A stretch of 41,203 nucleotides of DNA, taken from contig PHFX01000164.1 in NCBI GenBank assembly GCA_007618135.1, positions 1 to 41,203 on the forward strand, in the 5' to 3' direction. Made by a program: the position numbers and the translations under genes. This stretch comes from Candidatus Brocadia sp. WS118 (GTDB lineage Bacteria; Planctomycetota; Brocadiia; Brocadiales; Brocadiaceae). The notes beneath the pieces are model-generated. The model saw only the letters and a list, made by a program, of their open reading frames with translations, was not told where the DNA came from and did not search any database. Of the stretch, positions 1-41,203 are shown piece after piece (positions within the stretch are counted from its first letter, which is position 1; each line of letters begins with the position of its first letter).

Positions 1-626
1 AGAAGGAGTGCCACAGGCTTAGACGTCATGCTTGAGCCGCGATCGGCGTGAACCACCAGTTGTTCCGGCTTGATATCCTGTTTTTTACAGCTATCAGCGA
101 TAAGACGTTGTGCCAATACGGCCTGTTCCCTATGTGCAATCATCCAGCCAACCACATAACGGCTGAAGATGTCGAGAATGACATACAAATAGAAATAGGT
201 CCACTTTGCAGGTCCTTTGAGTTTTGTTATATCCCATGACCATATCTGATTAGAGGCCGTTGCCAGAAGTTCCGGTTTCTGGTAATTGGGTCTGAGTACC
301 TGGTTTCTTCTTTCACACACTTCGCCATGCTTTTTCAGAATGCGATACATGGTTCTCGTAGAACACAAGTAGGTTCCTTCATCAAGCAAAGTTGCATAAA
401 TCTCATGCGGGGCCTTATCCAGAAAGCGTTCGCTATGGAAGATATCAAGAACCGCTTGCTGTTCCTGCTCTGACAATGCCAGTGGAGGCGCTGAAGACAC
501 CCTTTTACCAGAAAGGCCTTTTTTGCACCTTTGGTAGTAATAATAACTCGCCCGTGGGATACCCAGCGCCTTGCAGGCCTTTTTAATCCGTACATGGTGA
601 GCAAGAGATTCAGCAGCATGCATCAT
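1..626 (-). CDS. IS3-family transposase OrfB, 3' end beyond the window
   Basis: This is a DDE integrase-type catalytic subunit. The 208 codons present read open from ATG 626 to the window edge; members usually have about 270-300 residues. Start ATG 626 overlaps the orfA stop and has AGGAG about 8 bases upstream. The N-terminal HTH_21-type segment contains ACKALGIPRASYYYYQ and a YGxR-like block (HEIYATLLDEG, MYRILKKHG). The rve core begins at IWSWDITKLKG, whose Asp is the first catalytic acid. The second Asp is in VVHADRGSSMTS, close to the edge. The third acid (Glu) is expected outside the window. No stop or frameshift interrupts the visible part. Confidence 0.85.
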   Translation of the reverse strand, partial: MMHAAESLAHHVRIKKACKALGIPRASYYYYQRCKKGLSGKRVSSAPPLALSEQEQQAVLDIFHSERFLDKAPHEIYATLLDEGTYLCSTRTMYRILKKHGEVCERRNQVLRPNYQKPELLATASNQIWSWDITKLKGPAKWTYFYLYVILDIFSRYVVGWMIAHREQAVLAQRLIADSCKKQDIKPEQLVVHADRGSSMTSKPVALL

Positions 627-1114
627 ATCTTCTCTCCTGTTTGGTCGAGTGGTATCTGAAGTATTTCCGAGAGTTTTTTTTGGACACCAATAATGGTTTC
701 TGCCTGTTTGAGTTTCTCTTTAAGCTGACGATTTTCTTTTTCCAGTTCAGCAATACGACGATCGGAGGGGGCGATATTTTTCGCCTTTGGGCCACGATGT
801 TTTGGGGAAAGCGCTTCCAGGGCACCTTTCTTGTGTTGGCGACGCCATGTGGTGAGATTGGACGAGTAGAGTCCTTCACGGCGTAAAAGCGCCCCAATTT
901 GACCCTGAGAGGTACATGCTTCCGCCTCTTGAAGAATGCGGAGTTTGTATTTCGCATTGAATTTCCTGCGAACAGCCTTCTCGGTTACCTCAGGATCAGG
1001 AAAACGACTGCTTTGAATTGCGCTGCCAGTGGAAACTCCAGTCGCCCTATGGGCTCCTTCCGTTTCCACTGGCATATTATCTGTTTTCAGGTTTATTGTA
1101 CTACTATTGTTCAT
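623..1114 (-). CDS. IS3-family transposase OrfA (HTH protein)
   Basis: This is the DNA-binding subunit of an IS3-type transposase, 163 residues from the chosen start. The frame extends upstream to 1132, but ATG at 1114 is preferred because AAGGAG lies at 1122-1127. The N-terminal 45 residues are low-complexity. A helix-turn-helix of the transposase_8 type follows (KYKLRILQEAEACTSQGQIG, then a recognition helix with SSNLTTWRRQ). The C-terminus has heptad-spaced hydrophobics (RIAELEKENRQLKEKLKQAE), the leucine-zipper multimerisation helix of IS3 OrfA. Its TGA stop overlaps the ATG of orfB (ATGA), which suggests translational coupling in addition to or instead of the usual -1 frameshift. In the family, OrfA recognises the terminal repeats and joins OrfB. 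Confidence 0.85.
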   Translation of the reverse strand: MNNSSTINLKTDNMPVETEGAHRATGVSTGSAIQSSRFPDPEVTEKAVRRKFNAKYKLRILQEAEACTSQGQIGALLRREGLYSSNLTTWRRQHKKGALEALSPKHRGPKAKNIAPSDRRIAELEKENRQLKEKLKQAETIIGVQKKLSEILQIPLDQTGEKI

Positions 1115-1417
1115 TGCTTTTCTCCTTCCCACCCTACACTAAACTATATGGGGGAAAGTGTCCAACTATTATTGACACAGAGGGTTTCCGGGTAAGATAC
1201 GGCACTGCGAAGTACCCCGGCGAAGCTTCCAAAATCTTTCTTATGCACGCATGGGTATTTTTTAATAGCTTTCTTTGATACACGCATATATTATATATCC
1301 TCATTTGGTGATGCCTGTCTCCTCTAAAGGTAGTGCAAATATTTAGCCTGTAAAATAGAAGGGAAATTTACGAGAGTTAAACCGAAATAGGGAACAATTA
1401 AAACAAGGAGGTAAGAA

Positions 1418-1606
1418 ATGGAAGCAAGGTGTATGAAGTGTAAAGGACAAAAAGAAATGTCTGATGTACAGATGACAATGACCGCTCGCGGTGGGTATAT
1501 GGCTAAAGGCAAATGCAATGTCTGTGGATGTGGCATGTGTAAAATCATGACAAAAGCAGATGCAGAAAAGGCTGTTTCAGATGGCCAAGCAAAAAAAGCT
1601 TACTAA
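1418..1606 (+). CDS. DUF5679-like small zinc-ribbon protein
   Basis: The 62-residue protein has two Cys pairs, CMKC near the N-terminus and a CNVCGCGMC cluster about 30 residues later. The expected fold is a single zinc ribbon of the DUF5679 kind (MEARCMKCKGQKEM, then a basic linker and a second knuckle). A short Ala/Lys-rich tail (ADAEKAVSDGQAKKAY) follows. The start is secure: AAGGAGGT sits at 1405-1412, six bases before ATG. The gene is monocistronic, with a hairpin terminator starting 28 bases after the stop. Function is unknown; related small zinc ribbons are usually assumed to bind nucleic acid or protein. Confidence 0.75.
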   Translation: MEARCMKCKGQKEMSDVQMTMTARGGYMAKGKCNVCGCGMCKIMTKADAEKAVSDGQAKKAY

Positions 1607-1633
1607 AGAAAGGTTGGTGAGCATAAATAACAA

Positions 1634-1672
1634 TAGCCTGGTATGTCATTTCCGGCAACCAGGCTACCTTTT
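1634..1672 (+). terminator. Rho-independent terminator after the zinc-ribbon gene
   Basis: A nine-base perfect stem (TAGCCTGGT 1634-1642 with ACCAGGCTA 1658-1666) encloses a 15-base loop and is followed by CCTTTTC. The U-tract is short but the position just after a gene stop fits. Confidence 0.7.
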
Positions 1673-1674
1673 CA

Positions 1675-2174
1675 ACTTCCTCATCACGTATACCCCTTTC
1701 TCTTTTTCCATCGGGTTAAGGAAGCATTATATAAACAGTAACATTTCAAAGACTACGACGCACTTTGTGTACTTTTTAAAAGATGCGTGACGGGTCTTAT
1801 ATTAATGTTACTGATAATTCAAAGAGCTTTAGGAGAGGAACTAAGAGCGGTAGAACAGACACATCTTACAACATTAAATTTCATTTATTATATCTTGAGG
1901 AACGTTTAACCCCATTTACTCTCTTAGTCCCTCTCCGGTTTTATTATACCACATTATTTGATTTTTGCCACTTTCCTCAGGTTTTTTTCAAAAAAATATC
2001 CTTTGTTTTTATTATAATTTTATGATAGCCGTATCATAAGATACCTACCAAAACAGGTCAAAAGAGACAAGAAGTAAATTTCCTTGCATGCCTTGAAAAT
2101 ACTGATAAAATCAAAGGAAATCAGGACACATAAAAACCCCTAAAAAAGCCCGAAAATAGCATGAAAATAACTAT
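1675..2174. other. Gene-free stretch with two long-range inverted repeats
   Basis: No convincing coding frame is present. CAGTAACATT (1736-1745) is exactly inverted at 1804-1813. A 16-base arm at 1832-1847 (GGAGAGGAACTAAGAG) is inverted at 1921-1936 with one mismatch across a 73-base loop. These may form a structured RNA or mark a small mobile or regulatory element. I see no transposase, and the neighbouring genes do not explain them. Confidence 0.45.
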
Positions 2175-2203
2175 TTGACATTAATAAGCCACTTTGCTAA
2201 ATT
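2175..2203 (+). promoter_or_regulatory. Sigma70-type promoter for the TPR gene
   Basis: TTGACA (2175-2180, consensus -35) is separated by 17 bases from TAAATT (2198-2203, 4/6 match to -10). Transcription would begin near 2210. The in-frame TTG at 2194 would then be untranscribed, which supports the GTG at 2302 as the real start. Confidence 0.55.
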
Positions 2204-2301
2204 TACGTTTTAATATAAGCGGAACATTTTCTGTAAGGGATTATAACTACTTTGATAATCAACGTTTGTCTCTATATTGTTATTCTAATTTCAAAGGCAT
2301 T

Positions 2302-4005
2302 GTGAAGATCAAAAAACCATTCCTGTTTTCTCTCTTAGTGATCACAGTACCGATAGCATGCCGAAATCCTTATTATGCCGAGGTGGAACGGAAACCGTCA
2401 ACGGGGTATATCAATACGATTGCCGGTAAGATTACTGGCGCGACCACACCGGCACAGCATAAGGCCATGGGGATTTCCTGTTTTAAAAACGGGATGATTG
2501 AAGAAGCCCTGGAGGAAATGAAGCTGGCTGCAGATGGAATACCGGAAGATGGAGAATTACGTCATTATCTGGGAAAGGCCTATTATGAAAGTGATAAAAT
2601 GGATGAAGCTGTTGCTGAATTGCTTGCAGCCCTATCGTATTATAAGCCTGATCAGATGGTAGAAAGGGCGGATGCGTACAACGATCTTGGACGGGCTTAC
2701 CGGAAGAAAAATGCGTATCCGGAATCACTTTCAGCACTGAAAGAGAGCCTCGAATTGAACCCATCGGTTGCAGATACCAACTACAATTTAGCGCTCCTTT
2801 ATTATGATGAAAAAAAGCCGGACGAATCTATTTTCTATCTGAAGAATGCAATCAAACTCGATCCGAAAGAAGCTGATTTTCATTTTATGCTCGGCTTAGC
2901 ATATTGCAAAAAGAAACTTATTGACAAGGCAATAAATGAGTTTCAGGAAACAATCGTCCTTAATCCAAAGGATGCTGAGGCGCATAATTATCTTGGTACC
3001 TTGTATTTCAAGAAAGGTGACTTCGAAAAGGCAATCAGCGCACACAAATTGGCGACTCAATTGGAGAGAAATTATGCAGAGGCATTTAATAATCTGGGAA
3101 TCGCTCTCTATGCGAAAGGCAACATGAATGAGGCCGCGGATGCCTTTAAAAAGGCAATAGAATTAGAGCCAAAATTTGCAGAAGCGCATTATAACCTCGG
3201 TCTTATCTACAGCGAGGAAGGTAAGTCTGAAGATGCCGTATCTTTTTTGGAAAAGGCACTGGGGCTTAATCCAAAAATCGCCGAAGCCCACTTTAAACTA
3301 GGTGAGGTATATACGGAAAAGGACCTGCTAGAAGAGGCATTGTCTGAATATGACAAAGCCATTGCTGTAAAGCCGGATTATGAAGAGGCATATTATCATT
3401 ACGGGGAACTCTATGCGGTCAAAGGGAAGCTTGACAGGTCTATTGCCGCCTGGAAGAAAACCATTGAGCTTAACCCACAAAATACCGATGCCTACTTTAA
3501 CCTGGGGGTAGCATATTATAACCAGGAAAAACTGGATAAGGCCATTTCCATGTGGAACAAGGTGCTGGAGATCAATCCATCAGACTATGATGCCATGACC
3601 AGTCTTGCGGACGCCTATGATGTGCAGGGTTTAACAGATAAGGCCATACATACCTGGGAAAAGATAGTCGAAGTCTACCCTGATCGTGCGGAGATACAGT
3701 ATAAACTCGGCAATGCCTATGCCCGGAAAAATATGCATACCACTGCCATTCCTTACTGGGAGAAGGCGGTTGAAATCGATCCTGGCCTTGTACATGCCTA
3801 TTACAATTTGGCTCTCGTTTACCAGGAGATTGGCAGGCGGGACGAGGCCATTGAGGCGTATAAAAAAGTATTGGATATCAATGCAGATGATAAGGAAGCC
3901 CATAAAAATTTAGGTTTGCTGTACCGGGAAAAGGGGATGCATGTTGAGGCGGAGTCGGAATTTGCTATCTACAGTAAATTAAGATCCATGCAAGGGAGTG
4001 AGTAA
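2302..4005 (+). CDS. Exported tetratricopeptide-repeat protein, about 15 TPRs
   Basis: From GTG 2302 the protein has 567 residues. The frame is open from TTG 2194, but the promoter at 2175-2203 and a signal peptide starting exactly at the GTG (KIKKPFLFSLLVITVPIAC, then NPYYA) favour the shorter form. The Cys after VPIA could be a lipid-attachment site, but Pro at -3 is atypical, so cleavage after YYA is an alternative. The remainder is almost wholly tandem 34-residue TPRs with canonical blocks such as AEAHYNLGLIY and AEAFNNLGIALY; I count about 15. Such arrays scaffold protein complexes. The signal peptide puts it in the periplasm or another exocytoplasmic compartment. The partner is unknown. 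The 3' end converges on the helicase gene 23 bases away with no clear terminator. Confidence 0.85.
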   Translation: MKIKKPFLFSLLVITVPIACRNPYYAEVERKPSTGYINTIAGKITGATTPAQHKAMGISCFKNGMIEEALEEMKLAADGIPEDGELRHYLGKAYYESDKMDEAVAELLAALSYYKPDQMVERADAYNDLGRAYRKKNAYPESLSALKESLELNPSVADTNYNLALLYYDEKKPDESIFYLKNAIKLDPKEADFHFMLGLAYCKKKLIDKAINEFQETIVLNPKDAEAHNYLGTLYFKKGDFEKAISAHKLATQLERNYAEAFNNLGIALYAKGNMNEAADAFKKAIELEPKFAEAHYNLGLIYSEEGKSEDAVSFLEKALGLNPKIAEAHFKLGEVYTEKDLLEEALSEYDKAIAVKPDYEEAYYHYGELYAVKGKLDRSIAAWKKTIELNPQNTDAYFNLGVAYYNQEKLDKAISMWNKVLEINPSDYDAMTSLADAYDVQGLTDKAIHTWEKIVEVYPDRAEIQYKLGNAYARKNMHTTAIPYWEKAVEIDPGLVHAYYNLALVYQEIGRRDEAIEAYKKVLDINADDKEAHKNLGLLYREKGMHVEAESEFAIYSKLRSMQGSE

Positions 4006-4028
4006 TTTTTCCGGTGGCGAGGGGCCTT

Positions 4029-5603
4029 TTATCTTTTTGCCCTTTCAACCATGGGCCTTTTCCCCCCCATGTTCTTTTTAAAAATATTCAACATAATTTC
4101 CGCTTCTTCAAAAGGAACCGTTACAAAAGAAAATTTGTCGAATATCTGGATGTCTTTTATTTTTTCGCTGTGAACTTTGGCTTGCTGTTTGATAAACGTC
4201 ACTAATTTCCTGGGAGTCATACCATCGATTTTCCCCAGCGCCACAAAGAGCCGTGTCGTCCCTTTCCTGTCAATGGACACGTCTCTGATTTCATTATAAC
4301 TACTTTCATCCAGTTCGTCTTGAAAGGAATGTTTTAAGAGTGCTGCCAGAACCTTTTCTGCCTCGTTTTCTTTCAGCATTTCTTGTGCAAGTTTTATATA
4401 TCCGTTCATATCTTCTGCGGTAATAATATTGGCAATTTCTGCTTTTATCCTGGATTTTTTTTGATGTATTACATCTGCTATTTTCGGTAGCTTTTCTTTC
4501 CGGATATCCGTCTTCGCAATTTTTTTAATAAAGATAAGCCTTCTGTATTCATCATGCGTAACAAAAGTTATGGCAGTCCCTTCCTTCCCAGCCCTCCCTG
4601 TTCTTCCTATCCGGTGTATGTACGATTCAGGGTCCTGAGGTAAGGAATAATTAATGACATGCGTTAAGTTTTGAATATCAATGCCTCTGGCGGCAACGTC
4701 GGTAGCTACCAGGATATTAATCCGTTGTTTTCTAAACTTATTTAAAATGATCTCCCGCTGGTTTTGAGATATATCGCCGTGCAACGCCTCTGCATCATAC
4801 CCTCTTTCGATAAGTTTGTTTGCAAGACTGTCCACATCAATCTTCGTTCTGCAAAATATAAGGCCGTAGAATTCATGTTCAATATCTATGATCCTGCATA
4901 ACGCATCAAATTTATCCGAAGATGCCACTTCAAAATAGATCTGATCCGTCAGGTTTGTGGTAAGCTGCTCTTTTTTTACCCCAACCATTTCATAGTTTTT
5001 CATATATTTTTTCGCGATGAGTACGATTTTTTCCGGCATCGTGGCGGAAAAGAGCAGCATTCTCTTCTGGGTACTGGTATTTTTTATAATTTCTTCCACA
5101 TCATCGATAAATCCCATATTTAACATCTCGTCTGCTTCATCAAGGACTAAATAGGATATATTCCCCAGCCGCAAACTTTTCCTCCTGAGGTGATCCAGTA
5201 TTCTTCCGGGGGTGCCGACCACGACGTCGATCCCTTTTTTCAGCCTTCTCAGCTGTTCTTCCATCGACTGTCCGCCGTAAATAGGCACGATCTGCAGAAT
5301 TTTTTCTCCTTTTAAAGAGTTTAATTCTTCCGAAACCTGGATAGCCAGTTCTCTTGTGGGAACAAGGATCAGTGCCTGAACAGTCTTTGATTTTTCTTGG
5401 ATCCCCTCAAGGATGGGGAGTCCAAATGCAGCGGTTTTCCCTGTTCCTGTTTGGGCCTGTCCGATAATATCAACCTCTCCTTTTAAGAGGATCGGGATCG
5501 TTTTTTGCTGGATTGGGGTAGGTTCCTCAAAACCCTTTTTCTCCAATGCAAGCAAGGTATTTTCAGATAATCCCAGCATCCTGAATTGTTCTAATTTCTT
5601 CAT
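4029..5603 (-). CDS. deaD: DEAD-box ATP-dependent RNA helicase, DeaD/CsdA-like
   Basis: The 524-residue RNA helicase unwinds short RNA duplexes using ATP, with likely roles in ribosome assembly and mRNA decay at low temperature. Visible motifs are the Q motif (GFEEPTPIQ, 24-32), Walker A AQTGTGKT (about 50-57), PTREL, TPGR, DEAD at 155-158, SATMP at about 186-190, ARGID and HRIGRTGR. The C-terminal about 75 residues (DVSIDRKGTTRLFVALGKID...) match the DbpA/CsdA RNA-binding domain, an RRM-like fold. No basic RGG tail follows, so the protein is shorter than E. coli DeaD. An RRM protein gene lies upstream on the same strand, about 370 bases away, making a plausible cold-response pair. The exact subfamily (DeaD, CshA or DbpA) is uncertain. 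Confidence 0.9.
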   Translation of the reverse strand: MKKLEQFRMLGLSENTLLALEKKGFEEPTPIQQKTIPILLKGEVDIIGQAQTGTGKTAAFGLPILEGIQEKSKTVQALILVPTRELAIQVSEELNSLKGEKILQIVPIYGGQSMEEQLRRLKKGIDVVVGTPGRILDHLRRKSLRLGNISYLVLDEADEMLNMGFIDDVEEIIKNTSTQKRMLLFSATMPEKIVLIAKKYMKNYEMVGVKKEQLTTNLTDQIYFEVASSDKFDALCRIIDIEHEFYGLIFCRTKIDVDSLANKLIERGYDAEALHGDISQNQREIILNKFRKQRINILVATDVAARGIDIQNLTHVINYSLPQDPESYIHRIGRTGRAGKEGTAITFVTHDEYRRLIFIKKIAKTDIRKEKLPKIADVIHQKKSRIKAEIANIITAEDMNGYIKLAQEMLKENEAEKVLAALLKHSFQDELDESSYNEIRDVSIDRKGTTRLFVALGKIDGMTPRKLVTFIKQQAKVHSEKIKDIQIFDKFSFVTVPFEEAEIMLNIFKKNMGGKRPMVERAKR

Positions 5604-5755
5604 ATTGTCCTTATCGTAGTTCTCTCAAGTATCCATGAATGTTCATCTTCTCAAAAAAGTGCAGCACCGGCCAATTGCACTCAACAGGCTCAGCAGAACG
5701 CCCAGTTGAATGATAAAGGGATGTGTAAATAGGTCATAACACCCCCGGTCCCTAT

Positions 5756-5812
5756 GGTAGGTCAACCGTCCCGGTTGACATCATAATGACAAGCGGGGAC
5801 GCTTGTCCTACC
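5756..5812. repeat. Y-shaped palindromic element (two hairpins in an outer stem)
   Basis: GGTAG (5756-5760) pairs with CTACC (5808-5812). Inside are two perfect 8-bp hairpins: GTCAACCG-TCC-CGGTTGAC (5761-5779) and GACAAGCG-GGGA-CGCTTGTC (5788-5807), separated by eight bases. The layout is a compact three-way junction, as in REP/BIME-type intergenic repeats. Confidence 0.7.
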
Positions 5813-5876
5813 AATAAGGGGAGTTTTGAAAGTTGTTGGGTTTTTGTCTTTTAAAACCTAACCTAAATTAATGTTA

Positions 5877-5955
5877 AGGAATTTCAATTATCCCTCCATA
5901 ATCCTCCCGTTTACGGGGGGAAACAGGGGGGGAAGGTCGCCGAAGGCCTAATTCA
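5877..5955. repeat. Dispersed intergenic repeat, copy 1
   Basis: About 79 bases, from AGGAATTTCAATTA to GCCGAAGGCCTAATTCAT, recur nearly unchanged at 11711-11788 with only a few substitutions and one base of indel. The core contains CCCGTTTACGGGGGG, a short hairpin. It lies just downstream of the RRM gene. Confidence 0.8.
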
Positions 5956-5969
5956 TGATCGGTATTTTC

Positions 5970-6278
5970 CTAGAAACGCCGTCCGCCTCCACCCTGTCTT
6001 CCACCTCCAGATCTTCCTCCACCCCTGCCGCCCTCCGGACGAGGGCGAGCCTCATTAACGTTGAGCGCCCGTCCCTTTAACTCCTTGCCGTTTAGGCCAG
6101 TGATAGCGGATTGAGCTTCAGCACGGGCCTGCATCTCTACGAATCCGAATCCTTTTGATTCGCCGCTGAATAAGTCTTTTATGACTTTAACTGATTTGAC
6201 CTTTCCGAAGGCTTCAAAAGCCTGTTGCAAATCGTCTTCGGTGACGTCTCTGGACAAATTACCTACAAAAATATTCAT
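5970..6278 (-). CDS. RRM RNA-binding protein with glycine/arginine-rich tail
   Basis: This 102-residue protein has one RNA-recognition motif. RNP2 is IFVGNL at residues 3-8 and RNP1 is KGFGFVEM at about 42-49. The C-terminal about 25 residues are Gly/Arg-rich (RGGGRSGGGRQGGGGRRF). This is the architecture of cyanobacterial and planctomycete glycine-rich RNA-binding (Rbp) proteins, which are often cold-inducible and act as RNA chaperones. AGGAGGT eight bases before ATG 6278 fixes the start. The adjacent same-strand DEAD-box helicase suggests shared RNA-remodelling work. Direct evidence for co-transcription is lacking because about 370 bases, including repeats, lie between them. Confidence 0.92.
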   Translation of the reverse strand: MNIFVGNLSRDVTEDDLQQAFEAFGKVKSVKVIKDLFSGESKGFGFVEMQARAEAQSAITGLNGKELKGRALNVNEARPRPEGGRGGGRSGGGRQGGGGRRF

Positions 6279-6870
6279 CTTGACCTCCTTTTTGGTCTCG
6301 AAATGTTTATTAGCAGTTCAGCCCTTCTCCACTGCGCAGGGAGAGTTAGGTTAGGGGTGAACTATGAAAAAATATATAACAGCATTTTGCCTGACTCGTT
6401 CATATCCGAACCTGTCCTGATAAACCATTTTTGATGCACGATCCTGCGTTCTTCCTGCATGTTTATCCTTAATCCAGCAGAGTCATGCGCAGGATGACCG
6501 CACCTATGCCTTGAATTTGGATGTCGGGATTGATTTGGTTTTGCTTCGTATTGACGTATCGTCATGGTAGGTGGAATGGGTGTGTCAGTTTGCATGATTG
6601 AATCCAAATGGAGCGCTTTTCCAGTAAAGTCCCTCGTAATCCTTTAAGCATTCCATTGGACTTGGGAAGATTCCCGCATTTCTCTTGGGGATATAATAAT
6701 AGGTCGTCTGAAATTGTTTTTAACCTTCGTATGTTGTTGAGGGCTTTCTTAAAAAACTAGATAACAACATTCCGCAGGGATTATTTTGCGTAAAGAATTG
6801 CTATCTCAATAATATCCGTCCTTTCAAGGATTATGGATTTGTAAAACATTATATCTCAGATTCCTTTTTA
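6279..6870. other. Gene-poor intergenic stretch upstream of the ABC transporter
   Basis: No intact gene is convincing. A plus-strand frame between about 6421 and 6557 reads like the end of a signal peptide plus the first mature residues of an exported protein (LPACLSLIQQSHAQ, then DDRTYALNLDVGIDLVLLRI). It has no start codon and stops early, so it may be a gene remnant. The rest shows no recognisable RNA gene. Confidence 0.35.
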
Positions 6871-8445
6871 TTGCAAGGATTTATCTTGAGAAGAATTTGT
6901 AAATGGCTTATATTCATGGTTATGAAATATAGGATATTCATCATTCTGGGTATGATATTGCAGATTTTTATTTCATCAGAGTATTTGCCCAAATCAGATG
7001 CATTTGCATATCAGGACACCCTTGATAAGATAAAGAGCCGCGGGGTGATAACCTGGGGATTTGATGCAGAGGGGGGTGCCCCTTATGTGTTTCATGACCC
7101 AGCACACCCGGCAAAACTCATTGGTTTTGAGGTGGAGATTGTTGAGGCTATTGCCAGGGAATTGGGAGTAAAGGTACAGTTCTTCCAGAACGCATGGGAT
7201 AGTATTCTGCTTTCCCTCCGGCGTGGAGATTTTGATATTGCGCTGAATGGCATCGAGATTACACCTGAGAGGGTACAGACCGCGTTGTTTACCCGTCCAT
7301 ACTATGCATATACTGAGCAGATCGTTGCCCGTGCATCAGATAATCGCATCAATCGCCTGGAAGACCTTCACGGCAAAAAGGTTGGTACCTTGTATAATAC
7401 AGAGGCAAAGCGTCTCCTGGAAGAGATGGGGGATGTTGCCGTCAGTATCTACAGCGGACAAGTGGAACCTTTCAAGGATCTTTCTTTAAACCGCATTGAT
7501 GCCGTCCTCGTGGATTTGCCCATTGCGGCTTACTATGCCATGCCCAACCCGCAGTTACGCATGGTTGGATCCCCTGTGGGTGAAGGATACTACGGCATTG
7601 CCTTGCGGAAGGAAGATACTGCCCTGGCAGAAGAGTTAAACAAGATCACCGAAAAACTCTTGAGAACCGGAGAACTAAAAAGGATTTATAGCCGTTGGGG
7701 GTTATGGAATGTTGCTCAGGAGAAGCTCTTTTTTCATGAGGGGCTTTTGCAACAGTATACAGAAAGCCCTCCGTCCGTTTCTGAAACAATGCCCGTTGGG
7801 GTAACAAGGTTTTTGCCTACCTTGTTCAAGGGTGCGCTGGTTACCATAGGAATTTCCCTTTTATCCATGATGCTGGCTGTTACACTGGGGCTTCTGCTGG
7901 CAATTATGAGGTTATATGGGAATAAATGGTTCCAAATGATTTCTACCGCCTATATTGAGATTTACCGTGGCACCCCACTCCTTATTCAGTTATATATTTT
8001 GTATTATGGCATGCCGAATATCGGCGTTTCCTTGAGCGCCTTTGCTGCTGCCATTCTTGGGTTAGGTATGAACTATGCCGCTTATGAGGCGGAGATCTAT
8101 CGCGCTGGTATCCAGGCTATTCATAAGGGACAGACAGAGGCTGCGTTATCGCTCGGTATGTCAAGACGTTTGACCTTAAAGCGGGTTATTCTGCCGCAGG
8201 CATTGCGCATTGCCATACCACCCATGACCAATGATTTTATTGCCCTCTTTAAAGATTCGTCTCTCGTCTCTGTCATCGCCATAACGGAGCTGACGAAGAG
8301 TTATGGGATACTGGCGGCTGCCTCCATGGATTTTTTCAAATTGGGAATCATTACGGCGCTCCTCTATTTTGGGATGAGCTATCCCCTTTCACGGTATGCC
8401 AGAAAATGGGAGAAAAAGTTAACATCGCATGATAGAAATTTGTAA
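6871..8445 (+). CDS. Polar amino-acid ABC transporter, binding protein fused to permease
   Basis: The frame has 524 residues from TTG 6871. ATG 6916 or 6922 is a better start, because a signal-anchor (KYRIFIILGMILQIFIS) begins there; no strong ribosome site decides. After export, residues about 52-290 form a family-3 solute-binding domain (RGVITWGFDAEGGAPYVF, FEVEIVEAIARELGV, GDFDIALNGIEITPERV). Residues about 305-515 form the HisM/GlnP permease, with GTPLLIQLYILYYG and the EAALSLGMSRRLTLKRVILPQA coupling loop. Binding protein and channel are therefore one polypeptide, as in GlnP-type importers. The ATPase gene overlaps its 3' end by 17 bases. The substrate is probably a polar amino acid such as Gln, His or Arg; the sequence does not say which. 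Confidence 0.9.
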   Translation: MQGFILRRICKWLIFMVMKYRIFIILGMILQIFISSEYLPKSDAFAYQDTLDKIKSRGVITWGFDAEGGAPYVFHDPAHPAKLIGFEVEIVEAIARELGVKVQFFQNAWDSILLSLRRGDFDIALNGIEITPERVQTALFTRPYYAYTEQIVARASDNRINRLEDLHGKKVGTLYNTEAKRLLEEMGDVAVSIYSGQVEPFKDLSLNRIDAVLVDLPIAAYYAMPNPQLRMVGSPVGEGYYGIALRKEDTALAEELNKITEKLLRTGELKRIYSRWGLWNVAQEKLFFHEGLLQQYTESPPSVSETMPVGVTRFLPTLFKGALVTIGISLLSMMLAVTLGLLLAIMRLYGNKWFQMISTAYIEIYRGTPLLIQLYILYYGMPNIGVSLSAFAAAILGLGMNYAAYEAEIYRAGIQAIHKGQTEAALSLGMSRRLTLKRVILPQALRIAIPPMTNDFIALFKDSSLVSVIAITELTKSYGILAAASMDFFKLGIITALLYFGMSYPLSRYARKWEKKLTSHDRNL

Positions 8446-9184
8446 TCTATTGAAGGAATACGGCCGTCAGCCTTTATTCAAAGGGTTGAATCTGAATATA
8501 TCCAAGGGGAGTGTTGTTGCCATTATTGGCCCATCCGGCAGTGGCAAAAGCACACTCTTGCGATGCATGAATGGATTGGAGGCATTTCAAAGAGGATGTG
8601 TATCTGTTGAAGGTCATAAGCTCTATGGTGTGCTTGAACGAGATTACAACAAGGGACAAGAAAGTATCATAATCAAAAATATCCGCAGAAAGGTGGGCAT
8701 GGTCTTTCAGCAGTTTCATCTCTTTCCCCACATGTCCGTGCTCCATAATATCACCACGGCTCCCATTCATGTGCTGGGTATTCAACGGGCTGAAGCCGAG
8801 ACGGACGCCATTTCTTTACTCAGGAAGGTGCATCTGGAGGAAAAGGCCCAAAAATATCCCGGTCAACTCTCCGGTGGAGAACAGCAGCGGGTGGCCATTG
8901 CCCGCGCCCTGGCGATGAAGCCGGAAGCGATACTCTTTGATGAACCGACGTCTTCCCTTGATCCGGAGATGATTGAAGAGGTATTGCAGGTTATTAAAGG
9001 ATTGGTTTTGGAAGGGATGACGACGGTCATCGCAACGCATGAAATGGCCTTTGCGCGGGACGTCTCAACCCACGTGGTCTTTCTCGATAAAGGGGAAATT
9101 GTGGAGCAGGGCAGCCCGAAGGCAATATTTTCTAATCCTCAAAATGACCGGATGAAGGCATTTCTCAGCCGTTTTATGAAGTGA
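8429..9184 (+). CDS. glnQ: Amino-acid ABC transporter ATP-binding protein, GlnQ/HisP-like
   Basis: The 251-residue ATPase energises the adjacent importer. It shows Walker A GPSGSGKST (34-42), the Q-loop in GMVFQQFHLFPHMSV, signature LSGGEQQRVAIARAL, Walker B ILFDEPTSSLDPE and the H-loop in IATHEMAFAR. This is the PAAT (polar amino acid) subfamily. The start lies inside the permease gene (17-base overlap), so translation is probably coupled. A short insertion between Walker A and the Q-loop (about residues 63-85, YGVLERDYNKGQESIIIKN) is slightly longer than in typical GlnQ. Only 15 bases separate its stop from the convergent GreA gene. Confidence 0.92.
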   Translation: MIEICNLLKEYGRQPLFKGLNLNISKGSVVAIIGPSGSGKSTLLRCMNGLEAFQRGCVSVEGHKLYGVLERDYNKGQESIIIKNIRRKVGMVFQQFHLFPHMSVLHNITTAPIHVLGIQRAEAETDAISLLRKVHLEEKAQKYPGQLSGGEQQRVAIARALAMKPEAILFDEPTSSLDPEMIEEVLQVIKGLVLEGMTTVIATHEMAFARDVSTHVVFLDKGEIVEQGSPKAIFSNPQNDRMKAFLSRFMK

Positions 9185-9199
9185 AAAGATGCGTGCAAT

Positions 9200-11422
9200 T
9201 TATAAAGCCTTTTCAATCTTCATGATTTCGTAAACAGACTCTCCTTCCGGGAGTTTGATGGTTACCATTTCCCCAGCCGTTTTGTGAAGCAGCCCTTTTC
9301 CGATCGGTGAAAGGTAGGAGATGACTCCTTTTTCGATATCGACGTCCCAGGGGCCTAATATGGTATAGGTCTCCAATTCTGTCTTTCCCTGGTGCTTTAA
9401 GGTAACTCTTGTGCCCGGTGAGGCAGTTTCGGGACGTATGGAATGCGGATCCAGGAAAACCACCCGCTGCAATTCTGCCTTCATGCGCTCTGCCTTTTCC
9501 ACCAGCATGGCCTGTTTTTCCCTCGCCGCTTTATATTCTGCATTTTCCCGGAGATCACCCCGGCTAATAGCCTCTCCAAGGTCGCGTGCGTTTTCCGGGA
9601 ATTCTACGTTCATGAGATGGTCGAATTCCTTCTTTTTCTTTTCATAGCCTTCTCTGGTGACATAGATTTTACTTTCGTCAAGTTTGGGGAATCCCGGTTC
9701 TTCGAAGAGTTCCGGATAGCGGTCCTGGATGACGCTTTCCACAGAAACCTTGAACCAATCCTCCAGACCCTTGCTACTGGAAACAACCGTAAAGATGCTT
9801 TCTGCATTGGCATCATTCAGAATATTGATAGCGTAATCAGTTCCTTTATCCTCTAAGAGATTCTTGATTTTGTTAACGCTGGTTTTGAAATCTCCGTCAC
9901 GCCCTTTCTGAATCTTAAAGTAGAGGTTGTCTAATAACTCAATGAGCCGATTGAACATGATAGCCGGATCGATATTTTTATAAAGCTCAGGATATCGGCC
10001 ATGCATGCCATTTTTGCAAAACCAGATATAATGCTCAGGATATGCATTGAAGTGATTAAACACTTTTAACGCCACCTCCTCGATGGCATGATGCTTTTTT
10101 TCAGTAACCAGTTCCTTAACGATGAATTCCCAGAGATTGCCACTGCTTGTAAAAAATAGACGGACAAATTCCTCTTGCCATCTTTCTTGCGTGACCGTTT
10201 TCATTAAATCAAGAACATATTTCTTATATTCTAATATACTTATCATATCAATGAATTCCGGCAGGTTAGGGTTTGTCCTGACAAGTGTTTCAATTTCATT
10301 TTTGTATTTATCCGGTTCTTCTTTGAGAATGTCTTGTATTTCTTCTAAGAGGATGAGGCACTCTATAGACAGGGAAGGGTTTGTTTCATACCACTGATCT
10401 GATTCTTTTTTAAATACGTTGCTAAGTTCGTTGAGAGTTTCTTTGCACACTTCCGTTTGTTTCATTTCTGCAATATATTTTTTAGTAATTTCTATCTTGG
10501 AATTCAGGTCTTTTGTATGGGTAAGTCTTTCGAGTATCTCCTGGTGATGGGTCATGGGGGAGGTGCGGAACTCCAGAAAGGAGGTGGTGGGGGTGCCCTC
10601 GGTAAGTTTGATATAAGGGTCTTTTTTGAGCAGTTTTTTTGTCTTTGTCCACCATCTGCTCCATCCCTCAGGTGGTATGACTCCTGCTATAAGACGGTTT
10701 TTTGTCTGAGAAACTGAGGCTTTTCCCTTAAAATATTTTAGCGTGAGTTTGATCAAATCTACCGGCTTTTCTTCAATCATTTTCTGTAATTCATCTTTCC
10801 GGGCAAAGATCATTACCAGTAAGTCATCGTTGTCCAGCTTCTGTAATATATCCGGGGCAATATCCATGGCAATGCTATGATTGCTCTTTTTTTCAAAATT
10901 GATGTGTACTTTTTCACTGGATATATCAACGGAGACTACCTCTCCAACGCCCCAACTCTTGTGAAAGACATAATTACCACGATCGAGATAAAAGTACCTA
11001 TCTAACATTTTCATAGCGCTTCTGATATCTGTCGTTGTCTCCGGGCAGGTTTTTTCAATAAAGTCTTTCACATAGGGCCTGTCTTTATAGATGTTTGAAT
11101 AACACTCAGCAATCTCTTTTGCCAGTCCTCTTTCTTTAGGGTTATATTCCAGCACCTTTTTTAATATCTCCAGGACATCCTGATAGAGGCCTTTTTGTTT
11201 GTAATGAGGCGTAAGTGTCGTGAGAAAATCATGGGCGCGTTTTTTTTCCTCACGCCTGATAAGAAGATCTACTACCTCGAAAAGTGCGGATAGATTTTTG
11301 TTGTTGGATTCGATAACTTCGAGCCATGCTTCTTCCAGTTTGTTGTATTGTTCTGTATGAACAAGGGATATCAGTTCGTTTATGCTGAGCTTATTCCCAT
11401 TTATAAAACACTCATTGGACAT
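9200..11422 (-). CDS. greA: Giant GreA-type transcript cleavage factor with long N-terminal extension
   Basis: The 740-residue protein is about 4.5 times the length of ordinary GreA (about 158). The C-terminal about 150 residues are a complete GreA. They comprise a coiled-coil N domain (YVTREGYEKKKKEFDHL) with the acidic tip in RGDLRENAEYKAAREKQ (about 618-634), then the FKBP-like domain ending in GKGLLHKTAGEMVTIKLPEG. GreA inserts into the RNA polymerase secondary channel and rescues backtracked complexes. The N-terminal about 590 residues are mostly helical, possibly TPR/HEAT-like. They include a small beta segment (VFHKSWGVGEVVSVDISSEKVHINFE, about 150-175, quoted in part) that recalls CarD/Tudor-like polymerase-binding folds. 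From memory, Chlamydiae and some Planctomycetes have such long GreA proteins. AGGAG seven bases before ATG 11422 supports the start. Confidence 0.88.
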   Translation of the reverse strand: MSNECFINGNKLSINELISLVHTEQYNKLEEAWLEVIESNNKNLSALFEVVDLLIRREEKKRAHDFLTTLTPHYKQKGLYQDVLEILKKVLEYNPKERGLAKEIAECYSNIYKDRPYVKDFIEKTCPETTTDIRSAMKMLDRYFYLDRGNYVFHKSWGVGEVVSVDISSEKVHINFEKKSNHSIAMDIAPDILQKLDNDDLLVMIFARKDELQKMIEEKPVDLIKLTLKYFKGKASVSQTKNRLIAGVIPPEGWSRWWTKTKKLLKKDPYIKLTEGTPTTSFLEFRTSPMTHHQEILERLTHTKDLNSKIEITKKYIAEMKQTEVCKETLNELSNVFKKESDQWYETNPSLSIECLILLEEIQDILKEEPDKYKNEIETLVRTNPNLPEFIDMISILEYKKYVLDLMKTVTQERWQEEFVRLFFTSSGNLWEFIVKELVTEKKHHAIEEVALKVFNHFNAYPEHYIWFCKNGMHGRYPELYKNIDPAIMFNRLIELLDNLYFKIQKGRDGDFKTSVNKIKNLLEDKGTDYAINILNDANAESIFTVVSSSKGLEDWFKVSVESVIQDRYPELFEEPGFPKLDESKIYVTREGYEKKKKEFDHLMNVEFPENARDLGEAISRGDLRENAEYKAAREKQAMLVEKAERMKAELQRVVFLDPHSIRPETASPGTRVTLKHQGKTELETYTILGPWDVDIEKGVISYLSPIGKGLLHKTAGEMVTIKLPEGESVYEIMKIEKAL

Positions 11423-11710
11423 GCTTACTCTCCTAATTCGTTATGCAGGAAAAATAAAAGTATGTTATAATAATACAAAACTTTATTATAAAACTATTTG
11501 GTTGATAAGAAAAGTAAGAAATGGGGTTATGTTGAAATAGGATTCTGTTTTCCGGGAAGATCATAGTCATTATCAGTTTTTAAATTATTTAATGAAAATA
11601 TGGGTTTTTTTACTATAATTTCACTTTCAAGACAATTATTTGTGAATAACATCATTGTTAAACGTTATTCGAGAATTGAGCATAAGCAGCAGATGCGTAT
11701 ATTTTTGCAT
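11423..11710. other. AT-rich intergenic region between divergent greA and ppcA
   Basis: The stretch is AT-rich, and promoters for both divergent genes are expected here, but none is unambiguous. On the minus strand a TATAAT-like box lies near 11478-11490. GAATAAC (11644-11650) is inverted as GTTATTC (11664-11670), a possible operator upstream of ppcA. Confidence 0.35.
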
Positions 11711-11788
11711 AGGAATTTCAATTACCCCCCATAACTCCCCCGTTTACGGGGGGAAACAGGGGGGAAAGTAGCCGAAGGCCTAATTCAT
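11711..11788. repeat. Dispersed intergenic repeat, copy 2
   Basis: This is the second copy of the repeat at 5877-5955, in the same orientation, ending at the same AAGGCCTAATTCAT. It stops 20 bases before the ppcA start, so it would be transcribed into the ppcA leader if the promoter is upstream. Confidence 0.8.
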
Positions 11789-11808
11789 TGCGTTAAGAGG
11801 TTGCAGAT

Positions 11809-13281
11809 ATGAGAAAAATACCACGGACGATGAGTACCCAGCATCCAGATAATATAACCATGCCATTCTTTACTGAAGGGACGTGCTTTTTTGGTGAAGA
11901 CGAGATAAAAGAGGCATATTATGTGTTTTCGCATCTCCGGTGTGACGAACAGATGTGGGATTGTGAAGGAAAGGAAGTCGATGAGTTTGTCGTTAAGAAA
12001 CTGCTTACCCGGTATGACAATTATTTCAAAAGACATCGTATTGGCAAAGATTGTTTTATTACGCTACGGGTACCCAATCCCATGGTAGAAAAAAGCGAAG
12101 CAAAGATTCTGCTGGAGACATTGGAGAGCGCACCGCGGTCGTATGATACCGCAAACCAGTTTTACGGAACAGATAACATACCGCCTATTTTTGAAGTGAT
12201 CCTACCTATGACTACGAATACCGAAGCAATTAATCGTGTGTATTATTATTACCGTGACTTTGTTGTAGGAAAACAGCACAAGAGGTGCTTTGGGAACGAT
12301 ATTACGATAAAGGAATGGATCGGTGAATTTAAACCTGAAACCATAGAAGTTATTCCGTTGTTCGAGGATATTCCTTACATGCTTTCAGCGGACACGATGG
12401 TCGAGAGTTATCTCAAGGATAAACAAGTTTCATATCAAAGGGTATTTCTCGGTCGTTCTGACCCTGCATTAAACTATGGGATGCTGTCTGCTATACTGGT
12501 GGTTAAAATTGCTTTACAGCGGTTGCAGGCGTTGCAGGAAAGAATTCGGGTTCCTATCTATCCCATTCTGGGATTGGGCTCAAACCTGTTTCGGGGCAAT
12601 TTGTCTCCTTTAACAGTGGACGAATGCCTGAAGGAATATCCCAGTGTTCAGACTTTTACGATCCAATCGGCGTTTAAATATGATTACGATGAAGGACTGG
12701 TAACAGAAGCAATTCAGAAGATTAACACCCACGCAAGGATGGGGCCGGTATTTATCAATGAAGAGATGGCTTTGGATATTACGGAAAGATTGGCATCGGC
12801 TTACCGGGGGCAAATGAAGGAGCTTGCGCCTCTGATTAATGAAATAGCCAGGTTTGTGCCTCAGCGGAGGATGCGTAAACTTCATATTGGCCTTTTTGGT
12901 TATTCAAGGAGTATTGAAGGAATCACGTTGCCACGGGTGATTTCTTTTTGTGCATCTCTGTATTCGATTGGACTTCCGCCGGAGTTACTGGGTTTGCACG
13001 TCTTAACCGAAAAAGATTTAGTATTTCTCAAGACGGCGTATCCGTCATTTCTGGAAGACCTTTCAATGGCAGCAACATATTACAACGGGGATGTCAAAAA
13101 ATTAATATCTCCAAAGATGGCGAAGGATATTGAGAAGGTGCTGGGTATGGTAAAATATACAGAGAATCTATTACATAGCGAATATACATCCCATATTATT
13201 CAAGCGATTCTTTCCGGGAAAAAAGAAGCCGTGTCGGAAAATGTGATTGCAGCGGGAAAGATCAGAAGATTCTTGGGCTGA
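11809..13281 (+). CDS. ppcA: Phosphoenolpyruvate carboxylase, archaeal type
   Basis: The enzyme makes oxaloacetate from PEP and bicarbonate, replenishing the TCA cycle during autotrophic growth. The N-terminal MSTQHPDN (residues 8-15) and the length of 490 residues are typical of the archaeal-type family (PpcA, PEPcase_2), which is about half the size of bacterial Ppc (about 900). Other supportive segments are FGEDEIKEAYYVFSHL, PIFEVILPMTT, VFLGRSDPALNYG, GLGSNLFRGNL and the C-terminal IAAGKIRRFLG. AGAGG lies about 11 bases before the ATG. The gene starts a run of plus-strand genes, but 84 bases separate it from the next. Its scattered bacterial distribution suggests ancient transfer from archaea or clostridia. 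Confidence 0.93.
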   Translation: MRKIPRTMSTQHPDNITMPFFTEGTCFFGEDEIKEAYYVFSHLRCDEQMWDCEGKEVDEFVVKKLLTRYDNYFKRHRIGKDCFITLRVPNPMVEKSEAKILLETLESAPRSYDTANQFYGTDNIPPIFEVILPMTTNTEAINRVYYYYRDFVVGKQHKRCFGNDITIKEWIGEFKPETIEVIPLFEDIPYMLSADTMVESYLKDKQVSYQRVFLGRSDPALNYGMLSAILVVKIALQRLQALQERIRVPIYPILGLGSNLFRGNLSPLTVDECLKEYPSVQTFTIQSAFKYDYDEGLVTEAIQKINTHARMGPVFINEEMALDITERLASAYRGQMKELAPLINEIARFVPQRRMRKLHIGLFGYSRSIEGITLPRVISFCASLYSIGLPPELLGLHVLTEKDLVFLKTAYPSFLEDLSMAATYYNGDVKKLISPKMAKDIEKVLGMVKYTENLLHSEYTSHIIQAILSGKKEAVSENVIAAGKIRRFLG

Positions 13282-13365
13282 TTTCGGATGCAGGGGCAAA
13301 GCCAGGGCTATTATCAATAATTTCTGTTGACTCATGGAGAGACCAGGAAATGATGTGTCACACCT

Positions 13366-14982
13366 GTGGTAAATCAAACGGTAAAAATGCAAAACATATT
13401 TAGGCATACCATACTACAACGCTACCTTTTGAGGGAATGGTTCAGGATGTTTTTGCCGTCTTTGGCATGTTTTGAACTCTTGATATTCTTGGGGTTTGCT
13501 ATTCAATTGTTACATAAAGGACTCGATATTGTTACCCTGAGGGCACTTATCCCTCATCTCTTTATTCAGGCTTTGCCTTATTCTATACCCTCGGCATTGC
13601 TTACGGCTACTTCCATGACTTACGGGCGTATGAGCGCTGACCATGAAATTGTCGCTATCCAGGCGGGTGGCGTACATATTCTAAAAGTCATCATGCCGGT
13701 ATTGGTTATGGGGTGTGTTTTTTCCCTGATAACATTGTCTTTGGTTTCTGAAGTCTTGCCTCGGTCGAGTTTTAGAATAATAGTACTTCAGGAACGTGCC
13801 CTGAATAATATCCTTGCGGGACGTCTGGCAACCTTCCAGAAAAAACTCAATTTGTATCCATATCAGATTTATGTGGGAAGTGTGGAAAATAATGTTAACA
13901 AAGATATTGCAGTGATTGAGTATGTGAATGACTACGTAACGAATGTGATCCTTGCTGAGGAAGGTTCTATTGCCATGGACGAGGAAGAAAATAAGGTACT
14001 GCTCACGCTGCGTCGGGGTGAATTTCTGAAGCCAAATTACAAAAAAACGGATGAAATCCCCCGGGTGGGAGTATTTCATGAAACGACATTCGAAATTTCT
14101 CTGAAAGAAAAGAAACGTGAGTCTTCTTCCCGGTATATGACGGTGTTTCAACTGTGCAGATACAACAAGGAAATCTCGATGGAAATGGCCAGGAGCAAAG
14201 AGTCGCCGTTGAATTCAGGAAAAAACAAGGATGTGTTAGCGAAAGAACTTGCTGTTTATCGCGAGGAATTGGCCGGCTTGTCCAGAAAGCGTGAGAATCT
14301 CCTGTTGGAATTGAAACGGGCGAATGAAAATGTAACACGGCAGAAAACAAAGATTGAGGGATTAGAAAATGAGAGTAAGATCGCCAAAAATTATATCCTT
14401 ATTGCCAATGAAAATTTAATACAGGTGAAAAGAGAAAATAAGCTGGGTGGTTCTATGAGTGAGGCGAAGGACAAAAAAATCATGCAAATCAAGGAAACCA
14501 TCGAAAAAGAAAAACAGAGGGTTTATAGTATTGAGCAAAAAGTTGCTGCGGCCAGCGAAATAAAGACTGAGGAAACAAAAAAAATTGTTTTGCTCTCTCA
14601 GACTATTGCTGAGATAAATAGCCGCAGAGATGTTTTGCTAAAAGATATTGGGGTTCTGGAAAATGAAACGAATATTGCTGACAAAGAGGAAATAATGCGG
14701 AAAAATGATGTTTCCATCCATAAGCGGTTGGCGCAGGCACTCTCATGTATCCCTTTTGTTATCATTGGCATCCCCATGGGCATTATGCTGCGGAGCGGGC
14801 ATCTCATTGTTGGGCTGGGCGCGAGTTTTTTGGTAATTCTGTTTCTCTATTACCCCCTGGTAGTAACTGGCATTGTAATGGCAAAGGATACCTTTGTTCC
14901 GGTGGTGCCTGCCATATGGGGCGCAGATATCATCCTTTTTCTTGGAGGCATGTTTATATTCAGAAAATTGTTTGCCAGATAA
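13366..14982 (+). CDS. LptF/LptG (YjgP/YjgQ) family permease with coiled-coil insertion
   Basis: LptF/LptG permeases extract lipopolysaccharide from the inner membrane with LptB. The frame has 538 residues from GTG 13366; ATG 13387 (MQNIFRHTILQRYLLREW) is an equally good start and resembles LptF/G N-termini. Family features are three N-terminal membrane segments, including DHEIVAIQAGGVHILKV (the conserved cytoplasmic loop), a periplasmic beta domain (LAGRLATFQ...), and three C-terminal membrane segments from about residue 455 (CIPFVIIGIPMGIML). Between them, residues about 285-450 are highly charged, heptad-rich coiled coil (KRENLLLELKRANENV) absent from ordinary about 360-residue LptF/G. Whether it is LptF, LptG or a specialised paralogue cannot be decided. 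LPS-type transport implies an outer membrane. Confidence 0.85.
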   Translation: MVNQTVKMQNIFRHTILQRYLLREWFRMFLPSLACFELLIFLGFAIQLLHKGLDIVTLRALIPHLFIQALPYSIPSALLTATSMTYGRMSADHEIVAIQAGGVHILKVIMPVLVMGCVFSLITLSLVSEVLPRSSFRIIVLQERALNNILAGRLATFQKKLNLYPYQIYVGSVENNVNKDIAVIEYVNDYVTNVILAEEGSIAMDEEENKVLLTLRRGEFLKPNYKKTDEIPRVGVFHETTFEISLKEKKRESSSRYMTVFQLCRYNKEISMEMARSKESPLNSGKNKDVLAKELAVYREELAGLSRKRENLLLELKRANENVTRQKTKIEGLENESKIAKNYILIANENLIQVKRENKLGGSMSEAKDKKIMQIKETIEKEKQRVYSIEQKVAAASEIKTEETKKIVLLSQTIAEINSRRDVLLKDIGVLENETNIADKEEIMRKNDVSIHKRLAQALSCIPFVIIGIPMGIMLRSGHLIVGLGASFLVILFLYYPLVVTGIVMAKDTFVPVVPAIWGADIILFLGGMFIFRKLFAR

Positions 14983-15025
14983 ACGCACTATGCGCCGCAA
15001 CGCTTTTCTCGTCAAGGAGGAGGCG

Positions 15026-15178
15026 ATGATGTCAACAGTTTTTAGCGCACATAACTTCTTGACTTTTTATGGAAAAGCATTAGTATTACGACTATTCAAT
15101 TTCAAAATTACGTCAACTTTTTTACATTCCTTAATAAGACGGATTGACACATGGATAACAGGCTCACATTCGGAATAA
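15026..15178 (+). CDS. Small ORF overlapping the rhomboid start, possible leader peptide
   Basis: A 50-residue frame starts at ATG 15026 (second ATG 15029), directly preceded by AAGGAGGAGG, the best ribosome site in this region. It ends inside the rhomboid gene, overlapping it by 28 bases in another frame. The predicted peptide is basic and moderately hydrophobic (FLTFYGKALVLRLFNFKI), with no recognised family. The rhomboid start at 15151 has almost no Shine-Dalgarno sequence, so this ORF could deliver ribosomes to it by coupling. It could also be chance; the strong ribosome site is the main support. Confidence 0.4.
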   Translation: MMSTVFSAHNFLTFYGKALVLRLFNFKITSTFLHSLIRRIDTWITGSHSE

Positions 15179-16038
15179 ATATCGGGAGTAAATGGACGCG
15201 TATCATTATGGTATTGATTATTGCCAATGTTAGCGTCTTTATGCTTCAATTGCTCTTTTCGACGGTGAGTTTGCAATGGTCGCCTCAGTTAATGAATATC
15301 TTAACCGATGAGCAGCTCAGCCGTTCATCGGCCTATCCGTGGTATTACCCCGCCTCTGATAAATTTACAAAGTTGTTCTGGCTTTACCCGCCCGATACGC
15401 TGGGACACCTATGGTTATGGCAGTTCTTTACCTACATGTTTCTGCACAGTACAACGGATCCCTGGCATTTAATCTTTAATATGCTTGGTCTTTGGATGTT
15501 TGGAAGCGAGGTTGAGCGGGTGCTTGGATCCAGGCGATTTTTAACACTTTATTTTACAGCGGGGATTTTTGCCGGGATATGTTGTTGTGTGTTTACTCCG
15601 GGGACTTCTATCCTTGGGGCTTCGGGGGCCATCTTTGCCATTGAAGTGGCCTTTGCCATGTATTTCCCAAACAGTACGGTTATTTTCTATTTCTTTCCTG
15701 TGAAGGCAAAGTATTTGGTTATGATCTTTGCCGGCCTTACGATCTTTAGCTGCATTATCCCAAGGTCTGGGAATGTTGCGCACTTTGCGCATTTGGGAGG
15801 TCTTGTTTACGGATTTTTATTTGTTCGGTATTCCTACCGGGTAGGGGAGTATCTCAGAAAGTGGCAGGTTCGCCAGCAGGAAAAGGAACTGATGAAAGAT
15901 CAAGAACTGCGCGAAAAGGTGGATGAAATCCTCGATAAGGTGAATCGTGAGGGTTTGAGAAATTTGACGTGGAGGGAACGGAGTTTTCTCAAGAATGCAA
16001 GTAAAAGGTATAAAAAAAATAGAGAGGTAAAAAGTTAA
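15151..16038 (+). CDS. Rhomboid-family intramembrane serine protease
   Basis: This 295-residue polytopic membrane protease has the rhomboid catalytic dyad: Ser158 in GASGA (156-160) and His214 in HFAHLGG. The conserved HLIFN motif (H106, N110) helps form the oxyanion hole. Six or so hydrophobic segments span about 17-225. The cytoplasmic tail (about 226-295) is charged and ends with EKVDEILDKVNREGLRNLTW, a short helical domain often found after bacterial rhomboids. Rhomboids cut transmembrane segments of substrate proteins; no substrate is indicated by context. The start ATG 15151 has a poor ribosome site and is overlapped by a small ORF. dapB begins one base after its stop, so the two are surely co-transcribed. 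Confidence 0.9.
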   Translation: MDNRLTFGINIGSKWTRIIMVLIIANVSVFMLQLLFSTVSLQWSPQLMNILTDEQLSRSSAYPWYYPASDKFTKLFWLYPPDTLGHLWLWQFFTYMFLHSTTDPWHLIFNMLGLWMFGSEVERVLGSRRFLTLYFTAGIFAGICCCVFTPGTSILGASGAIFAIEVAFAMYFPNSTVIFYFFPVKAKYLVMIFAGLTIFSCIIPRSGNVAHFAHLGGLVYGFLFVRYSYRVGEYLRKWQVRQQEKELMKDQELREKVDEILDKVNREGLRNLTWRERSFLKNASKRYKKNREVKS

Positions 16039-16039
16039 G

Positions 16040-16837
16040 ATGTTTGAAATTGCAGTAAATGGCGCATGCGGAAGAATGGGAGCCAGGATTGCAGCTCTTG
16101 CATGGGAAGACCCCGAGGTAAAACTGGTGGCCGCAGTGGAAAGGCCAGGGCACCAGTCGCTTGGCAAGGATGTGGGTTCAGTTTCCGGGTGCGGAGATAC
16201 AGGTATCAAAATTACCCCGTCACTAACGGTGCAGGCGGACGTCTTAATTGATTTTTCGTCACCTGAATCCACGATAGCTATAGCAGAAGTTTGTGCAAAC
16301 AAGAAGATCGCCCTTGTTGTCGGAACCACGGGACTAAACATCCGGCAGCACGAAAAACTTCAGTCCTTCTCTCAAGTGATTCCCTGTCTTGTTTCTCCCA
16401 ATATGAGCGTCGGAGTCAATATTATGTTTAACCTTGTTGCACAGGTTGCACGGATGACAGAAAAAGAGTTTGATATAGAAATTGTGGAAACTCACCACCG
16501 GTTTAAGAAAGATGCGCCCAGTGGTACGGCTTTGCGACTTGCTGAGAAGATATGCGAAGCAACGGGTCGTGAAATGGGAAGAGATGTTGTCTATGGCAGA
16601 AGTGGGATTGCCGGTGAGCGGCCAGCGGATCAGATTGGTATTCATGCGGTTCGTAGCGGAGACGTTGTCGGTGATCATACCGTTGTCTTTGGTAGTTTGG
16701 GAGAGCGTATAGAGATCACTCATAAGGCACATACCAGGGATACGTTTGTGAGAGGTGCTATTCGTGCAGCAAAGTTTATTGCCAAAAAATCTCCGGGGAT
16801 GTACCGTATGTCAGACGTTCTGCAAATAAGATCGTGA
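16040..16837 (+). CDS. dapB: 4-hydroxy-tetrahydrodipicolinate reductase
   Basis: DapB reduces 4-hydroxy-tetrahydrodipicolinate with NAD(P)H in the lysine/meso-diaminopimelate pathway in the cytoplasm. At 265 residues it has the usual length. The nucleotide-binding motif GACGRMG is at residues 8-14 and VGTTGL follows at about 95. The active-site block ETHHRFKKDAPSGTAL contains the two His residues and the Lys that protonate and bind substrate. AVRSGDVVGDHTV and ITHKAHTRDTFVRGA complete the C-terminal domain. The start lies one base after the rhomboid stop, using an AGAGG site inside that gene. Diaminopimelate synthesis is consistent with a peptidoglycan-containing planctomycete. Confidence 0.96.
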   Translation: MFEIAVNGACGRMGARIAALAWEDPEVKLVAAVERPGHQSLGKDVGSVSGCGDTGIKITPSLTVQADVLIDFSSPESTIAIAEVCANKKIALVVGTTGLNIRQHEKLQSFSQVIPCLVSPNMSVGVNIMFNLVAQVARMTEKEFDIEIVETHHRFKKDAPSGTALRLAEKICEATGREMGRDVVYGRSGIAGERPADQIGIHAVRSGDVVGDHTVVFGSLGERIEITHKAHTRDTFVRGAIRAAKFIAKKSPGMYRMSDVLQIRS

Positions 16838-16993
16838 GTGAGCTTTCTTACCTGAAGGTGCATGTCAGGGATTTTGACAAATATTACCTGCCGCAGTAAA
16901 GCAACAACCAAATTCCCCTTATGAAAGAGTGCAAAGGGGGCTGCAAAGAAATTTGCTAAGAAGAGATAATTTTACAAGATAGTGTGAGGACTT

Positions 16994-19603
16994 ATGAGAT
17001 TTGATAAATTTACCATCAAGGCGCAGGAAGCGGTACAGGAAGCCCAGGAACTTGCTGAATCCAAAAGGCAGCAACAGATATTGGCGGTGCATCTACTGGA
17101 AGTACTGATAACTCAGGAACAGGGCATTGTAATGCCGCTGCTGAAAAAATTAGGGATTGATACGGATGCTGTTCTCGAGAAGGTAATGAACGCGGTCAAC
17201 AAATTACCACAAGTAAGCGGATCGGGAGCGCCTGGCCAGGCGTATGTGAGCGCAGAACTTCGGGATACCTTTAATCTCGCCTGGGAAGAAGCAAGCAAAC
17301 TGAAGGACGAATATGTAAGTACAGAACATCTGTTGCTGGCGCTCGCGGGTCAAAGGAATATTTCCGCAGGGAGAATTCTCAGTGAGGTGGGTCTTACCAA
17401 GGAATCAATTTATACGGCATTGAAGGAGATCAGAGGCAGCCAAAGGGTTACCGACCAGAATCCGGAAGAAAAGTATCAGGCGCTTGAACGCTACAGCAAA
17501 GATCTTGTTGAATTGGCACGAAAGGGAAAGCTTGATCCGGTTATTGGGCGTGATGATGAGATACGGCGTGTCATACAGGTTTTATCCCGGAGGACGAAGA
17601 ATAATCCCGTACTGATTGGTGAACCTGGGGTGGGAAAGACAGCCATTGTAGAGGGTCTGGCCCAGCGTATTGTTAATGGCGATGTGCCGGAGAGTCTGAA
17701 AAACAAACGGGTCATGTCTTTAGATATGGGCGCCCTGATAGCAGGGACAAAATACCGGGGCGAATTCGAAGATCGTCTCAAGGCAGTGCTGAAGGAGGTA
17801 AGTGAAAAAGAAGGCCAAATTATCCTCTTTATCGATGAACTACATACGGTGGTGGGGGCGGGGGCAGCTGAAGGCGCAGTAGATGCATCCAATTTATTGA
17901 AACCGGCGCTTGCACGCGGTGAATTGCGCTGCGTGGGGGCCACCACCCTGGATGAATACCGGAAGCATATTGAAAAGGACGCCGCATTAGAACGACGTTT
18001 CCAGCCGGTGTACGTTGGAGAGCCATCCGTAGAGGATACCATTGCAATCCTGAGGGGATTGAAGGAACGGTATGAACTGCACCATGGGGTACGCATTAAA
18101 GACTCAGCGATTGTCGCCGCAGCCACGCTTTCCCAGCGATATATTTCAGACCGGTTTTTACCTGACAAGGCCATTGATTTGATCGATGAGGCGGCATCGA
18201 AGCTGAGGATAGAAATTGACAGTATGCCTGTTGAACTCGATGAGATTGAACGGAAGAGTATGCAGCTGGAGATTGAAAAAGAGGCGCTGAAAAAAGAAAA
18301 AGATACCGCATCAAAACAGCGCATGGAAAAAATTGATAAACAGCTGTCAGATTTAAAAGAAGAATCGGGCGCGCTTCGTGCCCAATGGGAAAATGAGAAA
18401 AAAGTTATCAAGGAGATACAGGAGATTAATGCAAGAATTGATCACGCCAGAATCGATGAGCATACAGCGCAAAGAGAGGGTAATTTAGGGAGAGTAGCGG
18501 AGATACGGTATGGAGTGATCAGGGAATGTGAACAGAAACTGAAACAGAAACACGCTGAATTGCAGGAATTACAAAAGAATAAATCGCTCCTGAATGAAGA
18601 AGTGGATGCCGATGATATCGCCATGGTTGTCTCCAAATGGACCGGGATTCCCGTCACACGTATGTTGGAAGGGGAGAAGGAAAAGCTTTTGAAGATGGAA
18701 GACCGGCTCAGGGAACGGGTCGTTGGACAGGATGAAGCTATTCATGCGGTTTCAAATGCCATCCGGCGTGCACGCGCCGGGCTTCAGGATCCCAATCGTC
18801 CCATAGGTACTTTTTTATTCCTCGGTCCCACGGGAGTGGGGAAGACTGAACTATGCAAGGCACTTGCCGCCTTTTTGTTTGATAGTGAAAATGCGATGGT
18901 GCGTATTGACATGTCAGAATTTATGGAACAACACTCGGTGGCACGACTCATCGGCGCGCCTCCTGGATATGTCGGGTATGAGGAAGGCGGACGGCTGACC
19001 GAGGCAATCCGGCGAAGGCCATACTCCGTTATCTTATTTGATGAGGTGGAGAAAGCCCATCGTGATGTGTTTAATATCTTGTTGCAGGTATTTGATGATG
19101 GACGATTAACTGATGGGCAAGGTAGAACGGTGGATTTTAAAAATACCATTATCGCCATGACCTCAAACATTGCAAGCCAGTGGATACAGGATCTTACCGG
19201 CCCTGAAAATGAGGAGGAGCTGAGAAGTCAGGTGAAACAGGCGTTAAAAGAGGCGTTCAGGCCAGAATTTCTTAACCGCATAGACGAAACCATTATTTTC
19301 CACGGTTTGTCAAAAGAGATGATCGGACAGATTGCTGAGATACAGTTAAGAGAGCTGCAAAAGCGATTATCGAAGGGTAACTATCGTTTAACGGTTACGA
19401 ACAGGGTAAAGGAGAATCTGGTACAGGAGGGTTTCGATTCACACTTTGGCGCCAGACCACTTAAGCGTACGATACAGCAGATGATTGAAAATCCGCTCTC
19501 CATGGAGATTCTGGAGGGTAAGTTTGCGGAGGGTACGGAGATTAATGCTGATATGAAAAACGGAAAGGTGGTTTTCACTGCCGGTGAGTTGATAACCGTA
19601 TAA
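16994..19603 (+). CDS. clpB: ATP-dependent disaggregase ClpB
   Basis: ClpB is a hexameric Hsp100 that threads aggregated proteins and works with DnaK. The 869 residues show all expected parts: Clp_N repeats (1-145), AAA1 with Walker [10 protein letters not shown] (about 208-216), the middle coiled-coil M-domain (about 400-530), AAA2 with Walker [10 protein letters not shown] (about 609-617), Walker [12 protein letters not shown], and the ClpB C-terminal domain ([19 protein letters not shown]). The tyrosine pore loops [10 protein letters not shown] and [11 protein letters not shown] are present, and no ClpP-binding loop is apparent. GAGGA lies close to the ATG. No CIRCE element is seen upstream, so HrcA control is not indicated. 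Confidence 0.98.
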
Positions 19604-19737
19604 AGATTCGGTATTTGTTTATCACGAAAATTGAAAAAAATGAACAATCTGTTGTATAAGGAGGATGGGAGGATATACTCTTTCAGTGATTTCGTGAATC
19701 TCTGTGGTGATTAGTAAATATTTCTTGATAGAACAGA

Positions 19738-20238
19738 ATGGAGCGAGTTGTGAAGAGAAAAATAATTACAGGTTTATGTGTTACTTTTTTGTTTGCCGTG
19801 GTTCTCAGTATTGTGCCGATGATTTCCTTCGCCGGGGAAACAGTTAAGAAAATAACCCTGGCGGAATTCAATACGTTACTTGAGAGTAATAAAGGCAAGG
19901 TAGTGGTTGTTGATCTGTGGGCGACATGGTGCCCACCCTGCAGGAAAGAGATACCGGGATTCATCAATCTTTATAATAAACATAAGGGGAACGGTGTAGA
20001 GATCATTGGAATCGCCTTTGATGAAAATGGGTTGGAAGCGGTTCCGCCGTTCATAAAAAAAATGGGGATTACTTATCCCGTTTATCTTGGAGGGGGTGAT
20101 ATTGCCGAGTCATACGATCTGCAAGCGTATCCAACTACGATCATGTATGGTAAAAATGGCAAGGTGGCTAACAAACATATTGGTTATGTGTCGGAAAAAG
20201 AATTTGATGATGAGATCGGTATACTGTTAAAGAAATAA
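19738..20238 (+). CDS. Exported TlpA/ResA-like thioredoxin
   Basis: The 166-residue protein (162 if GTG 19750 is used) is a thiol-disulfide oxidoreductase. A signal peptide or anchor (IITGLCVTFLFAVVLSIVPMISFAG) directs it across the membrane. The redox motif WCPPC is at 64-68 and the cis-proline in AYPTT at 132, with the TlpA-type insertion GVEIIGIAFDENGLEAV between. WCPPC is typical of TlpA/ResA proteins that reduce apocytochrome c or other exported proteins. GGAG six bases before GTG 19750 makes that start at least as likely as ATG 19738. It follows clpB by about 130 bases on the same strand, and its own promoter is not clear. Confidence 0.9.
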   Translation: MERVVKRKIITGLCVTFLFAVVLSIVPMISFAGETVKKITLAEFNTLLESNKGKVVVVDLWATWCPPCRKEIPGFINLYNKHKGNGVEIIGIAFDENGLEAVPPFIKKMGITYPVYLGGGDIAESYDLQAYPTTIMYGKNGKVANKHIGYVSEKEFDDEIGILLKK

Positions 20239-20634
20239 AAAAAATATTGGCTGGATTTAAATTTCTGTTATGCAATGAAAATCCTTGCTACAGACTATTT
20301 TGTGGCAACCACAGAGTAAGCTTTCCTGCTTATTCCCGCTTCATTCCATCCACCCCTCCCAGATAATAGTGTGACATGATACACTTGTGTGTCGATACAT
20401 ATGTGTGTCATGGCACACTTTTTCTTGCTTCTTTTCAATGATCTACTGTATTCCTAAATCGCTGTAACTAACCCCTAATGTTGTATTACTGATTATAAGT
20501 AGAATTAAATTGTCTTTTGTTCTCTTTATGGCACGTTTTTTGATAAATAACCTATAAAGGAACTACTATTTTGACTGTTGTGGCATTTTTCCATAAGAGT
20601 GTGTATAAGAAGAGATACAATGGGGGGAAATTTT
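20239..20634. promoter_or_regulatory. Long leader/intergenic region upstream of a small ORF
   Basis: No gene is seen. The region holds the tandem near-palindromes at 20369-20418 and an AT-rich segment. TTGATA near 20539 with TACTAT about 18 bases on could be a weak promoter. TGGCAC followed after five bases by TTGAT, just before the AT-rich part, partly resembles a sigma-54 site but lacks the key -12 GC. Confidence 0.35.
20369..20418. promoter_or_regulatory. Three tandem near-palindromic operator-like repeats
   Basis: Three related units start at 20369 (GTGTGACATGATACAC), 20387 (GTGTGTCGATACAT) and 20403 (GTGTGTCATGGCACAC). Units 1 and 3 are near-palindromes centred on CATG with GTGT/ACAC arms. 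Spacing is 18 and 16 bases, close to two helical turns, as expected for cooperative binding of a dimeric regulator. The nearest genes are the thioredoxin upstream and the small ORF at 20635 downstream. Confidence 0.6.
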
Positions 20635-20874
20635 ATGAGCAATAAGGGTGTTATCTGTGAAGAATTCATTACAGATGGTATAAACAGAGAGATGTGTAAT
20701 GCTTACGAGAAAATATCATTGCCTATATATCCCAGTTTGTATGAAATTAAGACATTTTGCAAAACATCAAATCATCTGAGATGCCCTATACGAAACTTTT
20801 CCACGGTAATTAATTTATCCCGGACAGAGACATCAGAAATTGAAAATGAATCTCGTTGCCAATATCAAAAATGA
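20635..20874 (+). CDS. Small Cys-containing hypothetical protein
   Basis: The 79-residue frame from ATG 20635 (an upstream in-frame ATG lies at 20620) is preceded by a run of six G and AAA, a possible ribosome site. The sequence has CEEFITDGINREMC near the N-terminus, then YEIKTFCKTSNHLRCPI. The Cys/His pattern (C...C...C-x-T-x2-H-x2-CP) resembles small metal-binding or FeS-like proteins and C-terminal tails I have seen in Deltaproteobacteria and Planctomycetes, but I cannot name a family. It stands alone on the plus strand, downstream of the tandem palindromes, and faces the convergent aminotransferase gene 40 bases away. Confidence 0.5.
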   Translation: MSNKGVICEEFITDGINREMCNAYEKISLPIYPSLYEIKTFCKTSNHLRCPIRNFSTVINLSRTETSEIENESRCQYQK

Positions 20875-20914
20875 ATATAATGTTCAACTCGTTTGATAGA
20901 AAAGTCGCATAGTT

Positions 20915-22018
20915 TTATGGGGGTTGCCGGGATATGCTGTTGAGGATATTCACGCCGCGGTGAATGGTTTCTTCAGAGGCTGCGTAAGAAATCCGGAAGT
21001 GGGTATGGTGTTCAGAAAAGACGCTACCGGGAATAATGAGGAGATTTTTTTTGATAGCAGATGCTACAAACTCTTCATCGGTGCCCCAGGGCACCTGAGG
21101 AAAAAAATAAAATGCCCCGCCAGGTTTTACTATGCGAAAATTGTCCTTTAACCCCTCATACATCAGATCCCTTTTCTTTTTGTAGCTTGCGAGGTATTTG
21201 CTCAGGTCGGCGTCTAAAGATTTTGCTATGGCATATTGAGCGGGAGCAGGCGCACAAACAAAAGTATATTGTTGTAATTTGATCATCTCGCGAATTATGT
21301 GCGCGGGTCCTGCTGCATATCCCATTCTCCAGCCTGTTACAGCGAAGGATTTGGAAAACCCGTCGAGGAGCAGGGTATTTTCATAGTATCTGCCAATACT
21401 CTCAAACTCATGATGATAATCGAAATCGTGGTATATCTCGTCTGAAATAACGAGGAGATTGTGTTCTTTAGCGAGGTCTGCAATATCTTTTATATCCCGG
21501 CTGGTACACATGATCCCTGTTGGATTGGCAGGGCTATTCATGACGAGTACTTTGGATTTTTTGGTGAGGCAGGGCCGGATACGTGCAGCCGTCAGTTGAA
21601 AATCGGGATAGGTATCAATGAAAACCGGTTTGCCGCCGCAGAAATTTACTAAGTGTTTATAGCTTACAAACGCGGGGTCGGGTATGAGTACCTCATCCTC
21701 AGGATTAATCAGCACCATAAAAGCCAGGGTTAATGCCCCGGAGACTCCCGATGTGATCAGGATATCCTCTGCGTTTACTCCACGTTGATTCCGGAGTCGT
21801 TTGAGTAATCCGTCGCGGAGTTCAGCAATGCCCTGGGTAACGGTATATTTATTGGCGCCGTCTTTAATGGCTTTAATAGCCTCAGTTTTGATCTCCTCAG
21901 GAACGTCAAAATCCGGCTGACCTATACTGAGGTTCACCGGATTTCGCATTTTTTGTGCCAGATCAAAGACCTTTCTTATTCCCGAGGAGTCGATTTTCGA
22001 CATCCTGTGGGCGATCAT
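20915..22018 (-). CDS. PLP-dependent class I/II aminotransferase, aspartate-aminotransferase-like
   Basis: This 367-residue fold-type I enzyme moves amino groups between amino and keto acids. Landmarks are NLSIGQPDFDVP (substrate Gly/Gln region, about 29-40), NSPANPTG (161-168), the cofactor-binding Asp193 and Tyr196 in SDEIYHDF, the PLP lysine K223 in GFSKSFAVTGWRMGY, and the Arg in FRISYA that binds the substrate carboxylate. It belongs to the AspC/AlaT-like subgroup; the substrate is not determined. Its ATG overlaps the stop of the upstream small basic protein (TAATG), so the two are translationally coupled. They lie in one operon with the SPOR-like protein, transcribed leftwards from the promoter at 23239-23267. 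Confidence 0.9.
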   Translation of the reverse strand: MIAHRMSKIDSSGIRKVFDLAQKMRNPVNLSIGQPDFDVPEEIKTEAIKAIKDGANKYTVTQGIAELRDGLLKRLRNQRGVNAEDILITSGVSGALTLAFMVLINPEDEVLIPDPAFVSYKHLVNFCGGKPVFIDTYPDFQLTAARIRPCLTKKSKVLVMNSPANPTGIMCTSRDIKDIADLAKEHNLLVISDEIYHDFDYHHEFESIGRYYENTLLLDGFSKSFAVTGWRMGYAAGPAHIIREMIKLQQYTFVCAPAPAQYAIAKSLDADLSKYLASYKKKRDLMYEGLKDNFRIVKPGGAFYFFPQVPWGTDEEFVASAIKKNLLIIPGSVFSEHHTHFRISYAASEETIHRGVNILNSISRQPP

Positions 22019-22311
22019 TATTTCTTGGCCTTTTCCTTGGCGGCAGCTGCTGCTGGTGCACTACCTGTTGCTGAAGGTGTTCCTGCTGCTGGTGCGGCAC
22101 CGGTTGGTGTTGCTTCAGCCGTAGTCTCCTTTTTCTCTGACTTAGACTTTCGTTTTATCTTGACGCTTTTCACTTTGGGAATACCAAATACAGACATTGT
22201 TGGATCCCATTTTCCCTCTCCCTTAAGCAATTTGATACGCTCAATCCTGGTGAATACATTTCTGGGCCTTACCAACTTGCCCTTCGTTTTCAAACTTTTA
22301 TCAACACTCAT
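22018..22311 (-). CDS. PVC-superphylum small basic protein
   Basis: The 97-residue protein has a conserved N-terminal half (SVDKSLKTKGKLVRPRNVFT, then RIERIKLLKGEGKW and SVFGIPKVKSVK). This matches the small basic protein family (TIGR04137 from memory) reported as a signature of Planctomycetes, Verrucomicrobia and Chlamydiae. From about residue 58 it has a lysine stretch and a low-complexity Ala/Pro/Thr tail ending in KEKAKK, longer than the usual form. It is strongly basic, so nucleic-acid or ribosome binding is likely, but the molecular role is not established. AGGAGG six bases before ATG 22311 supports the start. It is the middle gene of a three-gene operon. Confidence 0.85.
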   Translation of the reverse strand: MSVDKSLKTKGKLVRPRNVFTRIERIKLLKGEGKWDPTMSVFGIPKVKSVKIKRKSKSEKKETTAEATPTGAAPAAGTPSATGSAPAAAAAKEKAKK

Positions 22312-22326
22312 GTTTCCTCCTAAATT

Positions 22327-23148
22327 CTATCTCATACGGACGGGATAGCATCCCTCAAATTGTTTTTTGTTTTGATACTTATACTCAGCTAGTATTTTTT
22401 GTGCGGCAATTAAATCAGCGCTATCAGCCTCCTCAAATTCACCTGCACAAATAAATATTTCCTTACCAGTATTTACAATAAAGGTATCATGCTCGACTAT
22501 ATCCTGTATTATTTTTGCCATGGCTTTCGCCTTTTCCACATTCTCTTTGGTATTTTTATAGGAAACTATACGTAATGTCCACTTATCTTTGATAATTGGC
22601 TTCGGTTGTTCACTCTGTTTCTCTGTTAGTGGCGGCGCAGGCTTTGTTGCTGACTTTTGTGGAATATTTTCGGGTACTGATTGTTTAAATACAGGCTTTT
22701 TAGCGTCCTGAGGTTCTATCGTTTCCAGCCACTCTTCCGCCTGACTCAGGACGCCTTTATTGTACCCAACTTTGTGCCCGACGAAGAAACATGCTATTGA
22801 TAAAAAAGTTGCTGCAATAGCACCAATAATCAGGGTTTCCTGTCTTATTACCACCTCGTCCTTGCGCAAGGGACGTTCTTCTTTTACGGGAGTAAAAACG
22901 GGTTGTGTGTCTTTTCTGTTTTCCTTAAGAAATGGCTCTTCTGCGCTTGTTCTCTTGATCCATCCCAGCGGGTCTGTTGTCGAAGTAGATTTGTCAACGG
23001 ATTTCTCATCTTGATTGAATGGTTTAGACTGAGGGTCTGCCGCTGTAGGTTCTTCTTGAGATTTAACTTCACTATTTTGTATATGCTCTACCTTCTGCAT
23101 CGGTTTAAATATCTCAAAAAACTCCCTCGAATCACTTCCTTTTGTCAT
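22327..23148 (-). CDS. Single-pass membrane protein with SPOR-like C-terminal domain
   Basis: The 273-residue protein has a charged, disordered, presumably cytoplasmic N-terminus (1-105). One membrane helix follows (LIIGAIAATFLSIACFFVGH, about 107-126), then a Pro/Lys/Gln-rich linker and a C-terminal domain of about 80 residues (KWTLRIVSYKNTKENVEKAK, then IFICAGEFEEADSADLIAAQ). Alternating strand-helix-strand segments starting with W-x-L-R-I-V-S-Y resemble SPOR-type repeats, which in other bacteria bind denuded septal peptidoglycan. The match is structural-pattern inference only. A GGAG lies about 12 bases upstream of ATG 23148. It heads the operon read from the promoter at 23239-23267. Confidence 0.65.
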   Translation of the reverse strand: MTKGSDSREFFEIFKPMQKVEHIQNSEVKSQEEPTAADPQSKPFNQDEKSVDKSTSTTDPLGWIKRTSAEEPFLKENRKDTQPVFTPVKEERPLRKDEVVIRQETLIIGAIAATFLSIACFFVGHKVGYNKGVLSQAEEWLETIEPQDAKKPVFKQSVPENIPQKSATKPAPPLTEKQSEQPKPIIKDKWTLRIVSYKNTKENVEKAKAMAKIIQDIVEHDTFIVNTGKEIFICAGEFEEADSADLIAAQKILAEYKYQNKKQFEGCYPVRMR

Positions 23149-23238
23149 AAATTTTCCACTCCATGCTTAGGATGATTTATAGGATTCATAAGAATTTATT
23201 ATTATGGGAGTTATACCAAAAAATCAATTACGTGTGGA

Positions 23239-23267
23239 ATTTTATAACAAACACACGATAAAGTCAA
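23239..23267 (-). promoter_or_regulatory. Promoter of the SPOR-like/small-basic-protein/aminotransferase operon
   Basis: On the minus strand, TTGACT (23267-23262) is followed after 17 bases by TAAAAT (23244-23239), a 5/6 match at each box. The transcript would start near 23232, about 84 bases before the first ATG. Confidence 0.65.
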
Positions 23268-23295
23268 GTGATTTATATCTTTAAAACATAATTCG

Positions 23296-23323
23296 TTGAC
23301 AGGGGTATTAATTTTGATATACT
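23296..23323 (+). promoter_or_regulatory. Promoter of ligA
   Basis: TTGACA (23296-23301) is followed by 16 bases and TATACT (23318-23323). It lies back to back with the minus-strand promoter, with 28 bases between the -35 boxes. Transcription would begin near 23330, leaving a leader of about 124 bases before ligA ATG 23454. Confidence 0.7.
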
Positions 23324-23453
23324 AAGGTCGCTCATAATTTGCAGTACTAATACAAAAAGAGGTTGATTGTCTAAAAACTGAACATTTTCTACTCCTTTAT
23401 AAGCCATTGTGGTTTATAAAGGTATCTGGTTATGGCTATGCTTCTCACTCTCT

Positions 23454-25469
23454 ATGATATCGATTAAAGAAAAGATTGAACAGCTTCGCGATACAATACG
23501 GTACCATGACAAAAAGTATTATGTGGAAAATAATCCAGAGATTACTGACTATGAATATGATCAACTCATAAAAGAATTACAACAACTCGAAAAGGCACAC
23601 CCACACCTCATTACCGCTGATTCTCCGACCCAGCGCGTAGGGGGAGAACCCCTTACCCAGTTTCCTGCGATAGAACACAAAATTCCCATGCTGAGTATTG
23701 ACAATACTTACTCAGATAAGGAATTGAAAGAATTTGACCAGCGTATCAAGCGTATGGCAGGTATTGATGCGCATCGGGATATTGAATATGTTGTTGAGTT
23801 AAAAATCGATGGAGTTGCTATTACGCTCTGGTACGAAAAAGGTTTGTTTGCATGGGGGGCTACCAGGGGTGACGGTTTCAAAGGTGATGATGTAACGGCA
23901 AATTTAAGGACAGTCCGGCAAATTCCTTTAAAATTAGAATCTGTTGGCAGAAAGCAAAACGCTCCGCCTGTTTTAGAAATCCGGGGAGAAATGTACTTGC
24001 CCAACAAGGAATTCCAGAGACTGAATGAGGAGCGAGAAGAGGCTGGTGAACCGCAATTTGCCAATCCCCGGAATGCTGCCGCCGGCACTCTGAAACTTCT
24101 CGACCCTCGTATCACAGCAAAAAGGCGTTTATGTATTTTTGCGTATGCCATCGGATATTTTGAGGATTTTGAAATCGAGACCCATATGCAGTGCCTGGAA
24201 CTTATTCGGGGTTTTGGTTTGCCGGTAAATCCCCATACCCGGGTATGCGCGAATATCGGGGCAGTCATTCAGTATTGTAATGAATGGGATAAGAAACGCA
24301 ACGATCTTGATTACTTGGTAGACGGCATGGTTATCAAGGTTAACTCGCTTCCCCTGCATGAGCAATTAGGTGCCACGAGCAAGGCTCCACGCTGGGTGAT
24401 TTCTTACAAATATCAGCCTGAACAGGCCATTACAAAGGTTGAAGAAATTGTCATGCAGGTAGGGAAGACGGGGACGATAACACCCGTTGCTAATCTCTCC
24501 CCGGTTTCCCTTGCAGGCACCATGGTCTGTCGTGCGACGCTTCACAATTTTGAAGAAATTTCCCGAAAAGATATACACGTGGGAGACCATGTTGTGGTGC
24601 AAAAGGCCGGTGAGATTATTCCACAAGTCGTCTCTGTTGTAAAAGAAAAACGCAATGGCACGGAACGGACTTTTCAAGAGCCAACGAACTGTCCCGAATG
24701 TAAAGGCGCCGTCCGGAAAGATGGTGTATACCTGCGCTGCCATAATCCTTTTTGCCGGGCGCAGGCAAAAAGACGCATTCAATACTTTGCAAGCCGGCAT
24801 GCCATGGATATAGAAGGGTTTGGTCCCGCACTCGTTGAACAATTGGTTGACAAGGGTTTTGTTAAAGATTACGCTGATATTTATTATCTTAAGCACGATG
24901 ATTTGATGAAATTGGAACGGATGGGCGAAAAGTCATCTTCGAATTTGATTTGTGCCATTGAAGAGAGCAAACAACGGAATTTAGACCGATTGATTTGTGC
25001 CCTGGGAATAAGCAATGTAGGCGTTCATACGGCAGAAGTCTTGTCTGACCGTTTCGATACACTGGACGCATTGGCACATGCAACGCAGGAAGAATTGGAG
25101 GGGATATATGAAATTGGACCCGTTGTTGCAAAGAGCATTATTGAATTTTTTCAGGACACACACACTCAGCACATCATCGAGAAATTGAAAACTGCCGGTG
25201 TGAATGTCAGAAAACAAAAAATTTCAACCTCAGGAAAAAACCCGAAAATTTCCGGGAAATCTTTTGTCATTACCGGTGCGTTACAAAAATACTCCCGCAA
25301 GGAAGCTGAGATATTCATTAAAAATCTGGGAGGGCGGATTCTGTCTCAGGTGAGTAAAAAGACCGATTATCTTGTTGTGGGCGAAGACCCAGGCACCAAA
25401 CTCGATAAGGCCAGAGAGTTTCATGTCCACATCCTGGATGAAGAGGCCCTTGAAAAGATGTTACAATAG
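23454..25469 (+). CDS. ligA: NAD-dependent DNA ligase
   Basis: LigA seals nicks in replication and repair using NAD+. From ATG 23454 it has 671 residues, the typical length; the frame extends to GTG 23409 but alignment to the family begins at SIKEKIEQLRDTIRYHDKKYY. The adenylated lysine is K117 in VELKIDGVAI (KxDG). Other motifs are the NAD-binding Ia segment with YDQLIKEL, RGEMYLP, FANPRNAAAG, VDGMVIKVN and WVISYKYQPEQ. A Cys4 zinc finger (CPECKGAVRKDGVYLRCHNPFC, cited in part), helix-hairpin-helix repeats and a C-terminal BRCT domain (about 590-671) follow. Nothing appears truncated. tldD follows 63 bases later, so the downstream cluster may share its transcript. Confidence 0.97.
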   Translation: MISIKEKIEQLRDTIRYHDKKYYVENNPEITDYEYDQLIKELQQLEKAHPHLITADSPTQRVGGEPLTQFPAIEHKIPMLSIDNTYSDKELKEFDQRIKRMAGIDAHRDIEYVVELKIDGVAITLWYEKGLFAWGATRGDGFKGDDVTANLRTVRQIPLKLESVGRKQNAPPVLEIRGEMYLPNKEFQRLNEEREEAGEPQFANPRNAAAGTLKLLDPRITAKRRLCIFAYAIGYFEDFEIETHMQCLELIRGFGLPVNPHTRVCANIGAVIQYCNEWDKKRNDLDYLVDGMVIKVNSLPLHEQLGATSKAPRWVISYKYQPEQAITKVEEIVMQVGKTGTITPVANLSPVSLAGTMVCRATLHNFEEISRKDIHVGDHVVVQKAGEIIPQVVSVVKEKRNGTERTFQEPTNCPECKGAVRKDGVYLRCHNPFCRAQAKRRIQYFASRHAMDIEGFGPALVEQLVDKGFVKDYADIYYLKHDDLMKLERMGEKSSSNLICAIEESKQRNLDRLICALGISNVGVHTAEVLSDRFDTLDALAHATQEELEGIYEIGPVVAKSIIEFFQDTHTQHIIEKLKTAGVNVRKQKISTSGKNPKISGKSFVITGALQKYSRKEAEIFIKNLGGRILSQVSKKTDYLVVGEDPGTKLDKAREFHVHILDEEALEKMLQ

Positions 25470-25532
25470 TGGGTACTTGCAAAAAAGTGATTGTATTTAG
25501 CACATGATTGATAATTCAAAGGAAAAATTTCC

Positions 25533-26894
25533 ATGGAAAAAATCATAAAAGATGCCCTGAAATCAGCAAAGGCAGATTATGTTGAAATAAGAGCTCAGGA
25601 AGGTGTTAACACAGGAATTACCTATGTCGGAAAAGAACTCGAAAGTATTGGTGAAAATAGCGCCTTTGGCGGATGTGTGAGGGCATCGATTAAAGGTGGT
25701 TGGGGATTTGTTGCCTTTAATGATATTGCGGATCTTCCAAGATACGTGGAAATGGCTTGTGAACAGGCACGATTTGTTGGTACAGAGAAGAGCCTGCTTG
25801 CTCCGCTACCGGTAGTGCATGATGTTGTGAAAACAAAGGCAGAAATTGATCCTGCCGATATCTCGTTAACTGATAAACAGGCGATGTGTAATAAATACAA
25901 CAATATCATCCTCTCGTCAAAGCAGATACAAACCTCTAATGTGCGGTATCTGGATGCTCACGGAACGGTATATTTCGCCAATACCGACGGTAGTTTTATC
26001 GTGCAGGAAACGATCTTTTGCGGCATTTCACTGCTTGCCATGGCAAGGGACGGCATGAATGTTCAACAGGCCTATCATTCCGTCGGTGATTTGCGGGGGT
26101 TCAGCAATGTCCGGAATATGGAAGATAAATGCCAGGAAGTAACGAAACGCGCGATCGACCTGCTCACCGCAAAGCCGGTAGCGGGGGGCAAATATACCGT
26201 TATTGTTGATCCAAAACTGTGCGGTGTCTTTGTTCATGAAGCATTCGGGCATCTCAGTGAGGCTGATTTTATTTACGAAAACAAGAAAATGCGTGAGATT
26301 ATGGTTCTTGGAAAACGCTTTGGGATGAATGCCCTTTCCATCGTGGACGACGGGTCTCTGGTTGGTGAAGCGGGGTACAATAAATACGATAGTGAGGGTA
26401 CCCCGACGCAAAAGACGTATCTTATTAAAGACGGCATTCTGACAAGCCGCCTCCACTCTCGGGAAACCGCTGCAAAGATGGATGAAAAACCGACCGGTAA
26501 TGCGCGGGCAATAGGATATGCCCATGCACCCATCGTACGCATGACAAATACCTATATGGAGCCCCGCGATTACACCTTTCAGAAAATGCTTTCCGAAGTG
26601 AATAACGGCATTTATGCCATTGGATCCCTGGGAGGACAGACAAACATGGAAATGTTTACCTTCAGCGCTGAAGAGGCTTATATGATAAGAAACGGGAAGT
26701 TGCAGGAAAAGGTACGGGATGTTGTTCTTACAGGAAATGTGTTTGAGACGCTGATGAATATTGATGCTATTGGAGACGATCTTGAAATTTATGGAGGTCT
26801 TGGGGGATGCGGTAAAGGTGGGCAATCGCCACTCCGGGTGAGCGATGGCGGTCCGCACGTTCGTATACGAAACGTTGTTATCGGGGGGAGATAA
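25533..26894 (+). CDS. tldD: TldD-type metalloprotease
   Basis: TldD and TldE form a heterodimeric zinc protease that trims unfolded or modified peptides, for example microcin B17 leader removal and CcdA degradation in E. coli. The 453-residue sequence carries the TldD metal site HEAFGH (235-240), with surrounding GVFVHEAFGHLSEADFI and a downstream Cys in GGLGGCGKGGQSPLRVSDGG (about 434-453). EGTPTQKTYLIKDGIL is typical. An AAGGAAA lies upstream of ATG 25533. pilT begins two bases after its stop, and the partner tldE is four genes downstream, so the two protease genes flank the pilT/pilU block in a single compact cluster. Confidence 0.93.
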   Translation: MEKIIKDALKSAKADYVEIRAQEGVNTGITYVGKELESIGENSAFGGCVRASIKGGWGFVAFNDIADLPRYVEMACEQARFVGTEKSLLAPLPVVHDVVKTKAEIDPADISLTDKQAMCNKYNNIILSSKQIQTSNVRYLDAHGTVYFANTDGSFIVQETIFCGISLLAMARDGMNVQQAYHSVGDLRGFSNVRNMEDKCQEVTKRAIDLLTAKPVAGGKYTVIVDPKLCGVFVHEAFGHLSEADFIYENKKMREIMVLGKRFGMNALSIVDDGSLVGEAGYNKYDSEGTPTQKTYLIKDGILTSRLHSRETAAKMDEKPTGNARAIGYAHAPIVRMTNTYMEPRDYTFQKMLSEVNNGIYAIGSLGGQTNMEMFTFSAEEAYMIRNGKLQEKVRDVVLTGNVFETLMNIDAIGDDLEIYGGLGGCGKGGQSPLRVSDGGPHVRIRNVVIGGR

Positions 26895-26896
26895 AT

Positions 26897-27946
26897 ATGG
26901 AAATTTTAGAACTACTTGCATTCGCTAAAAAAGAAAACGCATCGGATATTCATATCAGTTCAGGTGAACCACCTATGATCCGTATTCATGGAGATGTGAG
27001 AAAAATTGATGCGCTGCCGTTGGATAGAGAAGCAGTGCATAAGATGCTGTATGATATCCTGAATGATCAGCAGCGCAAGGTTTATGAAGAACGCCATGAG
27101 CTTGATTTTGCCATTGCCCTGAGTAATACCGGACGGTTCAGAGTGAATGCCTTCGTCCAGAGCAGAGGGGAATCCATAGTCTTCAGGACAATTCCCGTGA
27201 ATATCCTTACTTTGGAACAGCTTAACATGCCAAAGATTGTGGGTGATCTCACGAAAAAAGAAAAAGGGCTCGTCCTTGTTACCGGACCTACCGGGAGTGG
27301 GAAGTCTACTACCCTTGCGGCAATGATTGATCTCATCAACCGTGAAGAAAAATGTCATATTCTTACGGTAGAAGATCCTATAGAGTTTGTGCATCAGTCA
27401 AAAAACTCACTGGTCAACCAGAGGGAATTGGGTGCGCATACGCATAGCTTTGCCAATGCCTTGAGGTCAGCATTGCGTGAAGACCCTGATATTATTCTGG
27501 TGGGTGAAATGAGAGATTTGGAAACGATTTCACTTGCTCTTACTGCCGCAGAAACCGGTCATCTGGTCTTTGGCACGTTGCACACGTCCAGTGCACCCAA
27601 AACGGTAGACAGGATCATTGACGTTTTTCCGCCTAATCAGCAGGAACAGGTACGGACGATGTTTTCTGAGTCGTTGCAGGCAGTGATTACTCAACAGCTT
27701 GTCAAGAAAAAGGACGGAACGGGGCGGGTAGCCGCATTAGAAATTATGATAGGCACATCGGCGGTAAGAAACCTGATACGTGAAAATAAGATAGCCCAAA
27801 TTCCTTCATCAATTCAAACGGGACGTCAGCATGGTATGCAGACGATGGACCAGTCATTGGTAGAACTCTGCCAGAAAGGTTTGATTACAAAAGAATCGAT
27901 AGAGCCGCTGGTAAGCAGCCCAAGTGTTTTGAGCGGTCTTAAATAA
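26897..27946 (+). CDS. pilT: Type IV pilus retraction ATPase PilT
   Basis: PilT is the hexameric motor that depolymerises type IV pili. The 349-residue protein has the N-terminal PAS-like domain (ASDIHISSGEPPMIRIHGDV), Walker A GPTGSGKST (about 131-139), the Asp box (TVEDPIEF), Walker B IILVGEMRDLET and the His box GTLHTSSA. It also has the PilT-specific AVRNLIREN (family consensus AIRNLIRE), needed for retraction. GGGAGA precedes ATG 26897, two bases after the tldD stop. No pilin or pilus assembly genes (pilB, pilC, pilD) are in the window, so the cognate pilus is encoded elsewhere. Confidence 0.95.
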   Translation: MEILELLAFAKKENASDIHISSGEPPMIRIHGDVRKIDALPLDREAVHKMLYDILNDQQRKVYEERHELDFAIALSNTGRFRVNAFVQSRGESIVFRTIPVNILTLEQLNMPKIVGDLTKKEKGLVLVTGPTGSGKSTTLAAMIDLINREEKCHILTVEDPIEFVHQSKNSLVNQRELGAHTHSFANALRSALREDPDIILVGEMRDLETISLALTAAETGHLVFGTLHTSSAPKTVDRIIDVFPPNQQEQVRTMFSESLQAVITQQLVKKKDGTGRVAALEIMIGTSAVRNLIRENKIAQIPSSIQTGRQHGMQTMDQSLVELCQKGLITKESIEPLVSSPSVLSGLK

Positions 27947-27971
27947 GACAGGAGTCAGAAGGAGGTATCTC

Positions 27972-28568
27972 ATGCCGGTAAAAGAGAAGGTAGACAGACT
28001 AGAACGAGCACTGGAGGAGTTCATTACGAATGTTGGCATAGAGTTTAACAAACTTTACAACTCTCAGATGCGTACCGAGGCCGAACTCAGAGATTTTAAG
28101 AATGAGATGAGACAGCAGGCAAAGGAGATGAACATCAAGTGGGGGGAGATGGCTAAAAAACTGGGTACAATAACGGAAGACCTCGTAGCGCCCGGCATCC
28201 CAAGAATTATAAAAGAAGAGTTCGATATTGAAGTAGAGTTTCTTGGAATACGGATGAAAAAAAGACTTCACGATGGCAGAGTAAAAGAATACGATGCCGT
28301 TGCAGTGGCGGGCGATTATGTGTTTGTTGACAGTACCAAGAGCACCTTAGATAGTGAAGATGTGAAAGATTTTATCAGAGACATCCATGAATTCAGGGAT
28401 TTTTTCCCTGAGTATAAGGGCAAGAAGGTCATAGGCATCATGGCAAGTCTTTCGGTAAATGAAAGTGTGGTAAAGTATGCAGAAAAGGCAGGATTTTTCG
28501 TGCTTGCAGTTGGTGATAAGTTAATGGAGGTTAAAAATACAAAGGGGTTTAGACCGAAAGAGTGGTGA
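27972..28568 (+). CDS. Coiled-coil protein with PD-(D/E)XK nuclease-like C-terminus
   Basis: The 198-residue protein has an N-terminal coiled coil (about 1-65, KVDRLERALEEFI...AELRDFKNEMRQQAKEM). The C-terminal domain resembles a family common in cyanobacteria and thermophiles with a predicted restriction-endonuclease-like fold. In it, KEYDAVAVAGDYVFVDSTKS corresponds to the central D...(D/E)xK site, and IHEFRDFFPEYKGKKVIGIM follows. Asp108 and Lys123 are present, but the acid before Lys is at D120 (D-S-T-K) where I recall an ExK arrangement, so activity is doubtful. AAGGAGGT eight bases before ATG 27972 is strong. It lies between pilT and pilU with gaps of 25 and 4 bases, clearly in the operon. 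Function is unknown. Confidence 0.75.
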   Translation: MPVKEKVDRLERALEEFITNVGIEFNKLYNSQMRTEAELRDFKNEMRQQAKEMNIKWGEMAKKLGTITEDLVAPGIPRIIKEEFDIEVEFLGIRMKKRLHDGRVKEYDAVAVAGDYVFVDSTKSTLDSEDVKDFIRDIHEFRDFFPEYKGKKVIGIMASLSVNESVVKYAEKAGFFVLAVGDKLMEVKNTKGFRPKEW

Positions 28569-28572
28569 AAAC

Positions 28573-29676
28573 ATGGAAATAAAAGAACTCTTGCAGGAAA
28601 TGGTACGTCTTGATGCATCGGATATTTATATTACCGTTGATCTCCCGGCTATTTTCCGCAGAGAGGGTGCGAATACGCCGTACGGAACAAAAAACTTAAC
28701 GACCGAAGACGTCCGTATCCTTGCTGAAAGTGTAATGAATGACAAACAAAGAAAAGATTTTTACGATAAGATGGAGATGAATCTGGCCTTATATTATCCT
28801 GAACTAGGGCGGTTCCGGGTAAATATCTTTTTCCAGAGAAGATACATCGGCATGGTTATCAGGCAGATAAAAATCAATATCAAAACTCTTGATGATTTAC
28901 AGCTTCCCCCCATACTGAAAGACATTGTCATGACAAAGCGGGGGTTAGTGCTTGTCGTCGGGGCGACAGGTTCCGGTAAATCAACGACGCTTGCGGCTAT
29001 GATAGATTACCGGAATACCAATAGTTCGGGACACATTATTACCGTAGAAGATCCCATAGAATTTGTGCATCCGCACAAGAAATCAGTTATTACACAAAGG
29101 GAAGTCGGCATGGACACGCTGTCGTTTGCTGATGCCTTAAAAAACACGCTGCGCCAGGCGCCCGATGTTATCCTCGTTGGTGAGATTCGTGATACCGAAA
29201 CCATGGAATCGGCCATTACGTTTGCAGAGACGGGACATCTCTGCCTTGGCACCTTGCATGCAAATAACGCCAACCAGGCAATAGAACGCATCATAAACTT
29301 TTTTCCTGCAGAGCGTCATGAGCAAATATACCTACTTCTGTCTCTCAATCTCCGTTCTATCATTTCTCAACGGCTGGTGCCCTCAAAGGACGGGAAGCGG
29401 GTTGCATCCTTGGAAATCTTGCTGGATACCCCCAGGATCAAAGACCTTATTCTCAAGAAAGAGGTTGAATTATTAAAAGAAACGATGTCGCGAGGAACAC
29501 AAGAAGGCATGCTGACTTTTGACCAATCATTATTTCAGTTTTATAAGGAGGGTAGGATTAGTTACGAAAATACCCTCGCCTATGCTGACAGCGCAAATGA
29601 TCTGCGTATTCGGCTAAAGACGGAGGGTCTTGGAGAAGGAAAGGAAGACAAGGCAGCGAGTTTTAGATTGAAATAA
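28573..29676 (+). CDS. pilU: PilT-paralogue ATPase, PilU-like
   Basis: This 367-residue paralogue of the upstream PilT has the same order of domains: N-terminal ASDIYITVDLPAIFR, Walker A GATGSGKST (about 135-143), Asp box TVEDPIEF, Walker B VILVGEIRDTE and His box GTLHANNANQAIERIINFFP. The NNANQA-type His-box context and the replacement of AIRNLIRE by PRIKDLILKK match PilU, the accessory retraction motor that works only with PilT. The start at 28573 lies four bases after the preceding stop. The C-terminal about 30 residues (LKTEGLGEGKEDKAASF) are charged, as in other PilU proteins. Confidence 0.9.
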   Translation: MEIKELLQEMVRLDASDIYITVDLPAIFRREGANTPYGTKNLTTEDVRILAESVMNDKQRKDFYDKMEMNLALYYPELGRFRVNIFFQRRYIGMVIRQIKINIKTLDDLQLPPILKDIVMTKRGLVLVVGATGSGKSTTLAAMIDYRNTNSSGHIITVEDPIEFVHPHKKSVITQREVGMDTLSFADALKNTLRQAPDVILVGEIRDTETMESAITFAETGHLCLGTLHANNANQAIERIINFFPAERHEQIYLLLSLNLRSIISQRLVPSKDGKRVASLEILLDTPRIKDLILKKEVELLKETMSRGTQEGMLTFDQSLFQFYKEGRISYENTLAYADSANDLRIRLKTEGLGEGKEDKAASFRLK

Positions 29677-29701
29677 TAAAAATCATAACGAGGTTAAATC
29701 G

Positions 29702-31015
29702 ATGAATAAAGTTGAAGAAAAAATCCTGGAATTGGCTTTGAAACAGACTCCTTCCGCGGAGGTTCTTTATGACGAAGGTGAGGCGCGGTCGGTGAGTTTT
29801 GAAAATAACAAGTTAAAATATGTCAGTACAAAATCGATACGGGGTATCGGTCTCCGGGTAATAAAAGATGGGAGGATCGGGTTCTCCAGTACCACCGATT
29901 TCAGAAAACCTGAGAAACTGGTTGCCAATGCCGTAGAGAGCGCAAAATTCGGCCAAATAGCCGCCTTTGATTTTCCTTCGAAAAATAACTTTCCGAAGGT
30001 TGCCGTCTTTGATCAACAGGTCATAGACTATCCCATTCACAAATGTGTAGACATCGGGAAAGAGGCCATTGGGAAGGCATTGTCGGTAAATTCAAGCTAT
30101 GAATGCAGTGTGAGCATGGGAAAAGGACATGGGAGTCGAAGGCTCATTAATTCAAAGGGACTGGATATTTCCATTACTTCCACGTCTTTTGGGCTGGGCA
30201 TAGAGATATTAGAAGTGAAAGGACAGAGTCTGCTCTGGATTGGGGAAGGGGAAGGCTCAAAAGGTCTTGTTACGGATCTCAATAAACATATTGATAAAGC
30301 GTTGCGTGGTTTACAACTGGCGCAAAAAGAACTGAAACTGAAAACCGGCCTTTATCCTGTTGTGGTCACCGCAAAAGCCATGGGGAACTTGCTTGCAACC
30401 TTTGAAACCGGTTGCAATGGGAAGCTGGTGCAAAAAGGCGCTTCACCTCTTACAAACCGTTTGGGTGAAAAGATTATCGATGAACGGGTCAGTATGTACG
30501 ACGATTCTACGATTGATATGGCGGATTCGAGCTATCCCTGGGATGGGGAGGGTACACCATCCCAGCGCACGCCCTTGTTTGAAAGGGGCGTTTTAAAAAA
30601 TTATATCTTTGACTTACAAACGGCTGGAATCATGAAAGCCAGGTCTACCGGCAATGGCAGCAGAGGTTTTTCTTCCCAGCCTTCTCCGGGCAATTCAAAC
30701 GTTATTGTTGAGCCTGGGAATATGTCATTCGAGTCCATGATAAAGGATGTACCATATGGAGTGCTGGTGGATCAAGTGCTTGGGGGCGGCCAGAGCAATA
30801 TCCTTGCCGGCGAATTTTCCGTAAACATAGACCTTGGATATTTGATTGAGCGCGGAGAAATTGTAGGGAGGGTAAAAGACTGCATGATAGCGGGTAATGC
30901 CTTTGAGGTGTTTAATAATATTGTTGCACTTGGCGACAGCGCTGAATGGCACGGCTCAACCAAAGTGCCGCCCTTTTATTTTAAGGCAATGAACATTGCT
31001 GGAAATGCTGAGTGA
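29702..31015 (+). CDS. pmbA: TldE/PmbA-type protease subunit
   Basis: This 437-residue protein is the non-metal partner of TldD in the TldD/TldE protease. It has the family pattern without the HExxxH site: SVSFENNKLKYVSTKSIRGI near the N-terminus, GLYPVVVTAKAMGNLLATF, SYPWDGEGTPSQRTPLFERG and the C-terminal DLGYLIERGEIVGRVKDCM. GAGGTTAAATCGATG gives a good ribosome site. The last 20 bases overlap the downstream prenyltransferase frame. With tldD at 25533 it completes the pair, but the two are separated by pilT, the nuclease-like gene and pilU, an arrangement I do not know from well-studied genomes. Confidence 0.93.
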   Translation: MNKVEEKILELALKQTPSAEVLYDEGEARSVSFENNKLKYVSTKSIRGIGLRVIKDGRIGFSSTTDFRKPEKLVANAVESAKFGQIAAFDFPSKNNFPKVAVFDQQVIDYPIHKCVDIGKEAIGKALSVNSSYECSVSMGKGHGSRRLINSKGLDISITSTSFGLGIEILEVKGQSLLWIGEGEGSKGLVTDLNKHIDKALRGLQLAQKELKLKTGLYPVVVTAKAMGNLLATFETGCNGKLVQKGASPLTNRLGEKIIDERVSMYDDSTIDMADSSYPWDGEGTPSQRTPLFERGVLKNYIFDLQTAGIMKARSTGNGSRGFSSQPSPGNSNVIVEPGNMSFESMIKDVPYGVLVDQVLGGGQSNILAGEFSVNIDLGYLIERGEIVGRVKDCMIAGNAFEVFNNIVALGDSAEWHGSTKVPPFYFKAMNIAGNAE

Positions 31016-31901
31016 TTTTTCAAAGGTAGTGAAATATCTCTTCCTATCCATGCGGCCAGGACAGTGGATAAAGAACCTTTTTGTATTCACTGCCTTATTA
31101 TTTTCAAAAAATTTATTTAACCTGTCAAAGGATATAGAAGCCTTTACGGGATGTGTCATTTTCTGTATGATCACGAGCTGTGCCTACCTGGTGAACGATC
31201 TGGTCGACCTGGAAAAAGACAAACTCCACCCGGTCAAATCTCAAAGACCCATTGCGTCAGAAAAGCTGAAGAAGACCACGGTATTAATCATAATTCCTCT
31301 TCTGTGTGGTGCTTTCCTCTCTCTTGCATTTTACATGAATCTCTTTTTTGGAATCATTGTTCTTACCTATTTTTTCCTCAATATCGGATACAGTCTCTAT
31401 TTAAAGGAATTTGTGATTATTGATGTTATTACGATTGCTGCAGGGTTTGTATTGAGGGTGTTGGGTGGGGCAGTGATTATCTCGGTAATCGCCTCACCAT
31501 GGCTGATCATCTGCACCATCCTTTTATCGCTATTTCTTGGTTTTAGTAAAAGAAGACACGAACTTATCCTGTTGGAAGATCGTGCTGCAAATCATAGAAG
31601 TGTACTTGAAAATTATAGTCCATATTTCCTGGATCAAATGATATCAGTGGTTACAGCCTCCACCGTAATTTGTTACGCCTTATATACCATGTCGAAGGAT
31701 ACGGTAGAAAGACTTGGCACATCGAATCTTATCTATACGATTCCGTTTGTATTGTATGGTATATTCAGATATCTCTATTTAGTACATCAAAGAGAAAAAG
31801 GGGGTAATCCTACAGAAATTATGGTTACCGACAAGCCTATGATGATCAATGTGAGTTTATGGGCGATTGCATCGATGGTATTTATTTACTTCTTACCTTA
31901 A
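30996..31901 (+). CDS. UbiA-family prenyltransferase, decaprenyl-phosphate phosphoribosyltransferase-like
   Basis: The 301-residue integral membrane enzyme (about nine helices) has the first Asp motif NDLVDLEKDKLHPVKSQRP (N67, D68, D71, D75) and the second in YLKEFVIIDVITIAAGF. The HPxKxxRP extension and short second motif are characteristic of 5-phosphoribosyl-1-pyrophosphate:polyprenyl-phosphate transferases (Rv3806c/UbiA type). These make the lipid carrier for arabinose or ribose in cell-surface polymers. The frame starts at 30996 inside tldE; ATG 31005, after GGAA, is an equally possible start. The overlap implies coupling. It is the last gene of the cluster; the acceptor lipid and final product are not evident. 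Confidence 0.85.
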   Translation: MLEMLSDFSKVVKYLFLSMRPGQWIKNLFVFTALLFSKNLFNLSKDIEAFTGCVIFCMITSCAYLVNDLVDLEKDKLHPVKSQRPIASEKLKKTTVLIIIPLLCGAFLSLAFYMNLFFGIIVLTYFFLNIGYSLYLKEFVIIDVITIAAGFVLRVLGGAVIISVIASPWLIICTILLSLFLGFSKRRHELILLEDRAANHRSVLENYSPYFLDQMISVVTASTVICYALYTMSKDTVERLGTSNLIYTIPFVLYGIFRYLYLVHQREKGGNPTEIMVTDKPMMINVSLWAIASMVFIYFLP

Positions 31902-31928
31902 TTGAGAACGTGAAGGGACACGGATATG

Positions 31929-32088
31929 TTTGTCCTTTGTTGACAGGGTGTCCGAGAATTGTCATTCCGAACTTGTTCCGGAATCTCATACCCTTTAATA
32001 CCCTTGAAATCAAGGGATTCTGAAAGGAATCCAGAATGACGAAAGGGTGTTCCTTCTATTCTCGGACGGCCTGTTGAGTCCTGACAAA
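31929..32088. repeat. MITE-like element with imperfect terminal inverted repeats
   Basis: The outer arms read TTTGTC...GTCCGAGAAT (31929-31959) and ATTCTCGGAC...GACAAA (32058-32088), inverted with small gaps. Inside is a second inverted pair, GTCATTCCG...GGAATC and GATTC...GGAATCCAGAATGAC, the widespread GTCATTCC-type palindrome. There is no coding frame. It fills the space between ubiA and the convergent channel gene. Confidence 0.6.
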
Positions 32089-32094
32089 TTTTGT

Positions 32095-32964
32095 TCATTC
32101 GTGTGCAGGTGAAATTCCTAATTTCCCACCGCAGAATTTACAGAAGTGGGCATCGGTGTCATGTCCCTCTTTGCCGCACGAAGGGCAACTATGGATGGAT
32201 TTGACATGCGGTGCCTTGGCAAGTTTCACCAATTCGGCCGTAACTATCCCTGTGGGCACAGCGAGAATTCCATAACCTAAAAGCATAATGATGGAAGCAA
32301 ATGATCTGCCTACGGGTGTTTTGGGTGCAATATCACCATAACCTACCGTAGTAAGGGTTACAATAGCCCAGTAAATGCTTTGGGGGATGTTGTCAAAGCC
32401 ATATTTTCCGCCTTCAATGAGATACATCAGAGAGCCAATGATAATAACAAGCACCAGAATAAAAAGGAGAAAAACACCAATTTTAATCGAACTGATATAA
32501 AGAGCCCTTGTTAAATGGTGAGAAGCTTCGATAAAATTCCACATTTTCAAAATCCTGAAAACCCGCAAAATGCGGAACGTTCGGATGACGACTAAGTATT
32601 TTGTTCCTGTGAAAAAGAAACTGAGGTACAAGGGAAGAATGGAAAGAAGGTCTACCAAACCCATAAAACTGAAGATATATTTTAGCGGTTTCTTTATGCA
32701 AACGATCCTGAGCGCATATTCAATGGTGAAAAGGATCGTTATAGTCCATTCGGCAAATAACAGTATCTTTCCATACCGAATATTTATCCTCTCGATACTG
32801 TCGAATGATACAATGAGAACGCTGATTACAACACAGGTAATGAGGGCAATATTGAAAAATTTACCCCCAAGGGTATCAGATTCGTAGATAACACCAAAAA
32901 GTTTTTCTTTGAACTTTTTTCCAGAACTTTGCCGTTCAATCTTTTTCATCGTTTTTAAAAACAA
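32095..32964 (-). CDS. Voltage-gated potassium channel with C-terminal zinc ribbon
   Basis: The 289-residue six-helix ion-transport protein of the Kv type has an S4 with positive charges every third residue (R128, R131, R134, R137, K140, in IRTFRILRVFRILK). The pore helix ends in the potassium filter TVGYGD (206-211), and S6 is at about 221-245. After S6 a short tail carries a Cys4 zinc ribbon (C260, C263, C275, C278; CPSC...CKFC). Such rubredoxin-like ribbons occur in other bacterial channels and may assist tetramerisation or sensing. It is divergent from bacterioferritin across a 297-base AT-rich gap and convergent with ubiA. Potassium selectivity is inferred from the filter. Confidence 0.92.
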   Translation of the reverse strand: MFLKTMKKIERQSSGKKFKEKLFGVIYESDTLGGKFFNIALITCVVISVLIVSFDSIERINIRYGKILLFAEWTITILFTIEYALRIVCIKKPLKYIFSFMGLVDLLSILPLYLSFFFTGTKYLVVIRTFRILRVFRILKMWNFIEASHHLTRALYISSIKIGVFLLFILVLVIIIGSLMYLIEGGKYGFDNIPQSIYWAIVTLTTVGYGDIAPKTPVGRSFASIIMLLGYGILAVPTGIVTAELVKLAKAPHVKSIHSCPSCGKEGHDTDAHFCKFCGGKLGISPAHE

Positions 32965-33170
32965 ACTGAAAGAGAAGAATTTCTAAAGGTTTCAAGATTA
33001 TGAAGAAAGAGAAGTGTTGCACTCCTCGTTCATCAAAAAATGATTAAAATATCCGCATAATGTAAAATATAAATTAGTTTTTCGCAATTCAATTCTTTTT
33101 CAGGATTTTTATCTCTCTTTTTTCAAAAACTGATTATACTATTTAACAATAATTATTCGTTACTATTTGT

Positions 33171-33199
33171 TTGAATTTCATCCGGATATTTTATATAAA
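33171..33199 (+). promoter_or_regulatory. Probable promoter of the bacterioferritin gene
   Basis: TTGAAT (33171-33176) and TATAAA (33194-33199) are separated by 17 bases, in a very AT-rich region upstream of the bacterioferritin gene. A start near 33206 would leave a leader of about 55 bases. Confidence 0.5.
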
Positions 33200-33261
33200 T
33201 AAAAAAACGTATTTTGTGCTTCGGATTTGTCTTTTTTGATCTGTTCGGGTTAGGAGGAAAC

Positions 33262-33732
33262 ATGGGAAAAATAAATGAAAAAATCTACAACGTATTATGT
33301 GAAGTATACGCAGCGGAAATTGGCGCAGTAGGTATTTACATGGATCAGCATACGAAGTGTACAGATATGGGATATCAGAAACTTGCTGACACTTTGAAAG
33401 CCGATGCGATAGATGAAATGAAGCATGCAGAGCTACTGGCTGAGCGGGTGTTAATGCTGGGATCAACGGTGAAGTATCAGAAACACCTGTTACCGGAGGA
33501 GAAACAACTGGACATTGTTGCCATGTTAAAACTGAATATCAACATAGAGATTGAGGCAATTGAACGTCTTAATAATGGTATTACCACGTGCTTTCATGAA
33601 AAAGATCACGGAAGCAGAATGCTTTTAGAGGAAATACTGAAATCAGAAGAAAAACATTTGAGTGAATTGCAAACGAAGGTAAATAATATCGAAAAATTTG
33701 GCAATCATTATATTGTAAGTCACCTGATATAA
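33262..33732 (+). CDS. bfr: Bacterioferritin
   Basis: The protein stores iron in a 24-subunit shell, with haem bound between subunits. ATG 33262 is chosen because AGGAGG lies seven bases upstream; the frame extends to 33214 but those residues do not match the family. The 156-residue length is typical. Ferroxidase ligands are visible: Glu19, Glu52 and His55 (DEMKHAE), a Glu around 96-98, and Glu129/His132 (EEKH). Met53 in DEMKHA is at the haem-ligand position. All ligands being present argues for an active ferroxidase. It stands alone and divergent from the potassium channel gene. Iron storage suits haem-rich anammox metabolism. Confidence 0.93.
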   Translation: MGKINEKIYNVLCEVYAAEIGAVGIYMDQHTKCTDMGYQKLADTLKADAIDEMKHAELLAERVLMLGSTVKYQKHLLPEEKQLDIVAMLKLNINIEIEAIERLNNGITTCFHEKDHGSRMLLEEILKSEEKHLSELQTKVNNIEKFGNHYIVSHLI

Positions 33733-34062
33733 GTTGAAATGAGTTGGCTTGGCTCAGGAGTTATGTATAAGCTCCGCGGTGCATTGCTTTCGGAAACGTC
33801 TGGTGAGGGCTTAAGGAGTAAGATTTAATCCTGCTATGAAGGCGCATTCATGTGCTCCACCGTATGAAGTTGACGGTGAAACGGGATGAACCTCAGCCTG
33901 CAATTCTTATCAGACTGATATCGCCTATTGTTCTCTTTAGGCTGGTTCAATCGCCCACGATTGAACCGAAACGTTTTGAACTATTTACGCCTTGCTTGAA
34001 TCGAGAAATTCTTATAGGCGATTGAAATGTCTGGTTCAATCTATAAGATTAAACCAGCGTAG
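33733..34062. other. Gene-free region with several RNA-like hairpins
   Basis: No coding frame is convincing. Hairpins cluster here: GCGCAT-TC-ATGTGC and CACCGT...ACGGTG near 33840-33880, a perfect 10-bp stem with four-base loop at 33944-33967 (GGTTCAATCG/CGATTGAACC), and CTGGTTCAATCT/AGATTAAACCAG at 34031-34057 (11/12 paired, three-base loop). The last two share CTGGTTCAATC. A structured RNA or a decayed intron is possible. Confidence 0.4.
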
Positions 34063-34128
34063 GTAAACGCTTAAAGAGTTGTTGTTGCGAGGGCGTTAGC
34101 CCGAAGCCATCTCTTGAGTGGGATTGCG
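34063..34128. repeat. GTCATTGCGAGG-type dispersed repeat, copy A (decayed)
   Basis: The sequence from TAAACGCTTAAAGAG through GTTGCGAGGGCGTTAGCCCG to GTGGGATTGC matches 37473-37540 with scattered substitutions. The 3' arm here is degenerate. It belongs to the intergenic GTCATTGCGAG palindrome class. Confidence 0.65.
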
Positions 34129-34291
34129 GCGCCTGTTTCGAGCATATCAGCGGGGAATCTCCGGGTTTACTTCGGCTTCTGCCTTCTAACCACTACACTC
34201 CTCACAATGACCAGTGGTAATGAAGTGGTAATGTAGGGTGGATAAAGCGAAGCGTATCCACCAAAGAAAATGTATTTTTGCAGGGCTGCTC

Positions 34292-34540
34292 ATGAAACCA
34301 TCACACATTATCCGAATTGTACTCGTATCACCGGGAGATGTCGCAGAAGAGCGAAAGGTGATGGAGGCTGTCATTGACGAGGTAAACCGCTGTGTTGCCG
34401 CCGATCGCAATTTACATCTGGAATTAAGCCGTTGGGAGACTGATGCCTACCCGGGGTTTCACGCCGAAGGTCCTAAGGGAATCATTGATCCTATCTTACG
34501 TATCGAAGCGGGAGGGTATTTGGTGTCGCGTCTTGATTAG
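34292..34540 (+). pseudogene. Truncated DUF4062 domain protein
   Basis: Residues from MKPSHIIRIVLVSPGDVAEERK through FHAEGPKGIIDPILRIE match the N-terminal DUF4062 domain, a TIR-like-fold module found at the front of large signalling or defence ATPases. In intact proteins the next residues are typically a DCD-x-x-IGIFW segment; here the frame changes to AGGYLVSRLD and stops at 34540. An intron-like structured stretch begins immediately after. Only about 75 family residues remain of proteins that usually exceed 300. There is no ribosome site of note. The remnant suggests a former defence or signalling gene broken by insertion or deletion. Confidence 0.7.
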
Positions 34541-34544
34541 TGGC

Positions 34545-34705
34545 GTGCCCAGCGCAGGGTAGCGTCTTCTTATACGGGTGGAAGTCCCGTCATGGTAGAA
34601 GCCAGAGCCATGTAACATGGATGGCAGGGGGGCGATGAAAACGTTAGCTTCTGAAGCCCATTGATGAAGTCCCTTCCTTGCGAAGGAGGGGAAACCGGGT
34701 GGTTG
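34545..34705 (+). ncRNA. Group-II-intron-like 5' segment (structured, no RT)
   Basis: GTGCCCAGCGCAGGGTAGCG followed by ATACGGGTGGAAGTCCCGTC resembles the 5' boundary (GUGYG-like) and domain I of bacterial group II introns. AACATGGATGGCAG and TTCTGAAGCC are also reminiscent of intron segments. A strong hairpin (CCCTTCCTT-GCG-AAGGAGGGG) closes the region. No reverse-transcriptase frame and no domain V are recognised downstream, so at most this is a 5' fragment. Identification is from motif memory; another structured RNA is possible. Confidence 0.45.
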
Positions 34706-34727
34706 TTTTGGTTGTAGATGTGCTGAA

Positions 34728-35033
34728 TTAGGATTTTATCGGTAATGAACAGGAATCTCCTCTTTTGCCTCTTGAAATGGCGCGGCAGAGTGTTCCATCA
34801 GAGTTCACCCTTAAAGGGCAACGGCGTACCTTCAACATCAGATACTGAATTTTTTTGTGTTGAGTAATCGTAAGAATTCTTTGACGTTTGTCGGTAGATG
34901 GATCATAACCGAACATGATTCTTTTCAATTTCTCCAGGGCTGCAATGCGTTCACGATACGTCTTATTTTTCCAATAGTCGCAATTCTCGCTTTCATGGAG
35001 AGAGGTGATTTTAAAGGACTTTTTCCCTTGCAC
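34728..35033 (-). CDS. Small hypothetical protein overlapping the radical SAM gene, probably altered at its 3' end
   Basis: A 101-codon frame starts at GTG 35033, which overlaps the end of the upstream radical SAM gene region (TAATGTG). The first half (SFKITSLHESENCDYWKNKT, then RERIAALEKLKRIMFGYDPS) looks like a small-protein family I have seen next to nucleotidyltransferase genes in toxin-antitoxin-like pairs, but I cannot name it. Family members as I recall end soon after the TITQ segment. Here the frame runs on for about 40 residues of Cys/Arg-rich sequence unlike the family, and no partner gene follows. A truncated or decayed pair is likely. Confidence 0.45.
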   Translation of the reverse strand: MQGKKSFKITSLHESENCDYWKNKTYRERIAALEKLKRIMFGYDPSTDKRQRILTITQHKKIQYLMLKVRRCPLRVNSDGTLCRAISRGKRGDSCSLPIKS

Positions 35034-35034
35034 A

Positions 35035-36279
35035 TTACTCTTTGCCTGCCCTTGCCATTTTCGGCTGATAGATGCAATAGGGCTCTTCGGCCAGATAGTT
35101 GCCCGTATCGTAAAAGGCCCGAGCCCTGCAACCCTCGCAAACTTTCTTATATTCGCATGCGCCGCACTTGCCTTCCAATAGATCAGGGTCGCGTAATTTC
35201 TGAAAGACCGGGGAATCATTCCAGATATCCACAAATTTTTGTTTCTTTACGTGGCCTGCCTCGACCGGCAGATAACCGCAGGGGAAGACTTCTCCTTTGT
35301 GGGAAACGAAGCATACGCCCGTGCCTGCCAGACAGCCCTTCGTCATGGCCGCCATGCCGTGTGTCTTGGGTGAGATCGTGATGCCTTCCTCTTTCGCCCG
35401 TTCACGCATGATGCGGAAATAGTGGGGGGCGCAGGTGGCCTTGGTTTGAATCTTTGCTTCTTTTGAAAGATCGTAGAAATGATTCAGCACCTCCTCATAC
35501 TTCTTGGGATGAAGCATCTGATCATCGGCGATCTGAACTCCGCACCCGACCGGTACCAGCATGAAGATGTGCAATGCATCAGCTCCAAGGTTCAAGGCCA
35601 GGTTGTAAAGGTCGTCTACCTGATGGACGTTGTGCTTTGCAATCGTGCAGTTGATTTGCATGCTCATGCCCAGGTTTTTTAAGCGTTTAAACCCGGCAAT
35701 AGATCGTTCAAACGAGCCGGGGATTTTTCTGAATTCATCATGGGTTTTGGAGTCGGCGCCGTCAAAACTGATGGAAACCCTGGCAATGCCCGCGTCTACG
35801 ATATTCTTTGCCGTTTGGTCGTCAACGAGGGTTCCGTTCGTTGCCAGCGCAACGCTCAGCCCCTTGCTTACGGCGTACTTTGCAATCTCGAAGATATCCG
35901 GTCTGAAGAGCGGTTCACCTCCACTGAGCACCAGGATAGGTCTTCCTGCCTCAACAATGGCGTCTACGAGGGCAAGCGCCTCTTTTGTAGTCATATCATC
36001 CTTGGCAAGGGTGGTGCTTACATCTAAACGGCGGCAATGGACGCATTCCAGATTGCACCCCACGGTAGTCTCCCAAAAAACCAGGCGCAGCTGGTTTTTC
36101 ATGTTTTTCATGTATTCTATGGCAGACTTGCCGGAAGTCTCGTCTTTTATGCGAGTATAGGTTTCTCTTATCGTTTCAGGATGGCTGCCATGTTCATGTG
36201 ATGCAGGATGGCCGCTATGCATATGTGACGTAGGATGGCTGTCTGGATGTTTGCCGTGTGGATGATGCGGGTGCGACAT
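35035..36279 (-). CDS. ahbD: AhbD-like radical SAM haem synthase with His-rich N-terminus
   Basis: This 414-residue radical SAM enzyme has the [4Fe-4S] motif C75-x3-C79-x2-C82 (CNLECVHC), LSGGEPL, and a C-terminal SPASM-like cluster. The cluster includes CLAGTGVC, FPCGYLP, GKCGACEYKKVCEGCRARAF and EEPYC. The GCRARA...GNYLAEEPYC ending is what I associate with AhbD, which decarboxylates iron-coproporphyrin III to haem b in the sirohaem-dependent pathway. NirJ/AhbC-like paralogues are the alternative. The first 33 residues hold 12 histidines (HPHHPHGKHPDSHP...), a probable metal-binding tail not part of the core fold. GGAGGAG precedes ATG 36279. The promoter at 36407-36436 contains a palindrome, suggesting repression. 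Confidence 0.75.
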   Translation of the reverse strand: MSHPHHPHGKHPDSHPTSHMHSGHPASHEHGSHPETIRETYTRIKDETSGKSAIEYMKNMKNQLRLVFWETTVGCNLECVHCRRLDVSTTLAKDDMTTKEALALVDAIVEAGRPILVLSGGEPLFRPDIFEIAKYAVSKGLSVALATNGTLVDDQTAKNIVDAGIARVSISFDGADSKTHDEFRKIPGSFERSIAGFKRLKNLGMSMQINCTIAKHNVHQVDDLYNLALNLGADALHIFMLVPVGCGVQIADDQMLHPKKYEEVLNHFYDLSKEAKIQTKATCAPHYFRIMRERAKEEGITISPKTHGMAAMTKGCLAGTGVCFVSHKGEVFPCGYLPVEAGHVKKQKFVDIWNDSPVFQKLRDPDLLEGKCGACEYKKVCEGCRARAFYDTGNYLAEEPYCIYQPKMARAGKE

Positions 36280-36406
36280 GTTCTCCTCCGATTTTCATTG
36301 ATTTAAGGCAACTACAGAGGTTTCTGGAAAAACAGGGAAAGTTTTTCATGGTCTCTCTGATCTCTATCCTCTGCAGCAAAAAGTAGTCAAAATTTTACAT
36401 GATAGT

Positions 36407-36436
36407 ATTATAAATGAACATTCATTGTTTGGTCAA
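36407..36436 (-). promoter_or_regulatory. Promoter of the AhbD-like gene with embedded palindrome
   Basis: On the minus strand, TTGACC (36436-36431) is separated by 18 bases from TATAAT (36412-36407). The spacer contains the perfect palindrome AATGAATGTTCATT (36426-36413). A bound repressor would block polymerase. Transcription would start near 36400, leaving a leader of about 120 bases. Confidence 0.65.
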
Positions 36437-36641
36437 TTAATAAAACAATCTTTTCTGAAGGCCATTGTGCTTGCATGGGCAATGGTCACCCCGTAGTGTG
36501 AAGATGATTTGAAAAACTGCTTTTGCGTGGTCAAACCGTATAGATATCGCTTACGTCATGTTAACAGATAATTGTCTAATGTCGCAATACAGCGAATCTG
36601 TAATCAAACACACCATAGGAACATTAGGTAGGGGTCAAGAG

Positions 36642-36804
36642 TCAGAAATCCGGCATCAGATTCTCCACCCACTGCGCCCCCGCCAGCGGGGGACAATCCA
36701 CCTGCTCCGGATCAGACAGAAGGGCTTTTGCCGGGGAAAAGAACTGCCATACACCACAAAATACCAAACCTCCCATGTACAAGGCCGAATACTTTGTTTC
36801 TCAT
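36642..36804 (-). pseudogene. Decayed small exported-protein gene
   Basis: ATG 36804 follows AGGAGAGGG. It reads MRNKVFGLVHGRFGILWCMA and stops after 30 codons. A second frame continues with a signal-peptidase-like region (FFSPAKALLSDPEQVDCPPL) and stops at 36642. Joining the two with one frameshift gives a plausible signal peptide plus about 30 mature residues. The strong ribosome site and signal-peptide pattern suggest a former gene; the family is unknown. Confidence 0.35.
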
Positions 36805-36860
36805 ATGCTTACCCTCTCCTTTTCGTGAAACCTTTACGAAGTGTTGTTATAATTTTGTAC

Positions 36861-37015
36861 AATTTAGCTTTTTGAAAAATCCGTACATTTATAGATAATT
36901 CACATGAAACGGAAAACGTAGCGCGGGTGGTTTATCCCCCGCACAAGCCGACCACGCTTGTCCTCGACTATGATCGGGGAAGGGATCGGCGCTACCTTTT
37001 TCAAAGAGCTAAATT
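36861..37015. repeat. MITE-like element with 19-bp terminal inverted repeats
   Basis: AATTTAGCTTTTTGAAAAA (36861-36879) is inverted at 36997-37015 with one mismatch. Inside, GTAGCGC is inverted as GCGCTAC near both ends of a GC-rich core. The element is about 155 bases long and has no coding frame. Confidence 0.7.
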
Positions 37016-37367
37016 GTCACGATTCTTCATGCCTCTCCGTTTCATTCAGCATGACAGTATATGCATGTCATTCTGAGGCCGATAGGCCGAAGAATCTCTT
37101 AATAGGGATGTTCATATTCATCTTCGGGTAGTTTTGGGCAATTGTTGGTGTACTCTTTGCCTTTTTTAGAAAGTAAAAATAGCATCTGAAAAATTGCAGG
37201 GGGCAATGGTCACCGTAGTCAAGACAATCGCCGCATAGCGTAAAAAAACGTTGAGAACCCATGAAAGCATAAAGTTTTTCTTAGCACAAATTGCAAAAAA
37301 ACGAATGAATGGTATGGCTGAGTACATCTTATAAAATTGTAGCGGCAAGGCGTGCCGCGCCATCGTA
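37016..37367. other. Intergenic sequence with repeat fragments
   Basis: It contains a GTCATTCTGAGGCCG...GAAGAATCTC fragment near 37068-37100, a common intergenic repeat type. GGGCAATGGTCACC near 37200 also occurs near 36478. No gene is recognised. Confidence 0.4.
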
Positions 37368-37444
37368 GTAGGGTGGGCATCGCCCGCCAAAAAATAGGTA
37401 ATGTGAGCGAGTTCGTGATGTTTGGTGGGCGATGCCCACCCTAC
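37368..37444. repeat. Long palindrome (24-bp arms, 29-base loop)
   Basis: A 24-base arm starting GTAGGGTGGGCATCGCCC (37368-37391) is inverted at 37421-37444 with one mismatch. The GGTGGGC(G)ATGCCCACC class of palindrome occurs repeatedly in many genomes as REP/MITE-like elements. Confidence 0.75.
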
Positions 37445-37472
37445 CCGCTCCTTCAACAAAGATACTATAGTG

Positions 37473-37559
37473 TAAGCGCATAAAGAAAGTTGTCATTGCG
37501 AGGGCGCTAACCCGAAGCAATCTCTATGGTGGGATTGCTTCGCTGTCGCTCGCAATGAC
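37473..37559. repeat. GTCATTGCGAG-type dispersed repeat, copy B
   Basis: The part 37473-37540 matches 34063-34128. GTCATTGCGAG (37492-37502) is exactly inverted as CTCGCAATGAC (37549-37559), giving a 68-base element with 11-bp ends, 38 bases downstream of the stop of the large surface-protein gene. Confidence 0.7.
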
Positions 37560-37596
37560 ATTTACCTGTATACTTACTTAAGACGTTTACTATACC

Positions 37597-40500
37597 TTAC
37601 TCACTCACCTTTACGGACACGTTATCTCTCAAACCATCTGCAGTATCGAATCTGACCTTTGCATTACCAGTATTCTTCCTGGCTGTGATTGTGAATATTG
37701 CATGACCGTTGGTATCTGTTACAGCGCTTGACGGCGAGACCGATACGCGCTTCTTACCATTCCTAACGGTAGCAGTTACCAGTATTCCGGCTTTTGGTTC
37801 GCCATTCCCGCATGTTACCGTTACCGTTTCGCCAGCACTCCCTTCTCTCAGGAGTTTCAGCGGTTCTGGTTTGGCATCCAGATTGGTTGCGTTGCAAGTT
37901 GGTGTTAATGTAAAATTGAAAATGTTTTTGCCAGTTTGTGGATTCGGGGCACCTTCTTCCACTATTACTATCTGTGAAGACGTTGCATAGTTTGATGCAA
38001 ACGCCGTTATTGTGTGTTGCCCAACAGATATTCCTGGTATAGAATACACACCATCTTGTCCTTGAACTGTACTGGACGTAGCCGATTCACCGGTATCTAA
38101 CGTTATTGTCGCACCGTTAATACCGGCACCAGTTATTGAGTCTGTTACTTGACCTGCAATGTTACCAGTCATTCCAGGTGTTGGTGTAGGATCTGCGAAT
38201 GTTGCATACACTGCCATCATGGTATAGTTGGCGTTCATTGTTACATTCGCAGTCTGACTCGTTGTCAAATCAACCCCATTGCGTTGCCACTTCTGGAAGC
38301 TATTGCCTCCTGCGGTTAATGGTGCAGTAAGTGTTACCGATGTGTTGTTGTTATAGGTGCGCGTGAACTGGGTCGCATCATTACCCAGGCCGTTGTTGTC
38401 ATTTGGACTAACCGTTATCGGCACGCCACTGTTTGGATTGGAAGATGCCACTGTCAGAGTACTTATCGGTTTGAATGTTCCTGTTCCAGATATCGGCTTG
38501 GTATTTGTCCCGCTTGTCGCAGTTGAAATGACCGTTACATTCCCGTTGTAAACTTTGGCCTCGGTAGGAGTAAAAGACACCGGTACTGGCTGTGAGCTTC
38601 CCGCTGCGATTGTTCCGCTACCCCAACTTCCACTAAAACCTGTTGGATAACTGATGGAATTCACCATCAATGTTGCATTTCCGTCATTGTAGATCGTCAT
38701 CGTCCGCTGAGCGCTGCTTCCCACCTGCACCTCACCAAAACTGAGGTCGCCTTCCAAGCGAATAATGCGAGTGGGAGTCGGTGTCGGTGTGACAGTCGGC
38801 GTGGGTGTTGGGAATGTTGCATACACTGCCATCATGGTGTAGTTGGCGTTCATTGTTACATTCGCAGTCTGACTCGTTGTCAAATCAACCCCATTGCGTT
38901 GCCACTTCTGGAAGCTATTGCCTCCTGCGGTTAATGGTGCAGTAAGTGTTACCGTCGTGTTGGCGTTGTAGGTTCGCGAGAACGGAGTCGTGCCATTGCC
39001 CTGACCGTTGTTGTCATTTGGACTAACCGTTATCGACACGCCACTGTTCGGATTGGAAGATGCAACTGTTAAGGTATGAGTGTCAGTCGGTGTAGGTGTA
39101 GGAAAAGACATTTCACTACCATACGTGGTTCCTGCACTATTCTGTGCTGCAATCCTGTAATAATAGGTTGTTCCAGCCGATAAGCCGCTTATGCTGATAC
39201 TTATTGTCGTTTCATCCCATCCACTCACAGTTTGAGTGGAAGAAGTACTGTTATACGCCCCACTTGTCGTTCCATACTCGAACCATGCCGTTGTGTTCAA
39301 TCCATTGGCATTGACAGTACCATTCAATGTTGCCGAGTTTGATGTTATATTTGACGTTGTACCCGTCGTCACCATTGGTGGTATTGTCATCTCACCTAAA
39401 TTAATATCAACCTGAACAGGAATAGTTCTATCAATATCAGTCCCATCTCCTAGTTCACCATGCCAATTAGATCCCCATGTCCAGACTGTACCATCTGGCT
39501 TCAAAGCAACAAGGTGATGCCGGCCTGCGGCAATAGCGACAATACCACTTATATCAGTGAACTGTACTGGTGCAGTTCTATACCAAAAACTTACTCCGTT
39601 TCCAGAGTGAACCCACCCATAATCTCCACAAACCCAAACCGTACCATCGGATTTCAAGGCTATGGTATGATTACTTCCGCCAGCAATGGCAGTAATACCG
39701 CTAAGCCCACTCATCTGCACCGGGGTAGTTCTGTCTGTTGTTGTTCCATCTCCTAATGCGCCGTTTCCGTTATTTCCCCATGCCCAGACCGAACCGTCAG
39801 ATTTCAGGGCAATACTATGATCATCGCCACAAGCAATGGCGATGACACTACTGAGTCCACTTACCTGTACAGGGGTGTTTCTATCTATGGTTGTTCCGTC
39901 TCCCAATTGCCCATGATTATTATATCCCCATGCCCAGACCGTACCATCTGATTTTAGTGCAAGGCTGTGACCCCATCCACCTGCGATGGCGGTAACACTA
40001 CTAAGGCCAGTCATCTGAACTGGTGTGCTTCTATCCGTGGTTGACCCGTCTCCCAATTGTCCATAAATATTCCTCCCCCAGACATAGACCGCTCCGTCTG
40101 ACTTCAGCGCAAGGCTGTGGCTATCTCCTGCATCAATAATATTAATACTACTGAGACCAGCTACCTGTACAGGGGTGTTTCTGTTTGTTTTAGTCCCGTC
40201 TCCTAATTGTCCACTCCAATTACCTCCCCATGCCCAGACTGTACCATCTAACTTCAAAGCAAGGTTATGTCCACCTCCACCATCAATGGTAATAACACCA
40301 CTGAGTCCACTCACCTGTATAGGATTGCTTCTATTAGTATTTGTTCCGTCACCTAATTGTGTATATTCATTCGATCCCCATGTCCAGACCGAGCCGTTTG
40401 ACTTCAAAGCCATAGAATGATAAGCTCCGCCCGAAATCTTTGGGATCGCTGTTGTTGGTGTTTCTGATTGAGCAACCGAAAGCCCAGAAGAATCGCTCGA

Positions 40501-41203
40501 CATTACGTTGGTATGCATAACGCATCGCGCCTGTACCTTCACTACGTATGTGCCTGAAGAAGACCATGACTTCGAGGCCGTTGCCGAAGACGACCAGTCG
40601 GAATACGTGCCGTCACCCCAGTTAAACAGGTACTCCACCGAATGACCCAGGCTGGATGTTGCTCCCCCTGTTGAATACGTGTAACTCGTCCCCACCGTGC
40701 CACTCGTCGGCCCGATCGGTGTACTTGGGGTTGAAACTGTCTCTCCCTCTGGTTGATAAATCGCCGTTAAGCTCACTGGTCTTGTGGTGTTCCCATTTCC
40801 ATTGGTAGTGTTGGTAAAGCTTACGGTATCATTGTAATTCCCAGCAGTGAGGCTATTGGCATTGCTATTTATTGAGACAGTTACTGTCGTGCTTACCCCT
40901 GCTCCAAGCGTTCCACTCGTTGATGATAAAGTTACCCATCCCTGCCCCTTAGAGGCCGTCCAGTTAATTGAACTGCCACCTGTGTTCTGAAGGGTATATG
41001 ACTTGCCCGATGGCGTGAATGGCCCCCCCTGATTCCCTGAGGATGTAAGTCCATCTGAAGGAGTTACGGAGAGGACACCGACTGTTGCATTCGCCGTTAA
41101 GCTCACTGGTCTTGTGGTGTTCCCATTTCCATTGGTAGTGTTGGTAAAGCTTACGGTATCATTGTGAGTCCCAGCAGTGAGGCTATTGGCATTGCTGTTT
41201 ATT
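37597..41203 (-). CDS. Large modular surface protein with seven-blade RCC1 propeller, N-terminus beyond the window
   Basis: The frame is open from the right edge to the stop at 37597, at least 1,200 codons. An internal ATG at 41106 is not the start, because repeat sequence continues in frame to the edge. Reading from the N-terminal side, it contains BACON/Ig-like repeats (40740-41203), a PKD-like domain (about 40440-40740) and seven RCC1 repeats (39390-40440) with WGxNxxGQLGDG blades. The sixth blade is degenerate (CGDYGWVHSGNG). Next come an Fn3-like domain (39100-39380), an InlB-B-like repeat (38811-39090), Pro/Thr linkers, a choice-of-anchor-D-like domain, a second InlB-B repeat (38196-38460), a CarboxypepD/CNA-B-like domain and an invasin-like Ig end. 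It is probably secreted for adhesion. No anchor is visible at the C-terminus. Confidence 0.88.
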   Translation of the reverse strand, partial: INSNANSLTAGTHNDTVSFTNTTNGNGNTTRPVSLTANATVGVLSVTPSDGLTSSGNQGGPFTPSGKSYTLQNTGGSSINWTASKGQGWVTLSSTSGTLGAGVSTTVTVSINSNANSLTAGNYNDTVSFTNTTNGNGNTTRPVSLTAIYQPEGETVSTPSTPIGPTSGTVGTSYTYSTGGATSSLGHSVEYLFNWGDGTYSDWSSSATASKSWSSSGTYVVKVQARCVMHTNVMSSDSSGLSVAQSETPTTAIPKISGGAYHSMALKSNGSVWTWGSNEYTQLGDGTNTNRSNPIQVSGLSGVITIDGGGGHNLALKLDGTVWAWGGNWSGQLGDGTKTNRNTPVQVAGLSSINIIDAGDSHSLALKSDGAVYVWGRNIYGQLGDGSTTDRSTPVQMTGLSSVTAIAGGWGHSLALKSDGTVWAWGYNNHGQLGDGTTIDRNTPVQVSGLSSVIAIACGDDHSIALKSDGSVWAWGNNGNGALGDGTTTDRTTPVQMSGLSGITAIAGGSNHTIALKSDGTVWVCGDYGWVHSGNGVSFWYRTAPVQFTDISGIVAIAAGRHHLVALKPDGTVWTWGSNWHGELGDGTDIDRTIPVQVDINLGEMTIPPMVTTGTTSNITSNSATLNGTVNANGLNTTAWFEYGTTSGAYNSTSSTQTVSGWDETTISISISGLSAGTTYYYRIAAQNSAGTTYGSEMSFPTPTPTDTHTLTVASSNPNSGVSITVSPNDNNGQGNGTTPFSRTYNANTTVTLTAPLTAGGNSFQKWQRNGVDLTTSQTANVTMNANYTMMAVYATFPTPTPTVTPTPTPTRIIRLEGDLSFGEVQVGSSAQRTMTIYNDGNATLMVNSISYPTGFSGSWGSGTIAAGSSQPVPVSFTPTEAKVYNGNVTVISTATSGTNTKPISGTGTFKPISTLTVASSNPNSGVPITVSPNDNNGLGNDATQFTRTYNNNTSVTLTAPLTAGGNSFQKWQRNGVDLTTSQTANVTMNANYTMMAVYATFADPTPTPGMTGNIAGQVTDSITGAGINGATITLDTGESATSSTVQGQDGVYSIPGISVGQHTITAFASNYATSSQIVIVEEGAPNPQTGKNIFNFTLTPTCNATNLDAKPEPLKLLREGSAGETVTVTCGNGEPKAGILVTATVRNGKKRVSVSPSSAVTDTNGHAIFTITARKNTGNAKVRFDTADGLRDNVSVKVSE
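38196..38460. repeat. Internal domain duplication, copy 1 (partner 38811-39075)
   Basis: The segment encodes an InlB-B-like domain and recurs 615 bases (205 codons) away at 38811-39075. The first about 144 bases are almost identical and the rest has diverged more, so the duplication or gene conversion is recent. Confidence 0.85.
40761..40873. repeat. Tandem 330-bp repeat unit boundary (partner 41091-41203)
   Basis: These 113 bases recur exactly 330 bases away at 41091-41203 with only a few differences and continue past the window edge. The period is 110 codons, one BACON/Ig-like domain, so more copies probably lie outside the window. Confidence 0.85.

Follow-up and report, generated by a model that had tools for sequence, protein, structure and literature searches.

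The window analysed here, a stretch of 41,203 nucleotides from Candidatus Brocadia sp. WS118 (contig C222 of the 5.04-Mb genome G000), carries on its forward strand a ClpB-type chaperone ATPase (16994-19603; named by eye from its sequence and lying within a conserved gene order), a TlpA/ResA-like thioredoxin-fold protein (19738-20238) and a protein of 79 amino acids with four conserved cysteines (20635-20874), for which neither Pfam nor NCBIfam gives a match. A small basic protein that matches TIGR04137 and has a long Ala/Pro-rich tail is encoded on the reverse strand (22018-22311). Between the thioredoxin-like gene and the four-cysteine gene lies the feature studied here, a 50-bp block at 20369-20418 that the first-pass annotation had read as three tandem near-palindromes with CATG centres, serving as a cooperative operator for a dimeric regulator.

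The three palindromes are real, as the outer two match 27 of 28 defined bases and the best score among 300 shuffles of the whole window was 22. The claimed distances of 18 and 16 bp between unit starts are likewise found in the sequence. The CATG centre, however, belongs only to units 1 and 3, and the middle unit is a different, shorter palindrome. Unit 1, the distal 16-bp palindrome (20369-20384), follows GTGTGNCATGNCACAC and reads GTGTGACATGATACAC in the window, and unit 3, the promoter-proximal 16-bp palindrome (20403-20418), reads GTGTGTCATGGCACAC; both are defined from the sequence and from the alignment of copies described below. Unit 2 (20387-20400) reads GTGTGTCGATACAT, a degenerate form of the consensus TGTGACGTCACA / GTGTGACGTCACAC. 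None of the units has a strand. The spacers are TT between units 1 and 2 and AT between units 2 and 3, so that the three dyads lie 17 bp apart. Within the window, GTGTNNCATGNNACAC is matched exactly at two places, each of them inside the element. The element strand is predicted to fold at -29.4 kcal/mol (z -5.5), and its inverted repeat ends with a T run.

A sigma-54-type -24/-12 promoter, TGGCACGTTTTTTGAT, is predicted on the forward strand at 20529-20544, 110 bp from the element, and the 79-residue protein is its predicted target. The thioredoxin gene, whose proximity had been pointed out, is indeed the upstream neighbour, but it is set aside as a target because it ends upstream of the element.

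The same arrangement recurs in other species, and recurrence of this kind in front of orthologues had been named beforehand as support for an operator. Relatives of the 79-residue protein occur in nine of 33 genomes of the family, its own included, and in G005, G006, G004 and G003 the relative stands behind an element with a promoter 108-109 bp away, although only one element unit is intact in G003. Across these five orthologous loci from five species, the gap between element and promoter is 108-110 bp while most of the remaining sequence has diverged, and in their alignment the promoter and the proximal unit stand out as conserved islands. The thioredoxin motif WATWCPPC lies upstream in G005, G006 and G004 as it does in the window, and is not within the stretch compared for G003; the G004 relative has a TAG within the match. 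No element was found near the relatives in G009, G041 and G038 or near the second copy in G006; the comparison for G010 consisted of an unoriented scan. In G002 an element is likewise present behind the thioredoxin gene, but the genome has no match to the 79-residue protein.

Copies of the element and their promoters

The block in the window is one copy of a repeated element of about 58 bp. A BLASTN search with 111 bp found it in 11 of 29 genomes, namely ten of the 11 in the genus (G000 among them) and G012. We aligned 59 of 61 copies (alignment A1), leaving out L014, which has a single unit, and L046, which is incomplete; the consensus is AAAAGTGTGnCATGnCACACTTGTGTGACGTCACACTTGTGTGnCATGnCACACTTTT. 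Mean conservation is slightly highest in the promoter-proximal unit (1.61 bits, versus 1.57 and 1.35 in the other two). The outer units are spaced by 34 bp in 45 of the 61 copies and by 32-35 bp in 58, an arrangement of three adjacent dimer-type sites like that known for NorR. Only two of the 61 copies overlap an open reading frame of at least 150 amino acids, compared with 76% of 3798 random positions, and the placement of the element is thus far from random.

Brocadia genomes hold about 5-14 copies each and those of genus g6 about 50. These values correspond to 10-28 rows per Brocadia genome in a sequence-only model (G010, with two rows, is the exception) and to 96-111 rows in g6, since rows count both strands and copies amount to about half of them; the 96 rows of G031, for example, mark 52 distinct places. 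The g6 copies are more degenerate, and four regulator paralogues were seen in G031 (L129-L168). Over the whole order, at least one row is present in 42 of 62 genomes, mostly of families f1 and f4, and none in any of the nine genomes of family f2. A pattern scan of contigs returned 27 stretches, from Brocadia or Brocadiaceae, two Scalindua, one Nitrospirae, two Desulfuromonadales and one Planctomycetia isolate, and a scan of viral contigs gave no match. The two Desulfuromonadales stretches (L073 and L079) were set aside as members because they match only half of the element model. Both contain a palindrome of comparable form, GTGTGGCATGCCACAC, together with a -24/-12-like site, and the gene downstream resembles, by eye, one for a chemoreceptor (L073:5599-5649 and L079:2167-2193). 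Two identically scoring copies in one genome (G005:C1:14022 and 36343) may have arisen when the region around them was duplicated, perhaps recently.

Promoters of the sigma-54 type are linked to the element in a directional manner. When GG-N9-TG cores were counted around the 61 copies, which involves no tuned matrix, 43 pointed away from the element and 10 toward it at distances of 100-129 bp; cores pointing away rose from a background of 1-6 per 10 bp to 8, 18 and 17 over this interval, and those pointing toward it stayed flat at 2-4 per 10 bp. With a -24/-12 matrix (score at least 12.5, distance 30-300 bp), a site points away in 47 of the 61 copies and toward in three, compared with 10.6% of 2351 random placements, and 14 of the 61 have no promoter site above this threshold. 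Because the matrix was shaped on these 61 copies, sets from outside carry more weight. Among the best 40 of the 52 elements of G031, a g6 genome that took no part in the tuning, the promoter points away in 25 and toward in none (random placements, 8.2% of 1676), with a looser spacing, and 30 further copies outside the model, from 13 genomes, have a promoter pointing away in 23 cases and toward in two. Many of the compared copies are orthologous, and these counts are hence not independent. Most promoter sites of the 61-copy set lie 108-124 bp from the element. Distances cluster near 108-111, 117-124, 131-137 and 140-145 bp, about one helical turn apart, which suggests helical phasing, although circular statistics give no sharp peak (R 0.43-0.58 over periods of 10-13, increasing with the period). 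The sigma-54 factor itself, RpoN (PF04552), is encoded in 31 of the 33 family genomes, including that of the window.

A candidate NtrC-type activator

In several Brocadia genomes, genes for a histidine kinase and an NtrC-type response regulator directly precede a copy of the element, and a gene for a PAS-HD-type protein follows it. The candidate regulator, for example that at L011:2147-3949, consists of a receiver domain, a PAS domain, a sigma-54 activation domain (PF00158) in which GAFTGA can be read, and an HTH8 domain (PF02954); it scores below the cut-off of all 25 NCBIfam models shown. In the Scalindua locus L091, one copy lies upstream of the start of the regulator gene and another behind its stop.

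Regulator and element also occur together among genomes. More than four element rows are present in 21 of the 23 family genomes that encode the regulator (E≤1e-120) and in none of the ten that do not. The contrast is repeated within genera, between G010 and the other Brocadia, between G035 and G013, and between G034 and G032/G033, all of which have sigma-54. At the level of the order the association has exceptions: G023 has 13 element rows without a regulator at E≤1e-120, and G024, G048, G049 and G060 encode regulator homologues and have no elements. In addition, one TGA and one TAA interrupt the regulator gene of G004, a genome that retains its elements.

Further evidence comes from a scan that makes no use of the motif, in which three palindromes were sought in the 420 bp behind the stops of sigma-54 activator genes and compared with 60 shuffles (L097 and L100 were excluded). 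A triple palindrome exceeding all shuffles was found in loci of Brocadia, g6, g4 and Scalindua (L096, L098, L099, L101, L102, L104, L105, L107, the second regulator of L109, L110 and L091). The scan did not exceed all shuffles for L103, the second regulator of L106, L108, the first regulator of L109, L111-L114, L116 and L125, was marginal for L117, L118 and, among other activators, L009, and failed for the other activators at L012, L030, L061, L063 and L039. Regulators whose recognition helix reads SRRT[LIV]YRK pair with TGTGNCATGNCACA half-sites. Paralogues with the helix SRSTFYRK, seen in three genomes (L107, L110 and L111), adjoin triple sites with TGTCYCATGRGACA-like, GTGTC-type half-sites; that of L111 is similar but weaker, and its triple does not rise above shuffles. 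Since altered half-sites lie beside paralogues with an altered helix, these cases, although only three, point to the NtrC-type regulator as the reader of the element. Two further classes were distinguished by eye and are not used as evidence: a DRKT class (L113 and L116), whose GAATTC-centred site does not exceed shuffles in the motif-free scan, and the class of L117, which exceeds them only slightly (22.0 versus 21.0).

Promoter spacing, co-occurrence with the regulator and the half-sites of the paralogues agree, and we therefore favor, with a probability of roughly 0.84, the reading that the element is the enhancer (UAS) of an anammox sigma-54 regulon, bound by three NtrC-family dimers that form a hexamer. 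The earlier proposal of a cooperative operator for a dimeric regulator is thereby retained as to a conserved multi-site element and revised as to its type, which would be an enhancer with three predicted dimer sites, separated by about 110 bp from a sigma-54 promoter downstream. From the sequence evidence we infer binding, assembly, activation and a signal as follows. Each palindrome would bind one dimer of the receiver-PAS-AAA+-HTH8 regulator, which is encoded beside a sensor histidine kinase. Upon a signal, presumably relayed by phosphorylation, six subunits would form a ring-shaped ATPase, which, by looping of the DNA, would reach and remodel sigma-54 polymerase at a -24/-12 promoter located some 110-145 bp further downstream. 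The outcome in the window would be that the 79-residue four-cysteine protein is switched on.

Arm covariation and alternative explanations

At their variable bases, the two outer palindromes covary with each other across the central dyad, and there is no such covariation inside either palindrome. In A1, columns 10-50 are complementary in 33 of 59 copies (20.3 in shuffles) and columns 15-45 in 29 of 59 (18.5), and no such complementarity was found within units. In 34 copies outside the model, a set that includes L205 and L089 (the same place) and four pattern-scan records, and in which L179 is the place of L078, the two pairs are complementary in 23 and 17 copies, respectively. In the 28 of these copies that come from G handles and have 34-bp spacing, the counts are 18 and 15; after four near-identical copies were dropped, they are 14 of 24 (z 2.6) and, without reaching significance, 11 of 24 (z 0.9). 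The arm covariation thus reappears outside the model in weaker form. Coupled changes were analysed in the 46 of the 59 A1 copies that are full length with 34-bp spacing, and one at a conserved base (columns 6-53) would fit template switching. Opposite spacer bases, in A1 only, are non-complementary more often than expected, and the two spacers of a copy are preferentially alike, either TT or AA. As a first guess, copying between the arms by template switching may explain the covariation. A reading of the 50-bp block as one two-fold structure rather than three sites, either a cruciform or hairpin that acts in regulation or a pair of arms matched by template switching, would also account for this symmetry; we regard it as unlikely. 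Under this reading, with dyads 17 bp apart (about 1.6 turns, roughly 220-240 degrees), the three dimers could wind around the DNA with nearly three-fold screw symmetry, in which case the enhancer might run along the axis of the ring rather than on one face.

Comparably doubtful is the possibility that the enhancer is as proposed and a different sigma-54 activator reads it, either a 452-residue response regulator (helix SRMTLYRK) or a 518-residue PocR-type activator. The element does lie upstream of the genes for these activators, at about 341-407 bp in L009, L063, L012 and L030 and at 713 bp in L061. However, the 452-residue regulator (E≤1e-100) is present in only 10 of the 33 family genomes and missing from the element-rich G031, G013, G004, G003 and G006, and the sequence following its gene in L012, L030, L061 and L039 contains no triple above shuffles. 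We rejected it as the sole activator because of this distribution. Far less probable than either is a dispersed palindromic repeat of the REP or MITE kind that has spread between genes without a regulatory role. The many similar intergenic copies per genome, the strong inverted repeat and the covarying arms would all be expected of such a repeat, but not a preferred orientation and distance relative to -24/-12 promoters. Moreover, several species retain copies at orthologous positions, so that placement is not independent of position, no flanking similarity extends beyond the element by eye, and viral contigs lack it.

An intrinsic terminator or RNA hairpin following the thioredoxin gene has very little to recommend it, despite the stable fold and the T run that ends the inverted repeat. 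Copies lie upstream of promoters generally, also between divergent genes (as in L022), an A/T run is present at both ends of the element, and opposite spacer bases fail to pair in most A1 copies. An operator for a regulator of the CRP/FNR family is similarly remote. The TGTG...CACA arms resemble a CRP site, yet the CRP consensus is TGTGA-N6-TCACA, with 8 bp between TGTG and CACA, whereas the A1 consensus, TGTG-N6-CACA, has 6 bp, and CRP would leave the three fixed sites and the sigma-54 promoters unexplained. A CRP homologue has been described for a Brocadia metagenome-assembled genome, and a Brocadia CRP regulon has been predicted with the E. coli matrix (PMC8510549). Arms of this type could give false hits in such a prediction.

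Related systems and predicted targets

Among the papers listed by a literature search for sigma-54/RpoN enhancers or regulons in anammox bacteria, none concerned such a system. The closest precedents come from other bacteria. In E. coli, three NorR enhancer sites upstream of the sigma-54 promoter of norVW are essential for activation and act as a scaffold for higher-order oligomers (PMC2941729, citing Tucker 2010), and this three-site enhancer for a hexameric activator provides a precedent for the anammox element. NorR, however, senses NO through a GAF domain, whereas the candidate has receiver and PAS domains and scores 332 with the NorR model NF003451 (cut-off 476); the half-sites also differ, and here one fixed block of three palindromes in 50 bp is found at many promoters. 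PrsK-PrsR, which with RpoN controls PEP-CTERM genes in Proteobacteria, is a histidine kinase with an NtrC-like regulator whose phylogenetic profile matches that of motif 1 plus a sigma-54 site at surface-protein genes (PMC1569441, PMC9850573). The candidate reaches 362.1 bits with the PrsR model TIGR02915, below its cut-off of 502.6, the gap between element and promoter is 32-92 bp in that system and about 120 bp here, and the Brocadia targets do not look by eye like PEP-CTERM proteins; a PEP-CTERM-like end was noticed by eye in one downstream reading frame of G031 (L167) and in none of the Brocadia targets. CbrB of Pseudomonas, an NtrC-type regulator, also acts at sigma-54 promoters through three upstream subsites (PMC6296734), but these lack palindromic symmetry, vary in spacing and lie 20-25 bp apart along a single face of the helix, in contrast to the 17-bp dyad spacing found here.

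Promoters were linked to the longest downstream open reading frame, not to annotation. Of 27 proteins linked in this way and scanned (20 proteins plus L009, L010, L012, L013, L027, L041 and L049), 17 have a Pfam match and ten have none at the thresholds used. The matches are caspase with PEGA (two), autotransporter (two), TonB receptor, matrixin, SBBP propeller/DUF7948 (two), kelch, RCC1, IgGFc-binding, Ig-like/SIBA-E, NHL, haem peroxidase, polysaccharide synthesis and two sigma-54 activators. The predicted targets thus appear to be mainly secreted, outer-membrane and cell-surface proteins, along with some other regulators. Such a theme fits the view of sigma-54 as a controller of the bacterial exterior (PMC3162934).

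The element, its promoter, a candidate regulator and the targets together make up a putative regulon that can be read from sequence. To our knowledge, there are no genetically tractable pure cultures of anammox bacteria, whose gene regulation is poorly understood. The pairs of paralogues in which helix and half-site differ would offer a natural test set for the choice of DNA by NtrC-type proteins. Moreover, because most of the predicted targets with a Pfam match are surface, secreted or polysaccharide-related, the regulon may bear on the formation of granules and biofilms.
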